DNA of 64,000 nucleotides from Fibrobacter sp. UWEL (GCF_900142535.1 NZ_FRBE01000013.1:1-64000), one strand, 5' to 3'. Shown: positions 1-64,000, counted from the stretch's first letter. Program-made: numbers and translations. Notes: generated by a model from the letters alone, not told the origin.

Positions 1-389
1 CGCAAACCTCTCGCCGTAGCGTGCTACGGCTTCGCTGCGCGCGCCTCGTCCTGCTTGGTCCCGAGAAAAATACCCGCGGGAAATGTCTTGAGTACGCCTT
101 CGGCCCACGGCTCCTTCCATCGCTAGGCACTGAGCGAAAAACCGTCGGGCGGGGGTCTCCGTACGGCTGCGGCACTCGCGCCTCGCATCCCTCGGCCATC
201 CGACGGAAACGTATCGGGCTTGCGTCTGGAGAATGTTTGGCGCGCGCCTTGCCCTGCTAGGCACTGGATGAAAAACCTTCGGGTGGATGTATTCTGTATT
301 TTTTTGAAGGTCGAGAAAGTCTGCTGGGAATGGTCGGCGGGCTTAATTTTCTTGAGCTTTTCGCTGGAAAAATTGCTATCCTTTGAGGT
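1..389. repeat. GC-rich intergenic region with palindromic repeat fragments
   Basis: I see no convincing gene here; the open frame at 21-260 has no RBS and arginine-rich, family-less composition. Positions 13-20 and 23-30 form a perfect 8-bp inverted repeat (GCCGTAGC/GCTACGGC). The stretch 171-205 closely matches the right half of the long palindrome after pgk (57966-58000), and 30-65 resembles it more weakly. A second pair of similar words (GGCACTG...GAAAAACC) lies near 125-145 and 261-280. This suggests a decayed or multi-copy extragenic repeat. Confidence 0.5.
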
Positions 390-2252
390 ATGAAACCGAC
401 TCTTTCAATGGTGTTACAGCTACCGCCTTCTACAGCGTATTCGATGCTGGATGCGGTTGCGAAGAACTTGCTTATGGGTATCAGCAAGATGCTGGAATCC
501 GGCAAGGTGCGCTTTACTGTTTTTCTAGATGGTCCTACTCTGGAAGCTGCACATAGTGCTGCGCGTCCTCTTGCGTTTAGCCGCTTGAGGAAGGCTGTTG
601 AAGATGGTTATCTTGAAATTTTAGGCGGTGGATTCTTGGATCCCATGCTGCCCTTGTTCCCGACGGACTTGCAGTCGCTGCAGCTGGAACAGCACCGCAA
701 GCTGGTACAGAAATTTTTTGGCTTAGAACCTGCGGGCTATTACAATTCCTCTATGGTTTGGGAAATGGAGATGACGGAACTTCTGGAGAAGAACCGTTTT
801 GAATATGCTCTCGTGCAGGAATCGGCCTTGCAGGATGCCTTGGGACGTTCTACGTCTGTGTCGGGCTGGTATTCTGTGGAAGATAAGGGTTCTATCCTGA
901 GGGTGGTTCCTGTATCTGAAAAGCTTTCTCAGGCTATTGCCAACGATGATTTTAACTGGCTGGAAATTGCAGAACCATACTGCCGTGACGGTAGATCTGC
1001 TGTTGTTGTCCTGGATATGCCGCCTGCTCCCGGCGATATTGTGCCGTTCTTTGAACGTCTGATTGACTTTATCGAGACCAACGACATCGCGACGAAGACG
1101 GTGGGCGCTGCGGTGAACGACCAGAACTCTGAAGGTCGTCTCAGCTTCCTGGTTTCTGCGGGTAGACGGATTGGTCTGCCGGCCACTGCCAAGACATGTC
1201 GCGAACTGCTGGTGCGTCGTCCGGAGATTAACTTATTCCACAAGATTCTTCTTTCCTTGTTCCGCCGCGGTAACGCTGGCCTGAAGGACAAGACCCGACA
1301 GAAGTTTCTGGAGACTTTGTATCCTTCCGTGTCTCCCATATTCTATCGTGACTTGCAGGATTCCGAGGGTATGCGTTCTCCCCAGGTTCGATACTGGGGG
1401 AATTGCTTCGTGACGAAGTCTTCTGCATTTTTGGCAGAAAATCTTTCTTTTGATGGCATCCGTCTGGAGATTGCGGATGTTCTCCTGGAAGGACGAAAGT
1501 TGATTACGGCAGAGAACCATACCTTTACGTTCCTGCTGGACTACTTTGGTGGTGGCGTGCTGCGCTACTTGAATTCCAAGATTACGTCTTGCAATGTCCT
1601 AAGTTCCTGGCGTGACGATGGCGAAGCTGCTGTGGGATTTCAGGATTATTTCCTGCCCAATATGGATTACAACGCGTCTAAGCTGGATCAACTTCTGGCT
1701 GACCGTGAGCATGCACTGACCGCACCTTACGACTATCAGATTAAGCGTCATGAGGCTGGCACGGACATCGAGCTTTTGTCTGAACAGCCATTATCCATCG
1801 GCGAAAAACTGGGGTTACTTCAGATCCAGAAGAATTTTGCCTTGTCCTCTGCGGGCTCAGACTTTAAACTATCCTACCATGTTGAAAACACTGCCTTTAC
1901 CCTCCAGAAGGGTTTCTTTGGGTTCCTTTTGGAAACTGGCCTGGCAGCTTGCGAACGTAGGGAAAGCTCTGTACTGGTGGATGGTAAGAAGATTCCCTTT
2001 AGCTTTAGGGAAGGGGTGATTTATCCGGAAGCCCGCAAGGTTGAAATTGTGGACTCTTACTCTTCCTGTCATCTTCATCTGGAATTTGACAAGCCTACCA
2101 GTATCCTGCTGTCTCCCATTTTCGGTGCATCCAGTTCCTCTGCTGCACCTGACGCACTGCAGGGCATTCGCGTGTTCCCCTTCTGGAAGACGGCTATGGA
2201 AAGTCTTGGGGTTTTCGATGTGAACGTTCAAGTCCATTTTTCCAAGAGGTAA
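390..2252 (+). CDS. GH57-like protein with degenerate catalytic motifs
   Basis: 620 aa, no signal peptide. The N-terminal half follows GH57 4-alpha-glucanotransferases: residues 77-89 (ILGGGFLDPMLPL) match the family's E-(I/V)-x-x-x-G-(F/Y)-x-(E/D)-P-(M/V)-L segment, and 119-141 matches the nucleophile strand. Where the family has T-E-R-V-W with the nucleophile Glu, this protein reads S-S-M-V-W (Ser121). The later HDDGEK segment reads LDMPPA (208-213), and the NDAYWHG block is not recognisable. The C-terminal half looks like the beta-rich domain of the same enzymes. It starts an operon with a STAS/coiled-coil membrane protein (5-nt gap) and a lytic transglycosylase. Inference: a non-catalytic, perhaps glycan-binding, GH57 relative. 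It could be an active enzyme with shifted residues. Start ATG 390 follows TTGAGG closely. Confidence 0.6.
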   Translation: MKPTLSMVLQLPPSTAYSMLDAVAKNLLMGISKMLESGKVRFTVFLDGPTLEAAHSAARPLAFSRLRKAVEDGYLEILGGGFLDPMLPLFPTDLQSLQLEQHRKLVQKFFGLEPAGYYNSSMVWEMEMTELLEKNRFEYALVQESALQDALGRSTSVSGWYSVEDKGSILRVVPVSEKLSQAIANDDFNWLEIAEPYCRDGRSAVVVLDMPPAPGDIVPFFERLIDFIETNDIATKTVGAAVNDQNSEGRLSFLVSAGRRIGLPATAKTCRELLVRRPEINLFHKILLSLFRRGNAGLKDKTRQKFLETLYPSVSPIFYRDLQDSEGMRSPQVRYWGNCFVTKSSAFLAENLSFDGIRLEIADVLLEGRKLITAENHTFTFLLDYFGGGVLRYLNSKITSCNVLSSWRDDGEAAVGFQDYFLPNMDYNASKLDQLLADREHALTAPYDYQIKRHEAGTDIELLSEQPLSIGEKLGLLQIQKNFALSSAGSDFKLSYHVENTAFTLQKGFFGFLLETGLAACERRESSVLVDGKKIPFSFREGVIYPEARKVEIVDSYSSCHLHLEFDKPTSILLSPIFGASSSSAAPDALQGIRVFPFWKTAMESLGVFDVNVQVHFSKR

Positions 2253-2257
2253 CCTAG

Positions 2258-2947
2258 ATGCAATCCGATATGATTAACATCCAGGTGGAATCCAGGGATA
2301 ATGACGTTGAAATTACCCTTTCCGGATCTCTTGGCTTTGCCCAATACTCCGCAGTAAAGGAAAAGCTTGCCATGTTATTGGACGGCCCCGGCTGTTTCTT
2401 TTACATGAACTTGAAGCAGGCTCACTTTACCAGCGACAAGTACTTGGACCTGTTCCTGGAATTGTTGAATGGCGCTAAGGCCCGTAAGGCCGCATTCATC
2501 TTGATTTTCGATTCCGAGGAGATGTACAACTACTTCGCCCGCTATCAGAATATCTTCCAAATTTTTGAGAATCGTGAAGCGTACAAGAAGTCCGGCACCA
2601 AGAAACAGTTGCTGCAGATTGGGATGCATTATGGTGTCCGCTCTGGCATTACGGTGAGCCCGGGTGTGGCGGTTTCCTTCCTGATGTTCCTGCTGGGATG
2701 GATCATTACGCTGTTTATTATCGTGTCCAATCAGGGGGCTGAACTGGCGGATAAGCAGGCTCAAATTATTGCTCTCCAGAATCAGAAGTCCCGATACATC
2801 CAGGAAATCGACAAGCTGGAGGCTTCCATCGGCCCCTTGCGTAAGCTGGGTGTAGTGCAGGATACTACGATGCTTAGTTCCTTCGGCTTGATTAGTAGCT
2901 GGGTGGAATATCTTGAATACCTGGAGAATACCAGGCGTGAGAGGTAA
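2258..2947 (+). CDS. STAS-like domain, one membrane helix, C-terminal coiled coil
   Basis: 229 aa, unnamed. Residues 5-110 look like a STAS/anti-sigma-antagonist fold: alternating strands and helices (DVEITLSGSLGFAQYSAVKEKL; FYMNLKQAHFTSDKYLDLFLELL; AAFILIFDSEEMYNYF). A helix of about 22 hydrophobic residues follows at about 133-156 (VAVSFLMFLLGWIITLFIIV), then a coiled coil (about 160-195, ELADKQAQIIALQNQ) and a short tail. Predicted topology: cytoplasmic STAS domain, periplasmic coiled coil. It sits between the GH57-like gene and the lytic transglycosylase and overlaps the latter, so the three are probably translationally coupled. The transglycosylase has a similar TM plus coiled coil, so the two may pair in the membrane (inference). 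Confidence 0.6.
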   Translation: MQSDMINIQVESRDNDVEITLSGSLGFAQYSAVKEKLAMLLDGPGCFFYMNLKQAHFTSDKYLDLFLELLNGAKARKAAFILIFDSEEMYNYFARYQNIFQIFENREAYKKSGTKKQLLQIGMHYGVRSGITVSPGVAVSFLMFLLGWIITLFIIVSNQGAELADKQAQIIALQNQKSRYIQEIDKLEASIGPLRKLGVVQDTTMLSSFGLISSWVEYLEYLENTRRER

Positions 2948-3623
2948 TGTCCGCATATCACCTATTTGGGTGGGACTTTTCTTTGTGCTCTGGTTTGGAA
3001 GCCTAGGGCTCTTTGTGACCCTTTGGTTTAATCAAAAAACTGAACTAGACAATCTTGCTGCGCAGGAAACTGAACTTCGTAACCAGCTTGAACAGCTGGG
3101 TGGTTATGGCAGGTGGACCATTGACTATGTGAAGATAGACAAGGCTTTGAACCACCTGAGCAAGAATAAACTAACGGACGAGCAGAAACGGATGCTTACG
3201 GAACAGCTTTGGCAGATTTCCAGGTCCTATGCCACGGATCCCTTGCTGATTTTGGCGGTGGTAGCCCAGGAAAGCCGTGGCAATCCTAATGCCCGCGGTC
3301 GAGTGAAATCGGGAAAGTTTTCGGGGGCGCTGGGCCTGATGCAGATTAAACTTGAAACTGCAAAATCCATGAGCGCGAGATTTGGCTTGAAAATCGAGAA
3401 GGAAGAGGATTTGCTTCGTCCTGAAATCAATGTGACGGTGGGTACGGCTTATCTGATCCGCCTGATCGCCAAGTACGGGAATTGGAAAGACGCTCTGGTG
3501 GCTTATAATTTGGGACATTCGGCGGTGGACCGCCTATTGGAACAGGGGAATCCTTTGCCCACCAATTACTATGAGCATGTGATTGCAAAGTACAACGACT
3601 TAATGAGTCTATCTTTTTTGTAA
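2937..3623 (+). CDS. Membrane-anchored lytic transglycosylase (SLT, GH23-like)
   Basis: About 228 aa. It would cleave peptidoglycan glycan strands non-hydrolytically in the periplasm. An N-terminal transmembrane anchor and a short coiled coil (ELDNLAAQETELRNQLEQL) precede an SLT domain with the catalytic-Glu motif AVVAQESRGNPNA, the GALGLMQI motif and the late AYNLG motif, all in family order. The start is uncertain. GTG 2937 has GGAG 10 nt upstream and overlaps the previous gene by 11 nt; TTG 2913 has GGTGGA and would add 8 residues. There is no ATG. It is the third gene of the operon. Confidence 0.8.
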   Translation: MRGNVRISPIWVGLFFVLWFGSLGLFVTLWFNQKTELDNLAAQETELRNQLEQLGGYGRWTIDYVKIDKALNHLSKNKLTDEQKRMLTEQLWQISRSYATDPLLILAVVAQESRGNPNARGRVKSGKFSGALGLMQIKLETAKSMSARFGLKIEKEEDLLRPEINVTVGTAYLIRLIAKYGNWKDALVAYNLGHSAVDRLLEQGNPLPTNYYEHVIAKYNDLMSLSFL

Positions 3624-3640
3624 TTGCGATGCAAATCAAG

Positions 3641-3677
3641 TAAACTTAATTGCCGCAATGTTCGCCTTTTTGTAAAT
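3641..3677 (+). repeat. 37-bp direct repeat, copy 1
   Basis: Identical to 3725-3761, 84 bp downstream. It lies just after the lytic transglycosylase stop codon. Confidence 0.9.
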
Positions 3678-3724
3678 GGCAAACTACGTTTGCATTTACG
3701 GCGGCTCAATTATGGCAAATTAAA

Positions 3725-3761
3725 TAAACTTAATTGCCGCAATGTTCGCCTTTTTGTAAAT
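3725..3761 (+). repeat. 37-bp direct repeat, copy 2, probably carrying the tolC promoter
   Basis: Exact copy of 3641-3677, ending 11 bp before the TolC-like start codon. It contains TTGCCG (3735-3740) and, 16 bp later, GTAAAT (3757-3762), a plausible weak sigma-70 pair. The repeat may thus be a duplicated promoter segment. Confidence 0.7.
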
Positions 3762-3772
3762 TTATCTCTACT

Positions 3773-5131
3773 ATGTTGCGTGTTTTGTTCTTATTGTCTC
3801 TTGTGAGTATTGCCATGGCGGGTGAAGTTCGCTATGACCTTTCTCAGTTTGTAGAACAGGGCATGCAGAATGATCCCCAGCTGGAAGAAACGAGGCAGGG
3901 AACTCAGACCAAGAAGGACAAGATTCGCGCCCTGAAGGCTGAGGCAATTCTCCCAACTTTCTATGTGACCATGATGGTGGGCCCCGCTCCCGGTTTGAAG
4001 GATGAATTGGATGGGGACGATACGGTTTCTGTGTATGACTTTTCCAAGATGGGACCGTTCTGGGGGGTGGAAGCGAAGTTTATCCAGCCGTTGAATTTTG
4101 GTCAGTACAATTCTGGTAAGAAGGCTCTGGAAGCTGACTTGCAGCAGAAAACTTTTGAAATTGAGAATAAGCTGAACAAGAAGGAAGTGGAACTTCAGAG
4201 TTACTACTATAACTACCTGCTTGCTCTCGAGATGACCCGCTTGGCGGAAGACGCCAAGAAGCGTGTGGATGATGCCTACGACAAGATGGAAGAAGCTCTT
4301 GACGAAGACGATGGCGCTGTCTCCCAGATGGATTTCCTGAATCTGAAGGCTAAGATGCATACGGTTAAGGAAGGTGTTGTGGATGCTAATCTGGGTATGA
4401 AGCGTGTGCAGTTGGCGATTCGCTTCTCTCTGGGCTTGAAGGAGGGCGAAACTTTTGTTGCGGAAGATTCTCTCCTGTTGCCGCGTACGGAACGTATGCC
4501 CACGCTGGAAGAAGTTCGTTCCTTGACTTCTTCTACTCATCCTGAATTGAAACAGCTGGAAGCGGGCTTGAAGGCTCGCAGAGTCCAGATGGATCTGGCT
4601 GAAGCAAAGCTTGCTCCGGAATTTTTCGTGATGGGCCAGTTCAAGTACGTGAAGAGCTGGGCCGGTAACCGCAAGATTATGCAGAAGGACGCCTTTGCGG
4701 AAGATGCCGTCAATAAGCTGGATGGCTTGATCGGTGTTGGCCTCCGTTACAACTTGAACTTCTGGAAGAACTGGGAAAAGTTCCGTGCCAGCCGTACGGA
4801 ATATAAGGGTTTGCAGCTGAAGGAACGTTATGCCGAGGAAGGCCTGGTTGCTAAGGCGGAAGAACAGTACTACCAGTTGCAGGCTGCCAAGGAAAAGATG
4901 GATGCACTCAAGGAAAGCCTCCGTGCTTCTGAATCTATCCTGAAGGGCGCTGCCATGCAGTATGATTTGGATAAGTCGAAGACCGGCGACCTGGTTTCCG
5001 CTTACACTCAGAATGTCAGTATGAAGAAGGATTACTACTTCGCCGTCTGCAAGTATAATGTGGAATTCGCTCAGCTGATCTTTACCATGGGTTATTCCCT
5101 GAAAGAATTCCACAGCGTGTTTAATAATTAA
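3773..5131 (+). CDS. TolC-family outer membrane efflux protein
   Basis: 452 aa counted from ATG 3773, which gives a clean signal peptide (MLRVLFLLSLVSIAMA/GEV); an upstream in-frame TTG at 3734 would hide it. The mature protein shows the TolC pattern: two long amphipathic helical halves (NKKEVELQSYYYNYLLALEMTRLAEDA and the matching segment near residue 370, KAEEQYYQLQAAKEKMDALKESLRASE) and beta segments between them, such as AEFFVMGQFKY-type and GVGLRYNLNFW. The product should form a trimeric outer-membrane channel. MlaC follows 10 nt later, so it may serve an MCE/phospholipid or drug exporter; no inner-membrane pump is in the window. Confidence 0.8.
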   Translation: MLRVLFLLSLVSIAMAGEVRYDLSQFVEQGMQNDPQLEETRQGTQTKKDKIRALKAEAILPTFYVTMMVGPAPGLKDELDGDDTVSVYDFSKMGPFWGVEAKFIQPLNFGQYNSGKKALEADLQQKTFEIENKLNKKEVELQSYYYNYLLALEMTRLAEDAKKRVDDAYDKMEEALDEDDGAVSQMDFLNLKAKMHTVKEGVVDANLGMKRVQLAIRFSLGLKEGETFVAEDSLLLPRTERMPTLEEVRSLTSSTHPELKQLEAGLKARRVQMDLAEAKLAPEFFVMGQFKYVKSWAGNRKIMQKDAFAEDAVNKLDGLIGVGLRYNLNFWKNWEKFRASRTEYKGLQLKERYAEEGLVAKAEEQYYQLQAAKEKMDALKESLRASESILKGAAMQYDLDKSKTGDLVSAYTQNVSMKKDYYFAVCKYNVEFAQLIFTMGYSLKEFHSVFNN

Positions 5132-5141
5132 AGAGGTGTTT

Positions 5142-5720
5142 ATGGTTAAGAAAATCTTGATGGCTTTGGCTATCGCTTCCGTGATGAGTTTTGCTGCTGA
5201 TGATCCCGTCGCTGCAATCAAGAAGAAGGACGTGGAACTGCAGGCTCTGTTGAAGAAGTCCAGCCGCAACGCTAAGGAAACTGAACGTGTGAAGGCCTTG
5301 CTGAATGATTCCTTCAACTTCGAAGAACTGGCCCGCAAGTCTCTGGCTAACGATGTATGGAAGGCTCAGGACGCCGCTTCCCAGCAGAAGTTCGTTGCAG
5401 AATTCCAGCGCATGGTTCGTAACTCTAGCGCCAAGCGTCTTGAAGTGTATCGCGCAGACTCTACCATTTATGAACCTGCCAAGATGAAGGGTGACAAGGA
5501 CGCTCGCGTTATCGCTCACCTGTGGAACAAGGGTAAGGAATCTGTCCTGGAATACAAGATGAGCCAGGTGGATGGTAACTGGAAGGCTTGGGACCTGGTC
5601 ATCGACGACCTGTCTACCGCCCGTAACTACAAGGACCAGTTCAGCCAGATTCTTAAGACCAAGAGCTTCGCAGAACTGATTGACGTTATCAGCAAGAAGG
5701 CTGACGACGCGGAGAAGTAA
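5142..5720 (+). CDS. mlaC: MlaC/Ttg2D-type phospholipid-binding periplasmic protein
   Basis: 192 aa with a signal peptide (MVKKILMALAIASVMSFA). The sequence follows MlaC: an N-terminal helical part with FNFEELARKSLAND.W, then FVAEFQRMVRNSSAKRLE, then a beta-rich NTF2-like part (VIAHLWNKGKESVLEYKM, WKAWDLVIDDLSTARNYKDQF). The family shuttles phospholipids between MCE complexes of the two membranes. Start ATG 5142 has AAAGAGG 5 nt upstream. The other Mla genes are not in the window. Confidence 0.8.
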   Translation: MVKKILMALAIASVMSFAADDPVAAIKKKDVELQALLKKSSRNAKETERVKALLNDSFNFEELARKSLANDVWKAQDAASQQKFVAEFQRMVRNSSAKRLEVYRADSTIYEPAKMKGDKDARVIAHLWNKGKESVLEYKMSQVDGNWKAWDLVIDDLSTARNYKDQFSQILKTKSFAELIDVISKKADDAEK

Positions 5721-5752
5721 TCCTGTTCGGGTTCATTGACACTGGGCTGATC

Positions 5753-6499
5753 GTGTGCATAATTCTATGCGCATTGGCAGCCCTTGTTTTATTTTTCCCG
5801 TTTACCTTCTGGGTGCATGGGGAAATCGATGAACGGATGGCGAAAGCCTGGGGATACTTTTTCAAGAAGAAATTTTTTGAGGTGGAAAAAGTTTTCGGCG
5901 AAGAGGATGTTGCCGGAATGCCGCAGGATGTTGCGGAGTCGGAACCGTCCGCTGTGCCCGCCGGAGAAAAGCATGTTGAACAAAATCCGGAAGTGTTCCG
6001 CGCGGAAGCGGAGTCTGCAGTAGCGCCGGAGGGAGCGGAAAAGGAAAAGCGTTCCCTGACGGAAACGGAATTCTGGACCATTCTCCTGACACCTGAATTT
6101 GACGAGAAAGCCTGGTGGGCTGTAAAGAAATTCCTGGTGGGATTTTGCAGACTGTGCCACCTGAAGTTTATGAACTGCTTTGTGGAAGGGATTCGTTTTG
6201 AATACGCCACCATGGGACAGTTGGCTTCCCTCAATGCTTTCCTGAAGTCTTATCCCTACATTGGGGACTGGGACTTCCGTATGGACTGGACGGGCGATCA
6301 CGAATTGCGCGGTGAAGGTCATGCCCGAATTCGCGTGAATCTTTGTCGCTTGATTGGCTTGATCCTGATTATCCTGTTCTATGGCGGTATTGTGCTGTGG
6401 AGCTTCTGGCGTCGTAGAGCCCAGGTGCTGAAAACGGGTGAACTGCCTGAACTGGGCTGGATTAGAACGAAAATTGTGAAAATGATGGCGGAGGAATAA
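5753..6499 (+). CDS. Membrane protein with N- and C-terminal helices
   Basis: About 248 aa, not assigned. A hydrophobic segment at the N-terminus (IILCALAALVLFFPFTFWV) is followed by a charged Pro/Glu-rich linker (residues about 50-100) and a soluble part. A second helix lies near the end (LIGLILIILFYGGIVLWSFW). The segment FRMDWTGDHELRGEGHARIRVN just before the last helix faintly recalls DUF2953-type proteins. The start is unclear: GTG 5753 lacks a good RBS, and the hydrophobic frame continues upstream to 5720 through non-standard codons. It overlaps the pseudouridine synthase start (TAATG). Confidence 0.55.
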   Translation: MCIILCALAALVLFFPFTFWVHGEIDERMAKAWGYFFKKKFFEVEKVFGEEDVAGMPQDVAESEPSAVPAGEKHVEQNPEVFRAEAESAVAPEGAEKEKRSLTETEFWTILLTPEFDEKAWWAVKKFLVGFCRLCHLKFMNCFVEGIRFEYATMGQLASLNAFLKSYPYIGDWDFRMDWTGDHELRGEGHARIRVNLCRLIGLILIILFYGGIVLWSFWRRRAQVLKTGELPELGWIRTKIVKMMAEE

Positions 6500-7230
6500 T
6501 GCCGGCTTTGACTTTGGAACGACTGATTGCATCAATTGGCTTTGGCTCCCGCAAGGAAGCCCGCGCTCTCATCCGCGCCGGCATGGTGGAACTGGACGGA
6601 AACGTTCTGGATGATCCGTTTATTGAGTTTAAGACCCGTCCCGAAACCATCGTCGTGAATGGGGAAGAAACTCCCACGGTTGAAAAACTGTACATCATGA
6701 TGGACAAGCCTCTGGATGTGGAATGCAGCCATAACGCTCGCGACCATCAGTCCATCTATGATATTCTGCCGGATCGTTTCACTGCTATGGGCCTGCAGTC
6801 TGTGGGCCGTCTGGATGCAGATTCCTCCGGATTGATTTTGCTGTCTAACCAGGGTGATTTCATCCATAAGGTAGAAAGCCCCAAGAAAGGCTACCTGAAA
6901 AAATACCGTGTGACCTTGGCTCGTGAATTTACGGCCGCCCAGAAGGAAGAACTCCTGAAGGGCGTGATGCTGAAGGACGAACGCCGCCCGGTGTTGGCCC
7001 GTGAGCTTTCCGAGGAACGCATTGTGGTGGACGGCGCAGAAGTCGATACGGTGGTCATTTCCATCGGTGAAGGCTTGTACCATCAGGTTCGCCGCATGTT
7101 CGCCGCTGTGGGCAACCATGTGATGACCTTGACCCGAGAAGCCATCGGCCCTGTGACTATGGACGAAACTTTGGGCAGCGGCGGCTGGCGCTTCATGACT
7201 GAAGAAGAAGTTGCCTCGCTGACGAAGTAA
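6499..7230 (+). CDS. RsuA/RluB/E/F-family pseudouridine synthase
   Basis: 243 aa. It would isomerise a uridine in rRNA. An N-terminal S4 RNA-binding domain (LERLIASIGFGSRKEARALIRAGMVELDG) precedes the catalytic domain with GRLDADSSGL, where the Asp of GRLD is catalytic. The family's C-terminal block follows (YHQVRRMFAAVGNHVMTLTREAIGPV). I cannot say which position it modifies; overall it resembles RsuA (16S) at least as much as RluB. Start ATG 6499 overlaps the upstream stop, with GGAGG just before it. Confidence 0.85.
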   Translation: MPALTLERLIASIGFGSRKEARALIRAGMVELDGNVLDDPFIEFKTRPETIVVNGEETPTVEKLYIMMDKPLDVECSHNARDHQSIYDILPDRFTAMGLQSVGRLDADSSGLILLSNQGDFIHKVESPKKGYLKKYRVTLAREFTAAQKEELLKGVMLKDERRPVLARELSEERIVVDGAEVDTVVISIGEGLYHQVRRMFAAVGNHVMTLTREAIGPVTMDETLGSGGWRFMTEEEVASLTK

Positions 7231-7257
7231 CGCTTTGAGACATTCCTAAGTAAAAAC

Positions 7258-7290
7258 AAAAGCCTCGGTTTAGAACCGGGGCTTTAAAAC
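7258..7290. terminator. Bidirectional intrinsic terminator
   Basis: Stem AAAGCCTCGGT / ACCGGGGCTTT (one G-U) around loop TTAGA, with A-rich and T-rich flanks. It lies between the convergent pseudouridine synthase and HU genes. Confidence 0.75.
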
Positions 7291-7363
7291 TTTCAGAGTA
7301 TAGCTAAATTTGTTCCGCTTGACTTTATTGGGCAAACGGAACTTGAGAATCGTTCAAGATCGC

Positions 7364-7735
7364 TTAGGCGTCTTCTTCGGACTTGACCGAGATCATGACG
7401 TCCTTGTCTTCGGATTCCAGCTTGGCGTTGACGCCTTCGACAATAGCTTCAAGAGAGTTGATCTTGTCCTTGATGTCGTTGCTGAACTTGAAGGAAGGAA
7501 CCATGCGTTCTTCGATCATGACGGTTTCGCCGGTACGAGGATTACGAGCCGGGCGAGACTTGCGGGGCTTGCAACTGAAGGTACCGAAACCGCGGATTTC
7601 GATAGTATTGCCTTCGATCAGCTTTTCGCCTACCAGGTCGAGGAACTGTTCGATGACGGTTTTAATATCGTTGCGCACAAATCCGGTGGACTTGGCGATT
7701 TCTTGAATGAGAGTCTGTTTAGTAATATTAGGCAC
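7364..7735 (-). CDS. HU/IHF-family DNA-binding protein
   Basis: 123 aa, slightly longer than the usual 90-100. It should bend and compact DNA as a dimer. The family signature is present (TIEIRGFGTFSCKPRKSRPARNPRTGE), ending in a strand arm, with an acidic C-terminal extension of about 25 residues (VKSEEDA end). Start is GTG at 7735, the first initiator after the upstream stop. TATATT lies at 7742-7747 (minus strand), exactly 6 nt before the GTG, so the mRNA may be leaderless. Confidence 0.9.
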   Translation of the reverse strand: MPNITKQTLIQEIAKSTGFVRNDIKTVIEQFLDLVGEKLIEGNTIEIRGFGTFSCKPRKSRPARNPRTGETVMIEERMVPSFKFSNDIKDKINSLEAIVEGVNAKLESEDKDVMISVKSEEDA

Positions 7736-7840
7736 GACGTAAATATAGGTTTATCAACGAGTTAGCGTGTATAAGTAAACGAAATTAAATATTTTTTTCG
7801 GGTTCTTATTGCGAACTTTTTGTGGATAATTGTGGGTAGA

Positions 7841-9028
7841 ATGTTGAAAGATGTTGAAAATTTGAAAAAGACCTTTAAGCTTAGAAACTTAGAGATTTTC
7901 CCCAATACCATCCTCAGCCCTATGGATGGGGTGACGGACGCTCCTTTCCGCCGTTTATGCCGTGTTTTGTCCGGAAATCGCATGGGTCTCCTGGTTTCGG
8001 AGTTTGTACCTACCAATGCGGACGAGGTTTTTAGCCTGACGGGGCACAAACAGCTGAAGTTTTACCCCGAGGAGAAGCCCTTTGGCATTCAAATTTTCGG
8101 GTGCTATCCGGATAAGATGGCCGCTGCGGCCAAAAAAATCGCAGACGGATTGCATCCGGACTATATCGAAGTGAACGCGGGATGCCCGGCACCCAAGGTG
8201 GCGGGGAAGGGGAGCGGCTCCGGTTTGCTTAGGGATTTGCCTCGTTTGCAAGAAATTCTCCACGATACCCGTAAGGCTCTAGATTCTTGTGATGTGAATA
8301 TTCCGCTGACACTGAAGTGCCGTATCGGTTGGGACGATGAATCCATCAACGTGATGGAAACGCTGAAAATCGCCGAGGGCGAGGGCGTGGAACTGCTGGT
8401 GGTTCATGGCCGTACTCGCCTGCAGGGCTACAATGGTCTGGCCAACTGGGACTGGATCGGGAAGGTGGCCGCCGCCGCAAAGATTCCTGTGGTAGGTAAC
8501 GGTGACGTGAACAGCGTGGAATGCGCCCTGGAACGCATCAATACCTATGGCGTGTCCGGCGTAAGCATTGGCAGGGGCGCCATGCACAACCCCTGGATTT
8601 TCGGGCAAATCGCCGACGCCTGGGAAGGTAAGCCCGCCCATATTATTACCGCGGAAGAAGCTCTGGACGTGTTCTCCATTTACTACAAGTTCCTGGAGGA
8701 AGAAGGCCGTACGGAACTGGGAGCTATGGGCCGCTTGAAACAGCTGGCTGCAAGACTGTGCAAAGGGTTTGTGGATGGATCTGAGGATGCCGCAGGCTCC
8801 GAAAATGTCATTCTGAGCGAAGTCGAAGAATCTAAAGGCGTTTCTGCTGCTATGGAAGTTCGCCAGACGTTGCTTACGGCGCAGACTCCCGAGGAGTTCT
8901 TCGAACGCAAGGAAATGCTGAAAAATGGCATTGCCAAGAGCCTGCGTTACGAGCCCAATCGTCTAGTGAACCTGAATGGCGCCAAGGACAATACCTTGGT
9001 TTTCGGGAACCATTACGTGAATCGATAG
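7841..9028 (+). CDS. dusB: tRNA-dihydrouridine synthase (DusB-like) with an in-frame repeat insertion
   Basis: 395 aa from ATG 7841; an upstream TTG at 7820 is less likely. This FMN enzyme reduces uridines in the tRNA D-loop. Motifs: LSPMDGVTDAPFRRL (FMN-barrel start), NAGCPAPKVAGKGSGSGLL (catalytic Cys of N-x-G-C-P), LKCRIGWD, VHGRTRLQGYNG, VVGNGDVNS and IGRGAMHNPWIF. These fit DusB. Near residue 322 the protein carries ENVILSEVEESK, which is the in-frame translation of the dispersed repeat at 8806-8836. The segment sits in the variable C-terminal helical part, where an insertion could be tolerated. Confidence 0.9.
   Translation: MLKDVENLKKTFKLRNLEIFPNTILSPMDGVTDAPFRRLCRVLSGNRMGLLVSEFVPTNADEVFSLTGHKQLKFYPEEKPFGIQIFGCYPDKMAAAAKKIADGLHPDYIEVNAGCPAPKVAGKGSGSGLLRDLPRLQEILHDTRKALDSCDVNIPLTLKCRIGWDDESINVMETLKIAEGEGVELLVVHGRTRLQGYNGLANWDWIGKVAAAAKIPVVGNGDVNSVECALERINTYGVSGVSIGRGAMHNPWIFGQIADAWEGKPAHIITAEEALDVFSIYYKFLEEEGRTELGAMGRLKQLAARLCKGFVDGSEDAAGSENVILSEVEESKGVSAAMEVRQTLLTAQTPEEFFERKEMLKNGIAKSLRYEPNRLVNLNGAKDNTLVFGNHYVNR
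8806..8836 (+). repeat. Dispersed GTCATTCTGA...GAATCTAAA repeat inside dusB
   Basis: The core TCATTCTGAGCGAAG then TCGAAGAATCTAAA is also found, with an internal insertion, between ilvE and recD2 (24968-25015), and as variants at 17630-17708 and 19015-19055. Here it is read in frame. Confidence 0.85.
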
Positions 9029-9060
9029 TTGCCACATTCGATACACTGAGTGCTTATTTT

Positions 9061-9096
9061 ATAAGGACTGCGGAACTATACCGCGGTCTTTATTTT
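9061..9096 (+). terminator. Intrinsic terminator after dusB
   Basis: Stem AGGACTGCGG / CCGCGGTCTT (G-U allowed) around AACTATA, followed by TTATTTTAT. Confidence 0.6.
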
Positions 9097-9140
9097 ATAT
9101 TACTGAAAGATTGAATTGGAACTTTTCTCCTCAGGTTTTT

Positions 9141-12100
9141 ATGAAGAAGAAATTTGCTTTGTCTGCCGCAATGCTTACTGCCCTTGGTTTGGCAACTGCC
9201 GTACAGGCCGCACAGAATGTTATCAAGGTCGACGATACTAAGCCGGGTATTGTGATCAAGAAAGATATGATGATGGCTGCTGACTTGGCCATTTGGAATC
9301 CGCCTAGCCGTTACTACGATTTGACCGACGCCTTTGTGGATGGCGGTTATCAGCTGTACCGTTTCCCCAATGGTTCTTTGAGTAATGATTACCACTGGAA
9401 TGGCATTGGTAAGTATGATAGCACGGGCCTCTGGATTTCTACTGAAGAAGAAGGCAAGTATGCTCCGGGCTTTTTGGGTGAAACGATTTACCGCGGCACC
9501 ACCAAGGACAACTACGGTTTTGTTCGTCGCAGCCACTTGGCTGATGGCAACATGAATACCATTTGGTGGGGCGAAATTCTGGACCCCAATGACCCGCCTT
9601 GGGTGGTGGTGGAATTCCCGGCAAAGAAGAACATTGACTCCTTGCAGATTAGCTGGGGTGACCTGCGCCCCAAGGCTTTCCAGTATGAATACTGGACTAC
9701 AGATTATGCGGAGTATCCGGGTGTCCATCAGGCTCTCACCAACGACTTAAAGTTGGAAGCCAAGGTGAAGGTGACCGGCCCTGAAACCATTTATAAGGGC
9801 AAGTCAGTGCACACTCGTTATGTGGCAATCCGCTTTAAGTTGCAGGATTTGCCGGGCAAGGGTGTACAGATCCGCGAAATGAAAATGTTCAGTAATGGTG
9901 AGGATTTGCTGGCTGGCAACGAGTACAAAATGTACGCTATGTCTACCCGCAACGGCGACAAGGCTCGCACCGACTGGACTAACATTCCCTGGCACTTTGA
10001 AGAATTCATGACTTATATCAATGGCTTGCCTAAGTCTGCCAATGGCAAGCCTGCTCAAGCTGTGATCTGTGTGAACGCCGGTACCGGTACTTCCAAGGAA
10101 GCTGCCGCCTGGGTGAAGTACGCCAACAAAGTAAAGGGCTACAATATTAAGCAGTGGGAAATCGGTAACGAACTGGACGGCGAATGGGAAGAATCCGGCC
10201 CCATTTCTGCCCGCCATTACGCCGCACGATTCCTGGAATACGCTCGCGCCATGAAGGCGGTGGACCCCACGATTATTATTCACGGTCCGCTGCTCAGTAC
10301 CCACAAGATGATGCAGAAGGGTGCCGGCATTCTTGATGGAAAATACTGGATGGAAGAATTCCTGCGCATTGTGGGCGAGGCGGAAAAGGCCGACGGCAAG
10401 CGCTACCTGGATGCGATGGACTTGCATAACTATCCGTACTGGACTCCCAACGGCGCCAACGCCAAGGACATGCTGAAGGCCATGCTTGATGTGGGCCCCA
10501 ATATGGATACGCTGGACGTGTGGATGAAGCGCCACTTGCCGGGTGTGGACAAGGTCCCGTCAGCTTCTGGTGAAGATAAGCGTCGCGTGTTCCTTTCTGA
10601 ATTTAGCACCAACGTTCAGGGCTATAGCTTGCTCATGGATTACCCCCAGGCAACTGCCATGGCCATGATTTTTGCTCAGCATGCGGTGCGCTTTGGCGAC
10701 CGTTTACAGGTGCTGCCCTGGGATGCATTCGGTAATCTCTTCAAGAGCCCCGATGACACTTGGGGTACTATCAGTATGTCGGCCCTTTTGAAGGAAGGTT
10801 CCTGGAACAAGTGGAAGTCTTTGGAGCCGACCGCAGAATACTACGGCCTGTATATGACTTTCAAGCGATTCCTGGAAGAGGGTTTCGCTGTGGTTCCTGC
10901 GGAAAGCAATAATCCCGATGTGGTGGCCTATGCGCTGGCTTCTCCTGCGGGCAAAAACGGCGCCGCAAATTCCGCTCGCGTTTTGCTTGCAAACTTAAGC
11001 GACGTGGCTCAGGTGGTGCAGATTGATCGCGCTTCCGTGGGCGCAGGCGCTGACAATGCCTCCATCGAAGTGGACGTTTTCGGTGAAGAACAGTTCAAGT
11101 GGGTGGGCGACCAGAAGAATGCCTATCCTTATCCGAAGATGGGCCCTAGTGGCAGAAAGCTTGACGTGAAGAAATCTCGGGACATTACCATTCCTCCTTT
11201 TGGTGTAGTTGTCGCACAGATCAATCCCAATGTTTCTAAGAACGCAGGTGCTCCTGTTGTTCTGGCAGCCGCCCTCGAAAAGAAGGTGATGATGCTTGGC
11301 GATACGCTGGATCTGTTTGGAACGGTTTCCCAGCAGGATGGCCAGATTACTGGTGCAACCCTCAAGGTTCCTGGTTTCGGAAAGAACGGCGCTGCAGCAA
11401 CTGTAAAGATTACACCGGACGATGGCAAGTGGGATGCCGCCATCGAAAGTTTCCATGTGAAGGTTCCCGTGCCGGAATATGCAAAGGCTACTCCCGTAGT
11501 GGTGCAGGGCACTGGTGCCAAGGGTACTGAAATGGAACTGACCGTTACTGGCCTGGGCGGCAAGAAGACTGTCCAAAAGATTCCGTTCCGCATTCGTGGC
11601 AAGTATCGTACCACAAGTATTTTGCAGAACTTCGATAACGGCCTGGACGCTGTGGAATGGTTCCCGGTGGTGGGCGAAGGCAATACAGAAATGAACGCCA
11701 AGGTCTTTAACGGAAATCCGCCCCATGGTGGCTTTATCCGTCATGACTTCCACATCGAACAGCCGCCTACTCAGGGTTGGCCCAACTACTCTGGCGCTTA
11801 CTATGTGGTTCCTCCGGAAATCAAGAAGTCTGTAGGTGTGGTGTTTGACTATGCCACCAACCACAACAATCCCGATGGCTATATCGAAGTGCAGGTCCAG
11901 AGCGACCAGGTGAAGGATTACGACGAATTCATGGTCCGCCTGAAAACCACCCGCGGCAACTGGATGCGCGATACCCTCATCTGGGAAAACATGGCCCAGG
12001 AAGGTTGGGGCAAGACAATCCCCCAGCTGGATCCTACCAAGATCAAGACCATCAACTTCCGCGCCCGTCATAGCGGTGTGGGCTACATCAGTCTGGACAA

Positions 12101-12167
12101 CATCTACCTGCTGCAGGAAGACGGAACCGAGGTGCCCATGCCCAAGGGATTGCGCCGCCTGAGATAG
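9141..12167 (+). CDS. Secreted multidomain clan-A glycoside hydrolase
   Basis: 1008 aa from ATG 9141, which gives a signal peptide (MKKKFALSAAMLTALGLATAVQA); TTG 9111 is less likely. Order: a segment like a discoidin/F5-8C module (SHLADGNMNTIWWGE ... WVVVEFPAKKNIDSLQISWG, about 130-260); a TIM-barrel glycosidase (about 290-620) with QWEIGNELDGEWEESG, whose Glu after Asn is the usual clan-A acid/base, and FLSEFSTN, whose Glu fits the nucleophile; a beta-rich region; and a C-terminal CBM-like sandwich (about 850-1000). The barrel resembles arabinofuranosidase/GH30/GH39-type folds, but I cannot assign the family or substrate. It is a single gene, presumably for plant cell-wall polysaccharide. 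Confidence 0.75.
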   Translation: MKKKFALSAAMLTALGLATAVQAAQNVIKVDDTKPGIVIKKDMMMAADLAIWNPPSRYYDLTDAFVDGGYQLYRFPNGSLSNDYHWNGIGKYDSTGLWISTEEEGKYAPGFLGETIYRGTTKDNYGFVRRSHLADGNMNTIWWGEILDPNDPPWVVVEFPAKKNIDSLQISWGDLRPKAFQYEYWTTDYAEYPGVHQALTNDLKLEAKVKVTGPETIYKGKSVHTRYVAIRFKLQDLPGKGVQIREMKMFSNGEDLLAGNEYKMYAMSTRNGDKARTDWTNIPWHFEEFMTYINGLPKSANGKPAQAVICVNAGTGTSKEAAAWVKYANKVKGYNIKQWEIGNELDGEWEESGPISARHYAARFLEYARAMKAVDPTIIIHGPLLSTHKMMQKGAGILDGKYWMEEFLRIVGEAEKADGKRYLDAMDLHNYPYWTPNGANAKDMLKAMLDVGPNMDTLDVWMKRHLPGVDKVPSASGEDKRRVFLSEFSTNVQGYSLLMDYPQATAMAMIFAQHAVRFGDRLQVLPWDAFGNLFKSPDDTWGTISMSALLKEGSWNKWKSLEPTAEYYGLYMTFKRFLEEGFAVVPAESNNPDVVAYALASPAGKNGAANSARVLLANLSDVAQVVQIDRASVGAGADNASIEVDVFGEEQFKWVGDQKNAYPYPKMGPSGRKLDVKKSRDITIPPFGVVVAQINPNVSKNAGAPVVLAAALEKKVMMLGDTLDLFGTVSQQDGQITGATLKVPGFGKNGAAATVKITPDDGKWDAAIESFHVKVPVPEYAKATPVVVQGTGAKGTEMELTVTGLGGKKTVQKIPFRIRGKYRTTSILQNFDNGLDAVEWFPVVGEGNTEMNAKVFNGNPPHGGFIRHDFHIEQPPTQGWPNYSGAYYVVPPEIKKSVGVVFDYATNHNNPDGYIEVQVQSDQVKDYDEFMVRLKTTRGNWMRDTLIWENMAQEGWGKTIPQLDPTKIKTINFRARHSGVGYISLDNIYLLQEDGTEVPMPKGLRRLR

Positions 12168-12194
12168 CCCTTCGGCTAGCGTTCAGGGATCTTT

Positions 12195-12228
12195 GAAAAA
12201 AATCCCAGCGGGCTGTTCCTGCTGGGAT
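12195..12228 (-). terminator. Second terminator downstream of gltA
   Basis: An 11-bp stem (12202-12212/12218-12228, one mismatch) around CTGTT. On the minus strand it is followed by seven T residues (12201-12195). Confidence 0.7.
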
Positions 12229-12240
12229 AAAATGAAAATC

Positions 12241-12273
12241 AAAAAGAAAACCTCGCAGTTTGTCGCTGCGAGG
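12241..12273 (-). terminator. gltA terminator
   Basis: Perfect 8-bp stem CCTCGCAG (12251-12258)/CTGCGAGG (12266-12273), followed on the minus strand by TTTTCTTTTTG. Confidence 0.85.
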
Positions 12274-12281
12274 CATTTCTG

Positions 12282-13571
12282 TTAACGCTTGTCGCGGTCC
12301 ACCCAAGGTCTTTGGTTGAAGCCAGTATAAATCTGGCGGGGACGGTTGATCTTGGAGTTGGGATCGTCGTGCATTTCCTTCCAGTGGGCAATCCAGCCGG
12401 GCAGACGACCGATAGCAAACATCACGGTGAGCATGTCGGTGGGGATACCCATGGCACGGTACAGGATACCGGAGTAGAAGTCCACATTGGGATAGAGCTT
12501 ACGTTCGATGAAGTATTCATCCTTCAGGGCGGCTTCTTCAAGCTTCAGAGCAATGTCAAGCAGCGGGTCGTGAACGTGTTCGCGTTCGAAGACCTGGTAC
12601 ATCAGCTTCTTAAGAACCTTGGCGCGGGGGTCGTAGCTCTTGTAGACGCGATGACCGAAGCCGGAGAGACGGAACGGGTCGTTCTTGTCCTTGGCCTTTG
12701 CCATGACCTGTTCGATGGTCATGCCGCTCTGCTGAATGCGGAGCAGGGTTTCCAGCACAGCCTGGTTAGCACCACCGTGGAGAGGACCCCACAGGGCGCA
12801 AATGCCTGCACAGATAGAAGCGTAAAGGTTTGCCTGAGAGCTGCCCACCATACGGACGGTAGAAGTGGAGCAGTTCTGTTCGTGGTCGGCGTGAACAATC
12901 AGGAGAGTGTTCAGTGCCTTTTCCATGATGGGATCCGGGTGGTAAGGACGAGCCTTACTGGAGAACATCATGTTCAGGAAGTTACTGCAGTAGCTGCGTT
13001 CTGCTTCGGGGTACACGAACGGTTCACCGATGCTTGCCTTGTAAGCAAAAGCAGCGATGGTACGAACCTTGGAAATCAAGCCGGCGGTAGTCAGTTCGAA
13101 TGCGCTGGCAATGTTTTCGTCGTCATAGAAACGGGGGGTGAACAAACCCACGGCGTTCACGATGGAGCTCAAGATACCCATGGGGTGGGCATTAGGCGGC
13201 ATCTGACGGAAGAAGTTCAGCAGGTTTTCGTGGAGGAGTGCGTTTTCGGTCAGCAGGGTACGGAAATGGGACAGCTGCTGAGATGTGGGCAGTTCGCCGT
13301 AAATCAGGAGCCATGCAGTTTCCGGGAAGGTGGCTTTTTCTGCCAAGTCTTCGATGGCGTAACCGCGATAGCGCAGAATACCCTTTTCACCATTCACGTA
13401 GGTGATGGAGCTCTTGGTACTACCGGTGTTCAGGTAGCCGTAATCCAGCGTAATAAGTCCAGAGTCCTTGCGGAGCTTGGAAATATCGAGACCGTGTTCG
13501 TTCTCAGTACCTTCAGTGACGGGGAGCTCGTAGCTCTTTCCGGCATAGTTCAGTATTGCGTTGTCGGACAT
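12282..13571 (-). CDS. gltA: Citrate synthase (type II)
   Basis: 429 aa; condenses oxaloacetate and acetyl-CoA at the entry of the citrate cycle. An N-terminal beta domain (GLITLDYGYLNTGSTKSSITYVNGEKGILRYRGY), typical of hexameric type II enzymes, is followed by HADHEQNCSTSTVR, GPLHGGANQAV with the catalytic His, GFGHRVYKSYDPRA and NVDFYSGILYRAMG with the catalytic Asp. The C-terminus reads RPRQIYTGFNQRPWV. Start ATG 13571 has GGAGG 4-5 nt upstream. An in-frame upstream ATG at 13613 would add 14 residues and is rejected because of this RBS. The aminotransferase upstream is 124 bp away, so co-transcription is uncertain. Confidence 0.97.
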   Translation of the reverse strand: MSDNAILNYAGKSYELPVTEGTENEHGLDISKLRKDSGLITLDYGYLNTGSTKSSITYVNGEKGILRYRGYAIEDLAEKATFPETAWLLIYGELPTSQQLSHFRTLLTENALLHENLLNFFRQMPPNAHPMGILSSIVNAVGLFTPRFYDDENIASAFELTTAGLISKVRTIAAFAYKASIGEPFVYPEAERSYCSNFLNMMFSSKARPYHPDPIMEKALNTLLIVHADHEQNCSTSTVRMVGSSQANLYASICAGICALWGPLHGGANQAVLETLLRIQQSGMTIEQVMAKAKDKNDPFRLSGFGHRVYKSYDPRAKVLKKLMYQVFEREHVHDPLLDIALKLEEAALKDEYFIERKLYPNVDFYSGILYRAMGIPTDMLTVMFAIGRLPGWIAHWKEMHDDPNSKINRPRQIYTGFNQRPWVDRDKR

Positions 13572-13695
13572 TGATCCTCCAGTTAAAGTTACATGCCTTG
13601 TAAAAAGGCTCATGCTAATTGTAGCAAACTTTGTGCCATATTTCGGGCGTAAACTTTCCGTGGGATGGTTTCACGCCCAAGCCGTGGCGGGCTGA

Positions 13696-14991
13696 TTACT
13701 TCTGCAGGTCCTTTACAGCCTTGTAGATGTTGTCGAACAGCTTGCCCAGCTTTTCGGTGGGAACTGCGGAGAAGGCCAAGCGGATAAGACCGGACAGCAT
13801 GATGGTGCCGGTGCTGTAATCCTTGATGAGCTTCTGGCGGAGTTCTTCGGCATCCACGCCCTTGGGCTTGACGCACATGAAGTAACCGCTGTTGAAGGGC
13901 ATTGCTTCGAAGGATTCTGCGTATTCCGGATGGGTAGCGAGAATTTCCTTGATGATGTCGTAGCGCTTCTTGAGGGTAGCGTACTTTTCTGCCTTCTGGT
14001 CGGCGTATTCAGCAGACTGGTAGGCAGCCAGAAGAATCTTCTGGGAAATGGACGGGCCGTTGGAGATGTTGCCACGGACAGTACCTGCAGCCTTGTCTTC
14101 CAGAGCCTTCAGCTGGGCTTCGGTAGCACCCTTGAAGCCAAAGCTCATAAAGCCAACGCGGAAACCCCAAACGTAGTCTTCCTTGGTGGGGCCGTCCAGC
14201 TTAACAGCCAGCAGGTTTTCGTGAGCGTCCACAATCTTAACGAACAGGGATTCGCGGGTAACGCCTTCTTCGTAAACGAGACCGAAGTAGGCGTCGTCCA
14301 TGAGGGCCACGACCTTGTTGCCTGCAGCGGCGCAATCGGTCAAAATCTTTGCAATTTCAACAGCTTCGGTTTCAGTTGCGGTGTAACCGGTGGGGTTGTT
14401 GGGGAAGTTCAGGAGCACGACCTTCTTGTCGCTCTTGCCTGCAGCGAGAGCAGCCTTGAGGGCTTCGGTATCGAAACCGCCGTTCTTGAAGGTATTGAAA
14501 GTGCGGATCTTAGCGCCGCGGGCGTTTTCGAAAACCAGTTCGTAGTTGTCCCAGTACAGGTCCGGAATGATGACTTCGTCACCAGCGTCCAGGAACATGT
14601 AGCCAGCGCAGCTGATAGCGTGGGTCAGAGCGCAGGTCACGACCGGGTTAGAGAACTGCTTGGAGGCGAGGGTCGGGTTCTTCTTGATGACCTGTTCCTT
14701 CCAAGCCTTACGCAGGTCCGGATTACCGAAGCTGGGGGCATAGAGGAAGGACTGCTTGGGGAGATTCAGGGACTTGAGAACGCAATCCAGAACCAGGGGG
14801 CTGCCGTCGTCTTCGAGAGCAGTACCGATGGTAGCGTTGATGTCGGAGCCCTTAGCTTCGGCACCCTGGCCAAGAATACCCTTGCGGGGGAAGAAAATGG
14901 CCTTGCCCTGTTCAGAGAGCATATCGAGGACCTTGCAACCGTTTGCAGAAAGTTCGGCGTTCAAGGCAACTGCGAGAGGATTGTAGTTCAT
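13696..14991 (-). CDS. PLP-dependent aminotransferase, class I/II
   Basis: 431 aa, cytosolic. Fold-type I aminotransferase motifs: LNFPNNPTGYTATETEAV, MDDAYFGLVYEE, the Schiff-base Lys segment (AVKLDGPTKEDYVWGFRVGF, with Lys before EDYVWG), and FNSGYFMCVKPKG with the C-terminal RLAFSAVP. The usual SxxK is replaced by DGPTK. The N-terminal part (KGILGQGAEAKGSDINATIGTALEDDGSPL) is characteristic of a class-I subgroup found in several anaerobes. Amino-acid substrate not determined; aspartate/aromatic or alanine types are possible. RBS CAGGA lies before the ATG. Confidence 0.85.
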   Translation of the reverse strand: MNYNPLAVALNAELSANGCKVLDMLSEQGKAIFFPRKGILGQGAEAKGSDINATIGTALEDDGSPLVLDCVLKSLNLPKQSFLYAPSFGNPDLRKAWKEQVIKKNPTLASKQFSNPVVTCALTHAISCAGYMFLDAGDEVIIPDLYWDNYELVFENARGAKIRTFNTFKNGGFDTEALKAALAAGKSDKKVVLLNFPNNPTGYTATETEAVEIAKILTDCAAAGNKVVALMDDAYFGLVYEEGVTRESLFVKIVDAHENLLAVKLDGPTKEDYVWGFRVGFMSFGFKGATEAQLKALEDKAAGTVRGNISNGPSISQKILLAAYQSAEYADQKAEKYATLKKRYDIIKEILATHPEYAESFEAMPFNSGYFMCVKPKGVDAEELRQKLIKDYSTGTIMLSGLIRLAFSAVPTEKLGKLFDNIYKAVKDLQK

Positions 14992-15021
14992 TTTTCGTGT
15001 CCTGTTGAAAAATATGTTTAA

Positions 15022-15284
15022 ACCGAGGGCAATTTAGTTTTTTTTGGACCTGCTCGCAAGGTAGGCGAGCCTTTCAAAAACCGCAAAACAACCAAAAAAT
15101 GTGCAGTTTTTTCACAAACCGTATTACAATATTTGTTTGTAAGTAAAATGTGATTTTAGGGACGGGAAACGTTGAGGGATGGGCGGCGGTTAGGAACTTA
15201 TCATATTCAGCAATTGTTCCTTCATTTTTCCTCTGTCCACCCCTTGCCTTAATTTTTTAAATACCTAGCTTTAGGTGCGTCCAA
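15022..15284. other. Intergenic region with promoter-like AT tract
   Basis: No gene seen. It contains a GC hairpin (GCTCGC...GCGAGC, 15053-15074) behind a T-run, AT-rich blocks, and a TTGCCT (15244-15249) with A/T-rich DNA after it. The last may be the promoter of the peptidase-ligase cassette. Confidence 0.4.
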
Positions 15285-15378
15285 TCGACGACCCGGGAAA
15301 ACGTCCCGACAGCCGCCAGTTTAGGCCAGCGCCCGCATCAATTTGTTGACGCCGACTGTCTTAAAAAGAAGGCATACG
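15285..15378 (+). ncRNA. Structured-looking 5' leader of the amidoligase cassette
   Basis: Three nested or successive helices can be drawn. The first is CGGGA/TCCCG (15295-15309). The second is an outer stem GACAGCCG (15308-15315) with CGACTGTC (15353-15360), one mismatch. The third is an internal hairpin GC-A-TCAA/TTGA-C-GC (15335-15352). It ends just before the RBS (AGAAGG, 15367-15372). It matches no riboswitch class I know; the first and second helices overlap by two bases and may be alternatives. Confidence 0.35.
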
Positions 15379-16074
15379 ATGGACATCAAAATATTGCCGC
15401 AGCCTGACGATGTCACTTGCGGCCCCACGAGCCTGCACGCTGTGTACGAGCATCTTGGTTACAAGATACCCCTTAAAAAACTTATTTCCGAAATTGAGTT
15501 CCTGGAAGAAGGTGGCACCCTGGGGGTGTTCCTGGGAATCGACGCTCTGAAGCGCGGGTTCAAGGCGACCATCCATTCCTACAACTTGAAGATTTTCGAC
15601 CCCACCTGGAACGGGTTGAAAATGCCTGCCCTCCGGGAAAAACTGGTTTTGCTACGTCGCGCGAAAACGGCACCCAAGCTGCGGAAGGCCATCGAGGCGT
15701 ACATCCGGTTTATTGACCTGGGCGGAACGGTGGCCATGTCCGACTTGCGGGCATCCATGTTCCAGAAGTATTTCAAGAAGAACGTTCCTGTTCTTTGCGG
15801 TCTTTCGGCCACTTATTTGTACCAGTGCATGCGTGAATTTACCGACGAAAATGACAAGTCCGTTTTCGACGATATTCACGGGGATCCTTGCGGCCATTTT
15901 GTGGTGGCTTACGGGCTAGATGAAAAGAACCAGTTCATGGTGGCGGATCCGGACTGCACCAATCCCTTACATAAGAACCCTTACTATAAGGTCGACAAAT
16001 TCAGATTTTTGCATAGCATCTTGCTTGGCGTCATGACCTACGACGGCAACGTGCTTGTGATTGAAAAGGCATAA
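15379..16074 (+). CDS. Papain-like (peptidase C39-like) cysteine peptidase
   Basis: 231 aa, no signal peptide. The Cys-His-Asp set is visible: DVTCGPTSLHAV (Cys14), GHFVVAYG (His173) and MVADPD (Asp190), the arrangement of C39-like/papain-fold enzymes. Start ATG 15379 has AGAAGG 6 nt upstream; a TTG at 15343 is rejected. It is the first gene of a four-gene cassette, separated by 2 nt from the RLAN-ATP-grasp gene. In known clusters of this kind a papain-like enzyme accompanies RimK-type ligases and may trim or transfer the product; the substrate here is unknown. Confidence 0.8.
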   Translation: MDIKILPQPDDVTCGPTSLHAVYEHLGYKIPLKKLISEIEFLEEGGTLGVFLGIDALKRGFKATIHSYNLKIFDPTWNGLKMPALREKLVLLRRAKTAPKLRKAIEAYIRFIDLGGTVAMSDLRASMFQKYFKKNVPVLCGLSATYLYQCMREFTDENDKSVFDDIHGDPCGHFVVAYGLDEKNQFMVADPDCTNPLHKNPYYKVDKFRFLHSILLGVMTYDGNVLVIEKA

Positions 16075-16076
16075 TC

Positions 16077-17579
16077 ATGAAAAAAATAATCGTGGTGAAT
16101 AACCCGAAGAACTGGAAATTGAATGTTCCAGGCGTTGATGTGGTATCCGCACAGGATTACCTGATTTCCCAAAAGTACGTTGGAGAAAAAAACACTCGCG
16201 TGTTTAACCTTTGCAGGGATTACTCCTATCAAAGCAAGGGCTATTATGTGTCATTGCTGGCGGAGGCTCGCGGGCATAAGGTGATTCCCGGGGTCAAGAA
16301 CATGCGCGATTTCAAGACCACGGCGGTGATCAAACATATTTCCGATGAAATTGATAATCTGATCCAGCATAGTTTGCACAAACTAACGGGAACAGAATTT
16401 GTTCTAAGTATTTATTTCGGCCAGAATGTGAGCCCCCAGTACTTGGAACTTTCCCAGGAACTTTACAAACTTTTCCAGGCCCCGCTGCTCCGCGCCAAAT
16501 TCGTGTTTAAGCAGAAGTGGTTTATCCAAAGTATTCGCCCCATTTGTGTGGATGAAATTCCTGAGACCCACATGGAAATGGTGAACAAGTTTGCCCAGGA
16601 ATACTTTACAAAGAACCGTTACGCCAGCGCCCCTGATGAAGACTACTTGTACGATTTGGCCATCCTTACCAATCCCGATGAGAAGGAGCCGCCCAGCAAT
16701 GCTCAGGCCATTCAGAATTTTGTGAAAGCCGCCGAAGAAACGGGCTTTCGTGTGGAACTGATTACCAAGAAAGATTATGCACGAGTGGGGGAGTTTGACG
16801 CTTTGTTTATTCGTGAAACCACTAACGTGAATCATTATACTTACAGTTTTGCCCGTCGCGCTCAATCCCTTGGTATTGCTGTGATTGATGATCCTGACAG
16901 TATATTACGTTGTTCTAACAAGGTGTATTTGCAGGAGTTGATGCAGGCTGCAAAAATTCATACTCCCAAGACCATTATTGCTCATTCCGAAAATCGCCAT
17001 ACTCTGGCAAAGGAAATCGGATTCCCTATGGTTATCAAGTCGCCGGATTCCAGTTTTTCTATGGGCGTGAAAAAGGCTAAGGATAAGGAGGAACTGGAGA
17101 AGATTCTGGATCAGATGTTTGAACATAGCGACCTGCTTATTGCCCAGGAATTTACTCCTACGGATTTTGACTGGCGTATTGGCGTGCTGGATGGAAAGCC
17201 CATTTACGCTTGCAAATATTACATGGCCAAGGATCACTGGCAGATTTACAACTGGGAAAGTAAGGATAAGGATGAAATCTGCGGAAACTTTGATTGCCTG
17301 CCTATTGAAAGTGTGCCCCACGGCGTGGTGAAAACGGCGCTGAAGATTTGCAGCATGATCGGTAATGGCCTGTATGGTGTAGATCTGAAGGAGTGGAAGG
17401 GGGAGCCCATTGTGGTGGAGGTCAATGACAATCCCAGCATTGACGCGGGCATTGAAGATCAGGTGGGAAAGAAAAAACTTTATACGGCAATCATGCGATC
17501 CTTGCGCCACCGCATCGAAGACCGCTTGAATGCTGCGCAGCAGAAGATTCTACAACACGAAAGAGAGTTTTATTTATAA
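16077..17579 (+). CDS. RimK-like ATP-grasp ligase with N-terminal RLAN domain
   Basis: 500 aa. Residues 1-185 match the RLAN domain that precedes some RimK-type ligases (KKIIVVNNPKNW, YVSLLAEARGHKVIPGV). The ATP-grasp domain (about 205-480) includes LFIRETTNVNHYTYSFARRAQ, the lysine strand FPMVIKSPDSSFSMGV, LLIAQEFTPTDFDWRIGVLDG and the metal-binding VVEVNDNPSIDAG. Such enzymes join a carboxylate to an amine via an acyl phosphate, typically adding glutamate. It sits between the peptidase and the GCS2-type ligase, so the cassette has two distinct amide-bond-forming enzymes. Confidence 0.9.
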   Translation: MKKIIVVNNPKNWKLNVPGVDVVSAQDYLISQKYVGEKNTRVFNLCRDYSYQSKGYYVSLLAEARGHKVIPGVKNMRDFKTTAVIKHISDEIDNLIQHSLHKLTGTEFVLSIYFGQNVSPQYLELSQELYKLFQAPLLRAKFVFKQKWFIQSIRPICVDEIPETHMEMVNKFAQEYFTKNRYASAPDEDYLYDLAILTNPDEKEPPSNAQAIQNFVKAAEETGFRVELITKKDYARVGEFDALFIRETTNVNHYTYSFARRAQSLGIAVIDDPDSILRCSNKVYLQELMQAAKIHTPKTIIAHSENRHTLAKEIGFPMVIKSPDSSFSMGVKKAKDKEELEKILDQMFEHSDLLIAQEFTPTDFDWRIGVLDGKPIYACKYYMAKDHWQIYNWESKDKDEICGNFDCLPIESVPHGVVKTALKICSMIGNGLYGVDLKEWKGEPIVVEVNDNPSIDAGIEDQVGKKKLYTAIMRSLRHRIEDRLNAAQQKILQHEREFYL

Positions 17580-17602
17580 CGACCATAGGACGTACCGCAT
17601 AC

Positions 17603-17708
17603 GTCATCCTGAACGTATCAACGAACGATGTCATCCTGAACGTAGCGAAGCGAAGTGAAGGATCTAGATCCTTCGACTCCATGCCTTCGGCATTCCGCTC
17701 AGGATGAC
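17603..17708. repeat. GTCATCCTGA palindromic repeat between ligase genes
   Basis: Outer arms GTCATCCTGA (17630-17639) and TCAGGATGAC (17699-17708) are perfectly complementary. An 18-bp palindrome GAAGGATCTAGATCCTTC lies at 17657-17674. A partial extra copy begins at 17603. The transcript would form a long hairpin in the middle of the cassette. Confidence 0.9.
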
Positions 17709-17723
17709 GATTGGAGAATAATT

Positions 17724-18974
17724 ATGACCAACTACAAGTTATGGCAAAAATACGGCATCGAGATGGAATACATGATCGTTGACCGGGATACTTTAGATGT
17801 TCTCCCTCGTGCCGATGTGCCTCTGGGAAAGGACAAGAACGGCGAGCAACTTTCCGATGTGGAGTACGGCCCCATCGGACTTTCCAACGAGCTGGTGAGC
17901 CATGTGCTAGAATTGAAATGCGCATCACCGGTTGATAATCTTAAAAATCTGGGCGGGCAATTCCATAAGGAAATTTTGCGGGCCAACGAAAAATTGAAAT
18001 CTATTAACGCCATGCTTTTGCCAAGTGCGGCCCATCCCTTTATGGATCCGGCGACGATGCAGTTGTGGCCTTATGACTGCAATGAAATTTACGAGACTTA
18101 CGACCGCATTTTTAACTGCAAGGGCCATGGCTGGGCTAACCTGCAGAGTACTCATATTAACCTGAGTTTTAATGGCGATGAGGAATTCGGAAAACTGCAT
18201 GCTGCCATTCGTGCCTTGCTGCCGCTGATTCCCGCCATTGCGGCATCCAGCCCGTTTTTGGATGGCGCGTACTGCGGTTTTCGTGATGGCCGCATAGAAA
18301 CTTACCGCCATAATCAGGACCGAGTTCCCAGTATTGCGGGGCAAGTCATTCCTGAGGCGGCTTTCACTTATGACGAGTACAACAAGCAGATTTTCGAGAA
18401 GGTGAAGGCGGATATTGCGCCCTACGATCCGGAGCATTTGCTGAATCATTTCTTCTTGAATAGTCGCGGGGCCATCGCTCGCTTTGACCGCGGTGCCATT
18501 GAGATTCGTCTGGTGGATATTCAGGAATGCCCCGATGCGGATATCGCCATTGCGGAGTGGGAAGTTGCTGCGTTAAAGGGCCTGGTGGAGGGCGCCTTTA
18601 GTGGCGCGAATCTGGGATCGGTTTCTGCGGCCGTTCGCAGTTTGGATACGTCGGCGCTGGCAAAGATTCTATTGGACTGCACTCGCTTCGCTGAAAAGAC
18701 AGTTGTTAGCGATCGGGCCTTCCTCAACGTGTGGGGTATTAACGCAAACGAAATCACCGCAGGCGAAGTGGTACAGCATATCTTCCAGGTGGTTAAGGGA
18801 AAAATCTCTGGACACTCCCAGGAATTGCTCCGCAAGATGTTCAAGCGCGGGACCCTCGCCAGCGCCTTGGTAAAGAACGTTGGCGCAGACCCGGGCCGCG
18901 ACGATTTCGTATGCGAATACGGACGCCTTTCCCGCTGCCTTGCCGAGAACGAACTCTATGACATAGAGGAATGA
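17724..18974 (+). CDS. GCS2-family carboxylate-amine ligase (YbdK-like)
   Basis: 416 aa from ATG 17724, with GGAGA about 7 nt upstream; upstream in-frame codons lie in the repeat. The fold is that of glutamate-cysteine ligase type 2: YGIEMEYMIVD (metal-binding Glu), QSTHINLSFNGDEEFG, YDEYNKQIFEKV, and GAIARFDRGAIEIRLVDIQECPDADIAIAEW. The family makes gamma-glutamyl-type amides; YbdK itself has weak glutamate-cysteine ligase activity, and the true substrate of this branch is not known. It is the third gene of the cassette. The next gene resembles an enzyme that releases glutamate from N-acyl-glutamates. Confidence 0.85.
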   Translation: MTNYKLWQKYGIEMEYMIVDRDTLDVLPRADVPLGKDKNGEQLSDVEYGPIGLSNELVSHVLELKCASPVDNLKNLGGQFHKEILRANEKLKSINAMLLPSAAHPFMDPATMQLWPYDCNEIYETYDRIFNCKGHGWANLQSTHINLSFNGDEEFGKLHAAIRALLPLIPAIAASSPFLDGAYCGFRDGRIETYRHNQDRVPSIAGQVIPEAAFTYDEYNKQIFEKVKADIAPYDPEHLLNHFFLNSRGAIARFDRGAIEIRLVDIQECPDADIAIAEWEVAALKGLVEGAFSGANLGSVSAAVRSLDTSALAKILLDCTRFAEKTVVSDRAFLNVWGINANEITAGEVVQHIFQVVKGKISGHSQELLRKMFKRGTLASALVKNVGADPGRDDFVCEYGRLSRCLAENELYDIEE

Positions 18975-19055
18975 ACAATTAACAATGAACAATTAACAAT
19001 GAAAGATGAAGAGTGTCATCCTAAGCGAAGCGCGGAGCGCGAAGTCGAAGGATCT
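18971..19055 (+). repeat. 14-bp tandem repeat plus a dispersed repeat supplying an RBS
   Basis: ATGAACAATTAACA occurs twice in tandem (18971-18998). It is followed by a GTCATCCT...GGATCT repeat (19015-19055) with internal inverted GCG-rich arms. The repeat's AAGGAT lies at 19048-19053, 7 nt before the FGase ATG, so the repeat may supply the ribosome-binding site. Confidence 0.75.
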
Positions 19056-19060
19056 AATGC

Positions 19061-19711
19061 ATGTCTCAAAATGATTTCAAATTAATGATCACCTGCGAGC
19101 ACGCCAGCAACGAATTGCCAGCCCGGGTGAAGGATCTGCGAATCTCCCAAGAAGATCTCGATTCTCACCGAGGTTACGACATCGGTGCTTTCGCTGTGTA
19201 CGAAGAACTTGTGTCAAAGTTCAAACCGGATTTTTACAGCTCCGGGCGCTACTCCCGACTTTTTGTGGACTTGAATCGTAGCTTGCGGAACAACAAGTTT
19301 GCGAGCCCCGCGGGAATCGCCTATCACGAATCCTACTGGGGTGAAGTGGAAAAATTCGTGGTGCAGAACTTACCCGAAATCAGTGAGGATCCTTCTAAAG
19401 CAGGGTGTGTCCTGCCTGCAATCGTGCACTTGGCCATTCACAGTTTTACTCCTATACTAGATGGCCGCACCCGCAAAGCCGATATAGGGATCCTTTACGA
19501 CCCTAGTCGCCCTGCAGAACGAGAAATTGCTGACATCATCGTCGCCGAAATCCGCGTAAGATTCCCCCAGTACAAAGTCCGTCGCAATTATCCTTACCAG
19601 GGCAAAACCGATGGCCTCTGCACCGCTCTCCGCAAAAAGTTTGACCCCCATAAAACGGGCTGTTACGTAGGCCTTGAAATCGAAATCAATCAGAAATTGC
19701 TGTTGCGTTAA
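19061..19711 (+). CDS. N-formylglutamate amidohydrolase-superfamily enzyme
   Basis: 216 aa. Motifs of the FGase superfamily: MITCEHASNELP (metal-binding Glu and His), SHRGYDIGAFAVYEEL, GRYSRLFVDLNRS and VHLAIHSFTP, then a conserved GLEIEINQ near the end. These zinc hydrolases release glutamate or aspartate-type products from N-acylated forms; in amidoligase clusters they could hydrolyse the ligase product or an intermediate. It is the last gene of the cassette, 86 bp after the GCS2-type gene, the gap being filled by repeats. Confidence 0.85.
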   Translation: MSQNDFKLMITCEHASNELPARVKDLRISQEDLDSHRGYDIGAFAVYEELVSKFKPDFYSSGRYSRLFVDLNRSLRNNKFASPAGIAYHESYWGEVEKFVVQNLPEISEDPSKAGCVLPAIVHLAIHSFTPILDGRTRKADIGILYDPSRPAEREIADIIVAEIRVRFPQYKVRRNYPYQGKTDGLCTALRKKFDPHKTGCYVGLEIEINQKLLLR

Positions 19712-19787
19712 TTCCGAATGTGTCAAGACTGTTGACTGCCGTTGACGAATTGGTAATTTCCTAGCTTGATATACCCGCAAAAAGCAC

Positions 19788-19823
19788 TTGACAAATATCA
19801 TAAAATAGAATATATTTTTATGA
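19788..19823 (+). promoter_or_regulatory. abiE promoter with palindromic operator
   Basis: TTGACA (19788-19793), a 17-bp spacer and TATATT (19811-19816). Around the -10 is an inverted repeat, TCATAAAA (19798-19805) and TTTTATGA (19816-19823). The predicted start of transcription (about 19823) leaves 24 nt to the GTG start, which fits the GGGGG Shine-Dalgarno. Confidence 0.8.
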
Positions 19824-19847
19824 CGAATGTTTTTTGTTGGGGGTTGC

Positions 19848-20441
19848 GTGTCAAAAGTTGATTTGTTGAAGGATGTGTCTGCGCAGTACAATGGGATGGT
19901 GCTTAATTCAAACGCTGAATCCGCGGGAGTTTCTCGAGCGCAACTGTCTTCTTTGTGTAAGCTAGGGGAGTTGGTGCGCGTTGCCCAGGGACAGTATGTT
20001 TTGCCAGATGCTGTTCCTGATGAAATTTTCATGATTGCGAGCCGTTCCCAAAATTTGATCGTATCGCACGAGACTGCTCTCTTTTTACATGGTCTTTCTG
20101 AAAGGACTCCTTTTGAACATTCCGTGACTGTCCCCTATGGGCGAGCCCCTTCTACGCTCATAAAAAGAACTTGCAAGGTTTTTACCTGCAAGTCAGAGTT
20201 GTTTGATTTGGGCGTGACCGAGCTAAAAACCCCCTTTGGAAATTTAGTCCGTTGCTACGACTTGGAAAGGACTATATGCGACCTGATCAAGAATCGCTCC
20301 AGGGTAAGCAATGAATTGCTTTTGTCTGCGGTAAAAGCGTATGCCGCCTGGAATGGTAAGGACTTAAATAAACTTGCGGACTATTCAAAAAAACTTCGAG
20401 TGTCTAAAATCCTGAAGAGCTATTTGGAGGTCTTGCTTTGA
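19848..20441 (+). CDS. abiEi: AbiEi-type antitoxin/transcriptional regulator
   Basis: 197 aa from GTG 19848, with GGGGG 4 nt upstream; ATG 19827 would add seven residues and lie at the predicted transcription start. The N-terminal wHTH follows AbiEi (MVLNSNAESAGVSRAQLSSLCKLGELVRVAQGQYVLPD), then VSHETALFLHGLSERTPFEHSVTVPYG, and RCYDLERTICDLIKNRSRV. In type IV AbiE systems the antitoxin represses its own operon and antagonises the toxin. The palindrome over the promoter fits this. It overlaps the toxin gene by 4 nt. Confidence 0.9.
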   Translation: MSKVDLLKDVSAQYNGMVLNSNAESAGVSRAQLSSLCKLGELVRVAQGQYVLPDAVPDEIFMIASRSQNLIVSHETALFLHGLSERTPFEHSVTVPYGRAPSTLIKRTCKVFTCKSELFDLGVTELKTPFGNLVRCYDLERTICDLIKNRSRVSNELLLSAVKAYAAWNGKDLNKLADYSKKLRVSKILKSYLEVLL

Positions 20442-21259
20442 AAAATGCAATGAGCCTCAAGGCCTCCATTCGCAATAGGGCGAAAGAGTTGAGAATTCCG
20501 CCTCAAGTCCTTTTGCAAAATCTGATGTTTGAACGATTCATGCTGCGCTTGAGCAAGTCTCCTTATAGGGACAAGTTTGTTGTTAAGGGCGGCATGCTGA
20601 TTGCTGCAACTCTTGGGCTTAGCCGAAGATCTACTATGGATTTGGATATGACCCTGCAGGGGCTGGACTTGAATCCGGATGTTCTGAAAAGTACATTGCA
20701 AGAAATATGCTCAATGGATTTAGAAGATGGATTTTCCTTGAGCGTAAATCGCTTGGAGCCGATCCGTGAAGATGATTTCTATGGAGGGTTTCGCGTCTTC
20801 TTGGATGCGAAATATGAATTCATTGACGTTCCGATGACGATTGATGTTTCAACGGGAGATGCAATTACTCCTTCGCCCGAACGGGTGACGATTGCTGGCG
20901 CGATAGATGACTCTGTGAAAATACGATTGCTGGGGTATAACCTGGAAACTATTCTGGCGGAGAAAGTGGAAACAATTTTGAGTCGCTCTGTTTTTAATAC
21001 GCGGCCTAGAGATTTTTATGATGTCTATGCCTTGACGAAAAGCTGCAAGTATGATAAAACCGTTTTTGAAAAGGCTTTGGAAGCGACTTCTAAGCACAGG
21101 GAATCTGCTGAAAGAATCGGAAACTCAAAGGAAATTTTGGAAAGAATAGAGTCTAGTGAAGATTTGATGCTATTGTGGAAGAATTATTCGCAACAATTTG
21201 AATATGCAAAGAACTTGACCTATTCCGATGTTGTGTCGGCGTTGAAACAACTTGTGTAA
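20438..21259 (+). CDS. abiEii: AbiEii-type nucleotidyltransferase toxin
   Basis: 273 aa. Nucleotidyltransferase motifs of the AbiEii/AbiGii family: FVVKGGMLIAATLG (Lys50-Gly-Gly), SRRSTMDLDM (Arg63, Asp68, Asp70), MTIDVSTGD, and LETILAEKVETILSRSVFNTRPRDFYDVYAL. Close relatives transfer nucleotides to tRNA acceptor ends, inhibiting growth. Start is TTG 20438 with GGAGG 7 nt upstream and a 4-nt overlap with the antitoxin; ATG 20450 is too far from the RBS. All expected residues are present, so it should be active. Confidence 0.9.
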   Translation: MKNAMSLKASIRNRAKELRIPPQVLLQNLMFERFMLRLSKSPYRDKFVVKGGMLIAATLGLSRRSTMDLDMTLQGLDLNPDVLKSTLQEICSMDLEDGFSLSVNRLEPIREDDFYGGFRVFLDAKYEFIDVPMTIDVSTGDAITPSPERVTIAGAIDDSVKIRLLGYNLETILAEKVETILSRSVFNTRPRDFYDVYALTKSCKYDKTVFEKALEATSKHRESAERIGNSKEILERIESSEDLMLLWKNYSQQFEYAKNLTYSDVVSALKQLV

Positions 21260-21605
21260 ATCGTTGATTCATTCCCCCAGGAACGCATCGTAGTTTTCGG
21301 GCGGGAATCGATCTGCAATTTGACTGCGCGACCCTGGTTTGGGATCTTTTGACCTTCGTCGATAAAGACGGATTTTCTCAAAAAGTCAATAATTTGCATT
21401 TATAAATACTAAAAAACTAGATATTTTGCGTTTATGAGTGCGTTTTGCTAGATTGTCGACGCAGTTCGACAATGCCGACTCGAACAGGTTTGTTCCTTTT
21501 TTTATGTGGTTGCCGCTGCTCTCGCCTTGTTATCGATTGACGAATGTCTCGTTTTTTTACACTTTTAGGGCGTAAGAACCTAAACGGTTAAAAGGAATGA
21601 GGGCT
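21260..21605. other. Intergenic region upstream of the FISUMP lipoprotein gene
   Basis: There is no supported gene. It is AT-rich in the middle, with TTGACG at 21537-21542 and CACTTT 17 bp later as a weak promoter candidate. A GTCGACGCAGTTCGAC dyad lies near 21456. Confidence 0.4.
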
Positions 21606-22625
21606 ATGAGGATCATTTATAAGATTTCGGTTTTGACTTGCACTTTGGTTTTGTCTGCAGGATTTGTTGCCTGTGGTGGAGACTCCGGAACCAGCGCCAA
21701 GGATGATGAATCTTCCATTAGTTCATCTTCAATCGCCACGAACTCTTCGAGTTCTCGCAATGACGGAGCAGAGTCATCTTCTAGTGTTGTCGAAAGTTCC
21801 TCTTCGAGTGTCATTCCAAGCTCGTCGAGCGAGGAATCTAGCAGTAGTGTAGCAAGTAGTTCATCTGAAGTTGTACAACTCATTCCTTACACAACGGAAT
21901 GCCCAGCCGGACATGTCTGCACTTACGCCCCCACGGAACAATTGAATCCGAAAATTACCTACGGCGAGTTGTTGGATACCCGCGATTACCAGGTGTACAA
22001 GACTGTTGAAATCTGCGACAGTGACAATGCAAATTGCCAAACCTGGATGGCCCAGAATTTGAATTACGCGGATTCCATCAAGACTACTAGCCTTAAGGAA
22101 CGTAGCTGGTGCTATAAAGGCTATGTTGACTCCTGCGTAAAATATGGTCGCTTTTACACCTGGGCTGCGGCCATTGACTCTGTTGCCTTGGCCGACGACG
22201 TTGACAATCCTCAGACCTGTGGATTTGGAGTGGAGTGCGACAGACTTACTGCAGACGCTCTCGCAGAAAAATCTATTCAGGGTATTTGCCCCAACGACTG
22301 GCACTTGCCTAGCTATGCCGAATTGAACACGTTGCTTTCCGCGGTTGGCGGTGAGGATGTTGCGGGCAGGGCCCTAAAGTCTGTTAGTGGCTGGTACAAC
22401 AATGGTAACGGAATAGATACTTATGGTTTCTCGGCTCTCCCAGTAGGCTACAAAGAAGGTCGTGGCAGTTTCGACGGTGTTGGTAAATTTTCTCGCTTCT
22501 GGAGTGCTACGGAGACTGATGTACGTGGCGCCTACCTCATATATTTGTATTACTACGCCAAGTATGTTAATCCGAATGATAGTTTCAAGAACAACGGCTA
22601 CTCCGTTCGCTGTATTAAAGACTAA
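21606..22625 (+). CDS. FISUMP-domain lipoprotein with serine-rich linker
   Basis: 339 aa from ATG 21606, with AAAGGA 9 nt upstream; ATG 21597 is also possible. The signal peptide ends in the lipobox GFVAC. A low-complexity Ser linker follows (about residues 30-90; runs of SSSS), then a C-terminal FISUMP domain of about 200 residues: YKTVEICDSDNANCQTWMAQNLNY, CYKGYVDSCVKYGRFYTWAAAI, CPNDWHLPSYAELNTLLSAVGG, SGWYNNGNGIDTYGFSALPVGY, FWSATETD and YSVRCIKD. These blocks are those of the Fibrobacter paralogous domain; its function is unknown. It is followed by a terminator. Confidence 0.9.
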   Translation: MRIIYKISVLTCTLVLSAGFVACGGDSGTSAKDDESSISSSSIATNSSSSRNDGAESSSSVVESSSSSVIPSSSSEESSSSVASSSSEVVQLIPYTTECPAGHVCTYAPTEQLNPKITYGELLDTRDYQVYKTVEICDSDNANCQTWMAQNLNYADSIKTTSLKERSWCYKGYVDSCVKYGRFYTWAAAIDSVALADDVDNPQTCGFGVECDRLTADALAEKSIQGICPNDWHLPSYAELNTLLSAVGGEDVAGRALKSVSGWYNNGNGIDTYGFSALPVGYKEGRGSFDGVGKFSRFWSATETDVRGAYLIYLYYYAKYVNPNDSFKNNGYSVRCIKD

Positions 22626-22658
22626 TCGTATTTTTCTTTGTGTAGATGATGAACATAT

Positions 22659-22684
22659 CCCTCAGCTTTAGCTGAGGGTATTTT
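22659..22684 (+). terminator. Intrinsic terminator after the FISUMP gene
   Basis: CCCTCAGC TTTA GCTGAGGG (22659-22678), followed by TATTTT. Confidence 0.8.
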
Positions 22685-22765
22685 CACGAAAAATAAAAAT
22701 CTTGCTGAAAAATCACGAAAAATGAAAATCTTTTTGGCTTGTTTTTCACGAATTCTAAAAATCTT
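22684..22765 (+). repeat. Three imperfect tandem TCACGAA...AAAATCTT units
   Basis: TCACGAA-like units begin at 22684, 22713 and 22746 and end in AAAAATCTT-type words. The spacing of 29 and 33 nt and the divergence between units exclude CRISPR. Confidence 0.65.
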
Positions 22766-22893
22766 TTGATTTTATAGAACTTTTTGGCGAAAATCCGGGC
22801 GGTTTATTCTTTGCACATTACTTTATCTTGCATTAGGTGTTGCTGATGTATTGGCAATATTAATGCGAAAAAAAACGCTTATATTTTAGTAGT

Positions 22894-23787
22894 ATGATTT
22901 TGAAAGTTGTGATCTCCATTGCCGCGGTTTTGCTAGTGGCCTGCAGTAACAGCGTTTCGGACGGTTCCCAATCCGATGAACGGGACTCGTTGTCCAGTGA
23001 CGTCGCGGCAGAAAGTAGCGCGGACGCGGAACAATCAAGTAGTTCCAGCGCGACTTGCGAAGAAATTCGTAGCACAAAAAATGACTTCGTTCCCATAGAA
23101 AATGTTCTCCCGTGCGTACAGGAAAACGAGAAGGTTGCCTTTATCATTCGACATGGGGAACGTAATGCCGGTGAAAGCGGTTATGACGATACCTTGAATG
23201 CGAATGGTGCGGAGCAGGCTCGTGAGCTAGGGCGCAGATTGAAGGATTATTCGGATTTCTATTTCATGCATACGGATTATCTCCGGACCTTGGAAACAGG
23301 TTATCGCATTGCTGAAGGCAAGGGGCAAAAGGTGGAGGAGTTTACCAGGGAAAATTGTGATAGCATTGTTCATGAATGGAATGACGACTTACGTTATGAC
23401 TGGTACTTAAAAGATGGCTCCTACATGAGCATGTGCGCCTCTGGAAACAATATGGCCGCGTATACAAAGATGGCTTATGAGGTGGATGACTACTATTGCG
23501 ATCTTGCTTTTTACAATGCCAAGGAAAGAACTATGGAGTTTGTTCGTAATCATTTTACCTACGGCAAAATGCATGATATCACCTTTGCCGTTACCCATGA
23601 TCTTTTTGTGGCGCCTTTGATGATTTCCATTACGGACGGAGAAATCGGGATGGACTACTATAAGTACGGTGATGAATATTACTGGCCGAACTTTCTTGCG
23701 GGGGCCGCCGTTATTGTGGATGACCAGGATAATGTCACCATGGTGCCTGTGAGGGGGCTTTCTAGCGGACGAATGGCGGAACGTTAA
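22894..23787 (+). CDS. Histidine-phosphatase-superfamily lipoprotein
   Basis: 297 aa. The signal peptide ends in a lipobox (LLVAC, Cys17) followed by a Ser/Asp/Glu-rich linker. The phosphatase core has FIIRHGERNAG (Arg86-His87-Gly88-Glu89), the RLKDYSDFYFMHTDYLRTLETGYRIAEGKG segment, and the second-His motif FAVTHDLFVAP. This is a branch-2-like phosphoglycerate-mutase/acid-phosphatase fold acting on the cell surface or periplasm. The substrate is unknown. It is a monocistronic gene. Confidence 0.8.
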   Translation: MILKVVISIAAVLLVACSNSVSDGSQSDERDSLSSDVAAESSADAEQSSSSSATCEEIRSTKNDFVPIENVLPCVQENEKVAFIIRHGERNAGESGYDDTLNANGAEQARELGRRLKDYSDFYFMHTDYLRTLETGYRIAEGKGQKVEEFTRENCDSIVHEWNDDLRYDWYLKDGSYMSMCASGNNMAAYTKMAYEVDDYYCDLAFYNAKERTMEFVRNHFTYGKMHDITFAVTHDLFVAPLMISITDGEIGMDYYKYGDEYYWPNFLAGAAVIVDDQDNVTMVPVRGLSSGRMAER

Positions 23788-23908
23788 AAGCCCGCAATTT
23801 TACCCTTTTTTCTCAATAATACCGGCTCATTTCCCCGAGACTTTTATATTTTTTCAAGCAGAAATTTTTAACTCTGGCGCCTTGTGACGCCTTATAAAAG
23901 GTCGCAAT

Positions 23909-24943
23909 ATGCAGATTGATTTGAATAACGTGGATTGGAAGACTCTTCCCTTCGGTTACTCCGACACCGATTACAATGTTCGTTGCTACTACCGCAATGG
24001 TCAGTGGGGCAAGATTGAAGTCTCCTCCGACAAGAACATCAGCATCCACATGGCCGCAACCTGCCTCCACTACGGTCAGGAAGGTTTCGAAGGCCTCAAG
24101 GCTTACACCGGCAAGGACGGTAAGGTCCGTCTGTTCCGCGTAGACGAAAATGCAAAGCGTATGCAGAACACTGCAAACCGCGTCCTCATGGCTGTTCCGC
24201 CTATCGAACTGTTCCGCGAAATGGCTCACCTGGTGACCAAGCTGAACGCTCGCTTTGTTCCGCCTTATGGCCATGGCGCAACCCTTTACATCCGCCCGCT
24301 CCTCATCGGTACCGGTGCAGAAGTTGGTGTGAAGCCCGCTGACGAATACCTGTTCATGATGTTTGTTTGCCCCGTGGGTCCTTACTTCAAGGATGGTTTC
24401 AAGCCCGTTGACATGATGATCAGCCGTAACTACGACCGCGCCGCTCCTCAGGGTACCGGTACTGTGAAGGTTGGCGGTAACTACGCTGCTTCCCTCCAGT
24501 CTCTTGCCGAAGCTAAGAAGCTTGGCTACTCCAGCACCATCTATCTGGATGCCAAGGAAAAGAAGTACATCGACGAATGCGGTCCGGCAAACTTCTTCGG
24601 TATCAAGGGCAAGTCCTACGTTACCCCGAAGTCCGAATCTATTCTGCCGTCTATCACCAACAAGAGCCTGCAGCAGCTTGCTGAATACCTGGGCTACACT
24701 GTTGAAAAGCGCCCGGTGACCTTCGAAGAACTGGCTGAATTCTCTGAAACTGCAGAATGCGGTACCGCAGCTGTGATCACCCCGATCAAGAAGATCGTGG
24801 ACCCCGTTGCAAACAAGACCTTCACCTATGGTGATGGCGTGAACCCGGGTCCTGTGTGCACCGAACTCTTCACCAAGTACACTGCAATCCAGTTTGCTGA
24901 ATGTGAAGACCCGTTCGGCTGGACTGAAGTGGTTGACCTGTAA
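23909..24943 (+). CDS. ilvE: Branched-chain amino acid aminotransferase
   Basis: 344 aa, PLP fold-type IV. Motifs: LHYGQEGFEGLKAYTGKDGKVRLFR, LYIRPLLIGTGAEVGV, GTVKVGGNYAASL with the Schiff-base Lys, YIDECGPANFFGI and ECGTAAVITPI. It transfers the amino group in the last step of Leu, Ile and Val synthesis. The start ATG follows AAAAGGTC. A dispersed repeat and a terminator follow. Confidence 0.95.
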   Translation: MQIDLNNVDWKTLPFGYSDTDYNVRCYYRNGQWGKIEVSSDKNISIHMAATCLHYGQEGFEGLKAYTGKDGKVRLFRVDENAKRMQNTANRVLMAVPPIELFREMAHLVTKLNARFVPPYGHGATLYIRPLLIGTGAEVGVKPADEYLFMMFVCPVGPYFKDGFKPVDMMISRNYDRAAPQGTGTVKVGGNYAASLQSLAEAKKLGYSSTIYLDAKEKKYIDECGPANFFGIKGKSYVTPKSESILPSITNKSLQQLAEYLGYTVEKRPVTFEELAEFSETAECGTAAVITPIKKIVDPVANKTFTYGDGVNPGPVCTELFTKYTAIQFAECEDPFGWTEVVDL

Positions 24944-24967
24944 TCTGGAGCGAGGTCTGCCTCGCCA

Positions 24968-25015
24968 TGTCATTCTGAGCGAAGAACCGTAAGGTTCGAA
25001 GTCGAAGAATCTAAA
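24968..25015 (+). repeat. Dispersed GTCATTCTGA...GAATCTAAA repeat
   Basis: Nearly the same sequence as the in-frame copy in dusB (8806-8836), with an insertion (AACCGTAAGGTTCGAAG) that can form a small hairpin. Confidence 0.85.
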
Positions 25016-25018
25016 AGA

Positions 25019-25050
25019 AGCCTGCGATGAACGTCGCGGGCTTTTTTGCT
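25019..25050 (+). terminator. ilvE terminator
   Basis: AGCCTGCGA TGAACG TCGCGGGCT (one G-U) followed by TTTTTTGC. Confidence 0.75.
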
Positions 25051-25067
25051 GGCTGGTTTTGTGCGGC

Positions 25068-27218
25068 TTACGAGAGTCTTTCTGTGAGGCGGGTGAAACG
25101 CTTGTTGCTTCTGCTGTTACGAACCGCCTGGTTAAAGGCGCCTGGGGCCGAGAGAATCCATACATGGCCCTTGGCGCGGGTGATGGCGGTATAGACCAGG
25201 TTTCGCTGGAGCATGATGGAATGACTGCTATCCAGAACCACGATGACGGCGGGGTATTCGCTACCCTGGCTCTTGTGGATGGTGCATGCATAAGCCAGAG
25301 TCAGTTCTTCCAGTTCGTCTTCTTCGTAGTCCACGGTCTTGTCGTCAAAGAAGACGGTGATTTTCTTGTTGGCGGCGTCCACACGCCAGATAATGCCTAC
25401 GTCCCCGTTGAATACGTTCTTCTCGTAATTGTTCTTGATTTGCATGACGCGATCGCCGTTGCTCCATTCCACGCCCTGCATTTTATGGCGTGGTGCGGCA
25501 GGATTCAGCAATGATTGCAGGAAGGGGTTCAATTCGAAAATTCCCAGAGGGCCTTTCCGCATGGGAACAAGAACCTGCATTTGTTCGATGAGGTTAATGT
25601 CCAGCTTGCTCTTGATGCCTTTTGCGATCAGGTCCTGCAGGTAGCTCTTGCATTCCTCGGGAGTCTCGAAGGGCATAAAGTGAAAGTTGGGGCCATCCAG
25701 CGGGGACGGCGTAATGCCCTTGTTAATCTGGGCGGATTTTGCGGCAATATCGTTGTCGCCAGCCTGACGGAAAATGTGCTGTAGGCGGACGCTTGGAATT
25801 TTTGGACTGCGGAGAAGGTCGTTCAGGACGTTTCCGGGGCCGACACTGGGCAGCTGGTCTGCGTCCCCCACAAATACAATGCGGGTGCTTTCGCCAACGG
25901 CTTCCAGCAGGGACGATGCTAGCCAGGTGTCCACCATACTGAATTCGTCCACGATCAGGAGTTTGCACTGCAGTTGGTTCTCGGAGTTCTTCACGAACTT
26001 TCGGGAAACAGGATCCACTTCCAGAAGCCTATGGATGGTGCTTGCCTTTTCGCCACAGCAGTCTCCCATGCGTTTGGCGGCGCGACCTGTAGGGGCTGCA
26101 AGCAAAATGCTTTCGCCCATTTTCCGCGCCAGATGGAGAATGCCTTTTAGGATGGTGGTCTTTCCGGTGCCGGGACCGCCTGTAATGATGAAAACCTTAT
26201 GGGAAAGTGCCTTGGTGATGGCTTCCCGCTGGATGGGATCGAAGGCGAATTTATGGTCGCGTTCCCAGTCGATCAGTTCTCGGTTGATGTATTCGGGACT
26301 GATGAATTCTTCCTGGTCGTTAATACGGCAAAGGAGATCCGTCGCGATTTTTTCTTCCGCACGGAACAGGGGCGGGAAAAAGCAATCGTCGTCAATGCGC
26401 CGGATGCGTCCCGTGGCACAGGCGTCCTCGAACAGATCCATCAAGGTGTTGATGGAATCATCATCGTAGTAATCGATACGCAGATTCTTTAAGGTGCGGC
26501 CAATCAGATTGTCCTTGGGAAGGTACGTATGGCCTTCGCTCATGGCGGCTTCCTGCAGGGTGTACAGGAGGGCTTCCTGCAATCGCATGGGGCTATCCTT
26601 AGGGATGCCAACTTTCATGGCGATTTCGTCTGCCTTCAGGAACCCGATGCCGTAAACTTCCTCGCAGAGAATGTAGGGATTTTCACGAATCTTCTCGATG
26701 GTGCCCTGGCCGAACTTCATCCAGATTTTCTTGGCTACACTTCCTACAATCTCGTGACTGTACAGGAACATCATGGTCTCGCGGCTATGACGGACTTCAT
26801 GCCAACGTGCTAAAAAAATCATGGCCTTGGCTTTGGGCAGACCCTTAATCTTTTGCTCCAGGAACTGATCCGGATGATTGTCCAAAATATCGAAGGTGCT
26901 TTCGCCGAAGATGTCGTAAATATTCTGCGCGGTCTTGGGACCGACTCCAGGGCAGATTCCGCTTCCCAGGAAGGTGACCACGTCGCTGTCATCGCTGGTG
27001 GCGATCAGCTCAAAACCGGTGCACTTGAATTGCTTTCCGTATTTGGGGTGGCTTCCCCAATCACCCTGGAATTTGACGTTTTCGCCAACGTTTAGGGCGG
27101 GAAGGGTTCCGGTCACGATGACCACTTTCTTGGACTCTGCATCCATAATGCGCAAGACGGTAAAACCATTTTGCGGACTATGGAAAGTGATGGATTTAAT
27201 GGTCCCCTGAAGATCCAT
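25068..27218 (-). CDS. recD2: RecD2-type ATP-dependent DNA helicase
   Basis: 716 aa. An SF1 5'-3' helicase acting without RecBC. The N-terminal OB-like region (MDLQGTIKSITFHSPQNGFTVLRI ... GENVKFQGDW) and the helix-hairpin-helix region (GSGICPGVGPKTAQNIYDIFGE) are those of RecD2. Walker A is IITGGPGTGKTTIL, Walker B LLIVDEFSMVD, then FVGDADQLPSVGPGNVL, RLQHIFRQ, and the C-terminal TLAYACTIHKSQGSEYPAVIVVL ... LVYTAITRAKGHVWI. Length is normal. It ends convergently with ilvE; cstA follows upstream on the same strand, 12 nt away. Confidence 0.95.
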   Translation of the reverse strand: MDLQGTIKSITFHSPQNGFTVLRIMDAESKKVVIVTGTLPALNVGENVKFQGDWGSHPKYGKQFKCTGFELIATSDDSDVVTFLGSGICPGVGPKTAQNIYDIFGESTFDILDNHPDQFLEQKIKGLPKAKAMIFLARWHEVRHSRETMMFLYSHEIVGSVAKKIWMKFGQGTIEKIRENPYILCEEVYGIGFLKADEIAMKVGIPKDSPMRLQEALLYTLQEAAMSEGHTYLPKDNLIGRTLKNLRIDYYDDDSINTLMDLFEDACATGRIRRIDDDCFFPPLFRAEEKIATDLLCRINDQEEFISPEYINRELIDWERDHKFAFDPIQREAITKALSHKVFIITGGPGTGKTTILKGILHLARKMGESILLAAPTGRAAKRMGDCCGEKASTIHRLLEVDPVSRKFVKNSENQLQCKLLIVDEFSMVDTWLASSLLEAVGESTRIVFVGDADQLPSVGPGNVLNDLLRSPKIPSVRLQHIFRQAGDNDIAAKSAQINKGITPSPLDGPNFHFMPFETPEECKSYLQDLIAKGIKSKLDINLIEQMQVLVPMRKGPLGIFELNPFLQSLLNPAAPRHKMQGVEWSNGDRVMQIKNNYEKNVFNGDVGIIWRVDAANKKITVFFDDKTVDYEEDELEELTLAYACTIHKSQGSEYPAVIVVLDSSHSIMLQRNLVYTAITRAKGHVWILSAPGAFNQAVRNSRSNKRFTRLTERLS

Positions 27219-27230
27219 GTGCGTCGAATT

Positions 27231-28766
27231 TTATTTCGGCTGGTACTTGTTCTTTTCGTCGATTTCGGAGTTCCACTTGTCCGGATCGAAGTTGGCCATG
27301 GTGGTCAATTTCTTGCCGCGCTTCACAAGCCACACGCCAAGGCCAACGGCGATAAAGACTGCCAAGGCTCTTGCGGTGTTGTATTCCAGGCCGAATCCAA
27401 CGGGAGCGCCCTTCAGGTTAGTGGGGCTCACCCACAGAATATAGAAGGCGGTGATGAACACCATGAACATGCAAGGCAGAAGTGCAATCCAGAAATTTTT
27501 GTTCTTGCTACGAAGATAAGCCACGGTAACGCAAAGGCTACAGACGGCCATGAGCTGGTTACTCCAGCTGAAGTAATTCCACAGGATGTTGAAGCCTTCC
27601 TTGTCCAGGTTGCTCCAGAAAATAATGGCCAGGCAGATAGCGAACATGGGGACTGTCAACAGCAGGCGATTCTTGGTAGAAGCCTGATCGATGCCGAACA
27701 GTTCTGCAATGGTCAGGCGAAGGCTGCGAAGGCTGGTATCACCACTGGTGATTGCCAAAACGATTACGCCGACGACCACCAGGACGGAAATGGGTGCGAA
27801 GGGCAGAACGTCGTTCACCAGAGTGCTCAGGACCTTGACGCCGCTTGCGCCAGTAATCAGTTCCGGGAACTTGTGGTAGATGTACATGCCGCCGGCAGCC
27901 CAGATCATGCCAATGAGGCCTTCCAGAATCATCATGCCGTAGAAGGTCTGACGGCCTGTCTTTTCGGAAAATTCGGTGCGGGCAACCAGAGGACTTTGGG
28001 TGCTATGGAATCCGCTAATGATTCCGCAAGCAATGGTGACGAACAGCATGGGAAGAATGGGCTGACCTGCAGGATGCTTATTGAAGTTGCTGCCAAAGTC
28101 GCTAAAGCTGATGTTGTCCAGAACGTTTAGGTTGGGGGCGATACCCACGAGAATTGCCAGGGATGCAAGAATCAGAAGACCGCCAAACACGGGGTAGATA
28201 CGGCCGATAATCTTATCGATGGGGAAGAAGGTGCTCAGGAAGTAGTAGATGAAAATGCAAGCCACAGCCACCCAGAACAGAGTGGGAGACACATGACTGC
28301 CCACCAGGATGGGGGTGTTAATGAGCTGTGCGGGAGTATTGGTAAATACGGCGCCCACCAGGATCAATGCCACGGAAATCAAGGTCATCACAATTTTAGA
28401 GGGGCCCTTGCCCAGGAACTTGCGGGAAAGAGCTGGCACGTTGTAACCGTTGTTACGCATGCTCACCATACCGCTGAAGTAGTCATGGACGGCACCGCCC
28501 AAGACGTTTCCCAGAGGGAGAAGGATGAAGACGATGGCACCAAACTTAATGCCCAGAATCACGCCAATCACAGGACCGATACCTGCAATGTTCAAAAGCT
28601 GGATCAGCATGTTCTTCCAATGAGGGAGAACCAGGCGGTCCACGCCGTCGGGGTTTTCGGTAGCGGGGGTCTTGCGATCATCGGGGCCGAACACATGTTC
28701 TACGAACTTTCCATAAGTAAAGTAGCCGCCAATGAGGATAGCCACGCCAATCAGGAATGTGATCAT
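27231..28766 (-). CDS. cstA: CstA-family carbon-starvation/peptide or pyruvate carrier
   Basis: 511 aa, inner-membrane, about 13-14 hydrophobic helices. The family opening is clear: DGVDRLVLPHWKNMLIQLLNIAGIGPVIGVILGIKFGAIVFILLPLGNVLGGAVHDYFSGMVSMRNNGYNVP. It is shorter than E. coli CstA (about 700 aa), as in the short subfamily. Substrates known in the family are pyruvate and peptides; I cannot choose. It lies 12 nt before recD2 on the same strand. Confidence 0.85.
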   Translation of the reverse strand: MITFLIGVAILIGGYFTYGKFVEHVFGPDDRKTPATENPDGVDRLVLPHWKNMLIQLLNIAGIGPVIGVILGIKFGAIVFILLPLGNVLGGAVHDYFSGMVSMRNNGYNVPALSRKFLGKGPSKIVMTLISVALILVGAVFTNTPAQLINTPILVGSHVSPTLFWVAVACIFIYYFLSTFFPIDKIIGRIYPVFGGLLILASLAILVGIAPNLNVLDNISFSDFGSNFNKHPAGQPILPMLFVTIACGIISGFHSTQSPLVARTEFSEKTGRQTFYGMMILEGLIGMIWAAGGMYIYHKFPELITGASGVKVLSTLVNDVLPFAPISVLVVVGVIVLAITSGDTSLRSLRLTIAELFGIDQASTKNRLLLTVPMFAICLAIIFWSNLDKEGFNILWNYFSWSNQLMAVCSLCVTVAYLRSKNKNFWIALLPCMFMVFITAFYILWVSPTNLKGAPVGFGLEYNTARALAVFIAVGLGVWLVKRGKKLTTMANFDPDKWNSEIDEKNKYQPK

Positions 28767-28787
28767 TTTGATGCCTTCTTTTTTCGG

Positions 28788-29921
28788 TTATTCTTCTTCG
28801 TTCATTTCTTCGTAGGCTTCATCTGCCTTTTCACGTACACTTGCGTTCTTGTCTTCGGCGGGTTCAGGATTGCCTCCGCGAACGTAGCCCTTTTCCTTGG
28901 CAATTTCATCCGGAGTCTTGTCGGTGCCGAATTGCTGCTTGAAGTAAAGGATGTTGGTGGTGTAGCTGGTCTTGCCTGCGTAATCCAAGCCCACCACAGG
29001 GTTGAAGGATGCGCCCAGATGGAATGCGACTTCAAGACCGAAACGGAAGCCGTTGTTGCCCTTGACGGTTAAGTCGGGATTGATGGTCTGGCCGTAGAAG
29101 GCGCTTGTAAGTCCTGTGTTCTTGTCCAGAGCCATACAGGTCAGCTTTCCGCTGGAAGCCATTTCAGCAGACTGGTATCCCAGAGACATCATCACTTCAA
29201 CAAACTTAACAGGCTTGTAACCGAGAATGAGGGAGATGTTTAGCGTGGAGATGTCCAGATCCAGCTGGCCCTTGTAATCTTCGGGACGGTAGCTAATGCT
29301 GCTGGTGTTGTATCCAAAGCCAAGGCTTACGTTCAGGCCCTGTGCCGCAGGGGGAAGCATGTACTGGAAGAAATGACCAAAGCTATATTGCAGGCCGAAA
29401 CCGAAATCGCTGAAACCGCGAAGTTCGCTAATGGCGGGAAGCATCATCCAGCGAAGGACTGCGCGGGCGTGGAACATGCTAGCACCAATCTGCAGGTACG
29501 GATAAGTAAATACGCCCAGACCGTTCAAGGTTTCATTACCATAGACGCGACCATCATAGGGCTGTGTCATATCGTGGTTTTCGCCGAAGATGGTGGGATT
29601 GTCTGTGGCTACGCCCAATGCATTCTTTTCCTTGAAAGAGCGGTCATCATCGTTAATAGGAATGATGGAGATGGGAAGGCCCGCTTCAAAGCTAATGCTC
29701 TTGGCCACTTCTGCGCTTACGAACCAGTTGCTGTTCAGTACGTTGCCCAGATTGGTGATGATGGGCTTTACGTAACCGGGACGGTTGCCGTATACGGGAA
29801 TCTTGCTGTCGAATGCAGCCAGGGATTCATAGGTGGATGCCCAGCCCTGGTCGTCCATAGCGAAAGATGCTGCGGAAGCGAGAAGGGCGACGATAGAAGA
29901 AAGTTTTGCGAGCTTTTTCAT
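28788..29921 (-). CDS. Outer-membrane beta-barrel-like protein (DUF6588-like)
   Basis: 377 aa. Signal peptide (MKKLAKLSSIVALLASAASFA), then repeated amphipathic strands (LGVFTYPYLQIGASMFHARAVLRWM; SDFGFGLQYSFGHF; LNVSLGFGYNTSSISY; STLNISLILGYKPVKFVEVMMSLGYQS; FRFGLEVAFHLGASFNPVVGLDYAG). A short acidic Glu-rich tail follows. It resembles DUF6588-type secreted/barrel proteins, tentatively. Function unknown. It is the first of three adjacent barrel-like genes on this strand. Confidence 0.6.
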   Translation of the reverse strand: MKKLAKLSSIVALLASAASFAMDDQGWASTYESLAAFDSKIPVYGNRPGYVKPIITNLGNVLNSNWFVSAEVAKSISFEAGLPISIIPINDDDRSFKEKNALGVATDNPTIFGENHDMTQPYDGRVYGNETLNGLGVFTYPYLQIGASMFHARAVLRWMMLPAISELRGFSDFGFGLQYSFGHFFQYMLPPAAQGLNVSLGFGYNTSSISYRPEDYKGQLDLDISTLNISLILGYKPVKFVEVMMSLGYQSAEMASSGKLTCMALDKNTGLTSAFYGQTINPDLTVKGNNGFRFGLEVAFHLGASFNPVVGLDYAGKTSYTTNILYFKQQFGTDKTPDEIAKEKGYVRGGNPEPAEDKNASVREKADEAYEEMNEEE

Positions 29922-29948
29922 ACGATCCAGTCTTTTAGATGAAAACCT

Positions 29949-30614
29949 TTAGAATTGATACTGAGCGGTAAGTGAAACCAAAATCATTGTCTGCCACATA
30001 TCATGATTCATGGCATCGTCTTCGATGCGCTTGGCATCTACATCAAAAAAACAATTCTGGTAGAACTTCAATGCGGGGACCATGGCAATATGATCCGTAA
30101 TAAAGTAGTGGATGTTGGCTATAAAACCGAAGCCTATGCCGGTAAAGTCTGCGTCATAGGTATCTGCCCCATAGAACAGGTTGTCGTCGGTCTTGATGCT
30201 TACAAGAGAGGCTGCTGCACCGAGGCCCGCCTGGAAAAATTCTGGCCAGAAAATGTTGTAGATGAATTCCACACCCAGGCGCATAATGCGGGTGTCTCTT
30301 TCCAAGGTCTGGTCCGGATAGGCAGTCAAGTTCTGTTCCGAAGTCCAGTACTGGAGATTCAGTGCCAGGGAAATTTCCTTGATATTTACGCCAAGGGCAA
30401 AATCGGTGCTGCCCAGGACGGACAAGGTGGAAGGGTGGAGGTTACCTTTGACTCCATTCTTGTCCTCCACTTTCAGGACGTAATCATTCATATCGCCTTT
30501 GGATACGAGAAGTCCAAAACCCGCTTGTCCAAAGAAAGTGACCGGCTTAGGTGCTGCCCAAAGGGTAGGCGCAAGCAGGAAAATTAGAGCGGAAATACCC
30601 TTGAGTAGTTTCAT
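29949..30614 (-). CDS. Outer-membrane barrel-like protein, paralogue A
   Basis: 221 aa with a signal peptide (MKLLKGISALIFLLAPTLWA) and a C-terminal aromatic strand ending QYQF. It is clearly related to the next gene: same length, shared framework SLALNLQYWTSEQNLTAYPD/SLAVTFQYSSLSESLTDYED, GVEFIYNIFWPEFFQAGLG/GFEFTYNLNWPEDFQVGLG, and F.ITDHIAMVP.LK.Y.N. Function unknown. Confidence 0.7.
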   Translation of the reverse strand: MKLLKGISALIFLLAPTLWAAPKPVTFFGQAGFGLLVSKGDMNDYVLKVEDKNGVKGNLHPSTLSVLGSTDFALGVNIKEISLALNLQYWTSEQNLTAYPDQTLERDTRIMRLGVEFIYNIFWPEFFQAGLGAAASLVSIKTDDNLFYGADTYDADFTGIGFGFIANIHYFITDHIAMVPALKFYQNCFFDVDAKRIEDDAMNHDMWQTMILVSLTAQYQF

Positions 30615-30626
30615 GATAGAAGTTCC

Positions 30627-31295
30627 TTAGAATTGGTACTGGATGGAAAGACCAGCGGTAAAGAAGGTTTGCCACTTGTAGGGATCCAGATCGCAAAGCT
30701 CAGAGGGCCCAGTGTAGACGTTCTTGAACCAGTTCTCGTAGATTTTTACAGAGGGTACAACGGCGATGTGATCTGTAAAGTAATAATGGGCGTTCAAGAT
30801 AAAGCCAACGCCGGAACCAAGCAGTCGGGAACGGTATGATTCACCGTCCATATAAGCTGAATTACCGACGTAAATAGTGGTATAGGAATAACCGAGACCG
30901 AGTCCCACCTGGAAATCTTCCGGCCAGTTGAGGTTGTAGGTAAACTCAAAACCGAAACGCCACAGGGAAATGGCGGTGGGGTCTGGATCTTCGTAATCGG
31001 TTAAGCTTTCGGAGAGCGAGGAGTATTGGAACGTTACTGCAAGAGAGAAGAAACGCATGTTCACGCCAAGCTCAATTTCCGGAGAGGGAATGAGGCTTAA
31101 GTCGGGAGGATATACTTTCATCTTCTCGCCAGTGGTATCTTCCAGAGAGATGGCCCGTTCGTTCAAGTCCCCGTTGCTGTAGGCAACGTTAAAACCTGCC
31201 TTCACGAAGTAGGACTTGGGCCAGTAATCTTCAGCCCAGGCTTGCGTACAGAACAGACCTGCAAGCAACAAGAGAATGGATGCGATTTTCTTCAT
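30627..31295 (-). CDS. Outer-membrane barrel-like protein, paralogue B
   Basis: 222 aa, signal peptide MKKIASILLLLAGLFCTQAWA. Tandem duplicate of the neighbouring gene, 12 nt apart. Strands GVNMRFFSLAVTFQYSSL, FGFEFTYNLNWPEDFQVGLGLGYSYTTIYV, and NAHYYFTDHIAVVPSVKIYENWF; C-terminus SIQYQF, a typical outer-membrane barrel end. Confidence 0.7.
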   Translation of the reverse strand: MKKIASILLLLAGLFCTQAWAEDYWPKSYFVKAGFNVAYSNGDLNERAISLEDTTGEKMKVYPPDLSLIPSPEIELGVNMRFFSLAVTFQYSSLSESLTDYEDPDPTAISLWRFGFEFTYNLNWPEDFQVGLGLGYSYTTIYVGNSAYMDGESYRSRLLGSGVGFILNAHYYFTDHIAVVPSVKIYENWFKNVYTGPSELCDLDPYKWQTFFTAGLSIQYQF

Positions 31296-31299
31296 ATTC

Positions 31300-31345
31300 T
31301 TTAGGGGCTAGGTTCTTAAATTCTAGACCCTGTACCCTATACCCT
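31300..31345. repeat. Short CTA/CCTA-rich repeat patch
   Basis: Low-complexity CTAG/CCCTA-type words between paralogue B and nadA (TAGGGGCTAGG, CCCTGTACCCTATACCCTAG, TCTAGTCTCTA). No gene. Confidence 0.5.
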
Positions 31346-31357
31346 AGTTTCTAGTCT

Positions 31358-32374
31358 CTACTTCGCTGCGTAATAGAACATGGCGTCAATGCACTTCTTG
31401 GCGGCGACGCGGGTCTCTTCGTCCATTTCAACGCGCTGGGCTGCTTCCGGGTGACGGAGGGTTTCCAGGATGTTTTCAAGAGAGTTGGACTTCATGTACT
31501 TACACATGCTGCAGCTTCCGATGAAGGTCTTGTTGGGGAACTCGTACTGCATACGAGCGTTCAGACCGCATTCGGTAAGGAGCAGGAACGGGGTGTTTTC
31601 CGGTTGTTCCTTGATGTAGGTAACCATCTGGCCGGTGCTGCCCACGTAGTCGCTAAGGAGTGCTACGCCCGGGTGGCATTCGGGGTGGCTCACCACCTTC
31701 AAATTCGGGTTCTGGCTGCGGAAGAAGTTGATCAGTTCGGAATCGTAGGTTTCGTGCACATAGCAGCAACCGCTATGGAGGACGATTTCCTTCTTGATGT
31801 TGCGCTTCTTCATTTCATCAATCAAATTCTGACCCATGAGACCATCGGGGACAAAAACGATCTTATCGTTTTCCAGAGAGCTTACGATCTTCATCACGTT
31901 GGAACTGGTGACGCAAACGTCGCAGTTTGCCTTCACGTCGGCGGTGGTGTTGATGTAGCAGACGAAGGTGTGATCCGGATACTTTTCGCGGAGGGCGCGG
32001 ACTTCGGCTCCGGTAATGGAGTCGGCCAGGCTACAACCGGTGAGGGGGCCGGGGATCAGAACGTCCTTGGTGGGGTTCAGGATCTTTGCGGTTTCGCCCA
32101 TGAATCGCACTGCGGAGAACACGATGGTCTTGGCGTTCACCTTGGTGGCGTCCTGGCTCAGTTTGAAGCTGTCGCCGTCGTAATCGGCAACACCCAGGAT
32201 GATTTCCGGGGCAACGTAACTGTGGGCCAGGATCACGGCGTCCCGTTCCTTCTTCAGTTCGTTGATTTCGTTGATGAGGGGGAGCATCTGCTCGCATTTT
32301 TCCATGGAGTAGGTGCAAAGGACAGCGCCAGGCTGGATAGTCTTAAGACGATTGTAAAGTTCTTCTGCAGTCAT
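31358..32374 (-). CDS. nadA: Quinolinate synthase A
   Basis: 338 aa; condenses iminoaspartate with dihydroxyacetone phosphate to quinolinate in NAD synthesis. Motifs: LAHSYVAPEI, VFSAVRFMGETAKILNP, LIPGPLTGCSLADSI (cluster Cys), VCYINTTADVKANCDVCVTSSN, SHPECHPGVALLSDYVGSTGQMVTYI, LLTECGLNARMQYEFPNK (Cys) and IGSCSMCKYMKSNSL (Cys). The three cluster ligands are in family order. Downstream partner genes nadB and nadC are not in the window. Confidence 0.97.
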   Translation of the reverse strand: MTAEELYNRLKTIQPGAVLCTYSMEKCEQMLPLINEINELKKERDAVILAHSYVAPEIILGVADYDGDSFKLSQDATKVNAKTIVFSAVRFMGETAKILNPTKDVLIPGPLTGCSLADSITGAEVRALREKYPDHTFVCYINTTADVKANCDVCVTSSNVMKIVSSLENDKIVFVPDGLMGQNLIDEMKKRNIKKEIVLHSGCCYVHETYDSELINFFRSQNPNLKVVSHPECHPGVALLSDYVGSTGQMVTYIKEQPENTPFLLLTECGLNARMQYEFPNKTFIGSCSMCKYMKSNSLENILETLRHPEAAQRVEMDEETRVAAKKCIDAMFYYAAK

Positions 32375-32401
32375 GCCGCCAAATATAGAAAAGTGCTTAG
32401 G

Positions 32402-32457
32402 AACTCATATCTCATATCTTGTATCTCGTAACTCATATCTCATATCTCGTAATTCAT
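32402..32457 (+). repeat. 28-bp tandem duplication upstream of a sigma-54 promoter
   Basis: Two units of 28 bp, 32402-32429 and 32430-32457, each starting AACTCATATCTCATATCT. They end 8-10 bp before the sigma-54 -24 element, so they may be activator sites or merely neutral repeats. Confidence 0.7.
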
Positions 32458-32464
32458 AACTTAA

Positions 32465-32482
32465 TTGGCACGTCTTTTGCAA
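32465..32482 (+). promoter_or_regulatory. Sigma-54 promoter of the second FISUMP gene
   Basis: TTGGCACGTCTTTTGCA matches the TGGCACG-N4-TTGCA consensus exactly. GG (32467-32468) and GC (32479-32480) are 12 bp apart. The predicted start of transcription is about 32492, some 58 nt before the ATG. Confidence 0.85.
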
Positions 32483-32549
32483 CCTGTAAAGCGTTCAAAT
32501 CAACAAAGATTTGAAAAATTACAGAATTTGTAAAAATAAGTGGTTTTTT

Positions 32550-33197
32550 ATGCTTACGGATGGTTTAGCCAGTACAAGAAATGTAAAAGATAGCGAGTTA
32601 GGTTCCTACCTGATGAAAAATGCTCCCAAGTTTGAATATGGAACCTTGGTGGACGATCGCGATGGCGAAATTTACTGTACCGTAAAGATTGGAAATCAAG
32701 TATGGATGGCTGAGAACCTCCGGTATGTCAGTATTGGCGGTGTGGCCGATGACGATAAGGGCAGCTTTGTCTATGGGGAGGTGGAATCCAACGTAGATAA
32801 GTATGGCCGCCTATACACATGGGACGCCGCCCTGAAGGTGGCACCCGAAGGCTGGCATCTACCCTCGGATGAGGAATGGGGCGTGCTTTGTGATTATTTG
32901 GCCTCTCTCGGGGAGGACCTTCCAGGAAATGCCATGAAGGCCGCTTCCTTCTGGGAAGAAAAGTATGGCTTGTCTGTAGGGACCGATTCTTCGGGCTTTG
33001 CGGCTGTACCTGCGGGTGGCCGCTACAGCATGGGGTACTTCCATGACGCTGAACATCACGCCTACTTCTGGACTTCAGACTCGGAAGGTCGTGAATATGC
33101 CAAATATCGCAGCCTCTGTTGCCGGGGAGGTCGGGTTAGTTGCGATTATTCCTACAGAACTGACGCATTTTCCGTACGCTGTGTCCGTGATGTCTAG
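32550..33197 (+). CDS. FISUMP-domain protein without signal peptide
   Basis: 215 aa from ATG 32550; an upstream TTG at 32511 is weaker. The FISUMP blocks are complete: EIYCTVKIGNQVWMAENLRYV, SNVDKYGRLYTWDAAL, APEGWHLPSDEEWGVLCDYLASLG, SVGTDSSGFAAVPAGGRY, AYFWTSDSEGRE and FSVRCVRDV. No signal peptide, lipobox or Ser linker is visible, in contrast to the FISUMP lipoprotein at 21606. It is driven by a sigma-54-type promoter. Function unknown. Confidence 0.85.
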   Translation: MLTDGLASTRNVKDSELGSYLMKNAPKFEYGTLVDDRDGEIYCTVKIGNQVWMAENLRYVSIGGVADDDKGSFVYGEVESNVDKYGRLYTWDAALKVAPEGWHLPSDEEWGVLCDYLASLGEDLPGNAMKAASFWEEKYGLSVGTDSSGFAAVPAGGRYSMGYFHDAEHHAYFWTSDSEGREYAKYRSLCCRGGRVSCDYSYRTDAFSVRCVRDV

Positions 33198-33263
33198 ATA
33201 ATGTTTCTAAATTTGCCTCGAGTGTGGTAAGTATATAACAGAAGGATCAGCTTCGGAGGTAAT

Positions 33264-34040
33264 ATGTACTGTTCCCATTGTGGCGAAAAGAATGAGGATG
33301 GCGTCCGCTTTTGCAAAAGCTGCGGAACCATGTTGTTCCAGTTTGCCCCTCCCACAATGCCCTACCAGAGTAGGCCTTATCCTCCCGCTGACAAGGATCC
33401 CCAAAACGTAAAGGATGCGAAGAACGTAAAGGACGCTCCCTCTAAGTTTAGGACTCCTCGAATTGACCTCCAGTCGGATGAAACGAAGCTGGAAACCTCC
33501 TCTGTGGAAGTTGCTAAGCAGAGCTCCATTAATCCCTTCGGCGATTCCATCGTTATTGAAGATGATGCCCAGAATCCTTTTGGCGAAACCGTTGAATCCG
33601 AAGAAGGTTCCGGAAATCACTGGGGCGCCCGCATTACCATGGTGCTGATGCTCATTGCAATGCTGGTGACAATCTTCGTGAATGTGGGGAGCAAGGCTAA
33701 CCTGATTTCCGAAGGCAACAATTCGATTTATTCCATTTTCACAGTGATTTTCCTGGCGGGGACAATTCTCAGCGGCGTGCTGACCCTTCTCTTTACGCTG
33801 TTCAGCCCCTACAAGAATTCCAAGAAGATCGTGTTTATCCTGATCGCTTCCGTGGCTGGAGTCGTTGCTGAAACTGCTGCCGGAGCCGGTGGCAGTGCTT
33901 ATGTTCCTGCAATCGTTTCCACTGTGGTATCCGTGTTGCTTTTGATTTTCAACAGCGGCCTTGCCATCAAGGATACCCTGGACGAAGAAATTGACTTCGG
34001 CACTACTGATACCGAAGTCAACAATAATCCCCTGCTGTAA
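33264..34040 (+). CDS. Zinc-ribbon membrane protein
   Basis: 258 aa. The N-terminal zinc ribbon reads MYCSHCGEKNEDGVRFCKSCGTML (Cys-x2-Cys...Cys-x2-Cys). A Pro/charged linker of about 90 residues (with SSVEVAKQSSINPFGDS and NPFGETVESEEGS) follows, then three hydrophobic helices in the last 130 residues. The RBS GGAGG is clear. The architecture suggests a membrane sensor or adaptor; no function is assigned. Confidence 0.75.
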   Translation: MYCSHCGEKNEDGVRFCKSCGTMLFQFAPPTMPYQSRPYPPADKDPQNVKDAKNVKDAPSKFRTPRIDLQSDETKLETSSVEVAKQSSINPFGDSIVIEDDAQNPFGETVESEEGSGNHWGARITMVLMLIAMLVTIFVNVGSKANLISEGNNSIYSIFTVIFLAGTILSGVLTLLFTLFSPYKNSKKIVFILIASVAGVVAETAAGAGGSAYVPAIVSTVVSVLLLIFNSGLAIKDTLDEEIDFGTTDTEVNNNPLL

Positions 34041-34078
34041 ACAGCGGATTTTACCCCGCAGGGCACAAGCGCCTGTAT

Positions 34079-36679
34079 TTAAGCTTCGCCGATTCTCAAC
34101 ATCTTGATGAGAGGCATTCCTGCCTCCTTACATTCGTCCAGGTCGATTTCAAAATCGATACTCCAGTCGTTGAAATCTTCTTCGTCCTGAAGCATTTGCT
34201 GGATGTGCATCTTGTTCCCTTCGTAGGTAATGATGCTATGTTGAATGGCGCGTCCTTCTACGTCCATACGGAACGTGTGGTGTTCTGCGATGTAGCCTGC
34301 CATGATTTCCATCAGGCCGTTTTCGGTCCAGGGCTTTCCATTGCCGTCCACTAACATCTGGCCTTCTGCAAGATCGTCTGCCAGCAGGTCTAGCACATCG
34401 CCATAGGCTTGTTTCTGCAAGGCGCTCATAAGCTGGAAAATGCGCTGGCGAACCATCTTGACGAAACGCTTCTTGTCGTAGGTAATGTCGGCGGCGGCCT
34501 TGTCTGCGCCGAAGGCGGTTTCCAGTTCGGTGGCGCCTGCTGCGTCCATGCGCTTCTGGTAATCTTCCGGATGGGCCATCTTTTCCCATTCTTCCAGCAG
34601 GCTAGAGTCCGTACGACGAATCATATCGCCCAGGTAGTCTTCCATCTCGTGAAGTTCCTCGTTCTTGTAGCTTTCGGGAACGGTCTGCTGGAGAACTTTG
34701 TATACATAGTTCAGATGACGCAACAAGATGGCTTCCATGCGCTGGAGGCCGTACTGCTTGATGTATCCGCTGAAGGTGGTGAAGTTCTCGAACATTTCTC
34801 GAACGATGGACTTGGGCTCCACATTCACATCTACCCACGGGTGGGTTTCCGCGAAGCTGTTGTAGGTGTCGTAGATGAAATCCCGAAGGGGCTTGGGATA
34901 CTCCACCTTTTCCACTTCTTCCACACGCTGGTTGAATTCCATTCCCTGCGCCTTCAGTTCGTCCATACGGGCGTTGCGGGCCTTGTTCTGCTGGATGCGT
35001 AAAATGGCTTCGGGATTTTCCACAATGCTTTCGCACAAAGTAATGACGTCCAGGGCGTACTCCGGACTTTCCTTGTCCAGACGGGGCAGCGTATCCAGCA
35101 GGTATAATGACAGGGGCTGGTTCATGGAGAAGTCATCCTGCAGGTCCATGTTCACCCGGACCTTGCTGTAGCCAGGGGCTACCTGCGGGGCAAATTCAAT
35201 AATGTGGCCTTCCACCAGGGAACGGAACAGCTGGAAGGATCGCTTCTCCAGTTTCTTCTTGCTGGCCGCGGTTTCGTGACAGTCCTTCAGGAGGTTGCGC
35301 ATGGCGCGGCAGCCATCCGTAGGTCTACTCAGGATGTTCAACAGCATGCCGTGAGATACCTGGAAGCTGGATGTCAGCGGTTCGGGAGCCGCCTGGATGA
35401 GACGTTCGTAAGTGCTCTTGTCAAAGGGAACGTAACCGTGTTCAGGAGGTTTCTTCTTCTGGAATTTCTTGCCGGTCTGTTTCGTCTTTGCTTCCAGCTT
35501 CAAGTTCTCGATAACGTGTTCGGGAGCTTGCGCTACGACGAATCCCACATCGTCAAATCCCTTACGTCCCGCGCGGCCTGCAATCTGGTGGAAGTCTCGT
35601 GCTGTAAGGATGGCTGTCTTGTCACCGCTGTATTTGCAAAGCTGGGTGAACAGCACCGTACGGATAGGCACGTTCACGCCTACGCCCAGAGTGTCTGTTC
35701 CGCAGATGACTTTCAGCAATCCCTTCTGTGCCAGCTTCTCGCAAAGGATTCTGTATTTGGGCAGCAGGCCTGCATGATGGATGCCAATGCCCTGCTTTAG
35801 CCAGCGTTTGACGTCGGGACCATAGGGACTACTAAAACGAACTTCCTTGATGGCCTCGTTAATCGCTTGCTTTTCTTCCTTGCTGCATAGGTCAAGGCTC
35901 ATGAAATTCTGGGCGTTGCTGGCAGCCGCTGCCTGGGTAAAGTGAACTACGTAGACCGGGGCCTTGCCTTCGTTCACCAGTCGCTGAACCGTGTTGGAAA
36001 GTTCCTGTTCGGAGTAGGTGAAGTCCAGGGGAACCGGGCGCTGGGTGGATCGCACGGTGACGGATTCCTTGCCCGTGTGCTTGGTCATTTCCTTCTCGAA
36101 AAATTCCGTGGCGCCTACGGTTGCGCTCATGAGCAAAAAGCGGGTGTTGGGCATGGTCAAAAGCGGAACCTGCCAGGCTACACCGCGTTCCTTGTCGGAA
36201 TAGTAATGGAATTCGTCCATGACCACGTCGGAAATGGTAGACTGTTCCCCTTCGCAGAGGGCCATATTGGCAAGAATTTCTGCGGTACAGCAGATAATAG
36301 GCGCGTCACGATTGACGGTGGCGTCACCGGTGGAAAGGCCTACATTTTCGGGGCCGAATTCCTTACAGAGGGCCATCCATTTTTCATTGACCAGGGCCTT
36401 GATGGGGCAGGTGTAGACGCTTCGACGGCCATGGGCCAGGCTATCAAAATGTAGAGCCAGGGCCACCATGGACTTTCCGGAGCCAGTGGGGGTATTCAGA
36501 ATGACGTTTTTCCCGTCCAAAAGTTCCAGAATTGCTTCTTCCTGGGCCGGATAAAGGCTTGTTCCCTTGGCTTCCGCCCAACTCAGGAAGGATTCCAGAA
36601 GTTCTTCGGAAGAGGGAGTTTCTCCAGATTTGTTTGTTTGTAAGAAATCTTTCAAAAGGACGGCATTTTTTTCGGTCAT
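34079..36679 (-). CDS. Ski2-like DEAD/DEAH-box helicase (DUF3516-type)
   Basis: 866 aa, SF2 helicase. Walker [30 protein letters not shown] (motif II DEFH), LLMSATVG (motif III), and the C-terminal core with [32 protein letters not shown] and [16 protein letters not shown] long C-terminal half (from about residue 450) has the helical character of DUF3516-type Ski2-like helicases. Probably acts on RNA or nucleic acid repair intermediates; substrate not visible. Starts divergently from the tyrosine phosphatase. Confidence 0.9.
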
Positions 36680-36729
36680 ATCATAAAGATAGCTTCTTTG
36701 AATCGTAAGAAAATGTTACATTTACCGCG

Positions 36730-37173
36730 ATGAAAAATATTCTTGTAATTTGTACAGGCAACATTTGCCGTAGTCCTACAGGCGAATACCTCTTGAAAAA
36801 GGAGCTTGGTCCGGACTTCAACGTCATGAGCGCAGGTCTTGGCGCCTTGGTGGATCATCCCGCCCACGAAACCAGTCAGAAGATTGCTATGGAACATGGT
36901 GTGGATATGAGCGCCCACCGCGCCCGCCAGATCAACCTGGACATCTTGAAGTGGGCTGACCTGGTCCTGACGATGGAAAATGGCCATAAGCAGGAACTTC
37001 TTGCCAAGTATCCCTTCCTGGAGGGTAAGGTTTTCCGTTATGGCGATCCGCAGAGGGTCGATGTACCTGACCCGTACCGTCGTCCGGAAAGTGCTTTTGT
37101 CCTGGCTTGGAATTTTATCTCGAAGTTGACCCCGTATTGGGTCGAAAAGATTAAACAAAGCGAACAAAAATAA
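36730..37173 (+). CDS. Low-molecular-weight protein tyrosine phosphatase (Wzb-like)
   Basis: 147 aa. The P-loop is CTGNICRSP (Cys8 to Arg14) and the general-acid Asp sits in VPDPYRR. Enzymes of this type dephosphorylate BY-kinases and polysaccharide assembly proteins. The following genes are a Wza-like lipoprotein and ManC, which fits an exopolysaccharide role. No Wzc kinase is visible. No RBS precedes the ATG; a TTACAT-type -10 at about 36716 would leave a very short leader. Confidence 0.9.
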   Translation: MKNILVICTGNICRSPTGEYLLKKELGPDFNVMSAGLGALVDHPAHETSQKIAMEHGVDMSAHRARQINLDILKWADLVLTMENGHKQELLAKYPFLEGKVFRYGDPQRVDVPDPYRRPESAFVLAWNFISKLTPYWVEKIKQSEQK

Positions 37174-37188
37174 CCCCATAAGGTGAAT

Positions 37189-38322
37189 ATGAAACGTTTG
37201 AGCGTGTTGTTTTGCGGTGCTGTAGCCCTTCTCATGAATGGCTGCGTATTTGCTCCTCAGATGCGAATGGATCTTCCTTCAGATTCTGCTGAATTCAATG
37301 GACTGACTGTTCGAGTTCATTCTATTGATCAGGGAGACTTTGGCCAGACTGTCGCTGCCAATGGTGAACAGGCAGATGACCTTGGCAATCTGAAGGAATT
37401 GATGGTCGACTCTCTGCCGGCCCTGGAATATCGCATCGGTCCTCTGGATATGGTCCAGGTGGTGGTGTGGGAACATCCGGAACTGACTTCCCCTATGGGT
37501 CAGTATCAGCCGGCTGGCCAGAAGGTGACCACCGATGGCACACTCTTCTATCCTTATGCGGGTGAAATCAAGGTTGCCGGTCTTACCGCCCAGGAACTCC
37601 GCAAGGAAATTACGACCCGTCTTTCCAACAAGATCCTGAACGATCCCCAGGTGGACGTTCGTGTCACGGGTTATAATAGCCTCCGTGCAACAGTGACTGG
37701 TGCAGTGAACCGTCCGGGTTCCATCTCCTTCTCTGAAGCCGCAATGACCCTTCCCCTGGCAGTGGCTGCTGCAGGTGGCTTCTCCGAAGAGGCTGATCCC
37801 GCAGGCATCCAGCTCCGTCGTGGAAACAAGGTTTATAGCATCAACTACATGGACGCCTTCAAGAATAACTTGCCTCTGGATCGCATCGTCTTGAATCCGG
37901 ATGACCAGCTGTTCGTTCCTGCTCTTTCTGAAACACAGAAGGAAAATAAGGTCTATGTGCTGGGTGAAGTTGGCCGCGTGGGTGTGGTGAACTTGAACCA
38001 CGGTTCTCTGTCCCTGGTGGAAGCTTTGGCTAATGCCGGTGGTCTTCAGGCTTTGAACGCTTCTGCTAGCTCCATCTACGTTCTTCGTAACTCTGGTGAA
38101 AAGCAGATTGATGTCTTCCACCTGAATGGCAAGAATGCAATGGCTCTTGCAATGGCCGATCGTTTTGATCTGAACCCCCGTGATATCGTTTACGTGGACG
38201 CTTCTGGTCTCGCAACCTGGAACCGTCTGGTTAGCTTGATCTCCCCGACTGAAATGGGTGTCTACTACGGTGTCCTTACTGGTGTTAATACCAATAACTT
38301 GGTTCATGCTCTTAAGGATTAA
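37189..38322 (+). CDS. Wza-like polysaccharide export lipoprotein
   Basis: 377 aa from ATG 37189 (AAGGTG upstream). Lipobox LLMNGC. A Poly_export domain (YRIGPLDMVQVVVWEHPEL ... TDGTLFYPYAGEIKVAGLTAQELRKEITTRLS), then SLBB-like repeats (VDVRVTGYNSLRATVTGAVNRPGSISF and KVYVLGEVGRVGVVNLNHGSLSLVEALANAGGL). Outer-membrane channel protein of capsule or exopolysaccharide export. It lies between the phosphatase and manC. Confidence 0.9.
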   Translation: MKRLSVLFCGAVALLMNGCVFAPQMRMDLPSDSAEFNGLTVRVHSIDQGDFGQTVAANGEQADDLGNLKELMVDSLPALEYRIGPLDMVQVVVWEHPELTSPMGQYQPAGQKVTTDGTLFYPYAGEIKVAGLTAQELRKEITTRLSNKILNDPQVDVRVTGYNSLRATVTGAVNRPGSISFSEAAMTLPLAVAAAGGFSEEADPAGIQLRRGNKVYSINYMDAFKNNLPLDRIVLNPDDQLFVPALSETQKENKVYVLGEVGRVGVVNLNHGSLSLVEALANAGGLQALNASASSIYVLRNSGEKQIDVFHLNGKNAMALAMADRFDLNPRDIVYVDASGLATWNRLVSLISPTEMGVYYGVLTGVNTNNLVHALKD

Positions 38323-38324
38323 TT

Positions 38325-39704
38325 ATGATTAACTTGATTCTTTGTGGCGGTAATGGCACTCGCCTTTGGCCTGTAAGCCGTTCCCTTATGCCCAAGCAGT
38401 TTGCGCCGCTTTTTGACGGCCAGTCCCTCTTCCGCAAGACTGTGGTGACCAACTCCGCAGTTTGCGAATCTCAGTTTATCGTTTCCAATGCCGACCAGTT
38501 CTTCCTTGCTAAGGACCAGCTGGAAGCCGAAGGGAAGCATGGCAGCAAGTTCCTTCTGGAACCGGTGGGCCGCAATACCGCACCCGCAATTGCACTCGCT
38601 TGCTTGACTCTGGATCCCGAAGAAATCGTCCTGGTTTCTCCGTCCGACCATGTTATCCGCAAGAAGGACGAGTACAAGAAGGTTCTTCTCCGCGCCCAGG
38701 AACTTGCCAAGGAAGGCAACCTGGTCACATTCGGCATCACTCCCACTAGCCCGGAAACTGGTTATGGCTACATCGAGGCCGATGGCGAAAACGTAAAGCG
38801 CTTTGTGGAAAAGCCGGACCGCGCCACTGCAGAAAAGTACCTGCTGGCAGGTAACTTCTACTGGAACTCCGGTATTTTCTGCTTTACCGCAAAGACCTTC
38901 CTGTCTGAACTGGCTAAGCACTCTCCGGATATTCTCTCTGCTGCAAAGGGTGCTCTCGCCAACACTGCAATTGAAGCTGGCGAACCCATCCGCGTTTCTA
39001 TGGATGACATGAAGGCTATTCCTTCCAACTCCATCGACTACGCCGTCATGGAAAAGTCCAGCATCGTGAAGGTTGTGCCCAGCGATATCGGCTGGAGCGA
39101 TCTGGGCTCCTTCGATAGCCTCTATGGTGAATATCCCCACGACGAAAACGGCAACAACGTGAACCCCCGCCACATTGCAGTGGGTTCCAAGAACTCCCTG
39201 GTCATGGGTTCCCAGCGAGCTATCGCTACCATCGATCTGGACAAGATGTTGATCGTGGATACTCCGGATGCACTTCTCGTTGCTCCTCTCAGCAGCAGCC
39301 AGAAGGTAAAGCAGGTGGTGGAAGAACTGAAGGTTCGTGGCTCTGACTTGATCAGCGTTCCCCAGACGGAGAATCGTCCCTGGGGTACTTACTCCGTGCT
39401 GGAATCCACCGACCGCTACAAGATGAAGCGTATCATGGTGAAGCCGGGTAAGCGCCTCTCCCTGCAGAAGCACTTGCACCGTTCTGAACACTGGGTGGTT
39501 GTCAGTGGTACCGCTACTGTTACCGTAGGCGACAAGGTGTTCTACGTCCGTCCCAACGAATCTACCTACATTCCTGTTGGCGAAGTCCATCGCCTCCAGA
39601 ACGAAGGCCGCCTCCCGCTGGTCATCGTTGAAATCCAGGTGGGTGAATACACTGGCGAAGACGATATCATCCGTATGGAAGATGACTTCCATCGCTGCAA
39701 GTAA
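38325..39704 (+). CDS. manC: Mannose-1-phosphate guanylyltransferase / mannose-6-phosphate isomerase
   Basis: 459 aa, bifunctional type. The N-terminal nucleotidyltransferase opens MINLILCGGNGTRLWPVSRSLMPKQF and has ETGYGYIEADGE, FVEKPDRATAEKYL, FYWNSGIFCF and IDYAVMEKSS. The C-terminal cupin has RPWGTYSVLE, RIMVKPGKRLSLQKHLHRSEHWVVVSGTATVTVG, STYIPVGEVHRLQNEGRLPLVIVEIQVGEYTGEDDIIR. It makes GDP-mannose for polysaccharide. Two nucleotides separate it from the wza-like gene; a strong terminator follows. Confidence 0.97.
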   Translation: MINLILCGGNGTRLWPVSRSLMPKQFAPLFDGQSLFRKTVVTNSAVCESQFIVSNADQFFLAKDQLEAEGKHGSKFLLEPVGRNTAPAIALACLTLDPEEIVLVSPSDHVIRKKDEYKKVLLRAQELAKEGNLVTFGITPTSPETGYGYIEADGENVKRFVEKPDRATAEKYLLAGNFYWNSGIFCFTAKTFLSELAKHSPDILSAAKGALANTAIEAGEPIRVSMDDMKAIPSNSIDYAVMEKSSIVKVVPSDIGWSDLGSFDSLYGEYPHDENGNNVNPRHIAVGSKNSLVMGSQRAIATIDLDKMLIVDTPDALLVAPLSSSQKVKQVVEELKVRGSDLISVPQTENRPWGTYSVLESTDRYKMKRIMVKPGKRLSLQKHLHRSEHWVVVSGTATVTVGDKVFYVRPNESTYIPVGEVHRLQNEGRLPLVIVEIQVGEYTGEDDIIRMEDDFHRCK

Positions 39705-39721
39705 GATGGTTTGAGCGAAAT

Positions 39722-39766
39722 CACAGGCGGTCTGTTTTAGTGAACAGACTGCCTGTTTTTTATTTA
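39722..39766 (+). terminator. Strong terminator after manC
   Basis: ACAGGCGGTCTGTT / AACAGACTGCCTGT (one mismatch) with TTAGTG loop, followed by a T-run. Confidence 0.9.
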
Positions 39767-39795
39767 GCTTAATGGAAAATGTTTTGGAAAAGGTA

Positions 39796-40485
39796 ATGAA
39801 TCGCTCTATCTCTAAAATTGCGCTTGCTTTTTGCTTGCTGACGGGAATTGCTGTAGCTAACGATGACTTCAATGTGAGTGTTTCTGCAGTGGGCGGCGTC
39901 TTTAACTTGATTGGCCTTAGCGAGTCAGGCGGTCCCAGAATCCTTCCCGGCGAAGGTGGAATGGGTGGCACGTTCAGTGTGGACGGAATGTTTCCGTTCT
40001 TTGCGGATATGAATTTGCGCGCAGGCCTTGCTGCGGAATACCGTGACTATCGCGGCACCGAATCGTTTACCTTAGACGGCAAAGAAAGGACCGATGACGT
40101 CATAGCGTCTTTACTTTATTTGGAATTGCCGGTGTTGGTTCGTACCCACGCATCTCCCACCGTTGTCGTGGAAGGTGGTCCCGTTCTTGGCATGAATGTC
40201 TTGGCTAAGTATTATGGAACCCATTACTCGGAAAAGCCGAAGTGGTCTGATCTTAAGGAAGTAAGCGACTTTGAATTGGGCTTTACGGCGAATCTCGCAT
40301 TGCAGATGACAGATAACCTGGAAATGAGCCTTCGTGTCTCCTATATGATTACCGATGTGATGGACGAAGATGAAGTGGGCTATGACATTCCTTCACAGAC
40401 ATTCAAGTTCCAGGGCGGTTTTACCTATTGGTTCGGTGGCGGTCTCGCTCCCAAGAATCTGGATGAAAAAAAGACCTCGCTGTAG
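39796..40485 (+). CDS. Outer-membrane barrel-type protein
   Basis: 229 aa from ATG 39796 (AAGG upstream), giving a signal peptide (MNRSISKIALAFCLLTGIAVA). Mature protein has amphipathic strands: FADMNLRAGLAAEYRDYRG, VIASLLYLELPVLVRTHASPTVVVEGGPVLGMNVLA, LGFTANLALQMTDNLEMSLRVSYMITDV and FKFQGGFTYWFGGG. This resembles OmpA-type N-terminal/porT-like barrels (tentative). It follows the manC terminator and has its own terminator overlapping the stop codon. Confidence 0.65.
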   Translation: MNRSISKIALAFCLLTGIAVANDDFNVSVSAVGGVFNLIGLSESGGPRILPGEGGMGGTFSVDGMFPFFADMNLRAGLAAEYRDYRGTESFTLDGKERTDDVIASLLYLELPVLVRTHASPTVVVEGGPVLGMNVLAKYYGTHYSEKPKWSDLKEVSDFELGFTANLALQMTDNLEMSLRVSYMITDVMDEDEVGYDIPSQTFKFQGGFTYWFGGGLAPKNLDEKKTSL

Positions 40486-40499
40486 CGAGGCCTTTTTTT
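40467..40499 (+). terminator. Terminator overlapping the barrel gene stop codon
   Basis: CCTCGCT GT AGCGAGG (40475-40490), then TTTTTTT. The stop codon TAG (40483-40485) is in the loop/stem. Confidence 0.85.
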
Positions 40500-40504
40500 A
40501 TTGC

Positions 40505-40639
40505 AATAGACTCTAAACCTGCGTTTAGAACTTTGCGGTCATTTTGTGAACGAAAAAGCCTCGTATTAACGAGGCTTTGTAGTGAGAGCAAAGTTCATTT
40601 GTAGGTTCTAAACCTGCGTTTAGAACTTTGCGGTCATTA
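40505..40639 (-). repeat. Extragenic two-hairpin element with 32-bp direct repeat after pheS
   Basis: A 32-bp sequence is repeated exactly at 40512-40543 and 40607-40638; each contains the palindrome TCTAAACCTGCGTTTAGA. Between them lies a terminator-like hairpin, AAGCCTCGTATTAACGAGGCTT (about 40556-40577). The element resembles 62270-62389 after rph. Confidence 0.85.
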
Positions 40640-41659
40640 TTAGAACTGATCGAGGAAGCGCTGGTCGTTGCCGGTGAGCAAGCCAATTTCCGGGATTGCA
40701 TGGCGCAGCATGGCGATACGGTCCAGACCGAAGCCGAATGCAAAGCCAGTGAACTTTTCACCGTCGATACCGCAGTTCTTGAACACGTTGGGATCAACAG
40801 AACCGCAACCGCCGATTTCCATCCAACCGGTGCCCTTGCAACGACGGCAGCCTTCACCACCGCAGAACACGCAGCTCACGTCCATTTCAGCGGAAGGTTC
40901 CGTGAAGGGGAAGAAGCTGGGGCGGAAACGGGTCTTGACACCTTCGCCAAAGAGCTTGTTCATGAATACCTGAAGAACGCCCTTCAGGTCTGCAAAGGAA
41001 ATGTTTTCATCCACAACAAGACCTTCGCACTGCTGGAACATGGGGGCGTGGGTAGCGTCGTTGTCAACGCGGAACACATGACCCGGAGCAATCATGCGGA
41101 AAGGCGGCTTGTGGGTTTCCATGTAGTGAATCTGGGTACCGCTGGTGTGGGTACGGAGCATCACCTTGTCATCCACGTAGAAGGTGTCCTGCATGTCGCG
41201 GGACGGATGATCGGGAGGAGTGTTCAATGCTTCGAAGTTGTACCAGTCGGTTTCGATGTCGCGACCGAAGTCCACTTCAAAGCCCATCTGGCTGAAGAAG
41301 TCGATGATTTCTTCGCGGACGTCGTACAGCGGGTGAGTGGAACCGGCGGGAATGCCTGCGCCAGGAAGGGTGGTGTCCACGCTACCGCTGGAGAGCTTCT
41401 TTTGAAGGGCTGCTTCGTTTGCGGTTTCAATAGCCTTTTCAATTTCTTCGGAGACGGCAACCTTTAGTTCGTTGACCAGCTTACCGAAAGCCGGCTTTTC
41501 TTCGGGAGGAAGAGTGCCCATCTGCTTCATCAGGTCGGTGACCAGACCCTTCTTGCCCAGATACTTCACGCGGAGATTGTTCACCGCTTCTTGATTCGTA
41601 AGGTCAGTTTGCGCAAGTTCTGCGTCAAATGCCTGCTTAACGTTATTAATAGCTTCCAT
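40640..41659 (-). CDS. pheS: Phenylalanyl-tRNA synthetase alpha subunit
   Basis: 339 aa. The N-terminal coiled-coil arm (MEAINNVKQAFDAELAQTDLTNQEAVNNLRVKYLGKKG) is followed by class II motif blocks: STHPLYDVREEIIDFFSQMGFEV, NTPPDHPSRDMQDTFYVD, LRTHTSGTQIHYMETHKPPFRMIAPGHVFRVD and WMEIGGCGSVDPNVFKNCGID. The C-terminus AFGFGLDRIAMLRHAIPEI is motif 3. pheT is not adjacent, so the two subunit genes are split here. Confidence 0.97.
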   Translation of the reverse strand: MEAINNVKQAFDAELAQTDLTNQEAVNNLRVKYLGKKGLVTDLMKQMGTLPPEEKPAFGKLVNELKVAVSEEIEKAIETANEAALQKKLSSGSVDTTLPGAGIPAGSTHPLYDVREEIIDFFSQMGFEVDFGRDIETDWYNFEALNTPPDHPSRDMQDTFYVDDKVMLRTHTSGTQIHYMETHKPPFRMIAPGHVFRVDNDATHAPMFQQCEGLVVDENISFADLKGVLQVFMNKLFGEGVKTRFRPSFFPFTEPSAEMDVSCVFCGGEGCRRCKGTGWMEIGGCGSVDPNVFKNCGIDGEKFTGFAFGFGLDRIAMLRHAIPEIGLLTGNDQRFLDQF

Positions 41660-41718
41660 AGTGCGGGAAAAGATAGAAAAATCTTGCCGGGCACAAGTAC
41701 CGGTTCTACGCTCGGTAT

Positions 41719-43017
41719 TTAATTTGCGCCGAGGATGTGGACGATTACGGGTTTGTTCTTGCCGTTCTCGGTCTTGTGGATGGTGAGTGCGCCGGTGGAG
41801 TCGTAACCGAATTGCTCGCCTACACGTTCACCGTCTATGTAGGTGAGGGAGTCTTTCAGAACGCCGTTCTTGTACCAGTTACGCCAGATGCCGTTACGCT
41901 TTCCGTTTTTCCAGGTCCCTTCGGAGGCGAGTTGGGGGAGGATCCCTTTTGCGTTACTGGTGGAATCTTGATTATAGAAACTGCGACTTTCGGTGTGCTC
42001 GCCATAGACCCATGTTTCTTCGTATGTTAAGTCGTGTCCTTCGCGTTTGTATCTCACGGTCCCATTCAGAACAAATTCTTCCGGACTTGTAGACATGGAA
42101 CTGGATTTCATTTTCACGAAGGTGGATTCCGCACAGACTTCCTTTCCGCATACGCCGTAGTCCTGACGGTGATTCGAACCGTTTTCGTCTAGAATTTCAA
42201 GGCTTTCGACAATCTTGTTACCTTCGCTATCGAACCAGGTCCATACGGAATCTCGAATACCTCCTTTCCAAAACTCCTGCTTCATAATCTTGCCGTTCCC
42301 ATAGAAAAGCGTTCGGGGACCGTGCTTGTGACTGCAATCCATTTGCGTTTCATTTTTTCCCATGGCGATGCAACGCTGGATATTTTCCAGTACTTTCACA
42401 GTCTTCCCGTTGGGATAGTACTCTAGATGTAGTCCTCCAGGGAATCCATTACGACAATGATCTTCGATTTCGAGATTCCCGTCAAAGGAATATTTTTTTA
42501 GGACGCCTTCCGGAACTTTTCTAAAACAGCTGTTCTCTTCGGCAATTTTTCCGTTGTTGTGCCATTTCTTCCAGACTCCGATGGAATCTCCTTCGTCGCT
42601 GTAATGTTCTTCAAAGGCGGGGGAGCCGTCGGGAAAGATGCCGTAACAATCCCCAACCTCATGGTCGTCCTTATAATAGCGGGTGGACTGTTTTTTCTTG
42701 CTGCTAAAGAAGGTGTTCCATTCGCCTTCCCGCTTTCCTTTCTGGTAGTAGCCTTCCAGAACCACATCTCCCAGATAGGTCCATTGTCTCACAAGACCAT
42801 GGGGCAGGTTGTCCTTAAATTCTACTTCTCTTTTCTTGATGCCATTATTGTACCATTCGTTCTGCTTTTGGATTTCCCCATCGGGATAGACCCAGAACGA
42901 AGTTTTTTTGGAACCGTCGGCGTATGTTTCCACCACTTGTTCTTCGGAACGCACGAAATGACATCCCCAAAGCAGGGATATAGTGCAAAAAAGACCGATA
43001 AAACGAGAGGTATGCAT
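41719..43017 (-). CDS. MORN-repeat-like lipoprotein
   Basis: 432 aa, lipobox SLLWGC. It contains about eight short tandem units such as YPDGEIQKQNEWYNNGIKKREVEF, GYYQKGKREGEWNTFF, HYSDEGDSIGVWKKWHNNGKIAEEN and TWKNGKRNGIWRNWYKNGVLKDSLTY. These resemble MORN/YwqK-type antitoxin-like repeats. Outer or periplasmic lipoprotein, function unknown. It is monocistronic and starts divergently from the next gene. Confidence 0.8.
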   Translation of the reverse strand: MHTSRFIGLFCTISLLWGCHFVRSEEQVVETYADGSKKTSFWVYPDGEIQKQNEWYNNGIKKREVEFKDNLPHGLVRQWTYLGDVVLEGYYQKGKREGEWNTFFSSKKKQSTRYYKDDHEVGDCYGIFPDGSPAFEEHYSDEGDSIGVWKKWHNNGKIAEENSCFRKVPEGVLKKYSFDGNLEIEDHCRNGFPGGLHLEYYPNGKTVKVLENIQRCIAMGKNETQMDCSHKHGPRTLFYGNGKIMKQEFWKGGIRDSVWTWFDSEGNKIVESLEILDENGSNHRQDYGVCGKEVCAESTFVKMKSSSMSTSPEEFVLNGTVRYKREGHDLTYEETWVYGEHTESRSFYNQDSTSNAKGILPQLASEGTWKNGKRNGIWRNWYKNGVLKDSLTYIDGERVGEQFGYDSTGALTIHKTENGKNKPVIVHILGAN

Positions 43018-43054
43018 ACAACTGAAAGTAGAAAATATTTAATTTCTAGAGGAA

Positions 43055-43849
43055 ATGGACGAAAAGAACAAATCTATTGCAAGTACATTCAATACTAAAA
43101 TCCGTACCTCCTGGGTATGGCTTGTTCTTGCCATTACAGTAGGCCTTACAATCCTGTTTTACGTTTCCCAGAAACCTCAGGTAATCGTGTACGCCAGCTT
43201 CACGAAGGCCCTGTCGGATTACCGCCTTCAGGAGGCGCATGTGATGCGATTGATGGATCGCGTCCGAGTGGGATTTGATGTGGACACCGTTGCAGTACAG
43301 GCCCAGTCCATGACGCTTCGTGAAATGGCGGTTTCCTATTCTCGCGAGGTGGACCAGCTTCGCAATCTTGGAGAGCGTGCTCCCTCTAATGAGACCGTAA
43401 ATCGTTTTGAAAAGGAAGTGCTTGGGAAGGTGGCCAGCCTTCGCCGTTATGCCCATCGTCGCACCCTGTGGTTTGAATCTTGCACCAAGCTGGAACGCAT
43501 CGTGGGAGAACAGCAGGATTCTCGAGTCCGCGATGGATTCCGCGAGGCGCTACACATGGCTCGAAGCGGTCGTATTGTCGTGGTGGGGCCCGAGGAATTG
43601 CAGGCTCTTCCGGATTCCGTCCGGGGGCCGATGGCGAATCTTTTCCAAGAAAATGAAGAGCTTTCCATGGCCTGGCGAAGCTTTGACAATGACATGGCTG
43701 CCGCCTATAGTGAAGACATGGGTCGTTTCTTCCAGCAGGAAAGTTTGGATGAAATGTCCTTGAAGTCCAGGATTCCCATGGCATTCTACTTCTTGTCCCT
43801 CGTGTTGCTCTTGTCTACTTTCTTCTTTGCACTTTACGCCCGTCGGTAG
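43055..43849 (+). CDS. Membrane protein with two helices and a soluble helical core
   Basis: 264 aa, unrecognised. A transmembrane helix near residues 20-40 (TSWVWLVLAITVGLTILFYV) and one at the C-terminus (MAFYFLSLVLLLSTFFFALYARR), with a helix-rich soluble domain between them (YASFTKALSDYRLQEAHVMRLMDRVRVGFD). RBS AGAGGAA is good. The next gene starts 6 nt after its stop. Confidence 0.6.
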   Translation: MDEKNKSIASTFNTKIRTSWVWLVLAITVGLTILFYVSQKPQVIVYASFTKALSDYRLQEAHVMRLMDRVRVGFDVDTVAVQAQSMTLREMAVSYSREVDQLRNLGERAPSNETVNRFEKEVLGKVASLRRYAHRRTLWFESCTKLERIVGEQQDSRVRDGFREALHMARSGRIVVVGPEELQALPDSVRGPMANLFQENEELSMAWRSFDNDMAAAYSEDMGRFFQQESLDEMSLKSRIPMAFYFLSLVLLLSTFFFALYARR

Positions 43850-43855
43850 GTTCTC

Positions 43856-44407
43856 GTGTCCTTTTTCTCTCGCCGTAAACCTGTATTTTTAAATTTTGGC
43901 CTTCTGTTTATTTTTGTGGCGGGCTGGATTTTCTCCTATATGTCCCCTGCCATAAAGGGTATGCTTTCCAGTGACGGATTCATGCTGAAGGACTTCGAGA
44001 TGGAAGACCAGCTGTTCTTTGGTACGGTGACTCGTGCTACGGTTCCCAGCATTTTTGGCGGTACCGACATTCCGTTTTTTGACAAGGTGAATTTCCAAAT
44101 TAACGAGGATGAAAACGCCAACTTTGTTCTTTACGCTTCTCAGGAAATGCTGGACGAAATGTCCGAATGGTTTAGTTTTGGCGCCGTAAACGCAAGTGTC
44201 GTTCCTCTGGAAATTAGGGCTGCCCGATTGGATGACAATACCTATGTGGTTCATTCCCTCGCCTCTACCGATGGGGAGATGGATGTGGAATCCCTGGTGG
44301 TGAATTACCAGTTTTACTACGCCTTTGTGGGCTTGACTCTTGTTCTTGGCCTTGGGCTAGTGGGGGTGGCTCTGCTGATCCTTTGGTTCGCAGTAAGACG
44401 CCGCTAG
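43856..44407 (+). CDS. Two-helix membrane protein
   Basis: 183 aa, start GTG. Helix 1 near residues 10-30 (FLNFGLLFIFVAGWIFSYM) and helix 2 near the end (FVGLTLVLGLGLVGVALLILWFAV) frame a periplasmic beta-rich domain (DQLFFGTVTRATVPSIFGGTD). Gap to the upstream gene is 6 nt and the hydrolase follows. Function not visible. Confidence 0.6.
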   Translation: MSFFSRRKPVFLNFGLLFIFVAGWIFSYMSPAIKGMLSSDGFMLKDFEMEDQLFFGTVTRATVPSIFGGTDIPFFDKVNFQINEDENANFVLYASQEMLDEMSEWFSFGAVNASVVPLEIRAARLDDNTYVVHSLASTDGEMDVESLVVNYQFYYAFVGLTLVLGLGLVGVALLILWFAVRRR

Positions 44408-44433
44408 TATTTTTTTATTCCCCAAGAAACGTC

Positions 44434-45132
44434 GTGTTTAGAACAACATATTATATCGCGATCGTACTTCTCGTTGCGATTCACTGTTGGGGCGCAACCA
44501 TAAAGGATACTCTGGTGGTTCGCGCTGCCAGCGGGGCCGAAAGTCAGGTGGGCTTCTGGAAAAACGGGAACAAGACCGCTCCTGTGGCAGTATGGTTTCA
44601 TGGGGGCATGACCAGTGGAAACTGCCAGAAGGGGCTGGTGGCCGGAGACGATCTTTCCCTCTTGTTGCCGAAGTATACCGTTATCAGCGCTTCCGCCTGC
44701 AGGGATAAACACTGGGTTGCACCTACGGCTATGGAATGGGTGGACGCTGCTCTGGATTCCGTTGCCGCAAGTCGCAAGAATCCGGTGAACGAAGTAAACC
44801 TCATTGGCGTTTCCGATGGTGCGTTAGGTGTAATTGCCTATTCCATGAACGGCCGCCGTAAGGTCAATTCCCGCACGTTGATTAGCTCCTTCGGGAAAAT
44901 GCTGGGGGAGGCCTCTGCTGTCGCGAAGCACCCGCGGGCCAAAACGGGCAAGTGGCTTTTCCTTCAGGGTGGTTCCGACCGGCTTTACCCCTCTCAGGAA
45001 ACTGTTCCCTGGATTGAAACTTTCTGTAGGAATGTGGGGGTGGAATGCGACCTGAAGTATGATCCGCAGGGTGAACATGACTGGTTGTATTGGAAAAACA
45101 ACCATAAAGACTGGATTTTGAAACTTTTTTAA
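44434..45132 (+). CDS. Secreted alpha/beta-hydrolase-like protein
   Basis: 232 aa from GTG 44434, which gives a signal peptide (MFRTTYYIAIVLLVAIHCWG); an upstream TTG at 44383 would overlap the previous gene. The nucleophile elbow is IGVSDGALG (G-x-S-x-G) and the oxyanion region is WFHGGM. A late Asp (LQGGSDRLYPS) and His (PQGEHDWLYW) fit the catalytic triad. An esterase or peptidase-type activity is expected; it is co-oriented with two membrane genes. Confidence 0.75.
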   Translation: MFRTTYYIAIVLLVAIHCWGATIKDTLVVRAASGAESQVGFWKNGNKTAPVAVWFHGGMTSGNCQKGLVAGDDLSLLLPKYTVISASACRDKHWVAPTAMEWVDAALDSVAASRKNPVNEVNLIGVSDGALGVIAYSMNGRRKVNSRTLISSFGKMLGEASAVAKHPRAKTGKWLFLQGGSDRLYPSQETVPWIETFCRNVGVECDLKYDPQGEHDWLYWKNNHKDWILKLF

Positions 45133-45152
45133 GAAAAATTGGTCTTCGCCCC

Positions 45153-45181
45153 TTGACAAAATCATAAAAAATTACAAAATT
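45153..45181 (+). promoter_or_regulatory. tRNA-Leu promoter
   Basis: TTGACA (45153-45158), a 17-bp spacer and an AT-rich -10 (AAAATT, 45176-45181). The -10 is weak. Confidence 0.55.
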
Positions 45182-45195
45182 TGGCACACTAACCT

Positions 45196-45279
45196 GCGGA
45201 TGTGGCGGAACTGGTAGACGCGCTAGATTCAGGTTCTAGTGATCGCAAGGTCGTGGAGGTTCAAGTCCTCTCATCCGCA
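45196..45279 (+). tRNA. tRNA-Leu (anticodon CAG)
   Basis: Acceptor stem GCGGATG pairs with CATCCGC, discriminator A. Anticodon stem CTAGA/TCTAG, loop TTCAGGT, CAG at 45230-45232. A long variable arm (GATCGCAAGGTC) and TTCAAGTC T-loop make it a class II leucine tRNA. CCA is not encoded. Confidence 0.97.
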
Positions 45280-45288
45280 CTGAAAAAA

Positions 45289-45318
45289 CTCATCGGAAAC
45301 GATGAGTTTTTTTTATAT
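45289..45318 (+). terminator. Terminator after tRNA-Leu
   Basis: ACTCATCG GAAA CGATGAGT followed by seven T residues. Confidence 0.9.
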
Positions 45319-45334
45319 AAAAACGAGATGCAGA

Positions 45335-45514
45335 GGGCGGGGCTGTCCCCCGCCCTCGAGCTCCCGCCCCCAGCTAATGATGCGCTTTGCTTATCATTAG
45401 CGGTGTTTTCGGGATGTTTCGTCTGGGCATTTCTTGAGGAAGGCGGGGGCTGTCCCCGCCCTCTGGACTCCCACCCCAGCTAATGATGCGCTTTGCTTAT
45501 CATTAGCGGTGCGC
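45335..45514 (+). repeat. Duplicated double-hairpin repeat
   Basis: Two copies about 106 bp apart. Each has a GGCGGGG...CCCCGCC hairpin and then an identical 35-bp segment (45371-45405 and 45477-45511), whose GCTAATGAT/ATCATTAGC ends are perfectly complementary. No gene is present. Confidence 0.9.
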
Positions 45515-45533
45515 TTTTTCTAGCTTTGTCTTT

Positions 45534-46211
45534 ATGAATCCTGCGGACGATAGTTTTGAAGAGTTCTTCACCCAGGCGTTTTCTACGGAAACGCTGGAGG
45601 GTGGCTGTTGCCGCCTGGTAGGGATTTCTTTGTCGGACCTGCGGGAAACGGAATGCTGCGACGAGTCCCGAGGTATGGGCCATCGGGAGAATCGCCCGAT
45701 GTCGCCGGAGGCTGTATTCCAGCTGGTGCGGAACTCGGAAGACTTCCTGGCGGAACACCTCCCGTGGGTGCGGGGCGTTACCGTCCCCGAGATCGCCAAG
45801 CGGATGCGCAGCTGGATTTTTGCGGAACAATACGGACAGGGCGGTTGCTGGGGCATATTCCCGAAGGTTCCTGCGACGGAGCCTACCTGCGGTAAGTCTG
45901 ATGAATTGGCCGGCTTTATCATGGCGGAATTCAACTTGAAAAATCATTCCGCAGCCCTTAGCTACTGGCTTTCTAAGGATTATACAGGTCGCGGTCTTAT
46001 GACGGATGCCGTGAGGACTCTTTCCCGATACTGTTTTGTCGTTTTAAAACTGAATAGATTGGAGCTTTCTGTATCCGTGACGAACGAAAAAAGTCGTGCT
46101 CTTGCTACCCGCTGCGGCTTCCTTGAAGAAGGAATAAGTCGCGATTTTGAACGAATAAACGGCATTTTTGTGAATCATTGTCGTTTTTCTCGCCTGGCTC
46201 GGGACGAATAA
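45534..46211 (+). CDS. GNAT-family N-acetyltransferase
   Basis: 225 aa. The C-terminal half is a GNAT domain: AALSYWLSKDYTGRGLMTDAVRTLSRYCF (acetyl-CoA loop Y-T-G-R-G) and ELSVSVTNEKSRALATRCGFLEEG, as in RimJ/RimL-type enzymes. The N-terminal 90 residues are not assigned. A TAGCTT -10-like element 7 nt before the ATG suggests a leaderless mRNA. Confidence 0.8.
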   Translation: MNPADDSFEEFFTQAFSTETLEGGCCRLVGISLSDLRETECCDESRGMGHRENRPMSPEAVFQLVRNSEDFLAEHLPWVRGVTVPEIAKRMRSWIFAEQYGQGGCWGIFPKVPATEPTCGKSDELAGFIMAEFNLKNHSAALSYWLSKDYTGRGLMTDAVRTLSRYCFVVLKLNRLELSVSVTNEKSRALATRCGFLEEGISRDFERINGIFVNHCRFSRLARDE

Positions 46212-46237
46212 TCTCGTGGTTCCTAGTGGTTACAAAT

Positions 46238-46253
46238 GTTTACTTGGGTAAAC
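46238..46253. promoter_or_regulatory. Palindrome upstream of the TIGR02147 gene
   Basis: GTTTAC TTGG GTAAAC, about 57 bp before the start codon. It is a possible operator. Confidence 0.45.
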
Positions 46254-46308
46254 GGGATTCTTTAATTAGTTTTGCGATTTCGGCCGTTTCGCTTCTATCT
46301 TTTAAGTT

Positions 46309-47157
46309 ATGGAAAATGGAGAAAAGAAGGTTTTAACTGAGCCCGATGTGCTGCAGTACACGAACTATCGCGTGTACCTTCGGGACTATTACGAATACAA
46401 GAAGTCGACAACAGCCGCCTTCAGTCTTCGCTTCTTTGCGGAAAAGGCTGGTCTTTCCAGTCATGCCCATTTGAAGCTGACCATCGATGGCAAACGAAAT
46501 ATCACCAAGAACACGGTGACTAAGCTGATCCACGGACTTGGTCTTGAAAATCAGCGCGCTGCTTATTTTGAAAGTCTGGTATTCTTTAACCAGGCAACTA
46601 CCGACGAAGACAAGAAAGTTTACTACGCCCAGCTGGTAAAGGCTAGCCCCCGTTCCAAGCTTCATAAGATGGACAAGGCCCAGCTGCGTATCTTTAAGGA
46701 ATGGCATCATTCCGCAATTTTGGAAATGGTGGGTCTCAAGGACTTCCGTCCTATCCCTGACCAGATTTCCAAGCGCCTCCGCGGTCTTATCACTCCCGCA
46801 CAGGCCACTGAATCCCTGAACCTGCTGTTGGAACTGGGTCTTCTGGTGAAGACTGCCAACGGTTATCGTCAGAGCGATCCCCTGATTACTACCGACGACG
46901 AGGTCCAGGATATTATGGTGAAAATGTATCATAACCAGATGCTGGCTCTTTCCGCACGCATGCTGAATGACCTTCCGGGGCCCGAAAGAGACGTTTCTGC
47001 CCTTACTTTCGGAATTAAGCGATCGGATTTCGCCAATTTGAAAAAACATTTACAACTAATGCGAAAAGAACTACTAGATTTCTCTGCAAAAGCTGGAGAA
47101 GCTGAAGACGTTGTCCAAATCAACCTACAGCTGTTCCCTCTTACCCGAGGAGTGTGA
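46309..47157 (+). CDS. TIGR02147-family protein, copy 1
   Basis: 282 aa, cytosolic, no signal peptide. It has the Fibrobacter paralogous-family features: an opening tyrosine/aromatic motif (VLQYTNYRVYLRDYYEYKK), a FSLRFFAEKAGLSSHAHLKLTIDGKRNIT block that looks like a helix-turn-helix, and the family's ending (VVQINLQLFPLT). It is related to the gene at 60192. It overlaps the next lipoprotein start by one base (TGATG). DNA-binding is a plausible inference. A TATCTT -10-like element 7 nt upstream suggests a leaderless mRNA. Confidence 0.85.
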   Translation: MENGEKKVLTEPDVLQYTNYRVYLRDYYEYKKSTTAAFSLRFFAEKAGLSSHAHLKLTIDGKRNITKNTVTKLIHGLGLENQRAAYFESLVFFNQATTDEDKKVYYAQLVKASPRSKLHKMDKAQLRIFKEWHHSAILEMVGLKDFRPIPDQISKRLRGLITPAQATESLNLLLELGLLVKTANGYRQSDPLITTDDEVQDIMVKMYHNQMLALSARMLNDLPGPERDVSALTFGIKRSDFANLKKHLQLMRKELLDFSAKAGEAEDVVQINLQLFPLTRGV

Positions 47158-48530
47158 TGAGATTCTTTTTGCCAAAATTTCCCAGTGCGGTACTAGCAGG
47201 CCTGGCCCTTGTGGCCGGAGTCCTTTCTGGCTGCTCCGAGGACAAGACTGCTGGCATCGAGATTGGAAATCCGGATATAGCGGATAAGGATACGACCGAT
47301 GTAGGTTCTCCCGAGGGGCCGGTCGTTGTGTCTGGTATTCCCTTGACCGCGGACTTTACAGTGGATTACGCAGAACTTGGAACTGTGGTTGCTACAAAGT
47401 CCCTGCTGAAGGCTGCTGCGGAAGACGAACCTGTACTGCTGGATTCCTTCGATCTTAATTTGACAGAAGTGCGTACTTATGCAAGCTACTATAAGTACAT
47501 GGATGATTACGATGCTACCAAGGGTATGCGCGTATGGCCTGAAAGGGTTGAATCATCTTCTGACGAGGAACCGCTGGAAGATTCTTCTGCACTCCTAATC
47601 TCCTTTACGAAGGAAACTTACGTAGACGATGCCTTTAAGAATATCGACTTGATGGATGGCGGCTACCTGAAGGAAATCGGCGTGTCCTTTGCGCCTTATG
47701 TGGCTGACGATATCTACGGCCGCGTCATGATTGATGGAGAGTATGTTCCCTTCGTCTATGATTTGACTGACTTCCAGTCTCTGCAGTTGCGTTATCATTA
47801 TTCTCAGATTGCAATCGATTCTGTGAATAAGGTCGCTAATTTGTCTGTGGTATTCCGCGCCAAGCTCTTTACTGAAGGTGTTGATTTCTCCAAGGCGAAT
47901 ATTTCTGAGGACGGCGTAATCTACATCGACCGAAAGAACAACTCGGATATCTGGGATGAGCTGAATGAACGATTTGTGCCTAGCTTCCAGCCTTTGCGCT
48001 ACAATTATGTAAATGCTGCAAACGAAGATAGTACAGCCTATGTGGCTGACATCTGGAAGGGCATTGCGGCTGATGTGGGTGAGAACACCTTGATCAATGG
48101 AAACTTCAAGTCTCCCTTCACTACGGACTGGATTTTGGTGACTCAGTTTGGCGGCAAGGCTGATTCCTCTGTGATTGTGGAAAAGAATGGCGATCGCATC
48201 ATGAAGGTGGATGTCACTGCAGGTGGTGACAGTTCCTTCAGTGTGCAGCTTCTTCAGGAAAATGTGGCACTCATTGCAGGAGTCAAGTACCAGTGTGTAT
48301 TCACCATCTGGTCCGATGTGGCGGATTCCATTACCGCACGTATTGGTTCCTACGATACCTACAAGACGGTTGGTTTCTCTAAGCATGTCTATGTGGGCAA
48401 AACGGGACAGTCCATCCAAATCGAATTTACACCCGAAGTGACGGATCCCTTTGCTCGCTTTGAACTCAATCTGGGCAAGAAGAAACGCTGGTTCAAGATT
48501 AAGGATGTTCAGGTCCTTCGCCAGAATTAG
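47157..48530 (+). CDS. Lipoprotein with carbohydrate-binding-like C-terminus
   Basis: 457 aa from ATG 47157 (GAGGAG upstream). Lipobox GVLSGC. The early part has GIEIGNP and a Thr/Asp-rich spacer; then a segment (residues about 50-240) of unknown type; then a C-terminal beta-sandwich (about 310-457) resembling CBM4/9: NTLINGNFKSPFTTDWILVTQFGGKADSSV, FTIWSDVADSITARIGSYD, and FELNLGKKKRWFKIKDVQVL. It is coupled to the upstream TIGR02147 gene, and the arrangement recurs at 60192-62217. Confidence 0.75.
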   Translation: MRFFLPKFPSAVLAGLALVAGVLSGCSEDKTAGIEIGNPDIADKDTTDVGSPEGPVVVSGIPLTADFTVDYAELGTVVATKSLLKAAAEDEPVLLDSFDLNLTEVRTYASYYKYMDDYDATKGMRVWPERVESSSDEEPLEDSSALLISFTKETYVDDAFKNIDLMDGGYLKEIGVSFAPYVADDIYGRVMIDGEYVPFVYDLTDFQSLQLRYHYSQIAIDSVNKVANLSVVFRAKLFTEGVDFSKANISEDGVIYIDRKNNSDIWDELNERFVPSFQPLRYNYVNAANEDSTAYVADIWKGIAADVGENTLINGNFKSPFTTDWILVTQFGGKADSSVIVEKNGDRIMKVDVTAGGDSSFSVQLLQENVALIAGVKYQCVFTIWSDVADSITARIGSYDTYKTVGFSKHVYVGKTGQSIQIEFTPEVTDPFARFELNLGKKKRWFKIKDVQVLRQN

Positions 48531-48559
48531 ATCACTGGTTTAAAGCAATGAAAATTCAG

Positions 48560-48592
48560 AAACGTCGCTAGTAAAATCTGGCGGCGTTTTCT
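48560..48592 (+). terminator. Terminator after the lipoprotein gene
   Basis: AACGTCGCTAG / CTGGCGGCGTT with G-U pairs, followed by TTC and a T-rich run. Confidence 0.6.
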
Positions 48593-48607
48593 ATTTTTTA
48601 CAGTACT

Positions 48608-50392
48608 ATGGCAACTATTCCTACCCTCAAAGACAATCTCGTTATCGAGAATATCCGCCCCAATATCGAGGGCGGCCGTTTCATGATCAAGCGCGAACCG
48701 GGCGACACCGTCACCGTGCAGGCTGATATCTTCCGCCACAGCCACGAAAAGTATGATGCCGCCATCTTCTACCGCCATGTCCCCGCAGAAGGCAAGGCCA
48801 AGAAGACTGCAAAGACTGCCAAGGCCGCAAAGCCCGCCGCTGTCAAGTGGGAGAAGGCTCCCATGCAATTCGTGGATAACGACCTTTGGGAAGGCTCCTT
48901 CACCGTCAATAACATCGGTTATTACGAATATAAGGTTTGCGCCTGGACTGTGGAACCTAAGGATGTTCCCACCGAAAGCCCGGTGATGAAGCTTCGCGTG
49001 GACCCGTCCTACGCACGTACCGGCACCTGGTACGAAATGTGGCCCAAGTCTCAAGGCACCGATCCTACCAAGAGCGCTACCTGGAAGGATTGCGAAAACC
49101 AGCTGGACTACATTGCTAACCTGGGTTTCGATACTGTTTATCTGGTTCCCATTCACCCCATTGGCGTCACCAACCGTAAGGGCGCAAACAATGCTCTCCA
49201 CGCCAAGACCGACAAGAAGGGCAAACCCCTGGAACCGGGCTGTCCGTATGCCGTAGGTAACAAGTTCGGCGGTCACTATGCAACCGACCCTGAACTGGGT
49301 TCCATGAAGGATTTTGAACACTTTGCCAAGGCCGCTCGTTCCAAGGGCCTGCGCCTGGCTCTGGACATCGCTCTCAACTGCTCTCCGGACCATCCGTACG
49401 TAAAGGAACATCCGGAATGGTTCTACCACGAACCCGATGGCAGCATTAAGTTTGCAGAAAACCCGCCCAAGAAGTACGAAGACATTTACCCCTTCGACTA
49501 CTACAACAAGAATTACAAGGCTCTCTGGCAGGAAATCGAAAACATCATCCTGTTCTGGGCCGACAAGGGTGTTGAAATTTTCCGTATCGATAACCCGCAT
49601 ACCAAGCCCTTCCCCTTCTGGGAATGGCTCATCGCCGACGTGAAGGAAAAACGTCCGGAACTGGTGTTCCTGGCAGAAGCTTTCACTCGCCCCAAGATGA
49701 TGCATCGCTTGGCAAAGTCCGGCTTTGACATGAGCTACACTTACTTCGCATGGCGTAGCGCCAAGTGGGAATTCGAGCAGTACCTGAAGGAACTGACCCA
49801 GTCCGACGCTAAGGAATATATGCGCGGTATTTTCTTCCCGACCACCCCGGATATCTTCCCCAAGTATCTTGCTTACAAGGGTGCAAATGCCTTTAAGCAG
49901 CGTTACTTCTTGGCTGGTACCTTGAGCAGCCTCACTGGTATGTACAACGGTTACGAACTCTGCGAAAATATTCCGTCTCCCATTAAGGAAGAACTGCAGG
50001 ATTCCGAAAAGTACCAGTACAAGGTTCACAACTGGGCTGGCCCGGGCATTCAGGACTTCGTCCGCCGCGTGAATACCGCTCGCCTGGAACATCCGGCTCT
50101 GCAGGAATATGACAACCTGGACTTCCATTACTGTGCCAACGACCAGCTCATGGTTTACTCCAAGAGATCTGGCGAAGACGTTCTCCTGTTCGTCTGCAAC
50201 ATGGATATGGACAACGCCCAGGAAGGCATGGTGGAATTGGACATGGCTAAGCTTGGCCTGAACGAAGATTCCTTCTACTTCCTGAAGGACCTGCTCACCG
50301 ACGAATCCTTCGTCTGGCGCGGCAGCAAGAACTTCGTCCGCATTGATCCGGCTAAGGCCCCCGGCCACCTGCTGGTTCTTAAGAGAATCTAA
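48608..50392 (+). CDS. glgE: GlgE-like maltosyltransferase (GH13_3)
   Basis: 594 aa. It extends alpha-1,4-glucan from maltose-1-phosphate. The diagnostic run matches GlgE: GTWYEMWPKSQG (139-150), VPIHPIGVTNRKGANN, PGCPYAVGNKFGGHYATDPELGSMKDFEHF, DIALNCSPDHPYVKEHPEWFY, FAENPPKKYEDIYPFDYY, then GVEIFRIDNPHTKPFPFWEW (nucleophile Asp328) and FLAEAFTRPKMM (acid/base Glu357), followed by FDMSYTYFAWRSAKWE. It is shorter than typical GlgE (about 650-700). Residues 62-80 are an Ala/Lys-rich insertion (KAKKTAKTAKAAKPAAVK). No other glycogen gene is adjacent. Confidence 0.9.
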   Translation: MATIPTLKDNLVIENIRPNIEGGRFMIKREPGDTVTVQADIFRHSHEKYDAAIFYRHVPAEGKAKKTAKTAKAAKPAAVKWEKAPMQFVDNDLWEGSFTVNNIGYYEYKVCAWTVEPKDVPTESPVMKLRVDPSYARTGTWYEMWPKSQGTDPTKSATWKDCENQLDYIANLGFDTVYLVPIHPIGVTNRKGANNALHAKTDKKGKPLEPGCPYAVGNKFGGHYATDPELGSMKDFEHFAKAARSKGLRLALDIALNCSPDHPYVKEHPEWFYHEPDGSIKFAENPPKKYEDIYPFDYYNKNYKALWQEIENIILFWADKGVEIFRIDNPHTKPFPFWEWLIADVKEKRPELVFLAEAFTRPKMMHRLAKSGFDMSYTYFAWRSAKWEFEQYLKELTQSDAKEYMRGIFFPTTPDIFPKYLAYKGANAFKQRYFLAGTLSSLTGMYNGYELCENIPSPIKEELQDSEKYQYKVHNWAGPGIQDFVRRVNTARLEHPALQEYDNLDFHYCANDQLMVYSKRSGEDVLLFVCNMDMDNAQEGMVELDMAKLGLNEDSFYFLKDLLTDESFVWRGSKNFVRIDPAKAPGHLLVLKRI

Positions 50393-50402
50393 GGCTAGTT
50401 CC

Positions 50403-50478
50403 GCTGTCATCCCCGACTTGATCGGGGATCTAGCAATTCTAAACGTCGACGAAACCCGTCGGCGTTTCTTTGTTAGGA
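50403..50478 (+). terminator. Two hairpins after glgE
   Basis: ATCCCCGACTTGATCGGGGAT (50411-50431, part of the GTCATC...GGATCT repeat family) and AACGTCGACGAAACCCGTCGGCGTTT (50442-50467), the latter followed by TTTGTTA. Confidence 0.75.
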
Positions 50479-50503
50479 AAAATAGACTATATTGTTCATT
50501 GCT

Positions 50504-51256
50504 ATGATTGATATTTATTCTCTCGCAAATCATCCTCTGGTTTTCCAGAAGCCTCGTACCATTACGTCTGCCTACATTGACGTGTCCGGAAAGATGGGCA
50601 TTGCCCATACGGTCCTGATGGTGCAGGATAACTTCTGCGAAAATTTCGGCAAGATTAAGCAGGACAATTTTTTCGTGAAATCTAAGGGAGGCTACTGGGC
50701 CATTTCCAAGGCGAAGTTCAAGTTCCTGAAGCGCCCCTTTTGGGGGGATAAGGTGGTGACCACTTCTTTCCCAGCCCATACATCCTTGATCCGTACGGTG
50801 GAAAATACGGCGATTACCACGCCTGATGGTGAACCGATTGTCATTGCCATCCAGGAAGCCTGCTGCCTGAGTATTGATCGCCATCGCCCCATGAAATTGT
50901 CCGCGGTAGAATTCCCCACACAGGATCCGCCTACTCCCTTTATGGATGACGGTTTTGATAAGTTTAACGAAACTGCCCTCCGCTATGAGGAAATCTACCA
51001 GCAGAAAGTCTTGCCCCAGCATATTGACATGTCCCGCCACATGAACAATATTGAATACGTGAAGCTCGCTCTAAACGTCTTTAGCGTGGAGGACTTGGCT
51101 GTTTGCACTCCGTCGGAACTGGAAGTTCATTTCCTGGGTGAATCCCTGGAAGGGCAGGTGTTGACCGTCTCTCGTGCAGAACACAACGGCGCTACCTATA
51201 TGAAAATTCAGGAAGGTGATCGTTCTGTATTTGAAATGAAAATCAGGATGATGTAG
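50504..51256 (+). CDS. Acyl-ACP thioesterase (FatA/FatB-like)
   Basis: 250 aa from ATG 50504. Double hot-dog thioesterase; the catalytic segment is SRHMNNIEYVKLAL (Asn/His), with GDKVVTTSFPAHTSLIRTV near the middle. It would release free fatty acids from acyl carrier protein. A TATATT box at 50488-50493 lies 10 nt before the ATG, so the leader is only a few nucleotides. Single gene. Confidence 0.85.
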   Translation: MIDIYSLANHPLVFQKPRTITSAYIDVSGKMGIAHTVLMVQDNFCENFGKIKQDNFFVKSKGGYWAISKAKFKFLKRPFWGDKVVTTSFPAHTSLIRTVENTAITTPDGEPIVIAIQEACCLSIDRHRPMKLSAVEFPTQDPPTPFMDDGFDKFNETALRYEEIYQQKVLPQHIDMSRHMNNIEYVKLALNVFSVEDLAVCTPSELEVHFLGESLEGQVLTVSRAEHNGATYMKIQEGDRSVFEMKIRMM

Positions 51257-51305
51257 TCAAGTTGCATTTTTATGTGAACTACGTTACATAATCTTGAAGA
51301 AGATG

Positions 51306-51337
51306 CCTCATTACAAAATAATGAGGTATATTTTATT
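51306..51337 (+). terminator. Terminator after the thioesterase gene
   Basis: CCTCATTA CAAAA TAATGAGG (51306-51326), then TATATTTTATTT. Confidence 0.75.
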
Positions 51338-51384
51338 TAAACCGTTCCATAGAATGGGAAAAATTTAAAAAGAGAGAGGATATT

Positions 51385-52248
51385 ATGAATAAGAAACTGA
51401 CTTTTGCAGCTCTTGCGGCTGCAGCTGTTGCTGCATCTGCATTCACCTCTACCTCCATGCATTGGGATGGTTCCGATACTGAAGGTAAGGTGGTTACCGG
51501 TTCTGAAGAAGAAACCGCTGGTTACTGGTACGAATATACCGATAAGGACAACGACGGCGACTCCAAGATCGTTTTCCCGTCCGATGTTGAAGCGAATACC
51601 TATGGTAACTTCTACGGTCCTCTGGCCGAAGCATACGGTGGTATCAAGGCTGACGTTCAGATCGGTACCGCTTACGAATACGCTTTCGCAGGTTTCGGCT
51701 TCAACATCGTTTCCGAAAACCAGGAAGGTGCTGACATTACCTCTTGGGGAGGGATTTGTCTGAAATACAGCTCCACTGGAGGTTTTGCTATTGAGTTAGG
51801 TATTGAAGATGAAGCAAATACCACTGAATACAACAACTACAAGGCTACTGTTGCTAAGGCCTCTAACTCCGGTACTAGTATTGGTTGGGCTAAGTTCAAA
51901 CAGGAAACTGGTTGGGGTAAGAAGGTTGACCAGGCTGAAGCTTTGACCAAGATCGCGGCTATCAAGCTGAAGTTCACTTCTTCCTCTGACTTCCTCCTGA
52001 ATGAGATTGGCTCCGAGGGAACATGCGCTATGTATGCAATCAAGCCGATTGCTTCTCTGGGCTCTCTCAAGGCTCAGCTCAATGGCCGTACTCTCTCCTT
52101 TGGTAAGGCTGTGAAGGCTGAACTGGTTAACCTCCAGGGCCAGGTGATTGCTTCTACTAACGGAACCTCCATGGATCTTTCCAAGGTTCAGGCTGGCGTC
52201 TACATGGTACGTGCAGAAGGCCTTTCTCAGCGTATTCTGGTGAAGTAG
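51385..52248 (+). CDS. Secreted protein with sorting-type C-terminal domain
   Basis: 287 aa; signal peptide (MNKKLTFAALAAAAVAASAFT). The middle domain (about 90-210: YAFAGFGFNIVSENQEGADITSWGGICLKYSSTGGFAIELG ... FLLNEIGSEGTC) is shared with the 61050 lipoprotein, which has two copies. The C-terminal 60 residues (RTLSFGKAVKAELVNLQGQVIASTNGTSMDLSKVQAGVYMVRAEGLSQRILVK) resemble a type IX secretion sorting domain. RBS GAGAGGA precedes the ATG. Ligand unknown, polysaccharide likely. Confidence 0.75.
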   Translation: MNKKLTFAALAAAAVAASAFTSTSMHWDGSDTEGKVVTGSEEETAGYWYEYTDKDNDGDSKIVFPSDVEANTYGNFYGPLAEAYGGIKADVQIGTAYEYAFAGFGFNIVSENQEGADITSWGGICLKYSSTGGFAIELGIEDEANTTEYNNYKATVAKASNSGTSIGWAKFKQETGWGKKVDQAEALTKIAAIKLKFTSSSDFLLNEIGSEGTCAMYAIKPIASLGSLKAQLNGRTLSFGKAVKAELVNLQGQVIASTNGTSMDLSKVQAGVYMVRAEGLSQRILVK

Positions 52249-52264
52249 TTTAACTTTAAACCAT

Positions 52265-52300
52265 TAAAAAAGGGTTGCGGTTTTCCCGCAACCCTTTTTG
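52265..52300. terminator. Bidirectional terminator
   Basis: AAAAAGGGTTGCGG TTTT CCCGCAACCCTTTTT, between the convergent sorting-domain and CBM9-like genes. Confidence 0.9.
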
Positions 52301-52316
52301 CGTTATGAGAGTTTAT

Positions 52317-52865
52317 TTAGAACTCTTGAAAAAATTCTGGACGATGAAAATCCGGCTTTTCAGTAGCTATGGGGAAGGCGCTTAGATAGTGCGGTGTGGA
52401 AGACTTGTCCCCGCATTTGTACAAGTTTCCGCGTAAGGTAAGTCCTTCAAAGGATTTCAAGCCGAATAGGCTGGCGGGAATTTTCACGTTCATTCCCCAG
52501 CAAATCAGGTTGCCGGCAACGCTTGCAATTTGCTTGGTGCGAATGACTTTGTCAATGAGTTCCTGAGGGAGAACTTGACGGTTGTTGCGGTCCGGACCAT
52601 GGGCTGCTAGCAGGTAGCCACGACTTGTGGTCTCGAAGTTGAAGTATTCTTCGGGGTTTGCTGGATTCTGTAGGAAAATTTCTACACAGGAATCTTCCCA
52701 GCTTCGGCCGTTGTCTTCTCGAACTTCGGAACGAAAACATGACTCCGGTTCTTCTACGGAAAAGGTAACGTCTAGATAATCTGCAGAGATGCTCACATCT
52801 GCAAGAACCACGGGAAGTTGAATCCCTTGGTTGGCCGTCCAATTCAAATTTGCATTCAAGATCAT
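52317..52865 (-). CDS. CBM9-like carbohydrate-binding protein
   Basis: 182 aa, no signal peptide. Typical CBM9-like pattern: FRSEVREDNGRSWEDSCVEIFLQNPANPEEYFNFETTSRGYLLAAHGPDR and LTLRGNLYKCGDKSSTPHYLSAFPIATEKPDFHRPEFF. Such domains often bind or process polysaccharide, here possibly intracellular. It is a single gene. Confidence 0.8.
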   Translation of the reverse strand: MILNANLNWTANQGIQLPVVLADVSISADYLDVTFSVEEPESCFRSEVREDNGRSWEDSCVEIFLQNPANPEEYFNFETTSRGYLLAAHGPDRNNRQVLPQELIDKVIRTKQIASVAGNLICWGMNVKIPASLFGLKSFEGLTLRGNLYKCGDKSSTPHYLSAFPIATEKPDFHRPEFFQEF

Positions 52866-52890
52866 ACGTTGAATAATAGCAAAACAAACC

Positions 52891-52932
52891 AGTGATTATT
52901 AGCGATTAATCAGTGATTAATCAGCGGTGATC
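52891..52932 (+). repeat. Tandem 10-11-bp GATTA-type repeats upstream of a sigma-54 promoter
   Basis: Units at 52891 (AGTGATTATT), 52901 (AGCGATTAATC), 52912 (AGTGATTAATC) and 52923 (AGCGGTGATC) follow at about one helical turn, 56-97 bp upstream of the -24 box. Possible activator-binding array or neutral repeats. Confidence 0.6.
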
Positions 52933-52987
52933 AGTAAAGATAAACTAACAAACTGCCGTTTCTGTCGTGATTTCGCCGTTTTTAAAA

Positions 52988-53005
52988 TTGGCACAGGATT
53001 TGCAT
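52988..53005 (+). promoter_or_regulatory. Sigma-54 promoter of spoVG
   Basis: TTGGCACAGGATTTGCA; GG (52990-52991) and GC (53002-53003) are 12 bp apart, as for -24/-12. Only one base of the consensus spacer core differs. The RBS and ATG follow at 53030-53041. Confidence 0.8.
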
Positions 53006-53040
53006 TAGGGGTGCATCCAATAAACAAACAAGGAGGCCTT

Positions 53041-53358
53041 ATGGCTGAAGAAAAGAAAGAAATGGCGGCATCCTCTGCATTTGATTGCCTTGCCGTTACT
53101 AGCGTAAACGTCTATCCCTTTAAGGAAGGTCCGAGCCTGGGCCACATTAAGGGGCTTGCGTCTGTGGTTCTGAACGATCAGATGTTGATTCGCGGCCTGC
53201 GCGTGATGGATGGTGAAAATGGTCTGTTCGTGGGTTATCCCAATGATCCTTTCTATAAGGGCGAAGACTTCAAGACCATCTGCAATCCCATTACCCGTCA
53301 GCTTCGTGAACATATCGAGAATTGCATTCTCGAAAAGTATCAGGCTGCAATCGCTTAG
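53041..53358 (+). CDS. spoVG: SpoVG-family protein
   Basis: 105 aa from ATG 53041, behind a perfect AAGGAGG. Blocks of the family: VTSVNVYPFKEGPSLGHIKGLASVVLNDQMLIRGLRVMDGENGLFVGYPNDPF and NPITRQLREHIENCILEKY. SpoVG proteins are small DNA/RNA-binding regulators. The sigma-54-type promoter directly upstream suggests nitrogen- or stress-linked control (inference). comM follows 10 nt later. Confidence 0.95.
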   Translation: MAEEKKEMAASSAFDCLAVTSVNVYPFKEGPSLGHIKGLASVVLNDQMLIRGLRVMDGENGLFVGYPNDPFYKGEDFKTICNPITRQLREHIENCILEKYQAAIA

Positions 53359-53368
53359 TAGGTAGACC

Positions 53369-54904
53369 TTGTTCCGTCGAATCCGTTCTTATTGCTTGTT
53401 TGGGATAAAGGCCGTTCCTGTCTGCGTTGAAGTGGATGCAAGTCAGGGATTGCCGGGTTTTACTTTGGTTGGATTGCCGGACAATGCGGTAAGGGAGTCG
53501 AGAGAGCGTGTGGTTTCCGCCATCCGTTCCATCGACAAGGTGGTGACAGGTTTCCGTACCACGGTAAACTTGTCGCCCGCGGATTTGCGGAAGGAAGGTT
53601 CCGCTCTTGATTTGCCTCTAGCGATAGGCTTGCTGGTGGCTACAGGTGAAATTGAAGTTCCCGATTTGGATAAGCTGGTTTTTGCGGGAGAGCTGTCTCT
53701 GGATGGTTTGCTGAAGCCTGTTCGTGGGGCCTTATCCATCGCAATGGCTATGGACCGGAAGTCCGATAATATCCTTGTGATTCCATCTGCGAATGAGCCT
53801 GAGGTTTCCCTTGTGGAGGGTTTGCGTTATGTGTGTGCGTCATCCCTCAAGGAGTGTGTTGAAATTCTAGAGGTGGGTGCGGATCGTCGTGCCGTGTGGG
53901 CTGCGGGCTTGAAGTTCCGTACCGATGTGGCTGCATGCGGTCGTGATATTCCCGATTTCAAGAACGTGGTGGGAATGGATGGGGTTAAGCGGGCGCTGGA
54001 AGTGGCCGCTGCAGGAGCTCACAATTTTCTCCTGGTGGGATCTCCTGGTGCGGGTAAGACTCTCTGCGCTAAATGTCTTCCGGGAATTCTCCCCGAGATG
54101 TCGGACGATGAAATTCTGGAGACTACCCGCATCCATTCCTGTGCACGAACTTCTGGAGATCTGTCTGCGTTCCGGCCTGTTACCGTCCGTCCTTTTCGCT
54201 CCCCGCACCACTCAGCGTCCATGGTGTCGCTGGTTGGGGGCGGTAACAGGCTTAGGCCGGGAGAGGCTAGCCTTGCTCATAATGGCGTTCTCTTTTTGGA
54301 TGAACTTCCTGAGTTTAACCGTAGCGTGCTAGAAGCGTTAAGAGAACCTATGGAGGATGGCTCCATCTCTGTCAGTCGCATTAGCGGGACTGTGGTGTGG
54401 CCCGCCCGCTTTATGATGGGTGCCGCCATGAATCCCTGCCCTTGCGGATACTCTATGGATCCCAAGCGTGCCTGCACCTGTTTACCGGAGGCTCGAAAGC
54501 GGTATCAGGAACGGATCTCCGGACCCTTGCTGGACCGTATTGATATTCAGGTGAGTGTGCCGCCGGTGGATGCTTCTCTATTTGCGGGAGCCGGTAATGG
54601 TGAACCTTCCTCTGCGATTCGGGAACGAGTCCTAATGGCTCGCAATCTCCAGCGGGAACGGTTCAAGGGTACGGGCTTCAAGTCCAATGCGGAGATGTCC
54701 TCGGAGTTTGCCCGTGAGGCTTGCGGGCTAACCTCCAAGACGGAAAACTTTGCCATTTCGGCGGCAGACAAGATGGGCCTAAGCGCCCGCGGTTACTACC
54801 GCCTGTTGAAGGTTTCCCGCACTATAGCGGACTTGCGGAAGGCTCCCCAGGTTGAAATTAACGACCTGGCGGAAGCCCTCCGTTACCGTTCCTTCCGGTC
54901 GTAG
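53369..54904 (+). CDS. comM: ComM/YifB-family Mg-chelatase-like ATPase
   Basis: 511 aa, start TTG 53369 (AGGTAG upstream). N-terminal lon-like domain (GLPGFTLVGLPDNAVRESRERVVSAIRS, TVNLSPADLRKEGSALDLPLAIGLL), then an AAA+ domain with GSPGAGKTLCAKCLPGILP (Walker A), LFLDELPEF (Walker B), and the C-terminal region LLDRIDIQVSVPPVD. ComM family helicases assist branch migration during natural transformation and recombination. It is directly downstream of spoVG. Confidence 0.93.
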   Translation: MFRRIRSYCLFGIKAVPVCVEVDASQGLPGFTLVGLPDNAVRESRERVVSAIRSIDKVVTGFRTTVNLSPADLRKEGSALDLPLAIGLLVATGEIEVPDLDKLVFAGELSLDGLLKPVRGALSIAMAMDRKSDNILVIPSANEPEVSLVEGLRYVCASSLKECVEILEVGADRRAVWAAGLKFRTDVAACGRDIPDFKNVVGMDGVKRALEVAAAGAHNFLLVGSPGAGKTLCAKCLPGILPEMSDDEILETTRIHSCARTSGDLSAFRPVTVRPFRSPHHSASMVSLVGGGNRLRPGEASLAHNGVLFLDELPEFNRSVLEALREPMEDGSISVSRISGTVVWPARFMMGAAMNPCPCGYSMDPKRACTCLPEARKRYQERISGPLLDRIDIQVSVPPVDASLFAGAGNGEPSSAIRERVLMARNLQRERFKGTGFKSNAEMSSEFAREACGLTSKTENFAISAADKMGLSARGYYRLLKVSRTIADLRKAPQVEINDLAEALRYRSFRS

Positions 54905-54948
54905 ACTTGAGAAGTATTCCCGAGTGTAATGATCTTCTTCCTACAACA

Positions 54949-54984
54949 AAAAAGGCGCCATTCTTTTGAATGGCGTCTTTCTCG
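54949..54984. terminator. Bidirectional terminator between comM and folB
   Basis: AAAGGCGCCATTC TTTT GAATGGCGTCTTT, with A- and T-rich flanks. Confidence 0.85.
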
Positions 54985-55002
54985 TGGAATTTCTGGATTG
55001 CG

Positions 55003-55368
55003 TTAACGGCGGATTCTAATGGTGGATTCCGCTCCTACGCAGTCTGGAATAGCCAGAGGCTTACGGACGGATACTTCTACCATCTCTGCCTTGGGGTAGT
55101 GGTCAATGATGTACTTGCCTGTTTCTACCACCAAGGTTTCTTCCAGCTGGAAACAAGAAAGGCGGATAAACCTCTTCAGGTCTTCCGCCAGTTGGGCATA
55201 GTCTATGGAATGTGCCAGATCTTCGTTACGGGCAGCCAGGGTAAAATCCAACCAGAGGGAGACGTTTAGTACGATCGGTTGTTCGTTGGTTCTCTCGTAG
55301 GGGAGGGTGCCAATGATGCAATCGAAGGAAAGATCCTTCAGGGAGATTTTACCGGCTTCAATTACCAT
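55003..55368 (-). CDS. folB: Dihydroneopterin aldolase-like protein
   Basis: 121 aa from ATG 55368. FolB pattern: ISLKDLSFDCIIGTLPYERTNEQPIVLNVSLWLDF, DYAQLAEDLKRFI, FQLEETLVVETGKYIIDHYP and VEVSVRKPLAIPDC. It would convert dihydroneopterin in folate synthesis. The start overlaps the stop of the next gene (ATGGTAA). Confidence 0.85.
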   Translation of the reverse strand: MVIEAGKISLKDLSFDCIIGTLPYERTNEQPIVLNVSLWLDFTLAARNEDLAHSIDYAQLAEDLKRFIRLSCFQLEETLVVETGKYIIDHYPKAEMVEVSVRKPLAIPDCVGAESTIRIRR

Positions 55369-56360
55369 ACAAAGAGAACGACTGCACCGGCGATGGAGGC
55401 GCCTGCAATACCGAACCAAATGTTACGTGCGGTTGCGTAGGAGTCCTGAGTCTTCTTGTTGGTGTCCATGCGGTTCTTCAGGTTCTGGACAGTCCAGACG
55501 CCGCTTACACCCTTTTCAAGGACGGCCTGCTGGCAGCCCTTGTCGTTGCCGCACATGTCCATGATGCCGGAGTAAAGTTCGTCCATGGTGTCATAGGCGT
55601 CCTTAGCTTCGTTGGACTTCTTGTGCTGGGTAATGCCGAGGACGATGCTTGCTGCAGCCAGGGCGGAAAGACCCACTGCGGACCAGAAGCGGACTTCGTC
55701 AGCGATACCGAAACGGTCACCTACGTCAGCAGCTTCGCTTGCGGCGTAGTCGCGGTCGTCGGCATCAGAGTTTGCAACCGGAGCGGAAGTCTTGTACTTG
55801 CTCAGGTCTTCGTCTTCGCAATCTTCATCATCGTCATCGCAATATTCGTCATCATTGCTGCTGGATGCGGTTGCTGCTGCGACCGGTTCTTCTGCAGCAT
55901 CGCCCTTCAGGGTTACAGGTTCGCCGTCGATGAACACGACTGCGGAGGAAAGGCCCGGTGCGAACACGGACTTGCCGTCAAAGTAAACTTTTTCAACGTC
56001 CTTGTTGGAATCCATACCGCGGCGTGCGTAAACCTTTGCGGTAACCAACTTGGAGTAATCAACACCTTCTGCGGTCATGGCGGTCATGGAAGAGAGATCG
56101 CCTGCGCCGCCCTGGTAGAGCTGGTAAGTGGTTGCATCAGCGTCAAACGGATCTTCGAACTTCTGACGGACGACCAGTCGACCATTCTGGAGGGATTCGA
56201 CTTCGTCTGCAGGAGCGACCTTCAGTTCGCCACCAAATTCAGCAGTAATATATTCATCAGGGGAACCCGATTCCTTTGCTTCGAATTCGCTGATGTCATA
56301 GGAGCCGGCGAAAGCCGACACAACAGACAGGCAGAGGGCCCACAGAATAGAACGTTTCAT
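55362..56360 (-). CDS. Secreted/membrane protein with acidic linker
   Basis: 332 aa, unrecognised. Signal peptide (MKRSILWALCLSVVSAFA); N-terminal soluble region (about 20-150) of beta type; a strongly acidic stretch (about 170-190, DDDDEDCEDED-type); two hydrophobic helices near 230-248 and 315-332, with a Cys-containing loop between them (MDMCGNDKGCQQAV). It overlaps folB by 7 nt and so is co-transcribed with it. Confidence 0.6.
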   Translation of the reverse strand: MKRSILWALCLSVVSAFAGSYDISEFEAKESGSPDEYITAEFGGELKVAPADEVESLQNGRLVVRQKFEDPFDADATTYQLYQGGAGDLSSMTAMTAEGVDYSKLVTAKVYARRGMDSNKDVEKVYFDGKSVFAPGLSSAVVFIDGEPVTLKGDAAEEPVAAATASSSNDDEYCDDDDEDCEDEDLSKYKTSAPVANSDADDRDYAASEAADVGDRFGIADEVRFWSAVGLSALAAASIVLGITQHKKSNEAKDAYDTMDELYSGIMDMCGNDKGCQQAVLEKGVSGVWTVQNLKNRMDTNKKTQDSYATARNIWFGIAGASIAGAVVLFVW

Positions 56361-56587
56361 TTAATTCTCCATAGACTAATTTTTCCCGAAATATATAAAA
56401 AAAAGCCAAAAGTATCTCACATCATTTTCATTTGTGGAACGTTATGTTCCCGAAGTGTTTTCAAACTCACTGACTTTTGCATTCTGCGGGATAATATTGT
56501 TTAGTAATTTTTACAAACGTTTTGAATAACGGTGTTTTTAATGCTATTTGTATGACTGATTTGAGTATAGGGCTGGTAAAGTCCCCT

Positions 56588-56616
56588 TTGTCGGGTTGAC
56601 CTACGTTTACTATATT
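56588..56616 (+). promoter_or_regulatory. pgk promoter
   Basis: TTGTCG (56588-56593), 17 bp, TATATT (56611-56616); 39 nt separate the -10 from the pgk ATG. Confidence 0.7.
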
Positions 56617-56655
56617 ATGGCGCGTAAATTTAACTCTAACCAGAAGGTGCTAATC

Positions 56656-57912
56656 ATGGCAAAGCTTTCTATTGAAGATCTCGAACTCGCTGGCAAGCGC
56701 GTGTTCATCCGTGTCGACTTCAACGTTCCGCAGGACAAGGTCACTGGTGAAATCACCAACACCAAGCGTATCGAAGCTGCTCTCCCCACCATCAAGTACG
56801 CTCTTGATAAGGGTGCTTCCGTTGTTCTCGCTTCTCACCTGGGCCGCCCCAACGGTGAAGTGAACCCCAAGTTCACTCTCGCTCCGGTTGCTAAGAAGCT
56901 CGAAGAACTCATCGGCAAGCCGGTTAAGTTCCTCTCTGATTGCGTTGGTGCAGAAGTTGAAGCTGCTTGCGCTGCTGCAAAGCCGGGTGACATCATCCTC
57001 CTCGAAAACCTCCGCTTCCACATCGAAGAAGAAGGCAAGCGTAAGATCAAGAACGCTGACGGCACCGAAGAAAAGATCAAGGCTGACAAGGAAGCTGTCA
57101 AGGCATTCCGCGCTTCTCTCACCAAGCTCGCCGACGTTTATGTCAACGACGCTTTCGGTACCGCACACCGCGCTCACTCCTCCATGGCTGGTGTTGAACT
57201 TCCGCAGCGTGCTGCTGGCTTCCTCATGAACAAGGAACTCAAGGCATTTGACGCTGTTCTCAACAACCCCCCGCGTCCGTTCCTGGCTATCCTCGGCGGT
57301 GCTAAGGTTGCTGACAAGATCCAGCTCATCAACAACCTCCTGGACAAGGCCGACAAGATCATCATCGGCGGTGGCATGGCATTCACCTTCAAGAAGGTTC
57401 TGAACAACATCGAAATCGGTTCTTCTCTGTTTGACGAAGAAGGCGCAAAGCTGGTTCCGGAACTCATTGCCAAGGCTAAGGCTGCCGGCAAGGAAATCAT
57501 CCTCCCGGTTGACTACGTTGCTGCTGACAAGTTCGCTGCTGACGCTGCTACCAAGGCTGTTTCTGACGCTGAAGGTATCCCCGCTGGCTGGATGGGTCTG
57601 GACGTTGGTGCAGAATCCACCAAGCTCTTCGTTGACGCTATCAAGTCCTCCAAGACCATCGTTTGGAACGGTCCTGCAGGCGTGTTTGAATTCGAAGCTT
57701 TCGAAAAGGCAACCAAGGCTATGGCTGACGCTATCGTCGAAGCTACCGCAGCTGGCGCAATCACCGTGATCGGTGGTGGCGATACCGCTACTGCAGCTAA
57801 GAAGTACGGCGCAGACAAGAAGGTCACCCACACCTCTACCGGTGGTGGCGCTTCTCTCGAATTGCTCGAAGGTAAGGAATTGCCGGGCGTCGCCTTCTTG
57901 AGCGATAAGTAA
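56656..57912 (+). CDS. pgk: Phosphoglycerate kinase
   Basis: 418 aa from ATG 56656 (AGAAGG upstream). Glycolysis enzyme making ATP from 1,3-bisphosphoglycerate. Motifs: [97 protein letters not shown] and [36 protein letters not shown]. Strong biased codon use agrees with high expression. A long palindrome and a terminator follow. Confidence 0.98.
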
Positions 57913-58013
57913 TTCACTTATAACGCATCGAGATGCTGCGTTGTTCGCCCCCTCACGTACGATTAGTACGCTACGGGGGCTCACGCCTTGCCTCTCTCGG
58001 TTCTAAGTGAATT
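57911..58013. repeat. Long imperfect palindrome after pgk
   Basis: Outer arms AATTCACTTA (57911-57920) and TAAGTGAATT (58004-58013) pair perfectly and begin in the pgk stop codon. The centre pairs CCCCC...CGTAC (57948-57960) with GTACG...GGGGG (57966-57979) around GATTA. The right half resembles 171-205 at the start of the window. Confidence 0.85.
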
Positions 58014-58035
58014 CCATACTTTGGAATATTGTCAA

Positions 58036-58070
58036 AAAGAACTCGATGAAAAAATCGGGTTCTTTTTTGC
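58036..58070 (+). terminator. Terminator after pgk
   Basis: AAGAACTCGAT GAAAAA ATCGGGTTCTT (one G-U), then TTTTGC. Confidence 0.85.
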
Positions 58071-58156
58071 TTGTGAGGCCCCGACCCCTTGTCTCGCTAG
58101 CCTCTGAAACAAAATTTATTTCCTGGTTTAGGAAATGTTTCATTTATGGAATATAA

Positions 58157-58192
58157 AAAAGAGCCTCTCGTGATGAACGAGAGGCTCTTTTT
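58157..58192 (-). terminator. Terminator of the small minus-strand gene
   Basis: GAGCCTCTCGT / ACGAGAGGCTC, followed on the minus strand by TTTTTTATATT. It lies directly behind the stop codon at 58213. Confidence 0.8.
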
Positions 58193-58212
58193 GTATAAAT
58201 GTTTTGACTTCG

Positions 58213-58410
58213 TTACTTGCTCTGGTTGTCGGGCTGGGTAGTGCTTTCGTCGTGTTCTTCGATGTTGGACACTTTGGTAAACCAATAGTCTTCGCTATTG
58301 ATGGAGCTCATGTTGTTGATGATGGCTTCCAGATCCAGTTCTTCTTTGTTGTTTTCATTAGGCATGTGTTGAAGATAACTAAATTCGGCGGGATTGTTTT
58401 GGTTTAGCAT
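58213..58410 (-). CDS. Small acidic hypothetical protein
   Basis: 65 aa (MLNQNNPAEFSYLQHMPN... ending TTQPDNQSK), rich in Asn and Glu, no recognised family. Support comes only from the dedicated terminator just downstream and the absence of overlap; no RBS is obvious. A start at the internal Met16 is possible. Confidence 0.4.
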   Translation of the reverse strand: MLNQNNPAEFSYLQHMPNENNKEELDLEAIINNMSSINSEDYWFTKVSNIEEHDESTTQPDNQSK

Positions 58411-58434
58411 TTTTATTTGTTGTATATTTGGTGC

Positions 58435-58950
58435 ATGAAAACGATTATTTGTGGGTTAGTGATGCTGTTGTTCGTGGGCTTTGCCCAGGCGCAACTTGTT
58501 CCAAACGGACTGGTTTTGTATAAGGGAGATGCCTCCTCGGAAACGCAGGTTGTTACCCCGCAGGATTCTTCTGTAGAAGATTCTGGGGTGAGCTTGAACT
58601 GGAATGCGGATTCTGAAGGCTTTGCGGATAGCGTGGCTATTTACCAGAGAGATTATGTCTATAATATCAACAAGCGTGATGGGTTCCTACGGGCCGCTTT
58701 GATATCGAATTGGTCAGGGCTTGGTGCCACCTTAGCTGGATTGGGCTTGTTGAGTGCTGGACTGACAGGACATGGCGACGTATATACATATGCGGGTTCC
58801 GCCATTTTGGCTGCTGGCTTAGTTGGATTTGGACTTAGTATAGGCTTTGATATCGTTTCGAATACTTATTCAGTTCGGGCCGGATTCTTTAACCAGAAGA
58901 AAATAGACTATCAGCGTAGGCATTCTGTTTTGCTGTCTGGTGATCATTAA
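58435..58950 (+). CDS. Small secreted/membrane protein
   Basis: 171 aa from ATG 58435. Signal peptide (MKTIICGLVMLLFVGFAQA), a soluble N-terminal part, and two Gly/Ala-rich hydrophobic segments (SGLGATLAGLGLLSAGLTG and YAGSAILAAGLVGFGLSIGF). No family recognised. TATATT (58423-58428) lies exactly 6 nt before the ATG, so the transcript is probably leaderless. The cysteine protein follows 15 nt later. Confidence 0.65.
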   Translation: MKTIICGLVMLLFVGFAQAQLVPNGLVLYKGDASSETQVVTPQDSSVEDSGVSLNWNADSEGFADSVAIYQRDYVYNINKRDGFLRAALISNWSGLGATLAGLGLLSAGLTGHGDVYTYAGSAILAAGLVGFGLSIGFDIVSNTYSVRAGFFNQKKIDYQRRHSVLLSGDH

Positions 58951-58965
58951 AACATGAGGTGTTTG

Positions 58966-59316
58966 ATGTCTGAAAAGATTTCTGAAATTGCAAAGGTTTA
59001 TCACAAGGAACACGGCAACTGCGCTGTATCCGTGACTTATGGCTATTGGCGTGCTCAGGGAAAGTCCGAAGAAGAGGCTCTGGCGTTAGCCATGGAGGTC
59101 AAGCAGTTTAGCGGCGGTCGTGCACCCGATGGAACTTGCGGTGCTTTGCATGCTGCCAAGCTTTTGGCTCCCCAGGATGCGGCAAAGCTGGTTGAAATTT
59201 TCCAGCAGGGCGCCAAGGGTTGTACTCGCTGTCAAGAGATTCGACCTAATGCGGTTATTCCCTGCAATCGCTGTGTGGAGCTGGCTGGCGAGGCTCTGGA
59301 CTCCTTGAAGAAATAA
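58966..59316 (+). CDS. C_GCAxxG_C_C-type small cysteine protein
   Basis: 116 aa from ATG 58966 with GAGG 5 nt upstream; ATG 58954 is also possible. The pattern is that of redox-active C_GCAxxG_C_C proteins: HGNCAVSVTYGYWRAQGKSEEEALALAMEVKQFSGGRAPDGTCGALHAAKLL, then a Cys-rich end (GCTRCQEIRPNAVIPCNRCVEL). The cysteines suggest a redox or metal role. hisH follows 31 nt later. Confidence 0.8.
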   Translation: MSEKISEIAKVYHKEHGNCAVSVTYGYWRAQGKSEEEALALAMEVKQFSGGRAPDGTCGALHAAKLLAPQDAAKLVEIFQQGAKGCTRCQEIRPNAVIPCNRCVELAGEALDSLKK

Positions 59317-59347
59317 CTATCTTTTACCCCGTAAAAACGAGGTTTCT

Positions 59348-59962
59348 ATGTCTATTATCGTAGTCGACTACAATGCAGGTAACTTGACTTCCGTGATGAA
59401 CGCTATGGAACGTATCGGCGCTGATGCTGTTTCCAGTCGTGATCCCGAGGTGATCGCCAAGGCGGACCGCCTGATTTTCCCGGGCGTTGGCGCTGCGGCT
59501 TCTGCCATGGAAACCTTGACTACTACGGGTATCGGGGATGCTATCAAGACGGTGGTGAATGCCGGCAATCCTGTTCTTGGCATTTGCATTGGCTGCCAGA
59601 TCATTCTGGAAGAATCTGAAGAAGATGGCGGCGTCAAGACTTTGGGGCTGATTCCTGGTAAGGCTGTGCGCTTTAAGGATGAACCGGGCCTGAAGATTCC
59701 CCACATGGGCTGGAACCAGGTGAACTTCACCCGCGAGCATCCCATTATGAAGGGCATCCGCAGCGGTTGCGACTTTTACTATGTGCATTCCTACCATCCG
59801 GTGGTGCCTGCAGAATACAGCTTCGCAGAAACTACCTACGGCACCCAGACTTTCCAGGGTCTGATCGGTAAGGACAACCTGATCGCTTCCCAGTTCCATC
59901 AGGAAAAGAGTGGCGACGTTGGACTTGCCATGCTGAAGAACTTCTGCGACTGGAAAATCTAA
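59348..59962 (+). CDS. hisH: Imidazole glycerol phosphate synthase, glutaminase subunit
   Basis: 204 aa. Class I glutamine amidotransferase; supplies ammonia to HisF. Nucleophile Cys80 in LGICIGCQII; the His/Glu of the triad is in SQFHQEKSG. KIPHMGWNQV and YYVHSYHP are HisH-specific. hisF and the remaining his genes are not in the window. A weak hairpin with T-run follows. Confidence 0.95.
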   Translation: MSIIVVDYNAGNLTSVMNAMERIGADAVSSRDPEVIAKADRLIFPGVGAAASAMETLTTTGIGDAIKTVVNAGNPVLGICIGCQIILEESEEDGGVKTLGLIPGKAVRFKDEPGLKIPHMGWNQVNFTREHPIMKGIRSGCDFYYVHSYHPVVPAEYSFAETTYGTQTFQGLIGKDNLIASQFHQEKSGDVGLAMLKNFCDWKI

Positions 59963-60002
59963 AAATGGCGAATTTGAGCGAAAATCTAAAGTTTTAACTA
60001 TA

Positions 60003-60042
60003 GGGACCGTGGGTGAAGCCTGCAGTCCCAAAATTTTTTTTT
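60003..60042 (+). terminator. Weak terminator after hisH
   Basis: GGGAC (60003-60007) pairs with GTCCC (60025-60029), then AAAATTTTTTTTT. Confidence 0.6.
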
Positions 60043-60044
60043 AA

Positions 60045-60091
60045 TTTTGTATCATAAAACTATTGACGTATGATACAAAAAGAGGTATATT
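60045..60091 (+). promoter_or_regulatory. Strong promoter with 11-bp inverted repeat
   Basis: TTGACG (60063-60068), 17 bp, TATATT (60086-60091). The arms TTTTGTATCAT (60045-60055) and ATGATACAAAA (60070-60080) are perfectly complementary and bracket the -35 box, as for a repressor site. Confidence 0.85.
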
Positions 60092-60101
60092 ATGTAACAT
60101 A

Positions 60102-60166
60102 AAGACGGAAGTGACCGAAAGGGTTAGGAACCAGGGGTTAGGAGAAAGGTCGCTTCCGTCTTTTTT
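60102..60166 (+). ncRNA. Leader hairpin with terminator-like T-run
   Basis: A 15-bp stem (60102-60116/60148-60162, one G-U) closes a 31-nt loop holding two GGTTAGGA words and is followed directly by six T residues. Predicted transcription starts just upstream (about 60098), so either the leader terminates as a short RNA or acts as an attenuator for the TIGR02147 gene. Confidence 0.75.
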
Positions 60167-60191
60167 GGCTAAATTTGGGGAAGAAATTTTT

Positions 60192-61022
60192 ATGAAGCCA
60201 ATCACGGAGTATCAAGACTATCGCTGCTATATGCAGGATTTCTATGATGAACGTAAGCGAACCAGTTCGTTTACGTGGCGTGAGTATGCCCGTTTGGCAG
60301 GATTCACATCGCCGACCTACTTGAAGTTGGTTTGCGAAAACAAGAGTAGCCTAAGTGAGCTGGGGGTGGAAAAGGTTGCCGCCGCCATGAGTCTGGGTGG
60401 CTTTGAACTGGTTTATTTCCGCTACTTGGTGCGGTTCAACCAGGCGAAGGACGACGAGACGAAGAAGAGTGCCTTCGCAAGCATGCGGAACATCGCCGAG
60501 GCAAATAAGATCCGTGTAGTGGATGGCGATGCTTTCTCTTATTTTGAATCTTGGAAAAATCCTGTATTGCGTGAACTGGTGGCCATGATGCCGGGTGCTA
60601 CTCCCGAGGCTGTTGCTGCAATGTGCTGGCAGCCTGTTACTGCTGATGAAGTCCGTAGTTCCTTGAACTTTATGGTCCGGGTGGGTATCCTCCAACAGCA
60701 ATCCGAGAACGTGTATGTTCAGACGGACAAAGCCTTGATTGGACAATCTGAGGTAATGCCGTTGGCCGTGCGTTCCATGCATCGTGAAATGGCGGGCTTT
60801 GCCCAGAAGTCTATTGATGAATTTGATCCGAAGGATCGTAACATCACGGGTGTTACCATGGGTGTTGACCGTGATGCCTACGAACAGATTGTGCGTGAAC
60901 TGGAAGCCTGCAGACGAAAGATTGTGGCTATTGCAAATATGAGCAAGAAGCCTAATCAGGTCTATCGTTTGAACTTGCAGATGTTCCCGCTTTCTAAGGA
61001 GGTCCCCGAAGGGGATCACTAG
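60192..61022 (+). CDS. TIGR02147-family protein, copy 2
   Basis: 276 aa from ATG 60192. Same architecture as the gene at 46309: opening ITEYQDYRCYMQDFYDERKR, TWREYARLAGFTSPTYLKLVCENKSSLS, middle MVRVGILQQQSENVYV, and the ending VYRLNLQMFPLSKEV. It is 26 nt before a lipoprotein, repeating the pair at 46309-48530. A putative HTH-type regulator or anti-sigma-like protein; no direct evidence. Confidence 0.85.
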   Translation: MKPITEYQDYRCYMQDFYDERKRTSSFTWREYARLAGFTSPTYLKLVCENKSSLSELGVEKVAAAMSLGGFELVYFRYLVRFNQAKDDETKKSAFASMRNIAEANKIRVVDGDAFSYFESWKNPVLRELVAMMPGATPEAVAAMCWQPVTADEVRSSLNFMVRVGILQQQSENVYVQTDKALIGQSEVMPLAVRSMHREMAGFAQKSIDEFDPKDRNITGVTMGVDRDAYEQIVRELEACRRKIVAIANMSKKPNQVYRLNLQMFPLSKEVPEGDH

Positions 61023-61049
61023 CTATTTTGGGGAAATTGTCGAGGACCT

Positions 61050-62217
61050 ATGAGAAAGTTTTTAGCTACAATATTTGCTTTGCCCTTGCTGTTCATCGGC
61101 TGTACCACTGATACTGCTGGTACCACAGAAGAAACCAATGCAATTAATGCAGTTGCTATGTTGGATGGCGACCTCGACAAATGGGCTGTGATTGAAGGTA
61201 ACGCCATCGAACTGGATAAGCAGAATCAGAAGGCTCTTGCAGGTCGCGTTACCCTCGGTAAGCCGTCTGCCGATGGCCTTGCTCGTGCAGGCCTTGAATT
61301 TGATGTCTCTGAAGAAGGCAAACCTGCAAATCTTTTGGATTTGAGTGAAGGTTTGTGCATTGCTTACCAGTCTGACTTTGAAGTGGAAGTTCAGTTGGAT
61401 ATGGGAGACTTTGTCAATGATGCTGTTGACGAAGATTATCCCTCTGTCAGCATGCACAAGACCATCAGCGGTGTGGAAACTCATTGCCATCGTTGGTCTT
61501 CATTCAGAACCAAACATTCCGATTTGATGGGCGAAGTTGCTGCAATGACGGTTCGCGCAGTGCGTTTGATGTTTGCTGGTGAATCTGGTGAAACGGGTAA
61601 TTTCAGTATTAATCGTGTGGGAAAATACGAGGACAATTCTGACTTTTCTAGTTCGTCTTCTGAAGAATCGCTGTCCAGTAGTTCCGTAGAATCCTCCAGT
61701 AGTTCCGAAAAAATCTCCAGCAGTTCCGAAGAAATGAGTGTTGTCGATCTTGGAAATCAGTTGGGTGGTCCTTCTGGATACTGGACCGTTTCCCTGGGCA
61801 GCTTAAACATCATGAGTCTTCCTGACAAATTCCAAGGGCTTCAAGGGAACCATCAAAGCTGAAGAAGGTCGTTCAGGCACAAATCCATACATTGGCTTTA
61901 ACGTTGCTGGCGAAAACTTGCTGGCGGACATTAGCTCCTGGGGCGGCTTGTGCATTCGCTACAAGTCTACGATGTCTATAGAGGTGGCGATTACCGGTGA
62001 TGTGACTTATCCCAGTGATTACTGGTATGTGACACTGATGTCATCCTCTGAAATGGTTTGGGCGAAAATTGGATGGGATGTCTTTAGATATAAAGGCGAA
62101 TCTGATAGTGGCATTGAGTCCGCTCTTGGTGTGATTTCCCAGTTGAGAATCATGTTCCCTGAGGAAGGCGAATTCTTCATTGACGCCGTAGGTTCTTACG
62201 ACCAGTGTGGCGAATAA
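61050..62217 (+). pseudogene. Frameshifted lipoprotein with two CBM-like domains
   Basis: The first reading frame runs 61050-61862: lipobox FIGC, a domain (about 65-195), a Ser-rich linker (SSSSSEESLSSSSVESSSSS), then the start of a second domain. The second reading frame (continuing to 62217) holds the rest of it (GRSGTNPYIGFNVAGENLLADISSWGGLCIRYKS). The change of frame falls between 61816 and 61862, where both frames are open; alignment to the 51385 protein confirms they belong together. A one-base insertion or two-base deletion is needed. Either a real disruption, an assembly error, or recoding. Confidence 0.8.
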
Positions 62218-62238
62218 AAATTTGTTCTGTGAAAAAAG

Positions 62239-62267
62239 AGGTCACGACGTTGAGTCGTGACCTTTTT
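62239..62267 (+). terminator. Terminator after the lipoprotein gene
   Basis: AGGTCACGAC GTTGA GTCGTGACCT, then TTTTT. Confidence 0.9.
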
Positions 62268-62269
62268 TG

Positions 62270-62389
62270 CATCCTGATAAATACGGAGTCTCCCGCCAAG
62301 CGGATGCGGCTCGTATTAACGAGCCGTAGTAGCGCGGAGCATTTTGCGTCGTAGGTTCTTATCCAGACGAATGCAAAATGCGGAGTCTC
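62270..62389 (-). repeat. Extragenic two-hairpin element after rph
   Basis: Contains CTCGTATTAACGAG and a hairpin with GCATTTTGC/GCAAAATGC arms (about 62339-62381), plus GGAGTCTC words at 62286 and 62382. It corresponds piece by piece to the element after pheS (40505-40639). Confidence 0.75.
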
Positions 62390-63115
62390 TTAAGGTAACT
62401 CGCCGCCGATGAGTTCCATCTGTTTCTTGTAGATGTCCTTGCAGGCGTTTTCGCCGAGATCGAGAAGGGTGTTCAGCATCTTGCGGTCAAAGCTTGCGTG
62501 TTCGCCGGTGCCCTGGACTTCGATGAAGTTCTGGGCGTCCTGCATGACGACGTTCATGTCTACGTCGGCTGCGGAATCTTCCACATAGCAGAGGTCACAG
62601 AGGGGCTTGCCGTCCACGACGCCAACGGAGATTGCGGTAATGCCGTGCTGGAGGATTTGTTCGGTGAGACCGAGACGAGCCTTAATCTTCTTGAGGGCGA
62701 TTGCGAGAGCGACGAAACCGCCGATGATGCTTGCGGTTCTAGTGCCGCCGTCAGCTTCGATGACGTCGCAATCGATGACGATTGCGTTCTCGCCCAGGGC
62801 GGCGAGATTGGCGGCGCCACGGAGGGAGCGGCCCACCAGACGCTGGATTTCCTGAGTGCGACCGCTGGCGCCTTTACGTTCGCGTTCCACACGCTTGCCG
62901 GTGCTCTGGGGGAGCAGGGAATATTCTGCGGTAATCCAGCCAGTACCGCGGCCAGCCAGCCAGTCCGGAACTTTCGGGAGGAGCGTTGCGTTGCAGATGA
63001 CGCGGGTGCGGCCCATCTCGATAAGGACGGAACCATCAGCGGAACTGATAAAGCCCGTGGTCATCTTCAGGTTTCTGTATTCGTCAAATTTTCTGTCAGT
63101 ACGTTCGTAAGTCAT
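62390..63115 (-). CDS. rph: Ribonuclease PH
   Basis: 241 aa. Phosphorolytic trimming of tRNA 3' ends. Motifs: MGRTRVICNATLLPKVPDWLAGRGTGWITAEYSLLPQSTGKR, RTQEIQRLVGRSLRGA, IDCDVIEADGGTRTASIIGGFVAL, and LCDLCYVEDSAADVDMNVVM. RBS AGAGG precedes the ATG. It stands 8 nt after a membrane protein gene on the same strand. Confidence 0.97.
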   Translation of the reverse strand: MTYERTDRKFDEYRNLKMTTGFISSADGSVLIEMGRTRVICNATLLPKVPDWLAGRGTGWITAEYSLLPQSTGKRVERERKGASGRTQEIQRLVGRSLRGAANLAALGENAIVIDCDVIEADGGTRTASIIGGFVALAIALKKIKARLGLTEQILQHGITAISVGVVDGKPLCDLCYVEDSAADVDMNVVMQDAQNFIEVQGTGEHASFDRKMLNTLLDLGENACKDIYKKQMELIGGELP

Positions 63116-63123
63116 TTAAACCT

Positions 63124-63546
63124 CTATTTCTTAAAATACCATTTGATGCGCTTGATAAAGTGCCCGATACCGATGATTAAAAATACTAGCGCTAGTTTCC
63201 CGTGGATTCCGCCTACAGGGCCGTGGCCGCTGGTGAAAAATGTAAAGATAGCGGCGAAGCCACTGATAAAGGCGACAATGCTTAGAATAACCAAAGCCTT
63301 GGTCACTTTGTTGGAACTTTTCTTGAATCGGGTAAGCCATGCAGAAACTCTGGCCCAGTTCAAACGCAGATGGGCAAAGACCAGAATTGCCATGAGGATG
63401 CCGAATATTGCGTGGAGAGCAACCCAAAAATGATTTGCCATGCCCAGCCAATCGGCACCATGAAGAACTTCTATGAGGATGGAACTGGCTAGCATTACGA
63501 TTGCAACAACCGCGAGAAGAAGATTCACTACGTAAAGCTTTTTCAT
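63124..63546 (-). CDS. Four-helix membrane protein (DUF4405-like)
   Basis: 140 aa. Hydrophobic helices at about 5-27, 38-62, 83-105 and 115-135. His residues in helices (LHGADW, NHFWVALHAIFG, AHLRL, GGIHGKLALVFLIIGIGHFIK) could bind heme as in cytochrome b561/DUF4405-type proteins. Partner unknown. Confidence 0.65.
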   Translation of the reverse strand: MKKLYVVNLLLAVVAIVMLASSILIEVLHGADWLGMANHFWVALHAIFGILMAILVFAHLRLNWARVSAWLTRFKKSSNKVTKALVILSIVAFISGFAAIFTFFTSGHGPVGGIHGKLALVFLIIGIGHFIKRIKWYFKK

Positions 63547-63579
63547 CCTTCATCCTTCATATTTCATTTTTCATTTTCA

Positions 63580-64000
63580 TTAATATTTCAACGTTTCCAC
63601 GACGCCCTTCTTGAAGGTTCCCAGAATGTAGACAAAGCTGGTGTAGTTCTTCAGTTCGGCCAGAGCTTCCTTTGCTCTCGGGTCGCTGACGTTTGCTTCG
63701 AAGGAGATGTGGAAGATGTATTCCCAAGGCTTGTCCGGATGGGGACGGCTTTCGCAGCGGGTCAAGTTGATGCCACGCTTGGCGAAACAGCCCAGAACGT
63801 TATAGAGTGCGCCTACGGAATCAGAATGGGCCAGCTCCAGCAGGAGCGTTGTCTTGGCGCCTTCCGTTTCGGCGAAGTCTGCGGGAGTTTTCTGGATGGC
63901 GTAGAAGCGGGTGAAGTTTGTACCGCGGAGATTTTCCAGACCTGCCTTCAGAATATCCAGATTGTAAATCTTTGCGGCGTATGCGCTGGCGATGGCGCCT
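63580..64000 (-). CDS. pheA: Prephenate dehydratase / P-protein, C-terminal part (truncated by window end)
   Basis: Partial, continuing past the right edge. Visible: GAIASAYAAKIYNLDILKAGLENLRGTNFTRFYAI (the end of the dehydratase domain) and an ACT domain with HSDSVGALYNVLGCFAKRGINLTRCESRPHPDKPWEYIFHISFEA, where ESRP is the phenylalanine-binding motif. Makes phenylpyruvate in phenylalanine synthesis, feedback-controlled by Phe. Confidence 0.9.
   Translation of the reverse strand, partial: GAIASAYAAKIYNLDILKAGLENLRGTNFTRFYAIQKTPADFAETEGAKTTLLLELAHSDSVGALYNVLGCFAKRGINLTRCESRPHPDKPWEYIFHISFEANVSDPRAKEALAELKNYTSFVYILGTFKKGVVETLKY

Follow-up and report, generated by a model that had tools for sequence, protein, structure and literature searches.

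Separable ligase and hydrolase modules in a four-gene RLAN-ATP-grasp/GCS2 cassette of Fibrobacter: a candidate system for making and unmaking a small amide

Four co-directional genes on the + strand of a Fibrobacter genome (3.53 Mb, 99.98% complete) encode a papain-fold peptidase (PAP), an RLAN-ATP-grasp ligase (RLAN), a GCS2-type ligase (GCS2) and an FGase-like hydrolase (FGase), together spanning positions 15379-19711 of the 64,000-nucleotide stretch of DNA analysed here, hereafter the window (ORF calls and Pfam; Table 1). On balance, we favour the view that these genes constitute one unit which builds and breaks down a small amide or capped oligopeptide of non-ribosomal origin. All four proteins exceed the Pfam gathering cut-offs, and the cassette is located between a minus-strand aminotransferase/citrate synthase pair and an AbiEi/AbiEii toxin-antitoxin pair. 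An earlier note on the window had described a four-gene amide-ligase cassette running in a single direction, which is borne out by the ORFs, the Pfam domains and the catalytic-type residues. The start given there is 15285, whereas the first coding base is most likely 15379, the stretch upstream of it being promoter and leader.

Table 1. Features of the cassette region, in window coordinates.
Feature	Position	Strand	Basis or remark
Promoter/leader	15244-15378	+	TTG 15244-15246, TAGCTTTA 15266-15273, core GTCCAATCGACG 15279-15290, hairpin-rich leader up to the ATG
PAP, C39-like papain-fold cysteine peptidase, 231 aa	15379-16074	+	Pfam, alignment, AF2 model
RLAN-ATP-grasp amide ligase, 500 aa	16077-17579	+	PF14401, RimK match, AF2 model
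Intergenic insert with dispersed repeat copies	17580-17723		Probably not part of the system
GCS2-type carboxylate-amine ligase, 416 aa	17724-18974	+	PF04107 7e-20, invariant residues
Intergenic insert, same dispersed repeat (copy 19015-19035)	18975-19060		Missing where GCS2 and FGase overlap
FGase-like (N-formylglutamate amidohydrolase fold) metallo-amidohydrolase, 216 aa	19061-19711	+	PF05013 2e-16

In the scheme that we propose, GCS2 would use ATP to acylate an amine, probably that of an amino acid, and the RLAN-ATP-grasp enzyme would add a second amino acid or amine via an acyl-phosphate, again using ATP. Which of the two ligations comes first is conjectural, the sequence given here following that of GshA-GshB in glutathione synthesis. 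PAP and the FGase-like enzyme would then cut or trim the product, be it for turnover, for maturation or for proofreading. This build-then-cut proposal is derived from family chemistry: characterised members of the GCS2 and ATP-grasp families produce amides by way of acyl-phosphates, papain-fold enzymes cut peptide or isopeptide bonds, and FGase-type enzymes of known activity split N-acyl amino acids, a type of bond to be expected from the ligases.

The central ligase consists of an RLAN domain (residues 25-170) fused to a RimK-like ATP-grasp domain (approximately residues 190-480), which places it among the PF14401 amidoligases (7e-47, 159 bits compared to a gathering score of 25; RimK match 7e-12). 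In the AF2 model (pLDDT 83) the ATP-grasp part matches the folds of Ddl, RimK and LysX. The ATP/Mg residues K282, K321, D436, E448 and N450 are invariant in 62 RLAN sequences and, like the HWQ loop, are the same in 48 GCS2-type and 14 other RLANs. At the site of the RimK/LysX amino-acid loop the protein carries an invariant HWQI loop (HWQIYNW...G) devoid of the respective Arg; the Arg-containing loop of RimK (FRSNLHRGG) or LysX (HWITNTARGG) was not found in the RLAN-ATP-grasp protein. RimK-type glutamate transfer by RLAN was rejected on account of the missing amino-acid motif. The cut-offs for RimK-type alpha-L-glutamate ligases (TIGR00768, 80.2 of 143.4 bits; PRK10446, 34.3 of 331 bits) and for GshB (PRK05246, 29.6 of 272 bits) are likewise missed, and TIGR03103, the model of the NAGGN system, is absent among the 25 of 28 NCBIfam matches listed for RLAN.

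The second ligase scores 72 bits with PF04107 (gathering score 21), and its residues E13, E15, H104, H144, R190, R253, E260 and R262 are invariant, E13 and E15 being the metal-type glutamates of the GCS2 superfamily; here and for the other cassette proteins, invariance was judged in alignments of 27-36 homologues per protein. ATP and metal residues, whose presence in the ligases the earlier note had singled out for checking, are hence retained in both RLAN and GCS2. The GCS2 fold family includes glutamate-cysteine ligases, and one special case of the favoured model would be a glutathione-like thiol or gamma-glutamyl compound, in which GCS2 yields gamma-Glu-X and RLAN is the equivalent of GshB. 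The two-ligase logic agrees with GshA/GshB, and both the FGase and the GCS2 fold are linked to glutamate. However, GCS2 stays far under the GshA/YbdK cut-offs (gshA_cyan_rel, 45.4 of 176.4; gshA_cyano, 26.3 of 249), solved glutamate-cysteine ligases are matched only at E-values of 0.013 or worse, other lineages replace the GCS2 step by a GNAT protein (see below), and phytochelatin synthase is missing from the best 50 fold matches of PAP, for which reason a phytochelatin-synthase-like role of PAP was dismissed as well. We thus regard the gamma-glutamyl case as unlikely. As to the glutamate-containing product suggested in the earlier note, the RLAN ligase lacks the RimK/LysX Arg loop and the GCS2 protein is far below all glutamate-cysteine ligase/YbdK cut-offs; the argument for glutamate is therefore reduced to fold-level analogy to GCS2 and FGase.

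PAP matches PF13529 (1.5e-7) and PF03412 (2.7e-6), and Q8, C14, H173 and D190, invariant among its homologues, correspond to a papain-type Gln-Cys-His-Asp site. This site, together with the C39 fold matches, identifies PAP as a C39-like peptidase. Its AF2 model (pLDDT 90) is closest to the solved folds of the pseudomurein endoisopeptidase PeiR (3.6e-6) and of C39 peptidases, PeiR being the best match over the whole length. FGase scores 61 bits with PF05013 (gathering score 28.9) and is alike over nearly its full length to the solved structure 2odf (Atu2144; profile match 1.2e-32). The residues C12-E13-H14, D40, N72-R73, H123, H127, E206 and E208 are invariant, among which H14, H123, H127, E206 and E208 would represent a conserved metal site, as judged from the sequence. 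The gene does not lie in a histidine-degradation (HutG) setting. In an Ignavibacteriales cassette, FGase is fused to a C-terminal HD domain (HD_4; 10705-11967 of that locus).

With the RLAN protein as query, 80 loci were recovered from bacterial genomes, namely from Fibrobacter, Rufibacter, Pontibacter, Adhaeribacter, Imperialibacter, Geofilum, Alkaliflexus, Winogradskyella, Ignavibacteriales, Melioribacter and Desulfobulbaceae. Comparison of the RLAN neighbourhoods, which the earlier note had proposed as a check on whether the four genes stay together, revealed PAP-RLAN-GCS2-FGase in one order and on one strand in 66 loci (profile annotation of the scan and further loci). The order is kept in Fibrobacterota, Bacteroidota, Ignavibacteriota and Desulfobulbaceae, often with 4-bp overlaps, the median gaps along the cassette being +2, -4 and -4 bp. 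Shorter sets, some of which end at contig edges, comprise PAP-RLAN-GCS2 (19 loci), RLAN-GCS2-FGase (6 loci) and RLAN-GCS2 (23 loci). In the Bacteroidota group, 35 of 296 sampled genomes contain RLAN, as do 5 of 148 from the phylum of the Desulfobulbaceae genome; the unit is therefore patchy but widespread. Beyond the four genes, no conserved neighbour was seen in the related loci compared.

The same comparison bears on a ribosomally synthesised product. In such a graspetide-like RiPP pathway, the C39-like peptidase would trim a precursor peptide modified by the ATP-grasp enzyme; C39 peptidases cut double-glycine leaders (PMC10318531) and graspetides are made by ATP-grasp enzymes (PMC8939145). 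Against this stand the absence of any small ORF near the cassette common to more than 2 of the 35 lineages compared, so that a precursor gene near the cassette was discarded as a candidate, the usual gene overlaps, which leave no intergenic room, the lack of a transporter part in the PAP protein and the loss of PAP in lineages that keep the ligases. A RiPP thus appears very improbable.

The 168 Fibrobacterota genomes reveal an internal structure of the cassette. RLAN is found in 92, GCS2 in 93, PAP in 82 and FGase in 74 of them (two short FGase fragment matches excluded), and all four in 73, counts which come from related genomes, many of them incomplete MAGs, with kinship ignored. RLAN and GCS2 occur together in 90 genomes, RLAN without GCS2 in two and GCS2 without RLAN in three. 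The hydrolases are nested, that is, no genome of the 168 has FGase without PAP or PAP without GCS2, and nine genomes, one of them 99% complete, have the ligases only. One large Fibrobacter clade carries the cassette in two parts, an RLAN-GCS2 locus and a PAP-FGase locus, which on the same contig lie up to about 125 kb apart. Among the 20 split genomes with both hydrolases, 17 have an adjacent and often overlapping PAP-FGase pair, and the genes are on different contigs in the remaining three. Co-occurrence and the split clade thus indicate that the ligases act as one module and the hydrolases as another, dispensable one. In Flavobacteriales, RLAN-GCS2-FGase is found without PAP, genome-wide in the two genomes tested, and hence the link between the two hydrolases is not a strict one.

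In other bacteria, RLAN is partnered by a GNAT acetyltransferase instead of GCS2, either as an N-terminal fusion (proteins of about 650 aa), as the next gene or as a GNAT-DUF3335 fusion in the preceding gene, DUF3335 being a C39-like domain different from PAP. GNAT fused to or adjoining RLAN was verified in 13 loci. Neither the cassette GCS2 nor PAP was found anywhere in 12 GNAT-type genomes, while GCS2 was recovered in 6 of 6 GCS2-type genomes searched alongside. In an unrooted RLAN tree of 36 rows with verified partner labels, proteins of the GNAT type do not cluster together but make up two groups, of which one lies among the GCS2-type proteins, and a single GNAT clade is rejected (AU p = 0.0006). 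Most simply, GCS2 and GNAT would play equivalent parts in modifying an amine, with the ligation by RLAN as the constant step; in the GNAT-type systems acetylation would take over the GCS2 step, much as NAGGN, an osmolyte, and NAAG, a dipeptide, are capped by acetylation. Fusions of DUF3335 to GNAT domains are frequent according to PMC10318531, which cites the 2009 amidoligase paper for their possible action as peptide ligases or acetylases. The conserved two-ligase/two-hydrolase cassette of the earlier interpretation stands; its separable modules and the GCS2/GNAT exchange had not been seen there.

The GNAT partners are RimI-like, i.e. they belong to the N-terminal protein acetyltransferase family, and this is one of the observations consistent with protein modification. 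Here, RLAN and GCS2 would attach amino acids to a protein of the cell, as RimK does with ribosomal protein S6, and the two hydrolases, PAP and FGase, would take them off again. That RimK-like ligases can also modify a protein counts against the small-molecule model. Moreover, the fold of the ATP-grasp domain resembles that of RimK/LysX, the pairing of ligases with hydrolases that can be separated from them suits a writer/eraser arrangement, and an isopeptidase is the best whole-length fold match of PAP. Yet no conserved target gene lies near the cassette, RLAN lacks the Arg-bearing amino-acid loop of RimK/LysX, and GCS2 relatives of known activity act on small molecules, so that we assign only a low probability to protein tagging. 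Compared to a RiPP, for which a precursor gene is lacking, or to RimK-type glutamylation, for which the motif is absent, a small soluble peptide with a cap is the likelier outcome. More specifically, RLAN ligases may make a widespread, unrecognised capped di- or tripeptide with interchangeable caps (GCS2-acyl or acetyl) and a hydrolase pair dedicated to its turnover, a reading which we put forward tentatively and hold to be rather less probable than the general model; by analogy, such a peptide could be functionally comparable to glutathione, NAAG or NAGGN.

Each of these known systems resembles the cassette in part. Glutathione synthesis shares the succession of a GCS-type and an ATP-grasp ligase; in the cassette, however, the Gsh cut-offs are not reached, two hydrolases are attached and GCS2 is exchangeable for GNAT. 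Compared to RimK, the ribosomal protein S6 glutamate ligase, the RLAN ligase shares the fold of the ATP-grasp domain but has an extra RLAN domain, a different amino-acid loop and a fixed GCS2 or GNAT partner. The NAGGN osmolyte system, which we take to consist of the TIGR03103 GNAT-ATP-grasp protein, an amidotransferase and a peptidase, has an acetyltransferase, an ATP-grasp enzyme and a peptidase in common with the RLAN systems, and its product is a capped dipeptide. In contrast, only the GNAT part of an Azospirillum GNAT-C39 protein matches TIGR03103 (36 bits compared to a cut-off of 569), no NAGGN amidotransferase gene was seen adjoining the cassette, and the neighbours differ. Enzyme folds are further shared with the predicted RLAN/RimK-like ATP-grasp amidoligase neighbourhoods (Iyer et al. 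2009, doi 10.1039/b917682a). The folds and the idea of an RLAN-centred amide pathway are already known as predictions; the module split, the nested hydrolase loss and the repeated GNAT/GCS2 exchange are, to our knowledge and leaving the 2009 prediction paper aside, new observations. In line with the earlier note, which knew of no assigned product, neither a product nor a characterisation of the cassette or of RLAN ligases was found in the literature searched, which did not extend to that paper. At least four bacterial phyla contain RLAN ligases, the carriers including rumen and gut fibre degraders, Bacteroidota, Azospirillum and a Pseudomonas plasmid. The modular break-up (ligase versus hydrolase locus, GCS2/GNAT swap) yields a prediction as to which enzymes are responsible for making the product and which for its destruction, and it renders the product question testable with two purified proteins.

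Upstream of the cassette, the TTG-N19-TAGCTTTA arrangement presumably represents a Bacteroidota-type promoter. A block TAG[CT]TTTA...TCCA[AG]TCGACG is kept in the nearest relatives, recurs in 8 of the 18 other upstream regions read, occurs once in its own genome and is missing from more distant Fibrobacter; its 12-nt core GTCCA[AG]TCGACG lies just downstream of the putative promoter. The block is cassette-specific and probably in part promoter. Of the structured leader claimed in the earlier note, the folding propensity (z = -3.0 for 15240-15378) and the conserved block hold, but no fold is common to all relatives (eight leaders compared) and no Rfam family matches, a search at E-values up to 1 yielding only a chance snoRNA-like match outside the leader. 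A riboswitch was rejected on these grounds and because TAG[CT]TTTA fits a promoter element better. The gaps within the cassette do contain repeats, as noted before; however, for the core TCATCCTGARCGNAGCGAAG of this dispersed repeat, which lies at 17603-17709 and 19015-19055, 38 genomic copies were counted with no more than 2 mismatches (reversed control, 0), and at the RLAN-GCS2 position, where the window has an insert, most relatives show a 4-bp gene overlap. As a genome-wide element in gaps that most relatives lack, the repeat is thus probably not part of the system.

Three further observations concern the surroundings of RLAN genes. Directly 3' of the cassette, at 19827-21259, lies the AbiEi (PF13338)/AbiEii (PF08843) type IV toxin-antitoxin pair; in the gene lists read for related loci, this pair is not apparent beside the cassette. 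A circular 9-kb record of Legionella adelaidensis, labelled a plasmid, contains RLAN-GCS2-FGase (41-3232) beside fur, bamE, rnfH and ratA-like genes; since these are usually chromosomal, the record may be misassembled. A lone RLAN ligase (5908-7497) is found on pZYPA1927, a plasmid of P. aeruginosa, close to a glutamate/aspartate ABC transporter and to a gene for a gamma-glutamyltransferase.
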